Made by a program: the position numbers and the translations under genes. A stretch of DNA of 40,713 nucleotides from an uncultured Oscillospiraceae bacterium (GTDB taxonomy: Bacteria; Bacillota; Clostridia; Oscillospirales; Oscillospiraceae): assembly GCA_944387205.1 (NCBI GenBank), contig CALXDZ010000141.1, positions 1 to 40,713 of the forward strand, written 5' to 3'. Shown here piece after piece: positions 1-40,713 of the stretch (position 1 is the first letter of the stretch; each line of letters starts with the position of its first letter). The notes beneath the pieces are model-generated. The model had not been told where the DNA came from, searched no databases, and saw nothing but the letters and a program-made list of their open reading frames with translations.

Positions 1-181
1 ATTTTTCACAAAAGAGATGCGAACCGTTTTGTACACATTGCTTGGATGTGAATGTCGCGTTTCTGTGGTTAAGTTCTGCTTCTTGCCGACCAAAAAGGGC
101 GAGGGAGGATACCATCAAAGCAAAAAATGAAGAGGGATGCGAACGAACTGGGGAACATTTTGGAAAACAGCTTAGAAACGC

Positions 182-196
182 CTGAGCTACAGGCCC
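182..196 (-). other. tRNA-Ala-like 5' fragment
   Basis: Read on the minus strand, this stretch begins GGGCCTGTAGCTCAG, close to the first 15 bases of the intact tRNA-Ala at 256-331. About 40 bases further along (around 131-147) lies a near copy of its anticodon arm, GTTCGTTCGCATCC, lacking one base. At 16-27 the anticodon-loop sequence CGGTTCGCATC appears again. No complete cloverleaf can be drawn, so these are remnants or recombination scars rather than a gene. Confidence 0.45.
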
Positions 197-218
197 ATAA
201 CTCCCTCAAAAAAGTTAC

Positions 219-254
219 AAAAAAGCCGTGAAACTCAACATTTCACGGCTTTTT
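219..254 (-). terminator. Rho-independent terminator of the tRNA-Ala gene
   Basis: A nine-base stem (GCCGTGAAA with TTTCACGGC) with a seven-base loop is flanked by A and T runs on both sides. On the minus strand it follows the CCA end of the tRNA within two bases and ends in six T residues, so it should end the tRNA transcript. Confidence 0.85.
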
Positions 255-255
255 G

Positions 256-331
256 TGGTGGACTCGAAGGGATTCGAACCCTCGACCTCTCGGATGCGAA
301 CCGAACGCTCTCCCAACTGAGCTACGAGCCC
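256..331 (-). tRNA. tRNA-Ala (anticodon CGC)
   Basis: A complete 76-base tRNA on the minus strand. The acceptor stem GGGCTCG pairs with CGAGTCC and includes the G3:U70 pair that marks alanine tRNAs. The D stem is GCTC/GAGC. The anticodon stem TTCGG/CCGAG holds the loop TTCGCAT, giving anticodon CGC (codon GCG). The T arm carries TTCGAAT, and CCA is encoded. A promoter lies about 290 bases upstream and two partial tRNA copies lie between it and the tRNA, so the precursor should have a long leader. Confidence 0.95.
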
Positions 332-413
332 GTCTTTATTTAGTTTGCATAAATTTTTCTTATTTGGATTGTGCGATTTGCTGGAACACCTGGGCCTGCG
401 TTATGTTGCCTTT

Positions 414-439
414 GCTCTCCCAGACTGAGCTACGGGCCC
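414..439 (-). other. tRNA-Ala-like 5' fragment in the tRNA leader
   Basis: The minus strand reads GGGCCCGTAGCTCAG followed by TCTGGGAGAGC. This matches the intact tRNA from its first base to the end of the D stem with few changes, then diverges completely. Its first base is 108 bases upstream of the first base of the intact tRNA. Confidence 0.6.
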
Positions 440-516
440 AAATCAACAGTTCCAAAAGCGGAACAGAAGAATAAAGCAATATGAAATTATAGATGTGGCA
501 AAAAACTGAACCCTTT

Positions 517-541
517 GCGCTCCCAGCTGAGCTACGAGCCC
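517..541 (-). other. tRNA-Ala-like 5' fragment in the tRNA leader
   Basis: The minus strand reads GGGCTCGTAGCTCAG followed by CTGGGAGCGC, again the acceptor 5' strand and whole D arm of the tRNA at 256-331, ending at the same point as the copy at 414-439. Its first base is 102 bases upstream of that copy. Both lie inside the predicted tRNA transcript. Confidence 0.6.
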
Positions 542-618
542 ATGTACATCTAAAAAAGGAACTGTGGGGGTAAAACATTCTCCTTGGCAACAGACTGCCT
601 CCCCGCAGGACAAATGGT

Positions 619-646
619 ATTATACCATAAAATTCAAACTTGTAAA
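619..646 (-). promoter_or_regulatory. Sigma-A-type promoter for the tRNA-Ala transcript
   Basis: On the minus strand TTTACA (646-641) and a perfect TATAAT (624-619) are separated by 16 bases. The start point would fall near 612, upstream of both tRNA fragments and the tRNA. Confidence 0.7.
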
Positions 647-688
647 GCCTTTTTTCCAATTTGGATCGGCCGCAGCTCCAAGAGAACG

Positions 689-728
689 GAAAAAGGGCGG
701 GGCCGGAGCACAGGGCTCTGGCCCCGCA
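689..728 (-). terminator. Terminator of the asnB-glnN operon
   Basis: A GC-rich stem (GCGGGGCCAGAG against CTCCGGCCCCGC, one bulge or mismatch) is followed on the minus strand by CCTTTTT. It lies about 20 bases past the glnN stop codon. Confidence 0.75.
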
Positions 729-745
729 GGGGGAAAGAGGAGGCT

Positions 746-2830
746 TTACATATAGAAGAGAATATCACTGTAAGAGGGATAGGGCCAGTACTCCTTGGCG
801 GTGACGGTTTCCAGCGCGTCTGCCAGCTCCCGGATCCTGGACATATCCGCGGCTACCGTCTCGTGGAAGTAGCGCACCTTTTCCTCCAGCTCACCGCCGC
901 AGCGGCTCAAGTCGGCTTCCAGCTGGTCCGCCGCAGCCATCAGCGTATCGGTCTTTTCCGAAATATCAGCGGCTAGAGTGGTCTCATACCGGCAGGAAAG
1001 GCCCTTCTTCTTGTCGGCCCGGCCGCACAGCTCCGCGGAGTAGGCGGACACGGCGGGCAGGACATCCCGGCGGATCATGCCCAGCAGCGTCAGGCCTTCA
1101 ATGGACAGCAGCGTACAATAGTTCTCCATATGGATGTCCTGGCGGGCCTGCATCTCCTCTGGCGTAAAGATCCCATGGCGGGTGAAGAGAGAGACATTCT
1201 TCTCGGCGGTATAGCAGGGCAGGGCATCGGCCGTGGAGGTCAGGTTGCAAAGGCCCCGCTTCTTGGCCTCTTCCACCCAGGACTCGTCATAGCCGTTGCC
1301 GTTGAAGATGATGCGCTGGTGCTCTGTAAAGACCCGACGCAGCAGCTTCTGCAGGTCGCTCTGGAAGTCCTGGGAGCCCTCCAGTTCATCGGCGAACTGC
1401 TGCAGCTCCTCGGCCATAATGGTATTCAGAGCGATGTTGGGGCCGGCAATGGACTGAGAGGAACCCAGCATCCGGAACTCAAACTTGTTGCCGGTGAAAG
1501 CCAAGGGGGAGGTGCGGTTGCGGTCGGTGTTGTCCTGGGGAATGGCGGGCAGCACGTCCACGCCGATTTCCAGGTTCTTCTTGCCGGGATCGGCATACTC
1601 AGTGCCCCGGATAATGGCATCCACCACGGCGCTCAGATCGTCGCCCAGGAAGATGGAGACGATAGCCGGCGGTGCCTCCTGAGCGCCCAGCCGGTGGTCG
1701 TTGCCGGCAAAGGCCACAGTGACCCGCAAAAAGTCCTGGTATTCGTCCACGCCCTTGATAAAGGCCGCCAGGAACAGCAGGAACTGGGCGTTCTGGCTGG
1801 GGGTGGAGCCGGGCTTGAAGAGGTTGCGGCCTGTATCGGTGCTCAAAGACCAGTTGTCGTGCTTGCCGGAGCCGTTGACGCCGGCAAAAGGCTTTTCGTG
1901 GAGCAGGCACACCAGGTGGTGCTTCTTGGCCACCTTCTTCATCACGTCCATGGTCAGCTGGTTGTGGTCGCAGGCGGTGTTGACGTCGGTATAGATGGGG
2001 GCCATCTCATGCTGGCAGGGTGCTACCTCGTTATGCTTGGTCTTGCTCAGCACGCCCAGCTTCCACAGCTCCTGATCCAGGTCCTGCATATAGGCGGCAA
2101 CCCGGGGACGGATGGCGCCAAAGTAGTGATCCTCCAGCTCCTGGCCCTTGGGGGGCTTGGCGCCCAGCAGCGTCCGGCCGCACATCCGCAGGTCCGGCCG
2201 CTTGGCAAAGTCGTCCTGATCAATGAGAAAATATTCCTGCTCCGGGCCCACCTGGGGGATGACCCGGCGGGTCTGGGTGTCGCCGAACAGGCGCAGGATC
2301 CGCACCGCCTGGCGGCTGACCTCTTCAATAGAACGCAGCAGAGGCGTCTTTTTATCCAGCACCTGGCCGGAATAGGAGCAGAACACCGTAGGGATATACA
2401 GCGTGCCGTCCCGCAGGAAGGCGAAGGAGGTGGGGTCCCAGGCGGTATAGCCCCGGGCCTCGAAAGTGGCCCGCAGGCCGCCGGAGGGGAAGGAGGAGGC
2501 GTCAGGCTCGCCCCGGACCAGCTCCTTGCCGGAGAATTCCAGGATCACCCGGCCTCCGGGGGCGGGGGTGATAAAGCTGTCATGCTTTTCCGCAGTATAG
2601 CCGGTCATGGGCTGGAACCAATGGGTGAAATGGGTGGCGCCCCGCTCCACGGCCCACTGCTTCATGGCCTCGGCGATGTCATTGGCGATGGTCAGGTCCA
2701 GGGGAGAAGTGTTTTCGATGCACTTTTTCCAGGCATTGTAAGAGGCCGGGGAGAGGCGCTGCTTCATGGTGTCCTCGTTGAAGACCATACTGCCGAAGAG
2801 CTCGGGCAGGTGAGAGGGATTCTTTTCCAT
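746..2830 (-). CDS. glnN: Type III glutamine synthetase (GlnN)
   Basis: Makes glutamine from glutamate, ammonia and ATP in the cytoplasm. At 694 residues it has the length of the GSIII family, far longer than GlnA (about 450-470). Family signatures visible include GSMVFNEDTMKQRL at the N-terminus, the glutamate-rich QVGPEQEYFLID segment near residue 193, NEVAPCQHEMAPIY near 265, the catalytic-site stretch KPFAGVNGSGKHDNWS near 310, and AGNDHRLGAQEAPPAI near 375. The ATG follows AAGGAG at good spacing. It lies 48 bases downstream of asnB on the same strand with no terminator between them, so both should answer to the asparagine T-box. That pairing makes sense because AsnB consumes glutamine. 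Assignment is secure. Confidence 0.95.
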   Translation of the reverse strand: MEKNPSHLPELFGSMVFNEDTMKQRLSPASYNAWKKCIENTSPLDLTIANDIAEAMKQWAVERGATHFTHWFQPMTGYTAEKHDSFITPAPGGRVILEFSGKELVRGEPDASSFPSGGLRATFEARGYTAWDPTSFAFLRDGTLYIPTVFCSYSGQVLDKKTPLLRSIEEVSRQAVRILRLFGDTQTRRVIPQVGPEQEYFLIDQDDFAKRPDLRMCGRTLLGAKPPKGQELEDHYFGAIRPRVAAYMQDLDQELWKLGVLSKTKHNEVAPCQHEMAPIYTDVNTACDHNQLTMDVMKKVAKKHHLVCLLHEKPFAGVNGSGKHDNWSLSTDTGRNLFKPGSTPSQNAQFLLFLAAFIKGVDEYQDFLRVTVAFAGNDHRLGAQEAPPAIVSIFLGDDLSAVVDAIIRGTEYADPGKKNLEIGVDVLPAIPQDNTDRNRTSPLAFTGNKFEFRMLGSSQSIAGPNIALNTIMAEELQQFADELEGSQDFQSDLQKLLRRVFTEHQRIIFNGNGYDESWVEEAKKRGLCNLTSTADALPCYTAEKNVSLFTRHGIFTPEEMQARQDIHMENYCTLLSIEGLTLLGMIRRDVLPAVSAYSAELCGRADKKKGLSCRYETTLAADISEKTDTLMAAADQLEADLSRCGGELEEKVRYFHETVAADMSRIRELADALETVTAKEYWPYPSYSDILFYM

Positions 2831-2878
2831 AGAGACTGACTCCTTTCCTAAATGAACGGCTGAGAGAAACCGGCGGGA

Positions 2879-4456
2879 TCACATGCCGCTGGCACCGTAG
2901 TTGGACAAAACACGAGCGGAGGGGTCACTGACATCACAGCCCTTCCAGGAGCGGTTGGGCATCCAGAAGCCGGAGACCATGGGGGCCTGGCCGGGATAGC
3001 TGGCCTCGAACAGCTCCCGGTACAGCAGGCTCTCCTTGGTGAAGGGGGCGGCGAAGCTGTACAGCCGGCTGCGGCGGGCAAACTCCAGGTCGGTGTAGAG
3101 GCTCTCGGCATACTCCTTCAGGTCGTCCACCATGGAGTGGCCCACGGCGTCGGAGAAGGCGGCCTTTTCCCGCCACAGGATGTCCCGGGGCAGCAGGTCT
3201 CCCTCGAAGGCGCGGCGCAGCAGATACTTGCCCTTGCCGTAGGTGTTCACCTTCATGCGGGGGTCGATGGACATGACATAGCGCACAAAGTCCAGGTCTC
3301 CGAAAGGCACCCGGGCCTCCAGAGAGTTGACGCTGATGCACCGGTCCGCCCGGAGCACGTCATACATATAAAGCTCATCCACCCGCTTTTTGGCCTCCGC
3401 CTGGAAGGCGGCGGGGGAGGGAGCAAAGTCGGTGTACTTATAGCCGAAGAGCTCATCAGAGACCTCGCCAGTGAGCAGGACCCGGATGTCCGTGGTCTTG
3501 TGGATGGCCCGGCACACCAGGTACATGCCAACGCTGGCCCGGATGGTGGTGATGTCATAGGTGCCCAGAGCGGCCACCACCTCCGGCAGGGCCTGGATCA
3601 CATCGTCCCGGGTGATGATGACCTCCGTGTGGTCCGCACCCAGGTAATCCGCCGTCTGACGGGCGTACTTGAGATCGATGGCATCGGTGTCCATGCCGAT
3701 GGCGAAGGTGCGGATGGGCTTATCCAGCGCCCGGGCGGCGATGGCGCACACCAGGCTGGAATCCAGTCCGCCGGAGAGGAGGAAACCCAGCGGCGCGTCG
3801 GCGTCCAGCCGCTTTTCCACGGCAGCGGTGAGCTTTTCCCGGATGGTGCGGCAGACCGTGTCCAGACTGTCGTGGCAGTAGGCGGTGACGGTGGTCAGAT
3901 CGGCGTAGCGGACGAACTGGCCGTCGGCATAATAGTGGCCGGGAGGGAAGGGGCATACCCGGTCGCACAGACCCACCAGGTTTTTGGCCTCGCTGGCAAA
4001 AACGATGGCGCCGGTATGGTCATAGCCATAGAACAGCGGGCGAATGCCGATGGGGTCCCGGGCGGCAATCAGCATATCCTTTTCTCCGTCATAGAGCACC
4101 AGGGCGAACTCCGCGTCCAGCCGGGAGAACATCCCCAGGCCGTATTCCCGGTACAGGGGCAGCAGCAGCTCGCAGTCGCTGTCGCTGCGGAAGGTGTAAC
4201 GGCGGGAGAGCTGCTGGCGCAGGGTGCGCCAGCCGTAGAGCTCGCCGTTGCACACTACCATGTCCTTGCCCAGGGAGAAGGGCTGCATGCCGCTCTCATC
4301 CAGCCCCATGCTGGCCAGACGGTGGAAGCAAAGATACCCCGACGGGGTCTCCAGGATCCGGGACATGTCCGGTCCCCGGGACTGGGTCCGGTCGAAATAC
4401 GTCCGTACCTTGTCCTTGCTCAAGCTCTTCTTGCTGAATCCCATAATTGCACACAT
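2879..4456 (-). CDS. asnB: Asparagine synthase (glutamine-hydrolysing)
   Basis: Converts aspartate, glutamine and ATP to asparagine and glutamate. The protein (525 residues) begins MCAIMG, so Cys2 becomes the N-terminal nucleophile of the class II glutamine amidotransferase domain (residues about 2-190; CNGELYG at 69-75). The synthetase domain follows, with the ATP-pyrophosphatase loop SGGLDSS at 228-234 and LTGEVSDELFGYKY further on. It is somewhat shorter than E. coli AsnB (554). The start codon lies directly after the T tract of a T-box terminator, and its ribosome site GGAGG is inside that terminator stem. First gene of the asnB-glnN operon. Confidence 0.95.
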   Translation of the reverse strand: MCAIMGFSKKSLSKDKVRTYFDRTQSRGPDMSRILETPSGYLCFHRLASMGLDESGMQPFSLGKDMVVCNGELYGWRTLRQQLSRRYTFRSDSDCELLLPLYREYGLGMFSRLDAEFALVLYDGEKDMLIAARDPIGIRPLFYGYDHTGAIVFASEAKNLVGLCDRVCPFPPGHYYADGQFVRYADLTTVTAYCHDSLDTVCRTIREKLTAAVEKRLDADAPLGFLLSGGLDSSLVCAIAARALDKPIRTFAIGMDTDAIDLKYARQTADYLGADHTEVIITRDDVIQALPEVVAALGTYDITTIRASVGMYLVCRAIHKTTDIRVLLTGEVSDELFGYKYTDFAPSPAAFQAEAKKRVDELYMYDVLRADRCISVNSLEARVPFGDLDFVRYVMSIDPRMKVNTYGKGKYLLRRAFEGDLLPRDILWREKAAFSDAVGHSMVDDLKEYAESLYTDLEFARRSRLYSFAAPFTKESLLYRELFEASYPGQAPMVSGFWMPNRSWKGCDVSDPSARVLSNYGASGM

Positions 4457-4457
4457 G

Positions 4458-4526
4458 AAAAAAGCACCTCCGGATATTGCGCAGCATTCCTAAAAATTTT
4501 AGGACGAATGCTGCGATCCGCGGTGC
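4458..4526 (-). terminator. T-box terminator hairpin that also sequesters the asnB ribosome site
   Basis: On the minus strand GCACC-G-CGGAT pairs with ATCCG-G-AGGTGC, and an inner stem GCAGCATTC/GAATGCTGC extends it. Six T residues follow at once. The 3' strand of the stem contains GGAGG, the asnB ribosome site, and the ATG is one base past the T tract. The 5' strand overlaps the T-box sequence, so uncharged tRNA binding should open both the terminator and the ribosome site. Confidence 0.8.
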
Positions 4527-4782
4527 CACCTAATTTGCTGTCCTGAGACAGCCCCTTCAAGGCTCTGACAAGCCTGTGCGCGGTAACGGGCGCAATCCGT
4601 CTCCCCTACTGGCCGACCCTGTGGGGCGGCGTTGGGTTCGCAGCTCCGGAGTGTTCTTCTCACAGTCTCTTGCTGCAGGGTTTCCACTCTCCCCCGCTCA
4701 CTGGTGCAGAACCTCTGCGGTACTTTTCTCCATCTAAGCTTTATCACTATGAAATTCTTACGGTGTTGTTGCAAAAATTATG
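4458..4782 (-). ncRNA. T-box leader specific for tRNA-Asn
   Basis: The diagnostic T-box sequence AGGTGGCACCGCGG is at 4531-4518 on the minus strand. Upstream, stem I contains the AGTA and GGGAGAGTGG segments typical of the class. The triplet AAC sits just before ACTCCGGAG on the 3' side of stem I, where the specifier is expected. AAC is an asparagine codon, which matches the asparagine synthase it controls. High expression is expected when tRNA-Asn is uncharged. The 5' end is estimated from the promoter. Confidence 0.9.
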
Positions 4783-4788
4783 TTTCGT

Positions 4789-4817
4789 ACTTTACCACCA
4801 CAAAGCGCTGTTGTCAA
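4789..4817 (-). promoter_or_regulatory. Promoter of the T-box/asnB/glnN transcript
   Basis: A perfect TTGACA (4817-4812) and TAAAGT (4794-4789) lie 17 bases apart on the minus strand. The start would be near 4782. Confidence 0.75.
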
Positions 4818-4933
4818 TGACAAAATACACAAAATGGAAAAAACAGGCTGCGGAAATTTCTGACATATGTCCTTGGGCGGCGGACAAAGCGGAAGGAAAA
4901 TAGCAAAATCAACGAGGGAGGGGAAATGATGTC

Positions 4934-4963
4934 TTGAACTTTTGGGCAAAACCGTGATATGCT
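4934..4963 (+). promoter_or_regulatory. Possible promoter of the flavoprotein gene
   Basis: TTGAAC and TATGCT are 18 bases apart, about 60 bases before the start codon at 5023. Weak consensus, but the only good candidate in this divergent intergenic region. Confidence 0.5.
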
Positions 4964-5022
4964 GACAAGGAAAACGCATAGGCTGACATGGTGCAAACAG
5001 CGCACCGGAACAGGAGGAATCT

Positions 5023-5640
5023 ATGAAAGTATTGCTGCTCAACGGAAGTCCTCGTCCTCAGGGCTGCACCTATACTGCTCTGCGGGAGGTGGCGGATGTC
5101 CTGGAGCATGAGGGCGTGGAGACGGAATTTTTGCATGTCACATCTCAGACGGCGGGATGCTCTGCCTGCGGACAGTGTGCCCGGACGGGGAAATGTATCG
5201 TGGATGACCAGGTCAACGCCGTGCTGGCACGGCTGGAGGAGTGGGACGGCCTGGTGGTGGGCTCTCCGGTATACTACGCCGGGGCTGCGGGCCAGCTGAC
5301 CGCCTTTTTGGACCGGCTGTTTTATGCCTCCGGCGGCCGCATGGCGGGAAAGCCGGCAGCGGCGGTGGTCTCCTGCCGCCGGGGCGGCGCCAGCGCGGCC
5401 TTCGACCGGCTCAACAAGTATTTCACCATCAGCGCCATGCCGGTGGTGTCCTCCCGGTACTGGAACCAGGTCCACGGCAACCGGCCCGAGGAGGTGCGCC
5501 AGGACGAGGATGGCATGCAGACCATGCGCATCCTGGGTCAGAACATGGCCTGGCTCCTCAAGTGCATCCAGGCCGGCGCTCAGGCCGGCGTCACTCTGCC
5601 GGAGCCGGAGGCGCCGGTCAAGACCAACTTCATCCGCTGA
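5023..5640 (+). CDS. Iron-sulfur flavoprotein / NAD(P)H-dependent FMN reductase family
   Basis: A 205-residue flavodoxin-fold protein. The N-terminal MKVLLLNGSPRPQGCT is the FMN phosphate-binding loop of the NADPH-dependent FMN reductase family, and VVGSPVYYAGAAGQLTAF is the second flavin loop. Between them Cys46, Cys49, Cys52 and Cys58 form a compact CX2CX2CX5C motif like that of iron-sulfur flavoproteins, which bind one [4Fe-4S] cluster beside FMN. It probably moves electrons in the cytoplasm; the partner is not shown. The start has AGGAGG seven bases upstream. It ends about 75 bases before the promoter of the hyd/nif-like operon and may be expressed separately, though a supply of low-potential electrons to that system is conceivable. 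Confidence 0.85.
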   Translation: MKVLLLNGSPRPQGCTYTALREVADVLEHEGVETEFLHVTSQTAGCSACGQCARTGKCIVDDQVNAVLARLEEWDGLVVGSPVYYAGAAGQLTAFLDRLFYASGGRMAGKPAAAVVSCRRGGASAAFDRLNKYFTISAMPVVSSRYWNQVHGNRPEEVRQDEDGMQTMRILGQNMAWLLKCIQAGAQAGVTLPEPEAPVKTNFIR

Positions 5641-5715
5641 CTGGGCCCCTTCCACAATTTTCTCCGGCTCTTTTTGCCAAAGCCTACAAATCCGCCCTCC
5701 GGGGCGGATTTGTGC

Positions 5716-5744
5716 TTGACCGGGGGAAAGGGGAGGGGTATAGT
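5716..5744 (+). promoter_or_regulatory. Promoter of the nitrogenase-like/HydEF operon
   Basis: TTGACC and TATAGT are separated by exactly 17 bases. Just before it, AATCCGCC and GGCGGATT (around 5689-5710) form a hairpin that may end the upstream transcript. The start would be near 5751, leaving a leader of about 240 bases. Confidence 0.75.
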
Positions 5745-5750
5745 GTGGAT

Positions 5751-5945
5751 AGTCAGAAAAATAACAATCTTTCAGAGGGCCTTTTGTTCCCCCCCCCGAA
5801 GGACCGGCGCAGCGCCCCACCTGACATCGAAATCACGCATTGAGATGGAAGACGACCGCCTGCCGCAGCAGCTGCTCCCAAAGGGGGCTTTTTGTGCTTG
5901 GCCGCGTCTTCCCAAAAGCAGGGAAGGCGCGTTTTTTATTTTCCG
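5751..5945 (+). promoter_or_regulatory. Structured leader with internal terminator, class unknown
   Basis: About 200 bases of GC-rich, non-coding leader lie between the promoter and the ribosome site of the first operon gene. It includes a run of ten C residues, the self-complementary AGCAGCTGCT, and ends in a strong terminator (5903-5942). Promoter, structured leader, terminator and then gene is the arrangement of an attenuator or riboswitch. I could not match it to the lysine, cobalamin, SAM, TPP, FMN or c-di-GMP classes. Confidence 0.5.
5903..5942 (+). terminator. Leader terminator upstream of the operon
   Basis: CGCGTCTTCCC pairs over eleven positions (one G-T) with GGGAAGGCGCG around a seven-base loop, followed by six T residues. 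It sits between the promoter at 5716-5744 and the first gene at 5990, so it must be read through for the operon to be expressed. Confidence 0.75.
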
Positions 5946-5989
5946 GCTCGGGCGGAAAACTGTCCAATGCAAAACAAGGAGGAAACGGC

Positions 5990-6247
5990 ATGGAGACCAG
6001 AGTGGCCATCATCGGCATCATCGTGGAGAACGAGGACTCCGTGGAGGAGCTCAACGGCATCCTCCACACCTACGGCAGCTACATCATCGGACGCATGGGC
6101 ATCCCCTACCGGGCCCGGGGCGTCAACATCATTGCCGTGGCGGTGGACGCGCCCCAGGAAGTCATCAGCGCCCTGTCCGGCAAGCTGGGACGGCTCAATG
6201 GCGTCAGCGCCAAGGCCGCCTACTCCAACGTCATCACCAAGGCATGA
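5990..6247 (+). CDS. TM1266-type iron-only hydrogenase system regulator
   Basis: An 85-residue protein of the TM1266 family, small ACT/NikR-C-like domains found beside [FeFe] hydrogenase maturation genes. Recognised by VAIIGIIVENEDSVEELN, the central YGSYIIGRMGIPYR and GVNIIAVAVDAP. The molecular role is not established for the family; a metal- or ligand-sensing role is inferred from the fold. The ATG has AAGGAGG six bases upstream. The stop overlaps the next ATG (ATGA), so it is translationally coupled to the permease. A second domain of the same type is fused to the ATPase two genes on (residues about 273-350), sharing the YIVGRMGMPYP core. Confidence 0.85.
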   Translation: METRVAIIGIIVENEDSVEELNGILHTYGSYIIGRMGIPYRARGVNIIAVAVDAPQEVISALSGKLGRLNGVSAKAAYSNVITKA

Positions 6248-7266
6248 GAAGAGCGGCAAGAGTAGGGGGGCTGTCCCCCCAGGCCGCTGTGGTGCTGTGC
6301 CTTCTGCCGGTGGCGGCGGCCCTTGTCTCACTGTGCATCGGGCGCATGGGACTGCCCCTGGGGGAGGTGCTGCGGGGCATCGGCGCCGCTCTGGGACTGG
6401 ATGTGACGCTGGGAGATCAGACGGAGCAGATCCTCTGGACCATCCGGATGCCCCGGATTTTGCTGGCGCTGCTGGTGGGGGCGGGACTGTCCGTTTCCGG
6501 CTGCGCCTTCCAGAGCCTCTTTGCCAACCCCCTGGCCACGCCGGACACCCTGGGGGTGGCCTCCGGGGCCAGCTTCGGCGCAGCCCTGGCGCTGCTGATG
6601 GGGTGGCACCTGCTGGGGGTCCAGGCCCTGGCCCTGGTGTGCGGCATGGGGGCGGTGGCCCTGACCTGGTTGTCCGTGGCCGGCCGGGATCGGACCAACA
6701 GCACCGTCATCCTGGCGGGCATCATGGTGGGGTCCTGGTTTTCCGCCCTGGTGTCCCTGGTGAAGCTGGCGGCGGACACCGAGTCCCAGCTGCCCGCCAT
6801 CACCTACTGGCTCATGGGCAGCTTCAACTCCGCCGGATACAGCTCCCTGGCTCTGGGCGCGCCGCCCATTCTGCTGGGGATGCTGGTTTTGTATCTGCTG
6901 CGGTGGCGGCTGAACATCCTGCCCCTTTCCGAGGACGAGGCCCGGGCCAGCGGCACCGACGTGCGGCTGCTGCGGGGCGTCACCGTGCTGTGCGCCACCG
7001 CCATCACCGCCTCCTGCGTGTCCATGTGCGGCCAGGTGGGTTGGGTGGGGCTGCTGGTGCCCCACATGTGCCGGATGAAGTTCGGCAACAACCACCTGGC
7101 CCTGGTGCCCGCCTCCGCCTGCGTGGGCGCCGCCTTTCTGGCGGCGGTGGACACCCTGGCCCGCAGCATCTCCTCGGCTCAGATCCCCGTCTCGGCCCTG
7201 ACGGCGGTCATCGGTGCGCCCTTCTTCATCGCCCTGGTGCGCAAGACAGGGGGGTGGCGGCTGTGA
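6244..7266 (+). CDS. FecCD-type ABC transporter permease
   Basis: A 340-residue very hydrophobic membrane protein of the FecCD/BtuC family, which forms the channel for iron-siderophore, heme or cobalamin uptake. Family features are RMPRILLALLVGAGLSVSGC near the N-terminus, FANPLATPDTLGVASGASFGA (the Gly-rich loop), the ILAGIMVG segment, and GQVGWVGLLVPHMCRM near the C-terminus. The predicted helices number about eight to ten. ATGA overlap with the preceding gene, and a GTGA overlap with the ATPase gene. The substrate cannot be told from sequence. The context (HydE/F and NifHDK-like proteins) suggests an iron- or metal-bearing complex, or a tetrapyrrole. Confidence 0.9.
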   Translation: MRRAARVGGLSPQAAVVLCLLPVAAALVSLCIGRMGLPLGEVLRGIGAALGLDVTLGDQTEQILWTIRMPRILLALLVGAGLSVSGCAFQSLFANPLATPDTLGVASGASFGAALALLMGWHLLGVQALALVCGMGAVALTWLSVAGRDRTNSTVILAGIMVGSWFSALVSLVKLAADTESQLPAITYWLMGSFNSAGYSSLALGAPPILLGMLVLYLLRWRLNILPLSEDEARASGTDVRLLRGVTVLCATAITASCVSMCGQVGWVGLLVPHMCRMKFGNNHLALVPASACVGAAFLAAVDTLARSISSAQIPVSALTAVIGAPFFIALVRKTGGWRL

Positions 7267-8375
7267 GACTTTCCGTGGAGCACGGCTCCTTTTCCTACCG
7301 GCCGGACGCCCCGGTCCTCAAGGACGTGAGCTTTGCCGCCGGGCCCGGAGACCTGGTGGCCATCCTGGGCCCCAACGGGGCGGGCAAGACCACACTGCTG
7401 CGGTGCATGATGGGCTTTCTGCGCTGGTCCTCAGGCAGGAGTCTGCTGGATGAAAAGGATATCCGCACCATTCCTCACCGCAAGCTCTGGCAGGCCCTGG
7501 CCTATGTGCCCCAGGCCAAGGGGGCGGCGGTGGCCTACACCGTGGAGGAGATGGTCCTCCTGGGCCGGGCCAGCCGCTGCGGCTATCTCGGGCAGCCCTC
7601 CCGGGAGGATCTCAAAGAGGCCCGGCAGGTGATGGAGCGGCTGGGGCTGACGGCCCTGGCCAAAAGACGGTGCACGGAGCTCAGCGGCGGACAGCTGCAG
7701 ATGGTGCTCATCGCCCGGGCTCTGGCGGCCCGGCCCCAGGTGCTGATTCTGGACGAGCCCGAGTCCAACCTGGACTTCCGCAACCAGCTTCTGGTGCTGG
7801 ACACCCTGTCGGAGCTGGCCCGGGAGGGGCTCACCTGCCTGTTCAACACCCACTATCCCGCCCACGCCCTCCAGCGGGCCAACCGCTCGCTGCTGCTGGG
7901 GGCGGATGGGGAGACCCGCTTCGGCGACACCGCCCAGGTGGTCACCGAGGCCAACCTCCAAAGCGCCTTCGGCGTCCGGGCGGTCATCGGCGAGATCGAG
8001 ACCCCCTACCGCATGGTGCGGGACGTGGTGCCCCTGGAGGCCGCCGACGGCTCCGCCGCCCTGACGGCGGAGGACGGGCGGGCCATCGCCGTTGTGGCCA
8101 TCATCACAACGGACTACGAGGAGGCGGGGCAGATCAACGCCCTGCTCCACACCTGCAAGCCCTACATCGTAGGGCGCATGGGGATGCCCTATCCCGACGG
8201 GGGCGTCTTTATCATCAATGTCACGTTGGACGCGCCGGAGACGGTGGTGCGGTGCCTGGTGGGGCAGCTGGAACGGCTGCCCGGCGTCAGCGTCAAGACC
8301 ACCTTCGCCCGGCCGGAGCAGGAGAGAGGAGGGACGGACCGTGGACAACCGGGAACTGCTGCACAAGCTCCATGA
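7263..8375 (+). CDS. ABC transporter ATPase fused to a TM1266-type domain
   Basis: A 370-residue two-domain protein. Residues 1-245 are a FepC/BtuD-type ATPase with Walker A GPNGAGKTT (36-44), signature ELSGGQ (139-144), Walker B LILDEPES (161-168) and switch His197. Residues about 273-350 repeat the fold of the first operon protein (AVVAIITTDYEEAGQ, YIVGRMGMPYP, GVFIINVTLDAP). The start is a GTG overlapping the permease stop (GTGA); longer upstream reading is only an open frame over the permease gene. A regulatory domain fused to an importer ATPase suggests transport is gated by whatever the TM1266 domain senses (inference). Its 3' end overlaps hydE by 35 bases. Confidence 0.85.
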   Translation: MRLSVEHGSFSYRPDAPVLKDVSFAAGPGDLVAILGPNGAGKTTLLRCMMGFLRWSSGRSLLDEKDIRTIPHRKLWQALAYVPQAKGAAVAYTVEEMVLLGRASRCGYLGQPSREDLKEARQVMERLGLTALAKRRCTELSGGQLQMVLIARALAARPQVLILDEPESNLDFRNQLLVLDTLSELAREGLTCLFNTHYPAHALQRANRSLLLGADGETRFGDTAQVVTEANLQSAFGVRAVIGEIETPYRMVRDVVPLEAADGSAALTAEDGRAIAVVAIITTDYEEAGQINALLHTCKPYIVGRMGMPYPDGGVFIINVTLDAPETVVRCLVGQLERLPGVSVKTTFARPEQERGGTDRGQPGTAAQAP

Positions 8376-9408
8376 GGAGCAAAACCTGACGCCGGAGCAG
8401 TGGCGGCAGCTGCTGGGGAGTTGGACCGAGGAGGACCGGCAGCTGGCGGCGGAGCTGGCCAGGGCCGTGGCTCAGGCGCGCTTCGGCCGGGACATCTTCT
8501 TCCGGGGCATCGTGGAGTTCACCAACTACTGCAAAAACAACTGCTGCTACTGCGGCATCCGCCGGGGCAATGAAAAGGCAGTGCGCTACCGCCTGACGCC
8601 GGAGGAGATCCTAGAGTGCTGCCAGGAGGGCTACGCCTTGGGCTACCGCACCTTCGTGCTTCAGGGCGGCGAGGACGGCTGGTGGACCGACCAGCGCCTT
8701 TCTGCCCTGGTATCCGTCATCCGGGAGACCTTTCCCGACTGCGCCGTGACCCTCTCCGTGGGGGAGCGGAGCCGGGAGAGCTACCAAAGGCTCTTTGACG
8801 CCGGCGCCGAGCGGTACCTTCTGCGCCACGAGACCATCTCCGAGGCTCACTACGGCCGCCTCCACCCGCCGGAGCTGTCCTGGAAAAACAGGATGCGGTG
8901 CCTGCGGGACCTCAAGGAGATCGGCTACCAGACCGGCTGCGGGTGCATGGTGGGCACACCGGGGCAGACGCCGGAGATGCTGGCGGAGGAGATGCAGTTC
9001 CTCACCGCCTTCCGGCCCCAGATGATCGGCCTGGGCCCCTTTCTGCCCCACAAGGACACCCCCTTCCGAGGAGAAAAGCCCGGCAGCCCGGAGACCACCC
9101 TCTTTTTGCTGAGCCTGTGCCGTCTGGCCCTGCCGGATGTGCTGCTGCCCTCCACCACTGCCCTGGGCACCGCCCGGGACGACGGACGGGCCCTGGGGGT
9201 GCTGGCGGGGGCCAACGTCATCATGCCCAACCTCTCCCCCAGGTCGGTGCGGGAGAAGTACATGCTCTATGACAACAAGGCCGGCACCGCCCTGGACGCC
9301 CGGGCGGGGCTGGAGACCCTGGGGCGGCAGATGGAGGCCATCGGCTACCGTCTGGTGTCTGCCCGGGGAGATTACAGGGAACGAGACAGAGAGGAGAAAT
9401 GGCCATGA
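8341..9408 (+). CDS. hydE: [FeFe] hydrogenase H-cluster radical SAM maturase HydE
   Basis: A 355-residue radical SAM enzyme that acts with HydG and HydF to build the diiron part of the H-cluster. The cluster-binding Cys64, Cys68 and Cys71 (CX3CX2C) lie in [18 protein letters not shown], a HydE hallmark. [40 protein letters not shown] and the C-terminal [10 protein letters not shown] also fit HydE rather than biotin synthase or PylB. The GTG start has GAGGAGGG upstream and overlaps the preceding gene. The stop overlaps the next ATG (ATGA). HydG is not encoded in the window. A role in maturing the nitrogenase-like complex instead of, or in addition to, hydrogenase cannot be excluded. Confidence 0.9.
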
Positions 9409-10166
9409 TCAAACTGGCATTTTATGGAAAGGGCGGCATCGGCAAGTCCACCACCGTGTCCAATCTGGCGGCGGCCATGGCGCAGCAGGGGCTGCGGGTG
9501 ATGCAGGTGGGTTGCGACCCCAAGGCGGACTCCACCATCGCCCTGCGCCGGGGCCAGGCGCTGCCCACGGTGCTGGAGCTGGTGCGGCAGGGAAGCTTTG
9601 CCCTGGAGGACATGGTCCGGGAGGGCTTTGCCGGCGTGGTGTGCGTGGAGGCCGGCGGCCCCACCCCCGGCGTGGGCTGCGCCGGCCGAGGCATCATCAC
9701 CGCCCTGGAAAAGCTCCAGGAGAAGGGAGCCTATGAGGTCTACCGGCCCGACGTGGTGCTCTATGACGTGCTGGGCGACGTGGTGTGCGGCGGCTTTTCC
9801 ATGCCCATGCGCAAGGGCTATGCCGACGAGGTGTTCATCCTCACCTCCGGGGAGAACATGGCCCTCCACGCGGCGGCCAACATCGCCATGGCCCTGGACC
9901 ACTTCAAGGACCGGGGCTATGCCCGGCTGAGAGGCCTGATCCTCAACCGCCGGGACGTGCCCCGGGAGGAGGAGAAAGTAGCGGAGCTGGCGGAGGACCT
10001 CCACAGCACCATCATTGGCTCCCTCCACCGCAGTGAGACGGTCCAGGAGGCCGAGGAGCTGGGCAAGACGGTGCTGGAGGCCTTCCCGGACAGCGCCATG
10101 GCGGAGGAGTACCGGGCCCTGGCCCGGCAGGTCCTCGGGCAGGCAGGAGGGGAGCAGGTATGCTGA
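9405..10166 (+). CDS. NifH-like nitrogenase reductase homologue
   Basis: A 253-residue MinD/NifH-type iron protein. P-loop GKGGIGKST at 8-16, switch region CDPKADST at 37-44, and both [4Fe-4S] ligands: Cys92 in GVGCAGRG and Cys128 in [10 protein letters not shown]. It should form a dimer that passes ATP-driven electrons to the NifDK-like partner. True NifH is about 270-295 residues; this is shorter at the C-terminus. I place the start at the second ATG (9405), which overlaps the hydE stop and sits eight bases from GAGGAG; the ATG at 9399 is only two bases from it. No nifE, nifN or nifB follows, so it is not a standard nitrogen-fixation set. Chlorophyll, F430 or alkane-reductase relatives are alternatives of the same superfamily. 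Confidence 0.85.
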
Positions 10167-11488
10167 CGAGAGTGAACGGTCCGGTGGACGACACCGGCGC
10201 GGCGGTGGCTATAAAGGATGCCTCCTTTCCTGCGCCCTTTGCCTCTGGGCTGGAGTACGCCGCCCCGGCCCGGGGCACCTGGAACATCGTCCATGTGGGG
10301 ATGCTGATCCCCCAGGCCCACCAGATCTTCGTCTGCGCCCAGGGTTGTCTCCGGGGCGTGGTGCTGACGGCGGCGGAGATGGGGGCCCAGGAGCGGTTCT
10401 CCACCGTGGCCATCGAGGAGCACAACGTGCTGGAGGGGGACCTGGAGGAGCTGCTGGTGGACGGTGTCACCGACATTCTCCGGCGGCTGCCCAAGCGTCC
10501 ACCGGCGGTGCTGATATACACCAGCTGCATCCACCACTTCCTGGCCTGTGACCTGCCCCTGGTCTATCAGCGGCTGGGGGAGCGGTTCCCGGAGGTGGAC
10601 TTTGTGGACTGCTACATGAACCCCATCATGCGCAAGAGCGGCCTGACCCCGGACCAGCTCATGCGGCGCCAGCTCTACGCCGCCCTCAAGCCCCGGCCCC
10701 GGGAGGAGCGCACCGTGGGCATCTTAGGCAACTGCTTCCCCCTGGAGGAGTCCAGCGAGCTGATGCGGATGCTCCGGGGCGGGGGATGGACCGTCCGGGA
10801 CATCCACTACTGCCGGAGCTATGCGGAGTATCAGCGTCTGGCCGGATGCGAAACCTTCCTGACCACTTTCCCGGCGGCCCGGGCGGGGGGAGAGGCCCTG
10901 GCCCAGCGGCTGGGGCGGGAGCACCTGTATCTGCCCGGCTGCTGGGGCTACGACGAGATCGGGAGGAACCTGGACACCCTGGCGGAAGCCTTGGAGCTGC
11001 CCCGGGAGGAGGACGGTGAGGCCGTGGAGCGGGCCGAGGAGGCCCTGGCGGCAGCCCACCGAATCATCGGGCAGTGCCCGGTGGTCATCGACTACACCGC
11101 CACGGCCCGGCCTCTGGGTCTTGCCCGGCTGCTCTTGGCGCACGGCTTCCAGGTCCGGACGGTATATGCCGACAGCTTCTCCGGCGAGGAGAAGGAGGAC
11201 TTTTTGTGGCTCCAGGCCCACGCGCCGGAGCTGACGCTGCGGCCCACGGTCCAGGTGAAGATGCGCCTGCTGCCCCGGCAGCGGCCGGAAAAGACCCTGG
11301 CTATCGGCCAGAAGGCCGCCTACTTCACCGCCAGCCGCTTTTTCGTCAATCTGGTGGAGGGCGGCGGCCTTTACGGCTACGACGGCGTCCGCCGGATGGC
11401 CCAGCTGATGCTGGACGCCTATCTTCATGAAAGGGACACCAGGACCCTCATTCAGGTGAAGGGCCTGGGGTGCGGGTGCTGCGTATGA
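10160..11488 (+). CDS. NifD-like nitrogenase component 1 homologue
   Basis: A 442-residue member of the NifD/BchN/CfbD superfamily. The conserved motif [20 protein letters not shown] carries Cys59 and Cys63, and [12 protein letters not shown] (Cys123, Cys130) matches the NifD region around the third P-cluster ligand. The Cys before this region that NifD uses (Cys62 in Azotobacter) has no evident match. The protein ends in GCGCCV (Cys438, 440, 441), a tail not found in NifD as I know it. It starts at ATG 10160 behind AGGAGGGG, overlapping nifH-like by seven bases, and overlaps the next gene by ATGA. Substrate unknown; it belongs among the uncharacterised nitrogenase-like (group IV) proteins. 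Confidence 0.8.
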
Positions 11489-12642
11489 GACAGACAGCCA
11501 GTATCATTTCCACCTACACCGCCGACGTGTCCGGCGTGTGCTCCGCCCTCTTCGAGCTGGGGGGCATGACCGTCATGCATGATGCCTCCGGCTGCAACTC
11601 CACCTACAACACCCACGACGAGCCCCGGTGGTACGACACCGACAGTCTGGTGTTTCTCTCCGGCCTTTCGGAGCTGGAGGCGGTGATGGGGGACGACGAG
11701 AAGTTCATCGGGGACGTGGCGGAGGCTGCCCGGGAGCTCCATCCCGCCTTTATCGCCCTGGCCGGGACCCCCATCCCCATGGTCATCGGCACCGATTTTG
11801 CCGCCCTGGCTGCCCTCATCCAGCAGCGCACGGGCATCCCCACCTTCGGCTTTGCCACCAATGGGATGCACTCCTACCTCTCCGGCGCCTCCCAGGCCTT
11901 TGCCACCCTGGCGGAGCGTCTGGTGCAGGAGCCCCGGGAGAGGCGAAAGGAGCTGTCCGTGAACCTCCTGGGCGTGACGCCTCTGGACTTCTCCGTGGGC
12001 CCTATGGTGGGCTCCCTGCGCCGCCGTTTGGAGGCGGAGGGCATCGCCGTGGCCTCCTGCTGGGCCATGGGCGACAGCCTGGAGAATATTTGCCGGGCCG
12101 GCGAGGCGACGGTGAACCTGGTGGTGTCCTGGTGCGGCCTGGCGGCTGCCCGGGTGCTGCGCCGCCGGTTCGGCACCCCCTATGTGGTGGGCGCTCCTGT
12201 GGGGGAGGCCTTCACCCATGTGCTGGCGGAGGAGATCCGGGCCGCGGCCCGGGACGGGCAGGACCGCCTGCCTCTGACCAAGCGGCCTCCGGCGGGGCCT
12301 GGGGACCTGACCCTCATCGCCGAAAGCGTCACCGGCGGCTCCCTGGCAGCAGCCATGGCCCTGGAACAGGGGAAACGGGTGCGATTGGTGTGCCCCCTGG
12401 AGACGGAGGATGGCTTTTTGCTGCCCGGCGATGTGCGGGCCCGGGACGAGGTGGAGCTGGAGCCCCTTTTTAAGGAGGCCGGCGGCATCATCGCAGACCC
12501 CCTCTATCGTCCTCTGTGTCCGCCGGAGGTGCCCTTTTACGAGTTGCCCCATGAGGCCTTTTCCGGCCGCATCTATCGCCGGGACATCCAGGACTTTATA
12601 GACCACATCCCATTTTTTGAAGAAAAGAGGAAGAGATCATGA
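11485..12642 (+). CDS. NifK-like nitrogenase component 1 homologue
   Basis: A 385-residue component-1 protein, probable partner of the NifD-like subunit. GVCSALFELGG (Cys19) and DASGCNSTYN (Cys37) match the first two NifK cluster ligands. The third site, TC before EVIGDD in NifK, reads LAGTPIPMVIGTD here, so that cysteine is missing. The cluster between the subunits must therefore be altered, perhaps a single [4Fe-4S] cluster as in the BchNB and CfbD types (inference). ATG 11485 overlaps the upstream stop; a GTG at 11470 is possible but lacks that coupling. The 3' end overlaps the lipoprotein gene (ATGA). Confidence 0.75.
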   Translation: MRQTASIISTYTADVSGVCSALFELGGMTVMHDASGCNSTYNTHDEPRWYDTDSLVFLSGLSELEAVMGDDEKFIGDVAEAARELHPAFIALAGTPIPMVIGTDFAALAALIQQRTGIPTFGFATNGMHSYLSGASQAFATLAERLVQEPRERRKELSVNLLGVTPLDFSVGPMVGSLRRRLEAEGIAVASCWAMGDSLENICRAGEATVNLVVSWCGLAAARVLRRRFGTPYVVGAPVGEAFTHVLAEEIRAAARDGQDRLPLTKRPPAGPGDLTLIAESVTGGSLAAAMALEQGKRVRLVCPLETEDGFLLPGDVRARDEVELEPLFKEAGGIIADPLYRPLCPPEVPFYELPHEAFSGRIYRRDIQDFIDHIPFFEEKRKRS

Positions 12643-13778
12643 AACTGTGGAAAAGAAGCGTATGTCTCCTGCTGGCCCTGACATTGGTCCTGGCCCTGGC
12701 CGGATGCGGCCAGTCGTCCCAGCCCGCCTCCTCCGGCGGGGAGGAGAGCCAGGAGGGCGACACCATCACCATCGTGGACCACAACGACAATACGGTGCAG
12801 GTGCCCCGGGACGTTCAGCGCATCGTGGTGTGCGACATCCTGCCCCTGCCCTCTGTGCTGGCGGTGTTCTTTGACTCCGCCGAGAAGATCGTGGGCATGA
12901 CCGACACCAGCATGAGCGCCGCGGCAAACGGCCTGCTGGGCCAGCTCTACCCGGAGATCCTGGACGCCGAGACCGGCTTCATCTCCGGCACGGAGGTCAA
13001 CATCGAGGAGCTGATGACCCTGAACCCGGACGTGGTGTTCTACAGTGCCTCCAGCCCCCAGCTGGGCCAGCAGCTCACCGAGGCGGGCTTTGCCGCTGTG
13101 GCCATCTCCGCCAACAAGTGGGACTATGACTGCATCGAGACGCTGGAGAATTGGTTCGCCCTGCTGGGCCAGATCTTCCCGGAAAACGACAAGACCGAGC
13201 TGGTCCAGAGCTACAGCCAGGAGGCCTATGATCTGGTCCAGGAGCGGGTGTCCGGCCTCAGCGACGAGGAGCGGGAGCGGGTGTTCTTCCTCTTCAAGTA
13301 CAGCGAGAACTCCATCCTCACCTCCGGCACCCACTTCTTTGGCAACTGGTGGGCAGAGGCGGTGGGCGCCGTCAACGTAGCCCAGGAGCTGGATGTGGAC
13401 AACCAGGCGGAGGTCAACCTGGAGCAGGTCTATGCCTGGGATCCGGACATGATCCTCATCACCAACTTCACCTCCGCCCAGCCTCAGGATCTGTACGACA
13501 ACACCGTGGGCAGCTATGACTGGAGCGGCGTCTCCGCTGTGAAGAACCAGCAGGTGTACAAGATGCCCCTGGGCATGTACCGCAGCTATACCCCCGGTGT
13601 GGACACGCCGGTGACGCTGCTGTGGCTGGCCCAGACTGTGTATCCCAATCTCTTCGCGGACATCGACATCGTGGAAAAGACCAAGGACTACTACAAGACC
13701 GTGTTCGGCGTGGAGCTGACCGAGGAGCAGGCGGCGTCCATCTTCGCCCCCGTCTCTGACGCGGCCGCCGGCTTTTAA
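12639..13778 (+). CDS. Metal-complex ABC transporter substrate-binding lipoprotein
   Basis: A 379-residue lipoprotein. The signal sequence ends in the lipobox LALAGC, so Cys23 should be lipidated and the protein held outside the membrane. The rest is a type III (helical-backbone) binding protein of the FepB/BtuF class: VQVPRDVQRIVVCDILPLPSVL near the start, VNIEELMTLNPDVVF, and WDPDMILITNF later. It completes the importer formed by the permease (6244) and ATPase (7263) of the same operon, although five genes separate them. The ligand is unknown; iron chelates, heme-like molecules and corrinoids are all handled by this class. Confidence 0.9.
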   Translation: MKLWKRSVCLLLALTLVLALAGCGQSSQPASSGGEESQEGDTITIVDHNDNTVQVPRDVQRIVVCDILPLPSVLAVFFDSAEKIVGMTDTSMSAAANGLLGQLYPEILDAETGFISGTEVNIEELMTLNPDVVFYSASSPQLGQQLTEAGFAAVAISANKWDYDCIETLENWFALLGQIFPENDKTELVQSYSQEAYDLVQERVSGLSDEERERVFFLFKYSENSILTSGTHFFGNWWAEAVGAVNVAQELDVDNQAEVNLEQVYAWDPDMILITNFTSAQPQDLYDNTVGSYDWSGVSAVKNQQVYKMPLGMYRSYTPGVDTPVTLLWLAQTVYPNLFADIDIVEKTKDYYKTVFGVELTEEQAASIFAPVSDAAAGF

Positions 13779-13789
13779 GGGGACGGGCC

Positions 13790-15001
13790 ATGGGACTCAA
13801 TGACACGCCCTCCGGCGAGCGGGTGCACATCGGCTTTTTCGGCCGCCGCAACGCGGGAAAATCCAGCCTGGTCAACGCCGTCACCGGCCAGGAGCTGTCG
13901 GTGGTGTCCCCCACCGCCGGCACCACCACCGACCCGGTGCGCAAGGCCATGGAGCTGCTGCCCCTGGGGCCGGTGGTGATCCTGGACACCCCGGGCTTTG
14001 ACGACGAGGGGAGCCTGGGGCAGCTGCGGGTGCGCCGGACCCGGCAGACCCTCAACCGCACGGACATCGCCGTGCTGGTGGTGGACGGCACTGTGGGCCT
14101 GACAGGATGCGACCGGGAGCTGCTGGACCTTTTCCAAGAGAAAAATATCCCTTATCTCACGGTGTGGAACAAGGGGGACTTGCCGGAAAGCTGTCCTCCG
14201 CCTGAGTACGGCGCCCTGGTGGTCAGTGCCCGCACCGGAGCGGGCATCCGGGAGCTGAAGGAGCGCATCGCCGCCCTGGCTCCCAAGGAGGAGGCCATGC
14301 CGCCTCTGGCCCGGGACCTGGTGGGGCCGGAAGGACTGGCGGTGCTGGTGACCCCCATCGACAGCGCCGCCCCCAAGGGGCGGCTGATCCTGCCTCAGCA
14401 GCAGACCATCCGGGACCTGCTGGACGGCGGAGCCGGGGCGGTGGTGACCCGGGAGACGGAGCTGGAGGAGACGCTGAAGCGTTTGGCTAGCCCTCCGGAG
14501 GTGGTCATCACCGACAGCCAGGCCTTCCGCCAGGTGGCCCGGGTGGTGCCGCCGGAGGTGCCGCTGACCTCCTTCTCCATCCTCATGGCCCGGCACAAGG
14601 GCTTCCTGGAGACGGCGGTAAAGGGCGTGGCAGCCATAGAGCGTCTTTGTGACGGAGACACGGTGCTGATGGCTGAGGGCTGCACCCACCACCGCCAGTG
14701 CGGTGACATCGGCACGGTGAAGCTGCCGAAGTGGCTCCGGGAGCACACCGGAAAGCAGCTGAACTTTGCCGTCTGCTCCGGTGCCGACTTCCCGGAGGAC
14801 CTCTCGCCCTATGCCCTGGTGGTCCACTGCGGCGGGTGCATGCTGGGGGCCCGGGAGGTGCTCAGCCGGATGCGCTGCGCCGGGGACCAGGGGGTGCCCA
14901 TCACCAACTACGGTACCTGCATCGCCGCCATGCTGGGCATCCTGCCCCGTGCGCTGGCCCCCATCCCCGGGATGGCGGAGCTACTGAAAACTGGAAAATA
15001 A
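13790..15001 (+). CDS. hydF: [FeFe] hydrogenase maturation GTPase HydF
   Basis: A 403-residue HydF, the scaffold that carries the diiron precursor of the H-cluster and hands it to the apo-hydrogenase. N-terminal GTPase: GRRNAGKS (18-25), DTPG (66-69), NKGD (127-130). C-terminal cluster domain: CTH (Cys298, His300) and HCGGC (346-350), the CxH...HCxxC ligand set of HydF. Last gene of the operon, 11 bases after the lipoprotein gene, followed by a terminator. With HydE in the same operon and a hydrogenase 7 kb away, a true maturation role is likely. The missing partner HydG must be elsewhere. Confidence 0.95.
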   Translation: MGLNDTPSGERVHIGFFGRRNAGKSSLVNAVTGQELSVVSPTAGTTTDPVRKAMELLPLGPVVILDTPGFDDEGSLGQLRVRRTRQTLNRTDIAVLVVDGTVGLTGCDRELLDLFQEKNIPYLTVWNKGDLPESCPPPEYGALVVSARTGAGIRELKERIAALAPKEEAMPPLARDLVGPEGLAVLVTPIDSAAPKGRLILPQQQTIRDLLDGGAGAVVTRETELEETLKRLASPPEVVITDSQAFRQVARVVPPEVPLTSFSILMARHKGFLETAVKGVAAIERLCDGDTVLMAEGCTHHRQCGDIGTVKLPKWLREHTGKQLNFAVCSGADFPEDLSPYALVVHCGGCMLGAREVLSRMRCAGDQGVPITNYGTCIAAMLGILPRALAPIPGMAELLKTGK

Positions 15002-15035
15002 AAAAGCTGTAAAGCAGAACTCCTGTTCAAAAAGC

Positions 15036-15070
15036 GCCTGCCGCCTCAAAAGGACGGCAGGCACTTTTTG
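15036..15070 (+). terminator. Terminator of the nitrogenase-like/HydEF operon
   Basis: GCCTGCCG pairs with CGGCAGGC around an eleven-base loop and is followed by ACTTTTT, 35 bases past the hydF stop. Confidence 0.8.
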
Positions 15071-15170
15071 TGGAAAACACGCAGGGGAGAGGGATTACCT
15101 GCAGACAAGGTCGGTGCGTACATGGGCCGCAGGGCCAGACAAGGGAAGCTTTAAGGAGCAAAGGGACAGA

Positions 15171-15206
15171 AAAAAGCAGCGCCCGAAAGCGGACGCTGCT
15201 TTTTTA
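15171..15206 (-). terminator. Terminator of the small P-loop gene
   Basis: AGCAGCG and CGCTGCT form a stem flanked by A and T runs on both sides, so it can act in both directions. On the minus strand it lies 25-60 bases past the stop of the gene at 15230-15640. Confidence 0.75.
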
Positions 15207-15229
15207 TCCAAATAGGAGGGACGGGACCT

Positions 15230-15640
15230 TTACAGGTACTTGAGCATCCCGTCGGTGGCCTGGCTGGGATCGGCGCTGATGGTGCAGGTGAACTTGATGT
15301 TGTTCTTCTCACCGAACTGGTCCAGCCAATTCAGGAACTGCTCCGTCTCGCGGCCCACCTCGCCGCCGGTGATTTTGCAGAGGTTGTCGATAAAGACGTG
15401 GGAAATATCATAATTGCCGGCATACAAGCCGCTGATAAAGCCGCGGAACACGTCGTAGTTATTGATCTTATATTCCACAGCGTCAATCAGACGGATGTGG
15501 TAATGGATGTCATAGGTCATAATGGTGCCTGCTTCGATGCAGACCACATTCCCGGCTTCAGCTTTGGCAGCGGCATTGACCAGCTCGATCAGCTGCTTGG
15601 TCTTTCCGGAGCCCTTGAGGCCCATAATCAATCTGACCAT
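15230..15640 (-). CDS. Small P-loop ATP/GTP-binding protein
   Basis: A 136-residue protein that opens with MVRLIMGLKGSGKTKQLI, a Walker A motif (GLKGSGKT at 7-14) at the extreme N-terminus. A hydrophobic strand ending in acid, VFIDNL near residue 83, could be Walker B. No further domain is recognisable and I cannot name a family. It has its own promoter (15698-15726) and terminator, so it is a single-gene transcript. AGGAG lies eight bases before the ATG. The protein is too short for a transporter ATPase; a stand-alone nucleotide-binding switch is plausible. Confidence 0.8.
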   Translation of the reverse strand: MVRLIMGLKGSGKTKQLIELVNAAAKAEAGNVVCIEAGTIMTYDIHYHIRLIDAVEYKINNYDVFRGFISGLYAGNYDISHVFIDNLCKITGGEVGRETEQFLNWLDQFGEKNNIKFTCTISADPSQATDGMLKYL

Positions 15641-15697
15641 AGTATATCACTCCTGTTCATCGAATTGCGGGGGCTGCGTTTGTTATGGAAATAGCAT

Positions 15698-15726
15698 AGC
15701 ATAAATTCACACGGATTACAAGCCAA
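15698..15726 (-). promoter_or_regulatory. Promoter of the small P-loop gene
   Basis: TTGGCT and TATGCT lie 17 bases apart on the minus strand, about 58 bases before the ATG. Confidence 0.65.
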
Positions 15727-15807
15727 AAGCAAATTTAATCTTTGGACAAAGTGTGAATTGACAGGACTTTTCTCCCATAGTTTGCTCCCCGCACCGCTGA
15801 CAGATTC

Positions 15808-16503
15808 TTACAGCTGGCGCAGGGCGTCCACCAGGGCAGTCTTTTCAGAGGTGCCCGCGTCCTTCATCTTGATGATCCGGGCGGGGCAGCCGGCCACCAC
15901 GGCGTTCTCCGGCACGTCCTCCACCACCACGGCTCCGGCGGCCACCACGGCGCCCTTGCCGATGTGGACGCCCTCAATGACCACGGCGTTGGCGCCCACC
16001 AGCACATCGTCCTCCACCACCACGGGCACGGCACTGGCGGGCTCCACCACGCCGGCCAGGACCGCGCCGGCACCGATGTGGCAGCGGCTGCCCACGGTGG
16101 CCCGGCCGCCCAGCACGGCGCCCATATCGATCATGGTGCCCGGGCCCACGATGGCGCCGATGTTGATGATGGCGCCCATCATGATGACGGCACCCTCGCC
16201 GATCTCCACCTTCTCCCGGATGATGGCGCCGGGCTCAATGCGGGCGGGGATCTCCTTGAGGTCCAGCAGGGGCACGCCGGAATTGCGCCGGTCGTTTTCC
16301 ACCACGAAGTCGGCGATGCTGCCGGCGTTGTCCCGGAGGATGACCTGGAGCTCCTTCCAGTCCCCAAAGACGATCTTGCTGCGGCCCTCGCCAAAGACCT
16401 TGGCTCCGCCGTAGTCGATGGGGGCGGTCTCATTGATATAGAGCTTCACAGGGGTCTTTTTCTCGGAAGTTGCGATATAGTTGATGATCTCCTGTGCGTC
16501 CAT
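15808..16503 (-). CDS. dapH: 2,3,4,5-tetrahydropyridine-2,6-dicarboxylate N-acetyltransferase
   Basis: Acetylates tetrahydrodipicolinate, the step that commits carbon to the acetylase branch of lysine/diaminopimelate synthesis. From ATG 16503 the protein has 231 residues, starting [20 protein letters not shown] like other DapH proteins. The C-terminal half is a left-handed beta-helix of hexapeptide repeats ([20 protein letters not shown], then [20 protein letters not shown]). A GTG at 16515 overlapping the dapB stop is an alternative start adding four residues. Last gene of dapA-dapB-dapH. It cannot be the succinylase DapD, which is longer and lacks this N-terminus. Confidence 0.92.
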
Positions 16504-16511
16504 AGAGTTTC

Positions 16512-17231
16512 TCACTTTCCAAATAAGATGTCCTGGAGGTCATAGACCCCCGCCGGCATGGCCGGCAGCAGCCGGGCCACATGATAGGCCCCGCTGGCAA
16601 AGATCTGGCGGCTGGCGGCCCGGTGGGTGATCTCCAGCTCCTCGTCGGTGCCGAAGAAGTGGACCGTGTGGGTGCCGGCCACGGTGCCGCCCCGGAGGGC
16701 GTGGATGCCCACCTCGCCGCTCTTGCGGGGGCCGCACAGGCCCTCCCGGCCGTAGACCGGGGTCAGGGCATGGTCCGGATCCAGGGCCTGGAGCAGCAGC
16801 TTGGCGGTGCCGCTGGTGGCGTCGGCCTTTTTGTTGTGATGGGTCTCGGTGATCTCCACGTCAAAGTCCGGCAGCAGCGTGGAGGAGACCTGGGAGAGGA
16901 TGCGGCACAGCACCGCCACGCCCAGGGAGAAGTTGGCGCTCCACAGCACCGGCGCGGCCGCCCCGGCGGAGCGCAGCAGCGCCAGCTGCTCCTGGCTCAG
17001 CCCGGTGACGCCGGAGAGGTAGGGGGTGGCGGTGGCCTTCACATATTCCACCACTGCCTCCAGAGCCGCGGGGGAGGAGAAGTCCACCACCACGTCGGCG
17101 CACTTGCCCAGCTCCCGAAGCCGGCCCAGGTCCTCCCGGCCCAGGGCGGCCACCACCGTGTCGCCCCCGGAGAGGGCGGTCTTTTCCAGCAGGGAGCCCA
17201 TGCGGCCCCGGCCGATCAGAAGAAATCTCAT
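16512..17231 (-). CDS. dapB: 4-hydroxy-tetrahydrodipicolinate reductase
   Basis: Reduces the DapA product with NAD(P)H. The 239-residue protein has the nucleotide loop GRGRMG (7-12), the SGVTGLS segment, the catalytic ETHHNKKAD (129-137) and ATSGTA substrate loop (usually PSGTA; the proline is replaced by threonine here). The dapA stop overlaps the ATG (ATGA), so translation is coupled. Slightly shorter than E. coli DapB (273), mainly at the N-terminal Rossmann loops. Confidence 0.95.
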
Positions 17232-18115
17232 ACCAGGCCCGCCTCGGCCAGGGTGGCCCGCAGGGTGGCGGAGGCACCCTCGCTCATCTCACAAAGGGGC
17301 AGGCGCATGGGCCCCACGCCCATGCCCATCATGTTCATGGCGGTCTTGACGGGGATGGGGTTGACCTCCAGGAACAGGTGGTTCATCACCTGCAGGTACT
17401 TCAGGTAGATCTCCCGGGCCTTGTTCTGGTCGCCGGTCAGGTACTCCTGGACCATCTGGTGGCACTCGGCGGGCTGGATGTTGGCCCAGACAGAGATGAC
17501 GCCGCTGCCGCCCAGGGACAAAATGGGGATGGTGATGTCGTCGTTGCCGCTCCACAGGGCAAAGTCAGGTCCCACGCAGTGGGCGATCTTGGCGGCATAG
17601 CTCATGTCGCCGGAGGCCTCCTTCATGCCGCAGATGTTGGGGTGCTTGGCCAGACGCTCCACTACGGACACGGGGATGGAGCAGCCGGTGCGGCCGGGCA
17701 CGTTATAGACCAAGCAGGGGATGTGCACCGCGTCAGCCACGGTGACGAAGTGGCGGTACATGCCCTCGGCGTTGGCCTTGTTGTAGTAGGGGGTGATCAG
17801 CAGCAGACCGTCGGCACCGGCGGCCTCATAGGCCAGGCTCTTTTCCAGCATGGTCTGGGTGCAGTTGGAGCCGCTGCCGGCGATGACGGGGACCCGGCCC
17901 GCAACCTGCTCCACTACGAACTTGCACACGGCCAGATCCTCCTCATGGGTCATGGTAGCGGACTCGCCGGTGGTGCCCAGAGTCAGGATGCCGTCGGTGC
18001 CATGGGAGATGTGAAACTCCACCAGCTCACCCAGCTTGTGGAAATTGACGGAGCCGTCCTCGTGGAAGGGAGTGATGAGGGCGACGATGGAACCAGTCAG
18101 ACCATTGAGCTTCAT
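17228..18115 (-). CDS. dapA: 4-hydroxy-tetrahydrodipicolinate synthase
   Basis: Condenses pyruvate with aspartate semialdehyde, the first step of the lysine branch. The 295-residue protein shows GTTGES (47-52), the YNVPGRT motif (137-143) and the Schiff-base lysine Lys165 in GMKEASGD. AAGGAGG precedes the ATG. It is the first gene of the dapA-dapB-dapH operon and lies directly behind a lysine riboswitch and its terminator, so it should be switched off by excess lysine. Confidence 0.95.
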   Translation of the reverse strand: MKLNGLTGSIVALITPFHEDGSVNFHKLGELVEFHISHGTDGILTLGTTGESATMTHEEDLAVCKFVVEQVAGRVPVIAGSGSNCTQTMLEKSLAYEAAGADGLLLITPYYNKANAEGMYRHFVTVADAVHIPCLVYNVPGRTGCSIPVSVVERLAKHPNICGMKEASGDMSYAAKIAHCVGPDFALWSGNDDITIPILSLGGSGVISVWANIQPAECHQMVQEYLTGDQNKAREIYLKYLQVMNHLFLEVNPIPVKTAMNMMGMGVGPMRLPLCEMSEGASATLRATLAEAGLV

Positions 18116-18166
18116 AATTGTATCCTCCTTGTGTTTGATTTGCCTGTCGTTTCTGGTCTCGGCGAC

Positions 18167-18198
18167 AAAAAAAGTCGGTAGAGACGCTCTCTACCGAC
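18167..18198 (-). terminator. Lysine riboswitch terminator before dapA
   Basis: A perfect eleven-base stem (GTCGGTAGAGA with TCTCTACCGAC) and three-base loop, followed on the minus strand by seven T residues. It lies between the riboswitch and dapA. Confidence 0.9.
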
Positions 18199-18243
18199 AT
18201 CTTCAGCGCGGGCCCTTTTCCTGCCGCGATGTTTCCGTAAGCA

Positions 18244-18401
18244 GATAGCGCAACCGCGGCAGCGCCGCGGACAGTCCCGGAGATGTTCTCCCCGGGCCCA
18301 CCCCGCCTCCATACCTGGAAAGCGGAATTCGGCGGAGTCGCTTCCTGCCACGCTCACAGCCCGTCGGCTCCCGTGGCGCTCGTCTCGTCCGCACCTCTAT
18401 C
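18244..18401 (-). ncRNA. Lysine riboswitch controlling dapA-dapB-dapH
   Basis: On the minus strand the aptamer opens with GATAGAGGTGCG (P1 and the conserved GAGGTGCG), contains GCCGAA in the middle and ACTGTC near the end, and closes with GCTATC, which pairs with the opening GATAG. These are the core conserved segments of the lysine (L box) riboswitch. Followed at once by the terminator at 18167-18198. Confidence 0.92.
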
Positions 18402-18410
18402 GTTTTGCAA

Positions 18411-18439
18411 ATCATACCACCTTTTTCCCGCCTGCGCAA
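18411..18439 (-). promoter_or_regulatory. Promoter of the lysine-riboswitch/dap operon
   Basis: TTGCGC and TATGAT are 17 bases apart on the minus strand, ending ten bases before the riboswitch P1 stem. Confidence 0.7.
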
Positions 18440-18541
18440 GGGGGTTATGAGGGGAAAACCATTCAAAAAGTGCTCTCCTGCCCGAAAATTCCAGAGCAGG
18501 AGGGGAAAAAGGGTGTTTTCCTTCCCTGGAAAAAATTTTTG

Positions 18542-18550
18542 TGCTACAAT
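18542..18550 (+). promoter_or_regulatory. Extended -10 promoter of the M20 hydrolase gene
   Basis: TGCTACAAT is an extended -10 element, 40 bases before the ATG at 18590. No convincing -35 element is seen. Confidence 0.5.
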
Positions 18551-18589
18551 GGCCAAAAGAAACCAAAGCCGCAGAAGGAGGAATCCAAT

Positions 18590-19687
18590 ATGACCGTTGT
18601 GAGCCATCGCCGTCGCCTGCACCAGATCCCGGAGCTGGACCGGGAGCTGCCTCAGACCCTGGCCTATGTCCGGGGTGTGTTGGAGGAGCTGCCCTGCACC
18701 GTTTTCAGCCCCACGCCGGGGTCGGTGTGCGCCTTTTTGGACGCCGGGAGGGAGGAGACCGTGGCCTTCCGGGCGGACATGGACGCCCTGCCGGTGGAGG
18801 AGGAGACCGGGCTGCCCTATGCCTCCCGCCATCCGGGGAAGATGCACGCCTGCGGTCACGACGGCCACACGGCCATGCTGCTGGACCTCCTCCGCCGTGC
18901 AGCGGAACAGAGGGATAGGCTGCCCCGGAACGTGCTGGCGGTGTTCCAGCCGGCGGAGGAGACCACCGGAGGGGCGGAGGCCCTGTGCCAAAGCGGCGTG
19001 CTGGAGGAGCACCGGGTGAGGCGGATCTTCGGCCTCCACCTGTGGCCGGGCCTGCCCGCGGGCACGCTGTGGAGCTGCCCTGGGCCCCTGATGGCCCGCA
19101 GCAGCGAGGTCAGCCTCTATGTCACCGGCAAGGGGGTCCACATCTCCCGGGCGGAGGAGGGGCGGGACGCCCTGTGGGCCGCCTGCCGCTTCCTGCAGGA
19201 GGCCTACCGCCTGGCCCGGGAGCTGCCGGGGCAGCGGCGGGTGCTGCGGTTCGGACGGATGGACAGCGGCTCCGTCCGCAACGCCGTCAGCGACTGCACG
19301 GAGCTTTTGGGGAGTCTCCGGTCCTTTGACGACGCCACCTTTGAGGCCATGAAGGCGGGGCTTCAGGGCGCGGCGGAGCAGGTGGCGGAGGAGACGGGCT
19401 GCCGGCTGGACCTGACCATCAGCAGCGGCTATCCGCCGGTGAGAAACGATGAGGCGCTCTATCGGGCTGTCTGCGAGGCTCTGGGAGAGGGAGCCCCGGG
19501 CCCTGTGGAAACGCCGGCACTGGCGGCGGAGGACTTCTCCTTCTACCAGCGTCAGGTGCCGGGGGTATTCTTCTGGCTGGGCGTGGGGGACACGCCGGAG
19601 CTTCACGCCCCCAACTTCGCCTTTGACGACGAGCTGGTGCTGCCCCGGGGGGCGGACTTCCTGGAAAAACTGATGCTGCTGCCTTGA
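18590..19687 (+). CDS. M20-family amidohydrolase, candidate N-acetyl-diaminopimelate deacetylase
   Basis: A 365-residue zinc-dependent M20 peptidase/amidohydrolase. Metal-binding and catalytic signatures are RADMDALPVEEETG (62-75), MHACGHDGH (85-93), PAEETTGG (121-128), GLHLWPGLPAG, and LHAPNFAFDDE near the C-terminus. These fit the hippurate hydrolase/N-acyl amino acid hydrolase group, which includes N-acetyl-LL-diaminopimelate deacetylase. It is divergent from the dapA-dapB-dapH operon, whose DapH makes the acetylated intermediate, so this activity is the likely one (inference). AAGGAGG lies seven bases before the ATG. Not under the lysine riboswitch. Confidence 0.85.
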   Translation: MTVVSHRRRLHQIPELDRELPQTLAYVRGVLEELPCTVFSPTPGSVCAFLDAGREETVAFRADMDALPVEEETGLPYASRHPGKMHACGHDGHTAMLLDLLRRAAEQRDRLPRNVLAVFQPAEETTGGAEALCQSGVLEEHRVRRIFGLHLWPGLPAGTLWSCPGPLMARSSEVSLYVTGKGVHISRAEEGRDALWAACRFLQEAYRLARELPGQRRVLRFGRMDSGSVRNAVSDCTELLGSLRSFDDATFEAMKAGLQGAAEQVAEETGCRLDLTISSGYPPVRNDEALYRAVCEALGEGAPGPVETPALAAEDFSFYQRQVPGVFFWLGVGDTPELHAPNFAFDDELVLPRGADFLEKLMLLP

Positions 19688-19791
19688 TCGGGAGGCGCAA
19701 CGGCCGGTTGCGGCTTTGACAGCCCAAAGCGGTGGCGTTTGGGCCGATGCTCTGGTATGCTGGGGAAAACCAAGAAAAAGGAGGCGGGGCC

Positions 19792-19905
19792 ATGACGCTG
19801 GGGGAGAAGCTCCAGGATCTGCGGATGGAGGCAGGCCTTTCCCAGGAGGACCTGGCAGAGGAGCCTATATTGGAAGAATCGAATTTTAGTATGAATGGGG
19901 AGTGA
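19792..19905 (+). pseudogene. Truncated XRE-type regulator remnant
   Basis: A 37-codon frame starting MTLGEKLQDLRMEAGLSQ, the first half of an XRE/Cro-type helix-turn-helix. After residue 23 the recognition helix is lost and the frame runs into unrelated EPILEESNFSMNGE and a stop. It keeps a strong ribosome site (AAAAGGAGG) and a TGGTATGCT extended -10 element, so it may still be transcribed. Most likely a regulator gene cut down by deletion. A genuine small protein cannot be ruled out. Confidence 0.5.
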
Positions 19906-19913
19906 GGTAACAG

Positions 19914-20096
19914 ATGACGGACGCTTCGCGTTATGCGCTGTTTGGCATACTGGCATTGATTTCGTTCATTTTCTACCCTGTGGTTTTGGGCCGGATGATG
20001 AAACAGGTGAAGAAGGGAGAAACCACCGCTCTGGAAGGGTTCATCTTAGCCGTGTTCGGGATCTGCATCTATCTGTGGATCCTTTCGTTCGCTTGA
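19914..20096 (+). CDS. Small two-helix membrane protein, unknown
   Basis: A 60-residue protein with two hydrophobic stretches: YALFGILALISFIFYPVVLG (residues 7-26) and LEGFILAVFGICIYLWILSF (40-59). A basic loop, RMMKQVKKGE, lies between them. GAGG precedes the ATG. It follows the XRE remnant by eight bases, and many XRE regulators in this phylum sit beside or carry membrane segments, so the pair may be the wreck of one locus. No function is recognised. Confidence 0.55.
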   Translation: MTDASRYALFGILALISFIFYPVVLGRMMKQVKKGETTALEGFILAVFGICIYLWILSFA

Positions 20097-20156
20097 CCAG
20101 GCGGAAGACCTTTGCCCAGCAGAAGGTTTGCGCTTTGTAAGCACGATAGAGAGAAG

Positions 20157-20189
20157 GACGGGGGCGGGTCCGCTCCCGTCTTTCTCTTT
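20157..20189 (+). terminator. Terminator after the small membrane protein gene
   Basis: GACGGG-GGCGG-GTC-CGC-TCCCGTC forms a GC-rich hairpin followed by TTTCTCTTT. The remaining part of 20190-20388 holds only GC-rich sequence and one hairpin; no gene is seen. Confidence 0.6.
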
Positions 20190-20269
20190 GCGCCTGGGGG
20201 AAGCGTGGGCGAAGCGCTCCGGGGGCAAAGGCGGGACCCGTTCCCCCCGGGGCCCCGGCCGCACTGAAA

Positions 20270-20301
20270 CGAGGCCTAGCGCATATCGGCGCCAGGCCTC
20301 G
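20270..20301 (-). terminator. Strong hairpin, possible terminator of the aminotransferase gene
   Basis: CGAGGCCT and AGGCCTCG pair, with an additional GCGC/GCGC-like inner stem. On the minus strand only three T residues follow, so termination would be weak. It lies 90 bases past the stop of the gene at 20389. Confidence 0.4.
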
Positions 20302-20388
20302 TAAAGCCTTTCTCTTATTTGGTCCGGGGACTGGGAAAGCCTGCGCGCGCTTCCCGCCGCGCGGTTCGGCTGTTTCCTCCGGAAAAGA

Positions 20389-21525
20389 TCACAGGCTTTG
20401 GAGGAACCGCTCCAGCCGGTCCATGCCCTCCTTCAGGGCGTCGTCTCCATAGCAGTAGGAGATCCGCACGAAGCCCTCAGCGGAGAAGCAGGACCCGGGA
20501 GTCAGGGCCAGGCCCGCCTCCTGAATCATCCGGGTGCAGAATTCCCCAGAGGGGATGCCATATTTTTCAATGGACGGGAAAAGATAAAAGGCACCCTCCG
20601 GCTTTTCCACCTCCAGGCCCATGGCCTGCAGCCGGCCCCAGACATAGTCCCGCCGGCGGCGGAAGGTCTCCTTTTCCTGGGAGTTATCGTATTGCAGGGC
20701 CTCCACGCAGGCTTGCTGGGTGAAGGCGGACACGGACACCACGCTGTACTGGTGGACCTTCTGGATCTGCTCCACCACCGGGGCGTCCGCCAGCAGGTAG
20801 CCCAGGCGCCAGCCGGTCATGGAGTAGGGCTTGGAGAAGCTCTGGATCACCACGATCCGGTCCCGCAGCTCGGGAAAGGCGGAGAAGGCGGGGCAGGGGC
20901 CGTCGTAGCACAGCTGACGGTACACCTCGTCGCACAGCACGAACACCGGCTGATCCCGCAGCACCTGCCGCAGGCCCTCCAGGGTGGCCCGGGAGTAGAC
21001 CCGGCCGGTGGGGTTGTTGGGGGAGGTGAGGATCACGGCCTTGGTCCGGGGCGTCAGGGCGGAGCGGAGGGCCTCCTCCGTCAGCTGGAAGCCGGTGCGC
21101 TCCGTGGGGACCTTCACCGGCACGCCCCGGCACATCTGCACGATGTATTCATAGAGGCCGAAGGCGGGAGTGGGGATGATGACCTCGTCCCCCGGATTCA
21201 GGATGGCGAACAGGGCGGCGAAGATGCCCTCGGTGGCGCCCACGGTGACGATGACCTCCTCGGGGCGGTAGGACAGACCGCTGCGGCGGGCCTCAAAATC
21301 GGCGATGGCCTCCTTGAGCCAGGGGCGGCCGTTGTTCTCCGGGTAGTGGGTGTCCCCCTGGTCCAGGGCGGCCTTGGCCGCGGCCCGGATGGCGGGGGCG
21401 GTGTCAAAGTCCGGCTCTCCCAACGTCAGGGTCATGCAGCCGGGGGTCTGGCGGGCCAACTGGGTAAACACCCGGATGCCGCTGCGCTCCACGCCCAGCA
21501 CCGCCTGATTCATGGTCAGTTCCAT
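20389..21525 (-). CDS. Class I/II PLP aminotransferase, candidate N-acetyl-LL-DAP aminotransferase
   Basis: A 378-residue fold-type I aminotransferase. Visible signatures are GEPDFDTAP (36-44), the SPNNPTG motif (168-174), CDEVY (198-202) and the PLP lysine Lys232 in QSFSKPYSMTGWRLGY. AAGGAG lies nine bases before the ATG at 21525. The annotation 'aspartate/aromatic aminotransferase' would fit equally by sequence. Its place beside DapH and an M20 deacetylase makes it a good candidate for PatA, the aminotransferase between these two steps. In that case the window holds the full DapA-DapB-DapH-PatA-deacetylase route. Medium confidence on substrate, high on family. Confidence 0.85.
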   Translation of the reverse strand: MELTMNQAVLGVERSGIRVFTQLARQTPGCMTLTLGEPDFDTAPAIRAAAKAALDQGDTHYPENNGRPWLKEAIADFEARRSGLSYRPEEVIVTVGATEGIFAALFAILNPGDEVIIPTPAFGLYEYIVQMCRGVPVKVPTERTGFQLTEEALRSALTPRTKAVILTSPNNPTGRVYSRATLEGLRQVLRDQPVFVLCDEVYRQLCYDGPCPAFSAFPELRDRIVVIQSFSKPYSMTGWRLGYLLADAPVVEQIQKVHQYSVVSVSAFTQQACVEALQYDNSQEKETFRRRRDYVWGRLQAMGLEVEKPEGAFYLFPSIEKYGIPSGEFCTRMIQEAGLALTPGSCFSAEGFVRISYCYGDDALKEGMDRLERFLQSL

Positions 21526-21597
21526 CGCTCAACGCTCCTTACTCTTTTTTCGTGTCAGTATACTGCCCCGGAGGGGGAAAGTCAACGCAGACGGACG

Positions 21598-21626
21598 AAA
21601 AAACCCCGGAGCCGCAGGCTCCGGGG
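21598..21626 (-). terminator. Terminator of the small membrane protein gene at 21643
   Basis: CCCCGGAGCC and GGCTCCGGGG form a perfect ten-base stem with a three-base loop. The minus strand continues with six T residues. Confidence 0.85.
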
Positions 21627-21642
21627 ACAGAAACAGCATATT

Positions 21643-21969
21643 TCACAGAAACATACTCAAGAGACCGGCCGCAATGGTAATACCAACCAGGATGCAGGCC
21701 AATGGCCGGCGATGGGGCACCAGAAAAAACAGTGCCACACCGATCGCCATAGGCAGTAAGCTCAGCCAGACCCAGGAGTTCCGGCTTTGGAGATTGGCGG
21801 GACGGCCCACAGTGCTGATAAGCGTCAGCAGAAAGCCGATGAATACAGCGGACAGAAAAAGGGCAATGGACCAGTTTTGCTTTTTCAGCGCAAACATCAG
21901 TGTGGTGACCACAATAGCGACCACACCAAAGGAAATAAAGAGGAGAAAAAAGATCGCGATATGCGTCAC
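21643..21969 (-). CDS. Small integral membrane protein, unknown
   Basis: A protein of about 108 residues made almost wholly of hydrophobic segments: IAIFFLLFISFGVVAIVVTT, SIALFLSAVFIGFLLTLIST, a third around SLLPMAIGVALFFLV, and CILVGITIAAGLLSMFL at the C-terminus. The start is uncertain. I chose the GTG at 21969, because the promoter (22058-22086) would put the upstream ATG at 22044 only about seven bases into the transcript, and translation from it gives an atypical N-terminus. The ribosome site would be a run of G residues. No family recognised. Confidence 0.55.
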   Translation of the reverse strand: MTHIAIFFLLFISFGVVAIVVTTLMFALKKQNWSIALFLSAVFIGFLLTLISTVGRPANLQSRNSWVWLSLLPMAIGVALFFLVPHRRPLACILVGITIAAGLLSMFL

Positions 21970-22057
21970 CCCCCCCTGAAACGATGCTGCCGGAAAGCCG
22001 ACGCAAAAAGAAATGCGGACAGCTTGCCCTTGGCTGACAAACATTTGGCCTGGGGCC

Positions 22058-22086
22058 ATTATAACAGACATCTTCTGCCGGGGCAA
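22058..22086 (-). promoter_or_regulatory. Promoter of the small membrane protein gene
   Basis: TTGCCC (22086-22081) and a perfect TATAAT (22063-22058) are 17 bases apart on the minus strand. Confidence 0.7.
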
Positions 22087-22240
22087 GGGGGACAGGGAAT
22101 TTTGTACCCGGCTAAGGAAACAAAAATACAGAAAAAGCAAGCAGGAAGAATCATATGTCCCTCCAGAATGAAGAAAGTGAAAAAATGGAGGGGAAACCGA
22201 ATTTTTAACAGCACTTTGTGAAAAAAATCGCAGGCTTATC

Positions 22241-22269
22241 TTGCAAAACAACCTGAGAACCGATATAAT
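22241..22269 (+). promoter_or_regulatory. Promoter of the [FeFe] hydrogenase gene
   Basis: TTGCAA and a perfect TATAAT separated by 17 bases; the start should be near 22276. This position argues against the ATG at 22282 as the translation start. Confidence 0.8.
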
Positions 22270-22326
22270 GTAAACGAATCAATGGGAAATTTACTATTTT
22301 TGGATATATCATGGGAGGAAAAGACC

Positions 22327-23844
22327 TTGAGAGGAATTCACAGCGTAGTTGACGACATCCGCCGCAACGTGTTTACAGAAGTGGCACGTTTGGCCTATGA
22401 AGGCGGCGACTATTCCCGTATCGATCTTTTACCCTATAAGATCGTACCCGGTGAGGAGGCCCGCTACCGCCACGATATCTTCCTGGAGCGGGCCATTGTC
22501 ACTGAGCGGCTGCGCCTGGCTTGCGGCCTGCCCCTGCGGCCCGTCAGCGTCCATGCGCCTGCCAGCGACGGCATTGAAGAGGCGGCCCTGCCGGAGAAGT
22601 ACTATGAGCCGCCTCTCATCAACATCATTCCCTTTGCCTGCAACGCCTGTCCCCCCAAGGAGATCCGCGTCTCCTCCAACTGCCAGGGCTGCCTGTCCCA
22701 TCCCTGTCAGGCCGTCTGTCCCCGGGATGCCATTGTCATTGGCAAGGATGGCAAGAGTTCCATCGACCAGTCCAAGTGCATCAAGTGCGGCAAGTGCCAG
22801 AAGGAGTGCCCTTACAACGCCATCAGCAAGCTGGAGCGGCCCTGTGCTGCTGCCTGCGGCATGGACGCCATCGGTTCCGACGAGTTTGGCCGGGCCAAGA
22901 TCGACTATGACCGCTGCGTTTCCTGCGGCATGTGCCTGGTCAACTGCCCCTTTGCCGCCATTGCCGACAAGAGCCAGATCTTCCAGCTGATCCACGCCAT
23001 CAAGTCCGGCGACGAGGTCATCGCCTGTGTGGCCCCTGCCTTTGTGGGCCAGTTCGGCAAGGATGCCACCCCCGCCAAGCTCAAGGCTGCCATGCGCATC
23101 CTGGGCTTTGCTGATACCGTGGAGGTAGCCATCGGCGCCGACATGTGCACCGTGGAGGAGGCCCATGACTTCCTGGAGAAGGTGCCCAAAGAGCAGCCCT
23201 TTATGGCCACCTCCTGCTGCCCTGCTTGGAGCATGATGGCCAAGAAATATTTCCCCCAGTTCAAGGACTATATCTCCATGGCCATGACCCCCATGGTGCT
23301 TACCGCCCGGTTGGTGAAAAAGGAGCACCCAAAGGCCAAGATCGTCTTTGTGGGACCCTGTGCTGCCAAGAAGCTGGAGGCCTCCCGTCGGACCGTCCGC
23401 TCCGATGTGGACTTTGTGCTGACCTTTGAGGAACTCCAGGGCATGTTTGATGCCAAGGAGATCGACTTTACTCAGATCCAGGCTGATCCTGATGACGACT
23501 TTACCGCCGGCACCGCTGCGGGCCGGGGCTTTGCCGTGGGCGGCGGTGTGGCTGCCGCCGTGGCTGAGGCCATCCGACACATCGATCCGGACCGGGAGGT
23601 CAAGGTGGACTACGGCGACGGCTTGAAGGAGTGCCGCAAGATGCTCATGCTGGCCAAGGCCGGCAAACGGGACGGCTATCTGCTGGAGGGCATGGGCTGC
23701 CCCGGCGGCTGCGTGGCCGGCGCTGGTACCATCCGCTCTGTCCATGATGCGGCTATGGATGTCCAAGTCTATAAGACTGAAGCGGAAAAGCAGAGCGCTT
23801 TGGAGAGCGAGTATGCCGACCGTTTGAAGGACGTGGAGGAGTAA
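22327..23844 (+). CDS. Monomeric [FeFe] hydrogenase, group B-like
   Basis: Catalyses reversible proton reduction with ferredoxin. The N-terminal part carries four cysteine groups for [4Fe-4S] clusters: Cys119-131, CIKCGKCQKEC (151-161), Cys173/177 and CVSCGMCLVNC (197-207). The H-cluster domain has TSCCPAW (295-301), FVGPCAAKK (341-349) and GMGCPGGC (455-462). The glycine before PC, in place of the usual methionine, and the N-terminal IRRNVFTEVARLAYE are features I associate with group B enzymes. I start at TTG 22327, eight bases after GGGAGG, giving 505 residues. The ATG at 22282 would be almost leaderless. Maturases HydE and HydF are encoded at 8341 and 13790. Confidence 0.92.
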   Translation: MRGIHSVVDDIRRNVFTEVARLAYEGGDYSRIDLLPYKIVPGEEARYRHDIFLERAIVTERLRLACGLPLRPVSVHAPASDGIEEAALPEKYYEPPLINIIPFACNACPPKEIRVSSNCQGCLSHPCQAVCPRDAIVIGKDGKSSIDQSKCIKCGKCQKECPYNAISKLERPCAAACGMDAIGSDEFGRAKIDYDRCVSCGMCLVNCPFAAIADKSQIFQLIHAIKSGDEVIACVAPAFVGQFGKDATPAKLKAAMRILGFADTVEVAIGADMCTVEEAHDFLEKVPKEQPFMATSCCPAWSMMAKKYFPQFKDYISMAMTPMVLTARLVKKEHPKAKIVFVGPCAAKKLEASRRTVRSDVDFVLTFEELQGMFDAKEIDFTQIQADPDDDFTAGTAAGRGFAVGGGVAAAVAEAIRHIDPDREVKVDYGDGLKECRKMLMLAKAGKRDGYLLEGMGCPGGCVAGAGTIRSVHDAAMDVQVYKTEAEKQSALESEYADRLKDVEE

Positions 23845-23874
23845 AGGGAAACTCCTTGTGTGAAAATTAAAGAA

Positions 23875-23910
23875 GGGCGCATTGCGGTAAGCGATGCGCC
23901 CTTTTCCTTT
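23875..23910 (+). terminator. Terminator of the hydrogenase gene
   Basis: GGGCGCAT pairs with ATGCGCCC around an eleven-base loop, followed by TTTTCCTTT. Confidence 0.8.
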
Positions 23911-23996
23911 GTCGGATTTTGCTGAACAATTTTGGCTTGAAGCTGGAAAAGACGGAGCGCATTGCATAAAAAATGCAAAAAAACGGCTGAAAGGGG

Positions 23997-24025
23997 TTGA
24001 CAAAGACTGGAAACCGTACTAGACT
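23997..24025 (+). promoter_or_regulatory. Promoter of the lysine-riboswitch/ABC transporter transcript
   Basis: A perfect TTGACA and TAGACT lie 17 bases apart, about 58 bases before the riboswitch. Confidence 0.75.
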
Positions 24026-24082
24026 GGCCACAACAAATCAATACCGTATTGCTTCGGTCGTCCCAAGGCGGCCGGAGACAGT

Positions 24083-24240
24083 GGTAGAGGCGCGGGACGC
24101 ATCAGTACCTCTCTCCCAGGGCTACAGGCAGCCGGAGGAAGGGAAAGGGCCACCGCCGAAGTGGGAACGCCGCCTGAAGGGCCGACCTGCTGGGACGCCG
24201 GAGAAGATCCGTCGGACTGTCACGTATGTGGAGCGCTATC
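24083..24240 (+). ncRNA. Second lysine riboswitch, before an amino-acid ABC transporter
   Basis: The aptamer opens GGTAGAGGCGCGGGACGC, contains CAGTA, GGAAGGGAAAGGG and GCCGAAG, and ends with GACTGTCA and GAGCGCTATC, which closes P1 with the opening GGTAG. These are the conserved blocks of the lysine riboswitch in order. It differs enough in stems from the one at 18244-18401 to be an independent copy, not a recent duplicate. Confidence 0.9.
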
Positions 24241-24283
24241 ATTGGCTGACAGGATTTTTCCTGTCCCTGCATCGTTACGTTGC

Positions 24284-24320
24284 GGCCATGGATGTTTCAC
24301 ACACATCCATGGCCTTTCTC
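24284..24320 (+). terminator. Riboswitch terminator before the transporter operon
   Basis: GGCCATGGATGT and ACATCCATGGCC form a perfect twelve-base stem with a short loop, followed by TTTCTC. Between it and the riboswitch lies a smaller GACAGG/CCTGTC hairpin at 24248-24265 that may belong to the switch. Confidence 0.8.
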
Positions 24321-24379
24321 ATTGTCTGGGCAATGCGGCTGCGATTGGAATTTTTGGAAGAAAAGGAAGGTACCCAACA

Positions 24380-25309
24380 ATGAGAAGACTGTTTGCCCTG
24401 ATTTGTGCCATGGTCATGACCCTGTCTCTGGCCGCCTGCGGCAGCGAGACCACGACCACCTCCAGCTCCGACACTTCTGGCACCCCTGATTACAGCTCGG
24501 TGGAGATCCCCGAGGTGCCTGATCTGACCGGCACCGACACCAGCGCCATTCTGGGCGTGGAGGATGGCGTGCTCACCGTGGGTATGGAGTGCGCCTACGC
24601 TCCCTACAACTGGACCCAGACCGACGACTCCAACGGCGCCGTTCCCATTGTCAACAACCCCGGCTCCTACGCCAACGGCTATGATGTGATGATGGCCAAG
24701 CGCATCTGCGAGGCCTATGGCTGGGAGCTGGAGGTCATGGCCATCGGCTGGGACGGCCTGAGCCCCGCTCTGAATGCCGGTCAGCTGGACGCTGTTATCG
24801 CTGGTCAGTCTATGACTGAGGAGCGTCTGGCCGAGGTGGACATGGCCGGTCCCTATATCTACGCCTCCATCGTCTGCGTGGCCAAGAAGGACAGTGAGCA
24901 GGCCAAGGCTACCGGTATCTCCAACCTGAGCGGCTCCTGCACCGCCCAGACCGGCACCATCTGGTATGAGTCCTGCCTGCCCCAGATCCCCGACGCCGAG
25001 ATCATGCCCGAGGCGGAGACCGCTCCCGCCATGATCATGTCCGTGGAGAGCGGCACTGTGGACTTTATCTGCACCGATATGCCCACCGCTCTGGGTGCCA
25101 CCTCCACCTATGACGATCTGGTCATCCTGGACTTCTCCGGCACCGACGATGACTTCCAGGTCAGCGAGGGCGATATCAACATCGGCATCTCCGTGGCCAA
25201 GGGCAACACCGCCCTCAAGGACGCCATGAACGCCGTTCTGGAGGGAATGACCGCCGAGCACTTCAATGCGCTCATGTATCAGGCCATTGCCGTCCAGCCT
25301 GAGATCTAA
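24380..25309 (+). CDS. Amino-acid ABC transporter substrate-binding lipoprotein (probable lysine)
   Basis: A 309-residue lipoprotein with lipobox SLAAC (Cys20), followed by a Ser/Thr-rich linker and a type II amino-acid binding domain of the SBP_bac_3 family: LTVGMECAYAPYNW, NGYDVMMAKRICEAYGWELE, and AGQLDAVIAGQSMTEERLAEVDM. These are the ligand-pocket segments of lysine/arginine/histidine- and glutamine-type binding proteins. Lysine as substrate is inferred from the riboswitch immediately upstream. GGAAGG precedes the ATG. First gene of a three-gene transporter. Confidence 0.92.
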   Translation: MRRLFALICAMVMTLSLAACGSETTTTSSSDTSGTPDYSSVEIPEVPDLTGTDTSAILGVEDGVLTVGMECAYAPYNWTQTDDSNGAVPIVNNPGSYANGYDVMMAKRICEAYGWELEVMAIGWDGLSPALNAGQLDAVIAGQSMTEERLAEVDMAGPYIYASIVCVAKKDSEQAKATGISNLSGSCTAQTGTIWYESCLPQIPDAEIMPEAETAPAMIMSVESGTVDFICTDMPTALGATSTYDDLVILDFSGTDDDFQVSEGDINIGISVAKGNTALKDAMNAVLEGMTAEHFNALMYQAIAVQPEI

Positions 25310-25345
25310 GGCATACACCAAGAAGCTGTGCCAAAGTTCCGCATG

Positions 25346-25370
25346 TCCGGCCCCAATTTTTGGGGCCGGA
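25346..25370 (+). other. Intercistronic hairpin between binding protein and permease genes
   Basis: TCCGGCCCC and GGGGCCGGA form a perfect nine-base stem with a seven-base loop. No T run follows, so it is probably not a terminator. Such hairpins after binding-protein genes commonly protect the upstream message and so raise its level above the permease (family knowledge; the role here is inferred). Confidence 0.6.
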
Positions 25371-25407
25371 TCATGTCGGTTTATGGGAGAAAGGAACGAT
25401 TTACTCC

Positions 25408-26298
25408 ATGGAGAAATTTATTAAGCTGGGCAGTGATATCAGCGCCCTGTGGGGACATTACTGGCTGCAGTATCTGGTTGGTATCCGCAACACATTGATC
25501 GTAGCTGTGGTGGCCACTCTGGTGGGATGCATAATCGGCCTGCTCTGCGGCATTTTGAACACCATCCCCTATGCCAAAAATGATCCCCTGCCCAAGCGGT
25601 TCTTTCTGAAGCTGGTTCGGGTGGTCGTGCGGATCTATGTGGAGGTGTTCCGGGGAACGCCTATGGTACTCCAGGCGGTATTCATTTACTATGGCCTGCC
25701 CTATTTTACCGATGGAGCGGTCGCTTTCAGCGGAAATGCGGGCATCTGGATCGCCTCCTTGGTGGTAGTGTCCATCAATACCGGCGCCTATATGGCCGAG
25801 TCCGTCCGGGGCGGCATCATCTCCATTGATCCGGGGCAGACCGAAGGCGCCAAGGCCATTGGCATGACACACGTTCAGACCATGACCAGCGTCATCCTGC
25901 CCCAGGCTATCCGCAACATCATTCCCCAGATCGGCAACAACTTCATCATCAATATCAAGGATACCTCCGTCATGTTTGTCATCGGTTTTGTGGAGTTCTT
26001 TGCCACCCACCGGAATATCGTGGGCCTGAATCTGATGTACTTCCCCTCTGCCACCATTGAAATGGTGGGCTATCTGACCATGACGCTCATCGCCTCCTTC
26101 CTGCTGCGGCTGGTGGAGAAGCTGATGGACGGCTCTGACAGCTATGAATTGGTTCAGGAGGACCAGCTGACCATGACAGCCGGGACTTACAGCCATCCTG
26201 ACCGGGGAACGCCCTTTGATGAGCGCAGCAAGGAATACCGGAATCGGGTCCGGGAGAGTTTGAAGAACCGCAACGGCAGTACGAGAGGAGAGCGCTGA
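25408..26298 (+). CDS. Amino-acid ABC transporter permease
   Basis: A 296-residue HisM/GlnP-type permease. The start segment [19 protein letters not shown], the [21 protein letters not shown] motif and the EAA-like cytoplasmic loop around [16 protein letters not shown] are characteristic. [16 protein letters not shown] follows. A hydrophilic C-terminal tail of about 55 residues after the last helix is longer than usual. The ATG at 25408 is chosen over 25360 because AAAGGAA lies before it and the added residues are unlike a permease start. Two bases separate it from the ATPase gene. Confidence 0.9.
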
Positions 26299-26299
26299 T

Positions 26300-27040
26300 A
26301 TGGATGAGATGATTTTAGAGATCCGCCACCTCTCCAAGACCTTTGGAAAGAACGAGGTGCTGCGGGATATTGACTTCTCTGTGGCCAAGGGCGATGTCAC
26401 CTCTATTATCGGAGCCTCCGGCTCCGGCAAGTCCACGCTGCTGCGGTGTATCAATCTGCTGGAGACCCCTACCTCCGGCGAGATCCTTTACCGCGGAGAG
26501 AATGTGGCGGGGCGGGGCGTCAATGCTGCCCGGTACCGCTCCCATGTGGGCATGGTATTCCAGTCCTTTAACCTGTTCAACAATATGACCGTGCTGGAAA
26601 ACTGCATGGTGGGCCAGGTGAAGGTGCTGGGGAAGAACAGGGTAGACGCCCGCAAGAGTGCCATGAATTATCTGGAAAAGGTGGGTATGGCTCCCTATAT
26701 CAACGCCAAGCCCCGGCAGATCTCCGGCGGTCAGAAGCAGCGTGTGGCCATCGCCCGGGCCCTGGCCATGGACCCGGAGGTGCTGCTGTTCGACGAGCCC
26801 ACCTCCGCTCTGGATCCGGAAATGGTGGGCGAGGTGCTTAACGTCATGCAGGCTCTGGCCAACGAGGGCATGACCATGCTGGTGGTGACCCATGAGATGG
26901 CCTTTGCCCGGGATGTGAGCAGCCAGGTGGTTTATATGAATGGGGGCATCATCTGTGAGCAGGGAACTCCGGAGGAGGTCTTCGGCAATCCCCAAAAGCA
27001 GGAGACCCGGGACTTCCTGGCCCGGTTCCGCAAGAACTGA
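26300..27040 (+). CDS. Amino-acid ABC transporter ATPase
   Basis: A 246-residue polar-amino-acid transporter ATPase (GlnQ/HisP class). Walker [10 protein letters not shown] (38-46), signature ISGGQKQR (141-148), Walker [12 protein letters not shown] (162-172) and switch His in [17 protein letters not shown] precedes the ATG. It closes the transporter operon led by the lysine riboswitch and is followed by a terminator. Confidence 0.95.
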
Positions 27041-27066
27041 AAGGCCCCCTTTAAAAAAACGCAGAG

Positions 27067-27091
27067 GCCGCCGGTTATCCGGCGGCTTTTT
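27067..27091 (+). terminator. Terminator of the lysine transporter operon
   Basis: GCCGCCGG and CCGGCGGC with a four-base loop, followed by five T residues, 27 bases past the stop. Confidence 0.88.
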
Positions 27092-27120
27092 CCGTTCTGG
27101 AGCGGGGAGAAAAATTTGCG

Positions 27121-27370
27121 GGGGCGTGCACGGGGACATGCACGAGAGCGCAGCCTTACACCTTTGGGTGTAAGGCTTTTTCCGCGGGAGCGATACCAAA
27201 AGAGGCGTCCTCGACGATGAGCCTTGCCCTTTGGCCGGGACGGGTCCGCTCTGCCCGGACCGGCAGAAAAGGCGGGCGGCGGAACGCGCGTTCCGCCCCG
27301 CCGAAAAATGCTTTATACATGTGTTTTCAAAAGGAAATCGGGGCCAAAAAGGCGCGGGAAACCGTGCGCT
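27121..27370 (+). repeat. Copy A of a ~250-base structured repeat
   Basis: This stretch is about 70-80% alike by eye to 31936-32200. Shared blocks are the twin hairpins, GCGGGAGCGATACCAAA, GAGGCGTCCTCGACGAT, ACGGGTCCGCTCTGCCCGGACC and GGCGGGCGGCGGAACGCGCG, and later GGGGCCAAA and GGCGCGGGAAA. Within it GGCGGAAC-GCGC-GTTCCGCC forms a hairpin. The matching stretch of copy B has different bases but still pairs, which points to a conserved RNA fold. Here no small-protein gene follows, unlike copy B, so this may be an orphan left by deletion. Confidence 0.6.
27126..27181 (+). repeat. Twin-hairpin element, copy 4 (no gene following)
   Basis: First hairpin GTGCA...TGCAC (27126-27143). Second hairpin AGCCTTACACC-TTTG-GGTGTAAGGCT (27152-27177) runs into five T residues. 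The same pair of hairpins precedes each of the three small cassette proteins. Confidence 0.7.
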
Positions 27371-27399
27371 GCTTCCCGTCCCGAAAAAGAAGAGCTGTC

Positions 27400-27515
27400 C
27401 TGCGGCTGTTTGGCAGAGGTGGTGCTGTTGGCCACTTCCTTGGCGCTGGAGACGCCCTGGGTGACCTTACTGTTGCTGCCCACGATGACGAAGTTGTTCT
27501 CATATTTATTTCTGG
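27400..27515 (-). pseudogene. Possible coding remnant
   Basis: One minus-strand frame reads KYENNFVIVGSNSKVTQGVS then SAKEVANSTTSAKQPQDS, which looks like protein rather than noise. It has no start codon, is closed off by a stop just upstream, and matches nothing I can name. It may be the tail of a gene destroyed when this region was rearranged. Confidence 0.25.
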
Positions 27516-27554
27516 AAGCCTACTGGGAGAACAGCCGGAGCCTCCGGCAGGGGG

Positions 27555-27613
27555 ATGCACGCAGACGTGCATGAAAAGGAGGACGGCTCCGCTTTTTTGA
27601 GCGGAACCGTCCC
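27555..27613 (+). repeat. TGCAC-type hairpin and second hairpin
   Basis: ATGCACG-CAGA-CGTGCAT resembles the first hairpin of the twin-hairpin element and is followed by AAAAGGAGG. Then ACGGCTCCGCT-TTTTTG-AGCGGAACCGT forms another stem (27583-27610). No gene starts after the ribosome-site-like sequence. The rest of 27614-27858 is AT-rich with one perfect GTCCTCTT/AAGAGGAC stem near 27675-27701. Confidence 0.4.
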
Positions 27614-27858
27614 GGTTGCTCCGGTGGGAGGAAGCGGATACATTATATTAATATAGACAGCAAATGCAAAACTGTCCTCTTAGAAAAGACACAAGAGGAC
27701 GCTGGGCAGACAGACCTGCGGCAGGCTGCTCCAGAGGTTCTGTAAACCGGTTGTTTTTGCGTAATTCCGAACATATCAGGGTGGAAAACACGCCAAAATA
27801 CGGAAAATCAATAAGAAAAGCGCTTTGTTACAATTAGATTACAAACCATCGATGCCTC

Positions 27859-27887
27859 TTGCGAAATCAAAAGGGCCGTGATAATAT
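27859..27887 (+). promoter_or_regulatory. Promoter of SLH protein gene 1
   Basis: TTGCGA and TAATAT are 17 bases apart. A leader of about 170 bases follows. In it CCGGTAT (27923-27929) can pair with ATACCGG (28000-28006), enclosing a segment with further stems, so it may be regulatory. I could not match it to a known class. Confidence 0.65.
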
Positions 27888-28066
27888 ACATCATGCAGAG
27901 CGGCCCGGCTCTTGCGTTGGCTCCGGTATAGATACAGGACCGGCTAGCCACGGTATGTGTGCCGGAAAAAGCGTAAGGTCGGAAGGCTCTGACAACTCAA
28001 TACCGGTAAGGGGAGTGAGAATGCTATTCTGCCCGTCTTTCCGGTAAATATGCAAGGAGGAAAACT

Positions 28067-31030
28067 ATGAAGAAGTTCCTTTCTCTGGTGCTGGCTCTGG
28101 TGATGACCATGTCTCTGGTCGTTGTCAGCGCTGGTGCCACCGAGTTCAAGGACCTCGGCGATGTGGACAGCATCGAGCACAAAGAGGCCGTTGAGCTCTT
28201 CAACAAGATCGGTATCATTACCGGTTATGAAGATGGTTCCTTCCATCCCGAGAAGACCATCACCCGTGAGCAGGCCGCCAAGATCATTGCGATCATGGCC
28301 CTGGGCAATGACGCCGCTTCCAAGCTGGGCGTGGAGAAGGCTCCCTTCCCCGATGTCCCCGCTACCAGCCAGTTCGCCGGCTACATCGGCTACTGCGCTT
28401 CCACCGGCATCATTGACGGCTACAAGGACGGCACCTTCAAGCCCAAGGGCACTCTGACCGGCTATCAGTTCGCCAAGATGCTGCTGGGCGTTCTGGGCTA
28501 TGGTGTCAAGGACGAGTACGTGGGCAACAACTGGGCTCTGAACGTGGCCCGTGACGGCGCTTCCATCGGCCTGTTCGAGGATGCCACTGTCACCGCCGGC
28601 CTGATCGACCGTGACAACGCCGCTCAGATCGCTTTCAACGCCCTGACCTCCAGCCTGGTCACCTATTCCGAGCTGCTGGGCACCTACACTGCCTACAACA
28701 TGATGACCCAGACCCTGCTGGGCACCCTGGCTGAGAACATCTTTGACCTGACCACTTCCACCAAGACCGATGGCTATGGCTACAACACCCACGCTTGGAG
28801 ACAGAGCGGCAAGGTCATCACCAACTACTACATGAGTGACAAGATCCTGGGCACCGAGACTGATTCCAGCCTGACCGGCAACCAGATCTTCAACGCTTAC
28901 AGCTGGGACGTGAATGATAACGGCACCTATCCCACCATTCCCGTCTATGTGAATGGCACCAAGGAGATGGACCTGAACCCCGGCACCAATCTGAAGTCCG
29001 TGGCTACCAAGTACATCGCCAAGGGTTACACTGTCAACTTTGTTGACGTGAAGGAGAACATCGGTGGTGTTTCCCGCTTCGACGGCAATGTGGAGAAGAT
29101 CATCGTCACCATCCCCTATCTGGCTGAGGTCACTGCTGTGAAGGCTGCTACCACCTCCACTGACCGTTCTGTCACTCTGAAGGTCTATGCCGCCAAGGCT
29201 GGCCAGACTTCTTCCTGGACCATCACCGGCGTGGAGACCGAGGAGTTCGCCAAGGGCGATTACATCCTGGTCACTCCCTCTTCCAACGACGCTGCTGGTT
29301 TCCAGGAGCCCCTGAGCATGGTCAAGGCTCAGACTGTTGAGGGCAAGGTCACTGCTTACTACAGCAACAGCGTCAACGACAACAACGGTTCTGTCACTGT
29401 GGACGGCACCAAGTACAACTACAACTTCATCTTCGCTAACACCAACAACATTGCTCTGGGCGATAGCCTGGCTCAGGGTAACTACCTGCTGAACAAGTCC
29501 ATCTACACCTTCTTCCTGGATGACGTGGGCAACGTCATCGGCGTGAAGGTCAAGGAGGACGCCATCAACGACTATGCTTATGTTATTGCTGTGGGCCACG
29601 ACTCCTTCGGCAAGAACAACATTGTAAAAGTCCTGACCAGCGACGGCAAGATCGGCACCTACACCGTGTCTTCCAAGTCCGATGAGATCGCCTATGACGG
29701 CGCCAATCCCTCCGATGATGGTAAGTACGCTTCCGCTGGTGAGATCTATGCTTACAGCATCAACTCCAGCAACGAGATCGTTCTGGACAAGGTTGAGGAT
29801 CTGAACAGCGCTTATGACCAGGTCCTGTTCAGCCAGGACGGCAACTCCGCTGCTGGCAAGAACGGCGACTTCAGCAAGGGTCAGATCACCAAGTTCACCA
29901 AGGGCTACTCTGTGATCACCACCGATAGAGGCGGTGTGGTGTATGCCACTGACTCCACTGTGTTCGTCTATCGTGATGGCAGCACTGTGACCACCTATGT
30001 GGGCAAGTCCAATGCTCCTTCCATCACCAGCGCTAAGTACGCTTCTGTGATCCGTACCAATGTGACTGAGGACAACAAGACTGTTCCCTACGCTACCTAC
30101 ATCGTCATCGAGAGCAAGCCTGAGAACACCATGACCGATAACTACCTGTATGTCACGGGCAGCTACTACGGCACCACTCAGGATGTGAACGGCGACACCG
30201 TGTACCTGTACAAGACCATCAAGGACGGCGCTGTGGTCAACCTGGCCATGGATGCCAACACCTATGGCGCTGGCGTGTATCTGTACGGCATGGATGAGGC
30301 CAAGTACGCTGGTGACTCCGCTAACAGCGTTGAGGCTGGCGTGTACAGCCTGACTCGCGCCACCGCAGGCGTTGTGGGTGGCGGCACCACTGGCGACTAC
30401 AAGGCCAATGTGGTTATCGGCGTGTCCTCCAACGACAACGTCATCGTCACTCCCGCCAACAACGATCAGTTCGTGATCTCCCCCGACACTGAGATCACCG
30501 ACATCAGCAATCTGAGCGACATCATCACCGATGCCTCCTTCAAGATTGGTGATACCATCGTTGTGGTGTACAAGACCGTCTCCGGCCTGCAGGTTGCTGA
30601 CGCTATCTACATCATGTCCCACGCTGCTGTGACCACCACCACCACGGTTGATACCACTGGTGCAGATGTCACCGCTAAGGGCAATGGTGTTTACACCGGT
30701 ACTACTGCCTCTGGCATGAACGTTCCCGGCTGCAACGCTACCAGCGAGTCTCTGCTGGTCTTTAAGTTCGCGATGCCCGTTGCCACCTCTCAGACCGTGA
30801 CTCTGACCCTGACCAACAGCAAGGGCGAGCTGGTCTACAAGGATTCCGGCACCATCGCTAACACCGATGCTCACTACTTCTTTGCTGCTACCAGTGGTAC
30901 CATCAACAACACTGGTTCCGGCGCTCTGGCCGGCAGCGGCTCTCACAGCCTGCCTGCTGACACCTACAACTACACCATCGAGGGCACTGTCTCTGGCCTG
31001 GTCCAGACCGGTTCCTTCACCGTGGCCTAA
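28067..31030 (+). CDS. SLH-domain surface (S-layer-type) protein 1
   Basis: A 987-residue secreted protein. The signal peptide KKFLSLVLALVMTMSLVVVS ends near SAGA. Two clear SLH domains follow: FKDLGDVDSIEHKEAVELFN...GYEDGSFHPEKTITREQAAK (about 26-85) and FPDVPATSQFAGYIGY...GYKDGTFKPKGTLTGYQFAK (about 93-145). A weaker third ends near residue 200. SLH domains bind pyruvylated wall polymer, so the protein should coat the cell. The rest is beta-rich, Thr/Ser/Asn/Gly-rich, nearly free of Cys. The codon choice (GCT, ACC, AAG, GTC) is more biased than in neighbours, suggesting very high expression. AAGGAGG lies before the ATG. Paralogues are at 32860-35847 and from 38259. Confidence 0.9.
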   Translation: MKKFLSLVLALVMTMSLVVVSAGATEFKDLGDVDSIEHKEAVELFNKIGIITGYEDGSFHPEKTITREQAAKIIAIMALGNDAASKLGVEKAPFPDVPATSQFAGYIGYCASTGIIDGYKDGTFKPKGTLTGYQFAKMLLGVLGYGVKDEYVGNNWALNVARDGASIGLFEDATVTAGLIDRDNAAQIAFNALTSSLVTYSELLGTYTAYNMMTQTLLGTLAENIFDLTTSTKTDGYGYNTHAWRQSGKVITNYYMSDKILGTETDSSLTGNQIFNAYSWDVNDNGTYPTIPVYVNGTKEMDLNPGTNLKSVATKYIAKGYTVNFVDVKENIGGVSRFDGNVEKIIVTIPYLAEVTAVKAATTSTDRSVTLKVYAAKAGQTSSWTITGVETEEFAKGDYILVTPSSNDAAGFQEPLSMVKAQTVEGKVTAYYSNSVNDNNGSVTVDGTKYNYNFIFANTNNIALGDSLAQGNYLLNKSIYTFFLDDVGNVIGVKVKEDAINDYAYVIAVGHDSFGKNNIVKVLTSDGKIGTYTVSSKSDEIAYDGANPSDDGKYASAGEIYAYSINSSNEIVLDKVEDLNSAYDQVLFSQDGNSAAGKNGDFSKGQITKFTKGYSVITTDRGGVVYATDSTVFVYRDGSTVTTYVGKSNAPSITSAKYASVIRTNVTEDNKTVPYATYIVIESKPENTMTDNYLYVTGSYYGTTQDVNGDTVYLYKTIKDGAVVNLAMDANTYGAGVYLYGMDEAKYAGDSANSVEAGVYSLTRATAGVVGGGTTGDYKANVVIGVSSNDNVIVTPANNDQFVISPDTEITDISNLSDIITDASFKIGDTIVVVYKTVSGLQVADAIYIMSHAAVTTTTTVDTTGADVTAKGNGVYTGTTASGMNVPGCNATSESLLVFKFAMPVATSQTVTLTLTNSKGELVYKDSGTIANTDAHYFFAATSGTINNTGSGALAGSGSHSLPADTYNYTIEGTVSGLVQTGSFTVA

Positions 31031-31076
31031 GTTGTAAACAGCTAGTCCTGCAACGCACAAGCGTGTAAGACACAAG

Positions 31077-31110
31077 AAAGGCCCCGCACCGAAAGGTGCG
31101 GGGCCTTTTT
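31077..31110. terminator. Bidirectional terminator shared by SLH gene 1 and small gene 1
   Basis: GCCCCGCACC-GAAA-GGTGCGGGGC with AAAG before and CTTTTT after. It separates the convergent SLH gene from the tiny/small gene pair. Nearly the same stem occurs at 32792-32826 and 38186-38221. Confidence 0.9.
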
Positions 31111-31116
31111 CTCTGC

Positions 31117-31227
31117 TTATTGGGAGTCAGAAACCTGCTCTGCATCAGGGAACCAGTTGTCAGGTACCTCTCGTTGCACCAGAGTTTGTGTGCCATCTAT
31201 CCGACAGACTAATACATCGATTGTCAT
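31117..31227 (-). CDS. Tiny cassette protein, copy 1
   Basis: A 36-residue frame beginning MTIDVLVCRIDGTQTLVQRE and ending VSDSQ. Its ATG overlaps the stop of small gene 1 (ATGA). It is clearly related to the 40-residue product at 38060-38182: both start MTI-x-VL-x-CR-x-DGTQ and share VP(D/E) followed by an aromatic pair and P. Two diverged copies in the same place argue that it is a real gene. Function unknown. Confidence 0.7.
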   Translation of the reverse strand: MTIDVLVCRIDGTQTLVQREVPDNWFPDAEQVSDSQ

Positions 31228-31790
31228 GCTCTCACCCCATATATCCGTACTTTGGTGCCCGGCAATACCGGACGACTGCCGGAACAATAAAAATTCAGCT
31301 GTCTTAAATTTGCTGGCACAACAGTTCCGGGATTGACCGCAAGAAACATCTCGTTTACCGTGGGGCGAGGATCATCCGGCTCGGCGTACAGGTTTCTCCC
31401 CAGAAGAAAGTTATCCAAGATCAATTCCACTTCACCCGCTCCCATGTCTGTGTCATAAGAGGTGCAAAAGGTTGCGAAATAATCGCCTCTGCTGTAGATC
31501 ATATCGGAGCGACCGTTGAGCCGGAGGAAGGCTGCATGCACGGTATCCGTTTTGATCATCGGGTGAATGATGAGCCGGTCGTACTGGGTGAGATCCACCT
31601 CCGAAAGGTCCACGTCCAACTGCTGGCAGCTCTGGGTGGTGGTCACATCCGCTAGCTTTTCAAAATAGTTTCCGGCCTTGAGGGCCGCCATGGTTTCGTC
31701 GATCTTCTGGTTGTCGCTGTTGAAGTCCTCCTGCAGGATGCTGACCTCGGCATCCCACTTGCAGAGGCCATAGTGATGCGTTTTTTTCAT
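31224..31790 (-). CDS. Small cassette protein 1 (conserved ends, variable middle)
   Basis: A 188-residue protein without signal peptide or membrane segment. It begins MKKTHHYGLCKWDAEVSILQ and continues EDFNSDNQKID, nearly the same as the starts of the proteins at 32224 and 37500. It ends KVRIYGVRA, again like the others. The middle 120 residues diverge strongly. The N-terminal block resembles, as far as I recall, short domains at the head of Firmicutes phage tail-fibre-like proteins; this is weak evidence. Faces SLH gene 1 tail to tail. GGAAAGGGG precedes the ATG. Confidence 0.75.
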   Translation of the reverse strand: MKKTHHYGLCKWDAEVSILQEDFNSDNQKIDETMAALKAGNYFEKLADVTTTQSCQQLDVDLSEVDLTQYDRLIIHPMIKTDTVHAAFLRLNGRSDMIYSRGDYFATFCTSYDTDMGAGEVELILDNFLLGRNLYAEPDDPRPTVNEMFLAVNPGTVVPANLRQLNFYCSGSRPVLPGTKVRIYGVRA

Positions 31791-31856
31791 GCTCTACCCC
31801 TTTCCGGGCGTTTTCTCCCGCCGCAGACAGACGGCAAAAGAGGCAGCGGGAGAAAT

Positions 31857-31908
31857 TTGCCCTACACATACGTGTAGGGCAAGGGGGTTCGTGCATGGAG
31901 ACATGCAC
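31857..31908 (-). repeat. Twin-hairpin element before small gene 1
   Basis: On the minus strand GTGCATG-TCTC-CATGCAC (31908-31891) is followed by TTGCCCTACAC-GTAT-GTGTAGGGCAA (31882-31857). The second hairpin runs into ATTT. It lies about 65 bases before the ATG at 31790. Together with the copy at 31940 it forms an inverted pair between two divergent small genes. Confidence 0.7.
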
Positions 31909-31935
31909 GGGGACGAAAAAAAGTTTTTTCAAAGT

Positions 31936-32200
31936 CTGTTGCACGGAAACGTGCACGAAAACGAAGCCTTACACGCTTTGGTGTAAGGCTTTTTTGCGGG
32001 AGCGATACCAAAGGAGGCGTCCTCGACGATAGGCCTTGCCCCCTTAGCCGAGACGGGTCCGCTCTGCCCGGACCGGCAAACCATAGGCGGGCGGCGGAAC
32101 GCGCGCCGCCGCCCGCCCGGAAAAAATTTGCTCACTACAGGCGTTTTCAAAAAAGCACCGGGGCCAAAGGCGCGGGAAAAACCATGCGCCGCAGCTTGCT
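31936..32200 (+). repeat. Copy B of the ~250-base structured repeat
   Basis: Counterpart of 27121-27370, here leading directly to small gene 2. Its GC hairpin is GCGGGCGGCG-GAACGCG-CGCCGCCGCCCGC, a longer stem than that of copy A with different pairs. A 15-base piece, CCGGGGCCAAAGGCG near 32158, recurs on the opposite strand near 36108-36122 between the recombinase and SLH gene 2. Confidence 0.6.
31940..31995 (+). repeat. Twin-hairpin element before small gene 2
   Basis: TGCACG-GAAA-CGTGCA (31940-31955), then AGCCTTACAC-GCTTTG-GTGTAAGGCT (31965-31990) followed by T residues. The second hairpin has the form of an intrinsic terminator. It lies about 230 bases before the TTG start at 32224. Confidence 0.75.
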
Positions 32201-32223
32201 CCGGAGAAAAGGAGAGATACCTG

Positions 32224-32778
32224 TTGAGAAAGACGGCAAACTATCAGCTCAGCCAGTGGGATGCAGAGGACCGCATCCTGAGGGAGGATTTTAACAGCGA
32301 CAACCAGAAAATCGACGCGGCCATTGCCGATGCCAACCACACCGAGAAATTGCTGGACATCACCACCCGGGAGGAGGCGGTTCAGGTGGAGCTTTCCCTG
32401 GAACAGGTGGAGTGGGAAAAATACCGGGACCTGATACTCTATGTGGAGACCAGAGGCGTTCAAGCCAGCGGAGATCAGGGATATTACAACATTTATGTGA
32501 CTGTGGATGGATTGACTAGCGGATACACCTTGTATGAATATGGTGGAGGGACCAATATATCCGGCAGCATCACCTATATTGCCTCTGCGGAATTTAGCTC
32601 CAAACAGATCCGATTTCCTGTGCTGGCGGAAAAACAGATCTGTTATCCCGACGACTGCGCCAAGGTCACCATGCCCCAGGGAATTATGCAGTCCCACAAC
32701 ATCACCATTTTGGCGGCTCGAGATGATCGGCCTATTCCCACAGGCTCCAGGTTCATTCTCTATGGCGTGAAAAAATAA
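32224..32778 (+). CDS. Small cassette protein 2
   Basis: A 184-residue member of the same family. The start is TTG, fixed by homology: (M)RKTANYQLSQWDAEDRIL followed by REDFNSDNQKIDAAI matches the protein at 37500 almost residue for residue. GGAGAG lies before it at acceptable spacing. The C-terminus SRFILYGVKK matches the family ending. The middle is different from both relatives. It faces SLH gene 2 tail to tail. No tiny overlapping gene follows, unlike the other two copies. Confidence 0.75.
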   Translation: MRKTANYQLSQWDAEDRILREDFNSDNQKIDAAIADANHTEKLLDITTREEAVQVELSLEQVEWEKYRDLILYVETRGVQASGDQGYYNIYVTVDGLTSGYTLYEYGGGTNISGSITYIASAEFSSKQIRFPVLAEKQICYPDDCAKVTMPQGIMQSHNITILAARDDRPIPTGSRFILYGVKK

Positions 32779-32791
32779 CGCTGCATGAAAC

Positions 32792-32826
32792 AAAAGAGGC
32801 CCGCGCCATTCGGTGCGGGCCTCTTT
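32792..32826. terminator. Bidirectional terminator shared by small gene 2 and SLH gene 2
   Basis: GAGGCCCGC-GCC-ATTC-GGT-GCGGGCCTC with A residues before and TTT after. Closely related to the stems at 31077 and 38186. Confidence 0.85.
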
Positions 32827-32859
32827 GTTGAGCTGTGGGTACAGCTTAAGGGGTTCTGA

Positions 32860-35847
32860 TTAGATGGTGAAGCTACCAGCCATCAGAACATTGCCGTTGG
32901 CATCCACAATGCTATAGGTGTGAACGCCAGTGCTCAGAGCAGTGTTCTTCAGAGTGCCAGTACCTGCGTTGCCGCTGATGGTGCCAGTGACCTGGACATA
33001 GAAGAAGTGCGCGCCAGGAGCAAAGGAACCAGTGGTCTCGGTGTAGACAGAGGTGCTGTCAATGGTCAGAGTGACAGCAGCGGTATCCACGCTGGTGAAC
33101 TTGAAGAACAGGTTGTCGGTGATGTTGCCGCCAATGGTGCCATTGAGGTCACCACTGGTGATCGCAGTGTCCAGCTTGTACACGCCATCGCTCAGCAGCT
33201 TGATGTCAGCAGAGCCGGTAGTGGCAGTGTTGGTGTGGCTGGTAACGGTGCTGGTGGCGATGTTGGGTCTGCTGGTGATGTACACCGCGTCAGCGACCTG
33301 CAGGCCGGAGACGGTCTTGTAGACGATGGTCACGGTGTCGCCAACCTTGAAGGAGGCGTTCTCGACAGCGGGGGACTCGGTCAGGTCGGTGATCTTGGTC
33401 TCAGCGCCGATGACAAACTGATCGTTGTTGTTGGGGGTCACGATGACGTTGTCATTGGAGGAGACACCGATCTGGACGCCGGCCTTGTAATCCTTGGTGC
33501 TGTCAGCGGTGCCAACAGTGCCGGCGGCCATAGAGTCGGCGTTGTACACACCAGCCTCCACGCTGTTGGCGGAGTCACCGGCGAACTTGTCGGCGGTGTA
33601 GCCGTACTTGTAGGGCACACCCAGAGAGGCGACCTTGGAATCCAGGGCGATGTTCACCTGAGCGCCATCCTTGATGACCTTGTAGTAGTAGATCTTGTTG
33701 CCGTTGACATCCAGGCCCTCACCGAAGGGGTTGTTGCCGGTCAGGACATAGAAGTAGTTGCTGCCAACGGAGTTGACGGGCTTCTCATTGACGACCACGA
33801 AGGTGGCATAGGGAGTGCCGTCGGTGTTCTTCACCACGATGGAGGCCTTGGCGCCGGTCATGGACGGAGCATTGGACTTACCGGTGAAGGTGGTTACATT
33901 GCCGTTGGCATCGTAATACACGAACACGGTGGTGTCGGTGGCGTAAGCGACCTTGTTGGTGTTGTAGGTGATGATAGAATAGCCCTTGGTGAAGGTGGCA
34001 GTGCTGTTGGCAGTGATGGTGGTGTCGCCATGATTGATGCTGCTGTTCTGGGCGGTAGCGGCATCGTTGTAAGCCACCTGGCTGTAGCTGCCGGTCAGCT
34101 TATCCAGCACGATCTGGTTGTCGGAGTTGATGCTGTAGCTCCAGATCTCGCCGGGCTGAGCATGCGTAGCGTTGTTGGCCTTGCCCCAGTCGCCGCTGTC
34201 GGCAGCCTTGCCGTCATAGGCCTCGGTGGCGGAGGTGGAAGCGACAGTGTAGGTGGCGATCTTGCCCTCGCTGGTCAGGACCTTCACGGTGTTGTACTTG
34301 CTGAAGGCGTCATGGCCCACGGCGATGATGTAGGCGTAATCGGACACAGCGTCGTCCTTCACCTTCACGCCGATCACGTTGCCCACGTTGTCCAGATAGA
34401 AGGTGTAGGTGCCCTTGTTCAGGGTATAGGTGGAGCTGCGGCTCAGATCCTGACCCAGAGCATAGGTGCCGGCGAAGATGAAGTTGTAGTTGTACTTGGT
34501 GCCGTCCACGGTGACGGAGCCGTCGTTCTTGCCGGTGGTGTTGTTGTAGAAAGCGGAAACCTTGCCGTCAAAGGTCTGAGCAGCGGTCATGGCTGCGGGC
34601 TCCTTGTAGGCGGCGGTAGCGGTGGTGGCGCCCACTTCCTTGTAGTCGGGGGTGACCAGGATGTAATCGCCCTTGGCGAAGTTCTCGGTCTCCACGCCGG
34701 AGACGGACAGCACGCCGGTCTCATCATAGACCTTCAGGGTGACGCTGCGGTTAGCAGAGGAGGTAGCAGCCTTCACGGCGGTGACCTCAGCCAGAGCGGG
34801 AGCGGAGATCACGATCTTCTCCACATTGCCGTCAAAGACCCAGGGGCCATCCTTTACCAGCTGTTCCTTCACGTCAACAAAGTTGACGGTGTAGCCCTTC
34901 TGGATGTACTTGTCAGCAAAACCCTTCAGATCGGTCTTGGGGGTGAGGGTGGTGGCGACCTTGTTGTTGTAGATCACCTCCACAGTGCCGGTCTCATCCC
35001 AGCTGTAAGCGTTGTAGATCTGGTTCTTGGTCAGGCTGGAGTCGGTCTCGGTGCCCAGGATCTTGTCACGGACATAGTAATCAGTGATGATCTTGCCGTT
35101 CTGTCTCCAGGCGGTGGTGTTGTAGCCATAGGCATCCACCTTGTTGGCAGTCTCGGTCAGGCCGAAGATGTTCTTGGCCAGGGTGCCCAGCAGGGTCTGG
35201 CTGCCAAAGTTGAAGTAATACATGGAGTAAGTGCCCAGCAGCTCAGACCAGGCAACCAGAGGCATGGTCAGAGCGTTGAAGGCGATCTGGGTGGCATTGT
35301 CACGGTTGATCAGGCCGGCAGTGACAACAGCGTTGTCAAACAGGCCGGTGGTGGCGCCGTCACGGGCCACGTTCAGAGCCCAGTTGTTGCCCACGTACTC
35401 GTCGTTGACGCCGTAGCCAACCACGCCCAGCAGCATCTTGGCGAACTGATAGCCGGTCAGAGTGCCCTTGGGCTTGAAGGTGCCGTCCTTGTAACCGTCA
35501 ATGATGCCGGCGGACACGCAGTAGCCGATGTAGCCGGCGAACTGGCTGGTAGCGGGGACATCGGGGAAGGGAGCCTTCTCGGCGCCCAGCTTGGAAGCAG
35601 CATCGTTGCCCAGGGCCATGATCGCGATGATCTTGGCAGCCTGCTCACGGGTGATGGTCTTTTCGGGGCCGAAAGAACCATCCTCGTAACCGGAGATGAT
35701 GCCGATCTTGTTGAAGAGCTCAACGGCCTCTTTGTGCTCGATGTTCTTCACATCGGTGAGGTCCTTGAACTCCGTGGCGCCAGCGCTGATGGTGACCAAA
35801 GACATGGTCATAACCAGAGCCAGCACCAGAGAAAGGAACTTCTTCAT
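32860..35847 (-). CDS. SLH-domain surface (S-layer-type) protein 2
   Basis: A 995-residue paralogue of SLH protein 1 on the opposite strand. Signal peptide and the first 200 residues are almost the same (KKFLSLVLALVMTMSLVTIS, then FKDLTDVKNIEHKEAVELFN and GYKDGTFKPKGTLTGYQFAK). The body aligns over its length but with many substitutions and gaps, for example at FDGNVEKIVIS, VDGTKYNYNFIFAGT and VEAGVYN. It ends GNVLMAGSFTI, compared with LVQTGSFTVA. AAGGAGG and the stretch CGGTAAAT before the ATG are shared with gene 1. High expression is suggested by codon use. Divergent from the recombinase gene. Confidence 0.9.
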   Translation of the reverse strand: MKKFLSLVLALVMTMSLVTISAGATEFKDLTDVKNIEHKEAVELFNKIGIISGYEDGSFGPEKTITREQAAKIIAIMALGNDAASKLGAEKAPFPDVPATSQFAGYIGYCVSAGIIDGYKDGTFKPKGTLTGYQFAKMLLGVVGYGVNDEYVGNNWALNVARDGATTGLFDNAVVTAGLINRDNATQIAFNALTMPLVAWSELLGTYSMYYFNFGSQTLLGTLAKNIFGLTETANKVDAYGYNTTAWRQNGKIITDYYVRDKILGTETDSSLTKNQIYNAYSWDETGTVEVIYNNKVATTLTPKTDLKGFADKYIQKGYTVNFVDVKEQLVKDGPWVFDGNVEKIVISAPALAEVTAVKAATSSANRSVTLKVYDETGVLSVSGVETENFAKGDYILVTPDYKEVGATTATAAYKEPAAMTAAQTFDGKVSAFYNNTTGKNDGSVTVDGTKYNYNFIFAGTYALGQDLSRSSTYTLNKGTYTFYLDNVGNVIGVKVKDDAVSDYAYIIAVGHDAFSKYNTVKVLTSEGKIATYTVASTSATEAYDGKAADSGDWGKANNATHAQPGEIWSYSINSDNQIVLDKLTGSYSQVAYNDAATAQNSSINHGDTTITANSTATFTKGYSIITYNTNKVAYATDTTVFVYYDANGNVTTFTGKSNAPSMTGAKASIVVKNTDGTPYATFVVVNEKPVNSVGSNYFYVLTGNNPFGEGLDVNGNKIYYYKVIKDGAQVNIALDSKVASLGVPYKYGYTADKFAGDSANSVEAGVYNADSMAAGTVGTADSTKDYKAGVQIGVSSNDNVIVTPNNNDQFVIGAETKITDLTESPAVENASFKVGDTVTIVYKTVSGLQVADAVYITSRPNIATSTVTSHTNTATTGSADIKLLSDGVYKLDTAITSGDLNGTIGGNITDNLFFKFTSVDTAAVTLTIDSTSVYTETTGSFAPGAHFFYVQVTGTISGNAGTGTLKNTALSTGVHTYSIVDANGNVLMAGSFTI

Positions 35848-35936
35848 GGTATTCCTCCTTAAAAATTTACCGATTTGGGTCGAAAAACCTTTAAGGGGCT
35901 TCTCACCCCCCTTTCTCTGCTGCTTGACTAAGCGGA

Positions 35937-36080
35937 AAACCCTTGCGCTCCAATGGATTGCGGGTTCGAGAAATTCTGCAGGTAGAACAAAAGGTAGGAT
36001 TTAATATCCGCCGCCGGGGTGTTTTGTGCCTGCAAACCCTTGCGGTGCAAGGATTTACATGGTAGACATTTGGTAGACAT
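35937..36080 (+). other. Attachment-site-like repeats beside the recombinase gene
   Basis: AAACCCTTGCG occurs at 35937-35947 and 36034-36044 and both copies continue into a similar CAA-GGATT. At 36038-36052 CCTTGC-GGT-GCAAGG is a perfect inverted repeat of the sort tyrosine recombinases use as a core. TGGTAGACAT occurs twice in tandem (36060-36069 and 36071-36080) like arm-type sites. The positions, just upstream of the integrase gene, fit an attP or attL. The exact crossover cannot be fixed from one window. Confidence 0.45.
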
Positions 36081-36200
36081 GAGGCTGTTTTCAGCTTGTT
36101 TGGAACGCCTTTGGCCCCGGAACGGCGCTGTTATCCCATCTTTACAAAGCTCCTCCTTCTTTTGCAAAATTTTTTCACTACATAAAAGGAGGAATGATCC

Positions 36201-37367
36201 ATGGCAAGAAAAACCGTATCCCGAAACATCGCCTATGACGAGGTAAAGCGATGCTACTATGTAACCTTTCACTACGGCACTGACGCCTCCGGACATCGGG
36301 TCAAGCGTACCCGGACTTACCATGACCTGGGCGTGGCACAGACAGCTCTGCGGCAGTTTGAGCAGCAGCGGCGCCGTCTCACTGTGGCCCATATCACCAT
36401 GGAGGTCACGCTGGAGGAATGGCTGCACTACTGGCTGGAAAAGATTGTAAAGCCCAACCGGGAAAAATCCACAATCTACGGCTATGAGAACATCATCCGC
36501 AACCATGTGGTACCGGAGATAGGTTCCACGCCGCTTTACTGTCTGGAAGCCGTTGAGATTCAGCGCTACTACACCCGAATGCTGGACAAGGGTTTGAGCC
36601 TTAACAGCATCCGTAAGCACCACACGCTGCTTCATACGGCGCTGAACACCGCTGTGCGGCAGAAGGTGCTCATGGAGAACTGTATCGACAGCGTGGTGCC
36701 GCCCCAGGTGACCGAGCCCAAACACTACTTTTACGACGCCCAGCAGCTGCACCAGCTCTTCCGCCTCTCAGAAGGCCATCCACTGGAGCTGGCTGTGAAA
36801 TTGGCGGGCTATCTGGGTCTGCGCCGCAGTGAAATTTGCGGGCTGAAATGGAGCGCTGTGGACCTGGAGAGAGGGGTGATCTTTATCTGCGCTGCCCGAA
36901 CGGCTGTGGGCGGGGTGGCGGTGGACAAAGGGCCCAAGACTGCCTCCTCAGAGCGGCATCTGAGCATTGGCGCCATTCCCGACCTGCACTGTCTGCTGGA
37001 GAGGCGCTGGCAGGAGCACTGCCGCCAGCGGGAACTGTTGGGTGAAGCGTACAATCCGGGGAACTACGTGCTGGTGACGGCAGAGGGGGTGCCTTATCAG
37101 CCGGACTATGTCTCCGGATGGTTCTCCCGGTTCATCCGCCGCCACCGTCTGCCGCCCCTGACGCTCCACGGCTTGCGCCACAGCTTTGCCAGCGTGGCCA
37201 ACAGCCAGCGCATTCCACTTTTTGATATTGGCAAGGCCCTGGGGCACAGCAATACGGCCACCACCAGCCGCATCTATACCCATCTGTTTGACGACACCCA
37301 CCGGGACATGCTCAGCCAGGTGGCGGGCGCAATTGCCAACGATTACGAGGAATATCAGGGGGCATGA
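36201..37367 (+). CDS. Tyrosine recombinase / phage-type integrase
   Basis: A 388-residue integrase. An N-terminal arm-binding domain (about 1-60) and a SAM-like core-binding domain (about 65-165, EEWLHYWLEKIVKPNREKST) precede the catalytic domain. Catalytic residues are all present: Arg208 in YLGLRRSE, Lys near 246, His323-Arg326 in LHGLRH, His349 in ALGHS and Tyr359 in SRIYTH. AAAAGGAGG lies before the ATG. No excisionase, replication, capsid or conjugation gene is in the window, so either it is a remnant of an integrated element or it serves the surrounding cassettes. Confidence 0.92.
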   Translation: MARKTVSRNIAYDEVKRCYYVTFHYGTDASGHRVKRTRTYHDLGVAQTALRQFEQQRRRLTVAHITMEVTLEEWLHYWLEKIVKPNREKSTIYGYENIIRNHVVPEIGSTPLYCLEAVEIQRYYTRMLDKGLSLNSIRKHHTLLHTALNTAVRQKVLMENCIDSVVPPQVTEPKHYFYDAQQLHQLFRLSEGHPLELAVKLAGYLGLRRSEICGLKWSAVDLERGVIFICAARTAVGGVAVDKGPKTASSERHLSIGAIPDLHCLLERRWQEHCRQRELLGEAYNPGNYVLVTAEGVPYQPDYVSGWFSRFIRRHRLPPLTLHGLRHSFASVANSQRIPLFDIGKALGHSNTATTSRIYTHLFDDTHRDMLSQVAGAIANDYEEYQGA

Positions 37368-37378
37368 GGATTAAACCA

Positions 37379-37414
37379 CAGAGGCCGTCCCCGTCGGGAC
37401 GGCCTCTGAAAAAT
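37379..37414 (+). terminator. Terminator of the recombinase gene
   Basis: CAGAGGCCGTCCC-CGTC-GGGACGGCCTCTG is a perfect thirteen-base stem, followed by AAAAATTTC. The T run is short. Confidence 0.75.
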
Positions 37415-37428
37415 TTCTTTTTTAGGCA

Positions 37429-37486
37429 TGCACAGGGTTGTGCACGAAAGGGGGTGCTCTACACTTTGTGTAGAGCAAATTTTTTA
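37429..37486 (+). repeat. Twin-hairpin element before small gene 3
   Basis: TGCAC-AGGGTT-GTGCA (37429-37444), then TGCTCTACAC-TTT-GTGTAGAGCA (37455-37477) running into AATTTTTT. The ribosome site AAGGGG follows within a few bases of the T run, so this hairpin is placed to control small gene 3 as an attenuator. Confidence 0.75.
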
Positions 37487-37499
37487 AGGGGATGAGAAT

Positions 37500-38063
37500 T
37501 TGAGAAAGACGGCAAATTACGACTTGTGCCAGTGGGATGCAGAGGACCGCATCCTGCGGGAAGATTTTAACAGCGACAACGAGAAGATCGACGCGGCTAT
37601 TCACCAGGCCAACCGGATGGTCCATCTGATGGATGTGGTGACCAGTGCTGCGGCTACGCAGGTGTCGGTGGATCTGTCGGATCTGGACTTAACCCTCTAT
37701 GACCGGCTGGTCCTGCAGACCCGCCTCAAAATGCCGGGGGTGACCATCGACAACGAATACGGCTGGTTTCAAATCAACGGTGAGATGGCAGTGAACCAAT
37801 ACGAAATAAACGCCATGGTGTATGGGCAGACCAGCTACGGCGTGGGCGCGTCGGAGATCGAACTGGTTTTGTATCCCGATCTGGTGGGGTGCGCCACAAA
37901 GACGTTTCGGCTGGCCAAGAACTCCTCTTTGGCCTATGCAGGCTCCGGAGAATATTTCTTCAACGTGACCCCGGAGACTCTCCGGACTGTGGACTTTCTG
38001 GTCAGCAACGGGACGGAGCTGGCGGAGGGGTCGGAGATCGTGGTATACGGGGTGAGAAAATGA
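37500..38063 (+). CDS. Small cassette protein 3
   Basis: A 187-residue member of the family, starting at TTG 37500 as shown by its match to the protein at 32224 ((M)RKTANYDLCQWDAEDRIL, then REDFNSDNEKIDAAI). It ends SEIVVYGVRK. The middle carries VSVDLSDLDLTLYDRLVL, similar to the LDVDLSEVDLTQYDRLII of protein 1, so copies 1 and 3 are closer in this part than copy 2. No signal peptide, no membrane helix. Followed with ATGA overlap by a tiny gene and faces SLH gene 3. Confidence 0.75.
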   Translation: MRKTANYDLCQWDAEDRILREDFNSDNEKIDAAIHQANRMVHLMDVVTSAAATQVSVDLSDLDLTLYDRLVLQTRLKMPGVTIDNEYGWFQINGEMAVNQYEINAMVYGQTSYGVGASEIELVLYPDLVGCATKTFRLAKNSSLAYAGSGEYFFNVTPETLRTVDFLVSNGTELAEGSEIVVYGVRK

Positions 38064-38182
38064 CGATCCAGGTATTGCTGTGCCGCCCGGACGGCACCCA
38101 GGAGCAGACCACCCGGCAGGTGCCGGAGGACTACTTTGTTCCCGTTCCTTCGGAGGAAGCGACGGAAGAAACCGGGGCATGA
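38060..38182 (+). CDS. Tiny cassette protein, copy 2
   Basis: A 40-residue frame, MTIQVLLCRPDGTQEQTTRQ at the start and VPSEEATEETGA at the end. Its ATG overlaps the stop of small gene 3 (ATGA), the same arrangement as at 31117-31227, and the first 25 residues are clearly related. Acidic C-terminus. Function unknown. Confidence 0.7.
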   Translation: MTIQVLLCRPDGTQEQTTRQVPEDYFVPVPSEEATEETGA

Positions 38183-38185
38183 CGG

Positions 38186-38221
38186 AAAAAGGCCCGCACC
38201 CTTTTGGGTGCGGGCCTTTTT
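38186..38221. terminator. Bidirectional terminator shared by small gene 3 and SLH gene 3
   Basis: AAAAAGGCCCGCACCC-TTTT-GGGTGCGGGCCTTTTT is a perfect stem including the A/T runs, so it works in both directions. Third member of the terminator family at cassette centres. Confidence 0.92.
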
Positions 38222-38258
38222 GCCGTCAAACTGGTTCCCGCAGGAACATCAGATGAGA

Positions 38259-40713
38259 TTAGGCGATGCCGTCCACGGTGTAGACAGTGACTGCAGCGCC
38301 GTTGGTGACAACGATCTTGTCGCCATCGACCAGAGCGCCGGCAGCATTGAGAACATTACCGCCGTCGCCAGCACCATTGTAGGTGGAGTACACCAAAGCG
38401 GTAGCACCCTCGCTCAGGGACAGCACGCCGTCCAGAACAACGCCGTTGTCACCGTTGATGGTGCAGGCGGCCTTGTTGGCGCCGGTCAGGATCAGGTTGC
38501 CGGTGGTGGCAGCGGTCCACTGAACGGTGCCCACCACGCCGGTGACGTGGAGGCCGGTCAGCAGAGCGGACTGGTCATGGGCCAGGATGTAGACGGTCTT
38601 GGCCACGTTCAGGCCGCTGACCACCTCATAGACCACGACCACGGTGTCGCCCACCACATAGTTGGCGTCGAAAGCGATGTTGCTGGTGTCGGAGATGTCG
38701 ATGACCTCAGCCTCGCCGGTCAGATACTGAGCAGCGTTGGTGGCCTGATCCACGATGACGGTGTCGCTGGAGGACACAGCCACCACGGTGTTGGCGCTGA
38801 CAGTGTTGGCAGCGGGAGCGCCGGCGGTGTAGACGCCAGCCTGGACCTCATAGTCGCCGCCGTAGGTCATGCCGGCAAACTGGTCGGGATTGACGCTGTA
38901 GACCCGGACACCGGTGGGAACGTTATTGGCGTCGAAGGCCAGGTTCAGACGCTGACCGTTCATGATGACAGGATAGAAGAAGATGTCATCGCCGTTGACG
39001 TCGGTGCTGGTGCCGAAGAAGGTACCCAGGACGTAGACGTAGTTGGTGCCCATGGTGGCGGCGGGATCACCGTCGATCACCACGAAGGTGGCGTAAGGCG
39101 TACCGTTGACAGTGCGCACAGCGATGGAAGCTGCGGCATTATCCGCATCCTCGATGGTGGGAGCGTTGGCCTTGCCGGTGTACATGGCCACAGTGCCGTC
39201 ATCCTTCAGATAGCAGAACACGGTGTTGTCGTCGGCATAGGCATACTTGGTGCCGCCATTGCTATAGACGATCACAGAGCCGCCCTTGGTGAAGGTATCC
39301 AGAGTGTTGGCAGTGCTGTCAGACACCTGGGCATAGCGGCCGGTGAGGGCCTTCAGGACGATCTCGTTGGAGCTGTTGATGCTGTAAGCCCAGATAGTGC
39401 CTTCGAGAGCCTGGCTGCCGTCATCGTTGGGGGTATTGTTCAGGTCGCGGGCAGCATTATCGGAGTCGCTGGAAATGTTATAGGTAGCGATCTGGCCGTC
39501 GCTGGTCAGGACCTTAGCCACGTCGCTGACCTGGAAAGCATTCTCGCCCTTGGCGATGATGTAGGCATAGTCGCCGATATCATCGTCCACCACCTCGGCG
39601 CCGATGACATAGCCATTGGCATCCAGGTAGAAGTTGTAGGAAGCGTCAGTGCTCAGAGAGTAGTTGACGTTGTCGCCATCGTCAGCCAGATCGAAGCCCA
39701 GAGCGCGATCCTCACCGGCATAGATGCCATTGTAGGTGTAGGTAGTGCCGTCCACCAGGACGCTGCCGTTGGGGTTGGTGTTAGTCACACGATAGAAAGC
39801 GGTGACGGAGCCGGTGACCACCTGAGGAGCCACGATCTCCAGAGCATTGGCGAAGTCGTGAGCGCCAGCAGCGGTGAAAGCGGGAGTCACCAGAACCATG
39901 TCGCCGGCGGCAAACTCCTCGCAGTCAGCGGTGGCGGTGACGCGGCCGCTCTCGGTGTAAGCGGTGAAGGTGATGCGGCGGTCAGCGGTGGAGGTAGCGG
40001 CGGTAACGCGGGTCACCTCGGCCAGATAAGCATTGGTCACGATGACACGGTCCACAGCGCTGTCCTCATCCTCGTCCAGCAGGACGATGGTGTGGCCGCT
40101 CATGGTGTTGATGGGAGCATCCGCAACATCGGCGATCTGAGAGCCGATGGCGAAAGTGCGCAGGCGGTCGCGGCCGTCGAACAGCTCGTCGCCGGTGGCA
40201 TCGCCCAGATCACGGCCGTTGTAGTACACGGGGATCTCGACTTCCTGGCTCTGATTGTTCATCTCCCAGGTGTAGTCGTCATACAGATTGTTGCCGGTGA
40301 TGCTCATGTCGGTGATGGTGGCCACGATGTCACCGGTCAGATAATAGTCGGTGATGACCTTGCCATCCTGACGATAGGCATGGGTGGGATAGCCGAAGCT
40401 GTCGGTCTTACCCACAATGCTCAGCTCAAAGATGTTCTGAGCCAGAGTGCCCAGCAGGGTCTGGTTCATCTGGTTGACCATGATGTAGGAGCCCAGCAAC
40501 TCGGACCAGGCGACCAGGGGGGACCACAGGGCGTTGAACGCGACCTGGGTGGCGTTGTCACGGTCGATCAGGCCGGCGGTGACGACAGCGTCGTCAAACA
40601 GGCCGATGGAAGCGCCGTCACGGGCCACGTTCAGAGCCCAGTTGGAGCCCACATACTCGTCGTTGACGCCGTAGCCGATGACGCCCAGCAGCATCTTGGC
40701 GAACTGATAGCCG
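38259..40713 (-). CDS. SLH-domain surface protein 3, 5' end outside the window
   Basis: At least 817 residues; the gene continues past the window edge. The visible N-terminal part, GYQFAKMLLGVIGYGVNDEY then WALNVARDGASIGLFDDAVV, is the end of the second and the third SLH region and matches proteins 1 and 2 closely. The body is more diverged and more acidic (many Asp), with the same block order: VDGTTYTYNGIYAGED, WAYSINSSNEIVLKALTG, FVVIDGDP, VQAGVYTAG. It ends AAVTVYTVDGIA. The missing part should be about 120-130 codons containing the signal peptide and the first SLH domain. Confidence 0.88.
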   Translation of the reverse strand, partial: GYQFAKMLLGVIGYGVNDEYVGSNWALNVARDGASIGLFDDAVVTAGLIDRDNATQVAFNALWSPLVAWSELLGSYIMVNQMNQTLLGTLAQNIFELSIVGKTDSFGYPTHAYRQDGKVITDYYLTGDIVATITDMSITGNNLYDDYTWEMNNQSQEVEIPVYYNGRDLGDATGDELFDGRDRLRTFAIGSQIADVADAPINTMSGHTIVLLDEDEDSAVDRVIVTNAYLAEVTRVTAATSTADRRITFTAYTESGRVTATADCEEFAAGDMVLVTPAFTAAGAHDFANALEIVAPQVVTGSVTAFYRVTNTNPNGSVLVDGTTYTYNGIYAGEDRALGFDLADDGDNVNYSLSTDASYNFYLDANGYVIGAEVVDDDIGDYAYIIAKGENAFQVSDVAKVLTSDGQIATYNISSDSDNAARDLNNTPNDDGSQALEGTIWAYSINSSNEIVLKALTGRYAQVSDSTANTLDTFTKGGSVIVYSNGGTKYAYADDNTVFCYLKDDGTVAMYTGKANAPTIEDADNAAASIAVRTVNGTPYATFVVIDGDPAATMGTNYVYVLGTFFGTSTDVNGDDIFFYPVIMNGQRLNLAFDANNVPTGVRVYSVNPDQFAGMTYGGDYEVQAGVYTAGAPAANTVSANTVVAVSSSDTVIVDQATNAAQYLTGEAEVIDISDTSNIAFDANYVVGDTVVVVYEVVSGLNVAKTVYILAHDQSALLTGLHVTGVVGTVQWTAATTGNLILTGANKAACTINGDNGVVLDGVLSLSEGATALVYSTYNGAGDGGNVLNAAGALVDGDKIVVTNGAAVTVYTVDGIA

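Follow-up and report, generated by a model that had tools for sequence, protein, structure and literature searches.

Comparative genomics strongly supports the view that a set of nitrogenase-like proteins, here called HDK1, replaces HydG in bacteria that build [FeFe]-hydrogenases with HydE and HydF. HDK1 probably lies at the centre of an H-cluster pathway that does without HydG, in which it would feed an Fe-CO/CN precursor to HydE. The CO and CN ligands of the H-cluster are attributed to HydG, which normally makes a Fe(CO)2(CN) building block from tyrosine; tyrosine was reportedly the origin of all five CO/CN ligands in one study (PMC3105041). The gene content of the loci, their conserved motifs, the near-exclusion of HydG by HDK1 and the alternation of an importer with Hyp proteins were read directly from the genomes. 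That HDK1 performs the job of HydG, and each chemical step proposed below, we infer from these sequence data.

A nine-gene operon with nitrogenase-like and hydrogenase maturation genes

The window, i.e., the whole stretch of 40,713 nt that was analysed, carries a co-directional nine-gene operon at positions 5990-15001 (Table 1). The genes follow each other in the order TM1266, FecCD permease, ABC ATPase with a second TM1266 domain, HydE, NifH-, NifD- and NifK-like proteins, Peripla_BP_2 lipoprotein (the substrate-binding protein, SBP) and HydF. The original prediction of a nine-gene operon was confirmed, and NCBIfam and Pfam scores bore out the gene identities it had assigned, including two of the three [FeFe]-hydrogenase maturases (HydE and HydF, both over the NCBIfam cut-offs) and, in the NCBIfam scan, the lack of nifB, nifE and nifN in the operon. 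Its wording that ATGA/GTGA overlaps occur throughout was slightly too strong: of the eight junctions, seven have overlapping genes (4 nt at four of them and 35, 10 and 7 nt at the remaining three), but an 11-nt gap separates the SBP gene from HydF. The C-terminal TM1266-type domain was present in 35 of 47 related ATPases examined, and the SBP was strongly conserved across 49 sequences, that of the window counted in.

The proposed ends of the region, 5716-15070, run from the promoter-like site through an inverted repeat that is visible by eye 3' of HydF, where the terminator scan reported none. An RNA leader was rejected, as no Rfam family scored above its gathering score and the fold was no better than that of shuffled sequences (z = −0.06).

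Table 1. Predicted features of the operon, its upstream region and a hydrogenase gene in the window
Feature	Position	Strand	Evidence
Promoter-like site, predicted	5716..5744	+	10/12 consensus match; no proof of function
Terminator-like hairpin with T run, 58 nt 5' of first gene; possibly an attenuator	5903..5931	+	No Rfam family; fold no better than shuffled sequences
TM1266-family protein, 85 aa	5990..6247	+	TIGR03959 113.5 bits (cut-off 60.8)
FecCD-type permease, 340 aa	6244..7266	+	PF01032 274.3 bits
Importer ATPase with C-terminal TM1266 domain, 370 aa, GTG start	7263..8375	+	PF00005 112.2 bits; PF21699 65.6 bits at 275-346
HydE radical SAM maturase, 355 aa, GTG start	8341..9408	+	TIGR03956 519.4 bits (cut-off 254.6)
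NifH-like ATP-dependent reductase of HDK1, 255 aa	9399..10166	+	PF00142 293.2 bits
NifD-like subunit of HDK1, 442 aa	10160..11488	+	PF00148 62.1 bits
NifK-like subunit of HDK1, 385 aa	11485..12642	+	PF00148 99.7 bits
Importer substrate-binding lipoprotein, 379 aa	12639..13778	+	PF01497 67 bits
HydF GTPase maturase, 403 aa	13790..15001	+	TIGR03918 541.5 bits (cut-off 325.55)
Monomeric [FeFe]-hydrogenase, group B1, 520 aa	22282..23844	+	TIGR04105 617.5 bits (cut-off 450); TSCCP, PCAAK and CPGGC motifs

HDK1 proteins stand apart from nitrogenases and Bch enzymes

The HDK proteins of the window score below the cut-offs of all named enzyme families. The NifH-like protein, whose alignment with NifH covers residues 1-246, scored below the NCBIfam cut-offs of both CfbC (320.3 bits, cut-off 402) and NifH (317 bits, cut-off 394). 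The NifD- and NifK-like proteins matched only Pfam PF00148 and reached no NCBIfam cut-off; the BchY model gave 26.4 bits with the former (cut-off 425.15) and the BchB model 55.9 bits with the latter (cut-off 490.35). The structure model of the NifD-like protein (pLDDT 90.1) matched the nitrogenase family, and that of the NifK-like protein (pLDDT 84.6) had BchB as its top match. P-cluster cysteines of NifD align with Cys63 and Cys123 of the NifD-like protein, and one of NifK aligns with Cys37 of the NifK-like protein. Cysteine occupies the column of the cofactor-anchoring residue, which we take to be Cys275 of NifD, in the two NifD and two NifE references, in one of 17 HDK1 NifD-like proteins (D1) and in none of the D2 and D3 proteins of this low-identity alignment.

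The expected separation of the clade from nitrogenase and Bch references was recovered, D1 and K1 forming clades apart from NifDK, NifEN, BchNB and BchYZ in a tree drawn without MarDK, IsrDK and CfbD; against the references included, the proteins did not fall inside a characterised clade; a place inside one had been named as an outcome that would refute the proposal. After filtering for K >300 aa and D >380 aa, 78 rows remained in the concatenated tree. Mar chains 9d9u and 9fmg gave weak scores with the D and K profiles. The possibility that HDK1 is a tetrapyrrole reductase of known type was rejected on the grounds of these separate clades and of scores below every NCBIfam cut-off.

HDK1 occurs mostly where HydG is missing

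The absence of HydG, its near-exclusion by HDK1 and the Hyp-containing form of the locus described below had all been missed in the original prediction. No HydG was found in the genome that carries the window (86% complete), where the HydG model matches HydE alone (52 bits). The HDK1 clade was present in 10 of the 245 genomes of the class sample. Among the 166 of these genomes that encode HydF, those with HDK1 comprised 10 without HydG and none with it, and those lacking HDK1 comprised 4 without and 152 with HydG (Fisher p = 3e-13, kinship ignored). HydG was scored as present at E ≤1e-60, except in G210, which was scored negative (its duplicate G292 reached 222 bits, below the cut-off of 312, and the neighbourhood in L240 is of ThiH type); G074 was kept as positive (E = 1.4e-68, probably below the cut-off), and G268 and G292 were removed as duplicates of G228 and G210, respectively, having identical contig coordinates. 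Four families (f1, f5, f44 and f46) contain HydF-encoding genomes of both kinds, and every contrast in them ran in this direction, also within genus g61. A HydF tree of 56 rows, drawn without one fetched locus (L232), showed seven changes of the HDK1 label, at least four of them on supported branches; across four independent pairs, HydG was opposite to HDK1 in a mean of 3.9 and changed in the same direction in none, for which the sign test gives only p = 0.125.

Among the named HDK1 genomes, a HydG above the cut-off was seen in 7 of 50 and in 1 of 30, versus 156 of the 245 class genomes. It was not found in 80 of the 88 HDK1 genomes tested, and the exclusion is imperfect, with HydG present in the other eight; some of the absences among the named genomes may be gaps. 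A hidden HydG was also considered for five of the genomes with HydG-model matches of 150-230 bits, and rejected: the two proteins scanned were ThiH (535 and 495 bits, cut-off 380). Each of the five matches adjoins a 256-aa gene whose start looks ThiG-like to us, and ThiG models gave no match with two of these neighbours.

In 2022, eight Clostridium acetogens were surveyed, five of which, C. ljungdahlii among them, were reported to have HydE and HydF but no HydG; the authors put forward scenarios for the missing enzyme and no straightforward explanation (PMC9431212). The same source puts forward an atypical radical SAM protein of ~450 aa as a possible HydG in the acetogens except C. autoethanogenum; the HydG model found nothing at E ≤1e-30 in C. 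ljungdahlii and C. ragsdalei. Three acetogens reported there as HydG-free (L097-L099) carry the Hyp form of the HDK1 locus, and C. ljungdahlii is of this form. In C. autoethanogenum, the HypFCDE genes that adjoin HDK genes have the tags CLAU_RS01730-01745 in that survey. In the open-licence PMC literature, we found no other report of a HydG-free route or of nitrogenase-like genes tied to HydE/HydF, and PMC8003979 and PMC9431491 contain some related terms.

The HDK1 locus has an importer or Hyp proteins

The linkage of the HDK genes to the maturases is beyond chance. The named loci comprise the best 80 of 522 ranked by similarity to the query, so that close relatives are favoured. Within these best 80, many of them cut by contig ends, HydE or HydF lay within 9 kb of HDK1 in 50 loci, and HydE, HydF or TM1266 was found in 64. 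Two forms of the locus occur among these 80. The first, seen in the window, has the FecCD-type importer (58 of 80); in the second, HypC, HypD, HypE and HypF, usually with a second HDK set, replace it (15 of 80, 13 of them with D2). No locus of the 80 had both. L083 was scored as importer-type on one SBP at its edge and L124 as Hyp-type on one HypE.

Examples of HypC, HypD, HypE and HypF exceed their family cut-offs, and the C-terminal cysteine of HypE and the cysteine motifs of HypD are retained in both examples examined. A scan for the start motif recognised HypC in all but one (L133) of the 19 Hyp-form loci, and one of these 18 was confirmed against its family. The [NiFe] large subunit was present in 7 Hyp-form genomes and not found in the other 12 of the 19, including all six from the class sample (97-99% completeness), which leaves Hyp without a known client there. 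The search of the window's own genome yielded neither HypD nor HypF. Among the best 80, the named Hyp-form loci have HydE within 9 kb in 3 of 15 cases and HydF in 2 of 15; HydF is present in five of the six class-sample Hyp-form loci. The frequent separation of HDK genes from HydE/HydF, which would have spoken against a link between them, is thus real by location in many Hyp-form loci, but HydE is encoded in every HDK1 genome tested.

The proposal that the NifHDK-like complex acts on an imported compound held in the broad sense of supplying an H-cluster precursor. Its narrow sense, namely that an imported ferric chelate or tetrapyrrole is reduced and its iron freed for the H-cluster and other uses, is kept as an unlikely alternative. 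Besides the frequency of importer genes among the best 80 loci, it draws on the type-3 HDK genes (L075-L078), which adjoin FecCD, ATPase and SBP genes in loci that, as fetched, contain none of HydE, HydF and TM1266, and on a more distant set in Sporomusa (L211) that adjoins siderophore receptors and an esterase-like gene. Both observations suggest that the ancestral role of HDK may have been in iron uptake. However, iron release explains neither the absence of HydG nor the swap of the importer for HypCDEF and HDK2, and Hyp proteins are described as making cyanide ligands, not free iron (PMC9431212). Type-3 HDK was rejected as part of the HDK1 system, since HydG is present in three of the four genomes and the fourth lacks both HydG and HydF. 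The tree unites D1 with the D3 proteins of three genomes (100/99) and gives K3 no firm position with respect to either K1 or K2; the L211 proteins do not group with the type-3 or HDK1 rows.

HydE and HydF retain hydrogenase clients

HydE aligns with solved HydE and retains CxxxCxxC, and HydF aligns with a solved relative and retains CxH...HCxxC. All 58 HDK1 genomes tested for HydE had it over the cut-off, as a single copy at E = 1e-60 in 52 of them, and 63 of 64 genomes tested encoded an [FeFe]-hydrogenase (HydA) domain. The window's own genome encodes three PF02906 HydA-type proteins, each with all three H-cluster motifs, and the one encoded in the window is likely a client of the operon maturases. 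An altered H-cluster motif was considered as a mark of HDK1 in 33 HydA loci, all from HDK1-positive genomes: TSCSP replaces TSCCP in 24, but three of these (L179, L189 and L190) come from HydG-positive genomes, so the change is not tied to HDK1.

These data did not bear out the second predicted reading, in which HydE and HydF (with Hyp, where present) build an organometallic cofactor of HDK itself, which then reduces an imported substrate. The proximity of the maturase genes to HDK1 would suit such a role. Single-copy HydE and near-universal hydrogenases mean that HydE must also serve HydA, and D1, D2 and D3 do not conserve the anchoring cysteine of NifD/NifE; we regard this reading as very unlikely.

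A proposed pathway and its significance

In the pathway we favour, HydE and HydF would keep their usual roles and HDK1 would stand in for HydG. HDK1 probably holds one [4Fe-4S] cluster between D and K, and the NifH-like protein would drive it with ATP and low-potential electrons, converting an iron-ligand precursor, X, into a synthon for HydE. In the form seen in the window, X or its parts would enter through the FecCD-type transporter, and the TM1266 domain on the importer ATPase is a possible sensor of pathway status. In the Hyp form, X would be made in the cell: HypF and HypE would produce cyanide from carbamoyl phosphate, Fe(CN)x(CO) would be held by HypC and HypD, and the second nitrogenase-like enzyme, HDK2, would assist. 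No cyanide source was recognised in the importer form, which weighs against this pathway. To our knowledge, scavenging of an organometallic cofactor precursor by a dedicated importer is known in no other system. It is possible, though we hold it only tentatively, that this amounts to a second, tyrosine-independent biosynthesis of the H-cluster CO/CN ligands, in which HDK makes or reshapes Fe(CO)(CN) for HydE from Hyp chemistry (carbamoyl phosphate; acetogens) or import (window). Least probable of all is that HydG was lost because cells use trace free CO/CN, the HDK-HydE/HydF linkage reflecting only shared regulation in anaerobes: HydG-free activation in vitro is discussed as weak (PMC9431212), and G160 (99% complete) has HydE, HydF and HydA with no HydG, HDK1 or HypF, but HDK1 is carried by 10 of the 14 HydG-negative genomes with HydF in the class sample, parallel HydG/HDK1 swaps recur, and Hyp genes occur without a [NiFe] client.

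HydG-lacking gut and gas-fermenting bacteria often carry HDK instead, which suggests a second route to the H-cluster cofactor. A nitrogenase-like enzyme, accompanied by Hyp proteins or by an importer, is thereby put forward as a specific and testable answer to the missing HydG. If true, hydrogenase cofactor assembly would join the roles of the nitrogenase superfamily, the biosynthesis of [FeFe]- and [NiFe]-hydrogenases would become linked, and the finding would bear on the H2 metabolism of rumen and gut bacteria and of gas-fermenting acetogens. Gene-essentiality data exist for C. autoethanogenum (PMC9004356); a term search of the main text of that paper gave no mention of HypD, nitrogenase or maturation.

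Comparison with known systems

HDK1 genomes share HydE, HydF, TM1266, the hydrogenase clients and the cluster-binding cysteines of both maturases with the HydEFG system, but a nitrogenase-like HDK is found in place of HydG in the 80 genomes without it. The second HDK1 form resembles the HypCDEF assembly of [NiFe] Fe(CN)2CO in having Hyp proteins over the cut-offs, whereas its Hyp genes adjoin HDK sets and mostly lack a [NiFe] large subunit in the same genome. With BchLNB (DPOR), BchXYZ, CfbCD, MarHDK and IsrHDK, HDK1 has in common a NifH-like reductase and two PF00148 subunits (one in CfbD), and its cluster cysteine positions are those of Nif and Bch enzymes. It differs from BchNB and BchYZ in its separate D1 and K1 clades and scores far below the Bch cut-offs, from CfbCD in its sub-threshold CfbC score and in having two component-1 genes versus the single CfbD, and from Mo, V and Fe nitrogenases in lacking the cofactor-anchoring cysteine of NifD in 16 of 17 D1 (low-identity alignment). 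The Mar, Nfa and Isr sets are described as including a radical SAM B gene (PMC11423573), whereas the radical SAM gene of the window operon is HydE.

Organization of the operon and its surroundings

The original prediction had placed an importer, NifHDK-like genes, HydE, HydF and TM1266 domains in one operon, and all were found in a tight nine-gene operon with overlaps at seven of its eight gene junctions. HydE, HydF and TM1266 of the window scored far above the curated cut-offs. The score of the NifH-like protein stayed under the NCBIfam cut-offs for CfbC and NifH; the NifD-like and NifK-like proteins passed no NCBIfam cut-off. Attenuation control of the operon by the hairpin preceding it is possible.

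Features of the window
Feature	Position	Strand	Score	Remarks
T-box leader	4497-4745	-	100 bits	upstream of the 2879-4456 gene, asparagine synthetase-like by eye
FMN reductase-like gene	5023-5640			349 bp upstream of the operon; left out of it
Terminator-like hairpin with T run	5903-5931			directly precedes the first operon gene; a promoter-like site lies upstream of the hairpin
Nine-gene operon	5990-15001			TM1266, FecCD permease, ABC ATPase-TM1266 fusion, HydE, NifH-like, NifD-like, NifK-like, substrate-binding lipoprotein, HydF
Lysine riboswitch	18238-18407	-	75.8 or 76.3 bits	one of two; upstream of genes resembling dapA, dapB, dapH (names from reading gene calls)
Group B1 [FeFe]-hydrogenase	22282-23844		617.5 bits	cut-off 450
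Lysine riboswitch	24077-24246	+	75.8 or 76.3 bits	one of two

Genomes with HDK1 usually lack HydG

The CO and CN ligands are normally supplied by HydG. The genome containing the window (2.4 Mb, 86% complete) encodes three [FeFe]-hydrogenase catalytic proteins, and HydG was not found in it, the sole match to the HydG model being HydE itself (52 bits). Because HydG was missing despite three hydrogenases, we asked whether it and HDK1, the window's NifHDK-like clade, avoid each other. Among 245 genomes sampled from the class, strong relatives of the NifD-like protein (≥42% identity) were present in 10, HydG exceeded the cut-off in 156 and HydF was found in 166 (165 over cut-off). Within these 166, HydG was absent from all ten HDK1 genomes versus 4 of the 156 without HDK1 (Fisher p 3e-13, ignoring kinship). 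Three of the four exceptions were incomplete (73, 65 and 85%), and G160 (99% complete) is a true exception. The latter carries TM1266, HydE, HydF and two HydA (locus L081); matches to HydG, HDK1 and HypF were not found in this genome. The contrast ran in the same direction in all four families containing both kinds of HydF-positive genomes (f1, f5, f44, f46), and genus g61 included four genomes with HDK1 without HydG and two with HydG without HDK1. In a HydF tree of 56 rows, built to test for repeated events, the HDK1 label changed seven times, at least four of them on supported branches. Across four independent pairs, HydG changed opposite to HDK1 in a mean of 3.9 and never in the same direction; since four pairs are too few to be significant by themselves (p 0.125), the strength rests on the table and the tree together.

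A scan of genome contigs yielded 80 named genomes with HDK1, the best 80 of 522 by query similarity. HydG exceeded the cut-off in 7 of 50 and 1 of 30 of these, which came without completeness figures. After removal of two duplicates from the named and class genomes combined, HydG was present in 8 of 88 HDK1 genomes versus 156 of the 245 class genomes. The two systems can therefore coexist, as they do in C. drakei, C. thailandense, two Intestinibacter bartlettii records and four others. In five genomes, sub-threshold matches were followed up as possible hidden HydG; they resembled ThiH of thiamine operons, and both proteins scanned were ThiH.

Late maturation steps

HydE exceeded the cut-off in all 58 HDK1 genomes tested, HydF was found in 10/10 by genome-wide search of the class sample, and an [FeFe]-hydrogenase domain was detected in 63 of 64 genomes (the exception being G262). 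HydE and HydF of the window aligned over nearly their full length with solved relatives and retained the cluster motifs. Because these proteins and motifs are present, the late steps of H-cluster maturation look normal, with the difference confined to the first step.

In the HydA loci examined, all from HDK1 genomes (L175-L204, L025-L027), TSCSP replaced TSCCP in the first H-cluster motif in 24 of 33; three of the TSCSP loci came from genomes that also carry HydG. The one TSCSP HydA scanned belonged to group A6.

An importer or Hyp proteins accompany the same core

Two locus forms were observed. In form A, that of the window, FecCD, ATPase and substrate-binding lipoprotein (SBP) genes surround HDK1; form B has no importer and combines HDK1 with Hyp genes, usually alongside a second nitrogenase-like set, HDK2. 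Among the 80 named loci (best 80 of 522), 58 were importer-only, 15 Hyp-only (13 with D2), none had both and seven had neither, five of these on contigs shorter than 7 kb (L085 and L155 were longer). Form-B Hyp examples exceeded the curated cut-offs (HypC 70/48, HypD 364/193, HypE 414/252 and HypF 752/466 bits), and the HypE C-terminus (PRIC) and HypD Cys motifs were retained in the two examined. HypC was present in 18 of 19 form-B loci scanned. Genome-wide, HypF was found in 19/19 form-B versus 1/38 form-A genomes tested, the latter also containing a short [NiFe] match. On the joined D1 and K1 tree, the form had to switch four times, three or more of the switches falling on supported branches. 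Given these changes and the exclusivity of the forms, the importer and the Hyp-HDK2 module seem able to substitute for each other around a common core. HydE and HydF lay within 9 kb of 3/15 and 2/15 form-B named loci, respectively; in the class sample, HydF was inside five of six form-B loci.

Hyp proteins are known [NiFe]-hydrogenase maturases. A [NiFe] large subunit was not found in 12 of 19 form-B genomes, among them all six from the class sample (97-99% complete). Most simply, the Hyp chemistry of these genomes would serve the [FeFe]-hydrogenase. A large-subunit match was present in seven form-B genomes, six of Clostridium and one of Megamonas, so Hyp may serve both hydrogenases there.

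Form B is carried by C. ljungdahlii (L098), C. ragsdalei (L099) and C. carboxidivorans (L097), which links HDK1 to the open question of the HydG missing from these acetogens. A study of eight Clostridium acetogens (PMC9431212) describes HydE and HydF without HydG in five, including these three; it lists HypC/D/E/F, but not HypA/B, for five of the eight acetogens. The study offers no straightforward explanation for the missing HydG; its scenarios are an atypical radical SAM protein of ~450 aa as a possible HydG or, alternatively, the use of free CO and CN, and HydG is assigned to C. autoethanogenum on motifs. With the HydG model and a limit of E 1e-30, neither C. ljungdahlii nor C. ragsdalei gave a match, and the C. 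carboxidivorans match was only ThiH. As one HypF copy was found in the C. ljungdahlii genome, the HypF reported in PMC9431212 should be that of the form-B operon.

Phylogeny of the nitrogenase-like proteins

D1 and K1 each formed one clade (100/100), as did D2 and K2 (99/97 and 100/98). D3 of three importer-only genomes (type-3) joined D1 (100/99), and K3 was placed without resolution relative to K1/K2. Deeper placement of these clades is unsure because the branches are long. The expectation that the NifD/K-like proteins fall outside characterised clades held for the NifD/K/E/N, BchN/B and BchY/Z references, from which D1 and K1 stood apart; Mar, Isr and Cfb were left out of the tree.

Beside one type-3 set (L076:6112-8413) lie a CobW/HypB/UreG-type GTPase, an ABC ATPase and a solute-binding protein. 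Plasmid pSPTER of Sporomusa termitida (L211, 3949-12080) carries another kind of NifHDK-like set, whose neighbours include a two-permease iron importer, TonB siderophore receptors and an esterase-like gene. In the D/K tree the proteins of this set branched apart from the type-3 rows, and the set is possibly a siderophore-reducing nitrogenase-like enzyme.

Proposed pathway and comparison with known enzymes

The genomic case that the HDK1 module takes HydG's place is strong, and we regard this reading as probable. Counted against it are the eight genomes with both systems, G160 with neither, and the frequent distance of form-B named loci from HydE/HydF. For the chemistry, we hypothesise that HDK1 would provide HydE with an Fe(CO)x(CN)y synthon. 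In form B, cyanide would come from HypF/E and the iron scaffold from HypC/D, with HDK1 and HDK2 performing low-potential, ATP-driven steps, e.g., conversion of CO2 to CO, or a change in the ligands or redox state of the iron. In form A, the place of the Hyp-HDK2 product would be taken by an imported compound. Metal complexes are the usual cargo of FecCD-type importers, and the strong conservation of the SBP (49 sequences) would fit one specific ligand. In 35 of 47 loci the importer ATPase bears a TM1266 domain, which connects the importer with the hydrogenase system and may have a role comparable to that of the regulatory domain of MetN.

HDK1 could in principle release iron instead, since the type-3 sets give a hint of an ancestral function in handling iron chelates, as does the more distant Sporomusa set beside siderophore receptors; iron release, however, leaves the HydG and Hyp patterns without explanation. 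Replacement of HydG would make the module a variant of H-cluster maturation employing a nitrogenase-like enzyme from a clade that, by sequence, matches no named family tested. We found no description of it in the open-licence PMC literature (preprints outside scope).

Confident AlphaFold models of D and K (pLDDT 90 and 85) matched nitrogenase component-1 folds, with NifEN the best match for D and BchB for K. In low-identity alignments, D Cys63 and Cys123 corresponded to NifD Cys88 and Cys154, and K Cys37 to NifK Cys95; counterparts of NifD Cys62 and the cofactor-anchoring Cys were not kept. An additional Cys59 was invariant in D1. This cysteine pattern suggests that HDK1 contains one [4Fe-4S] cluster and lacks a FeMo-type cofactor, and that it may be nearer in kind to BchNB than to nitrogenase.
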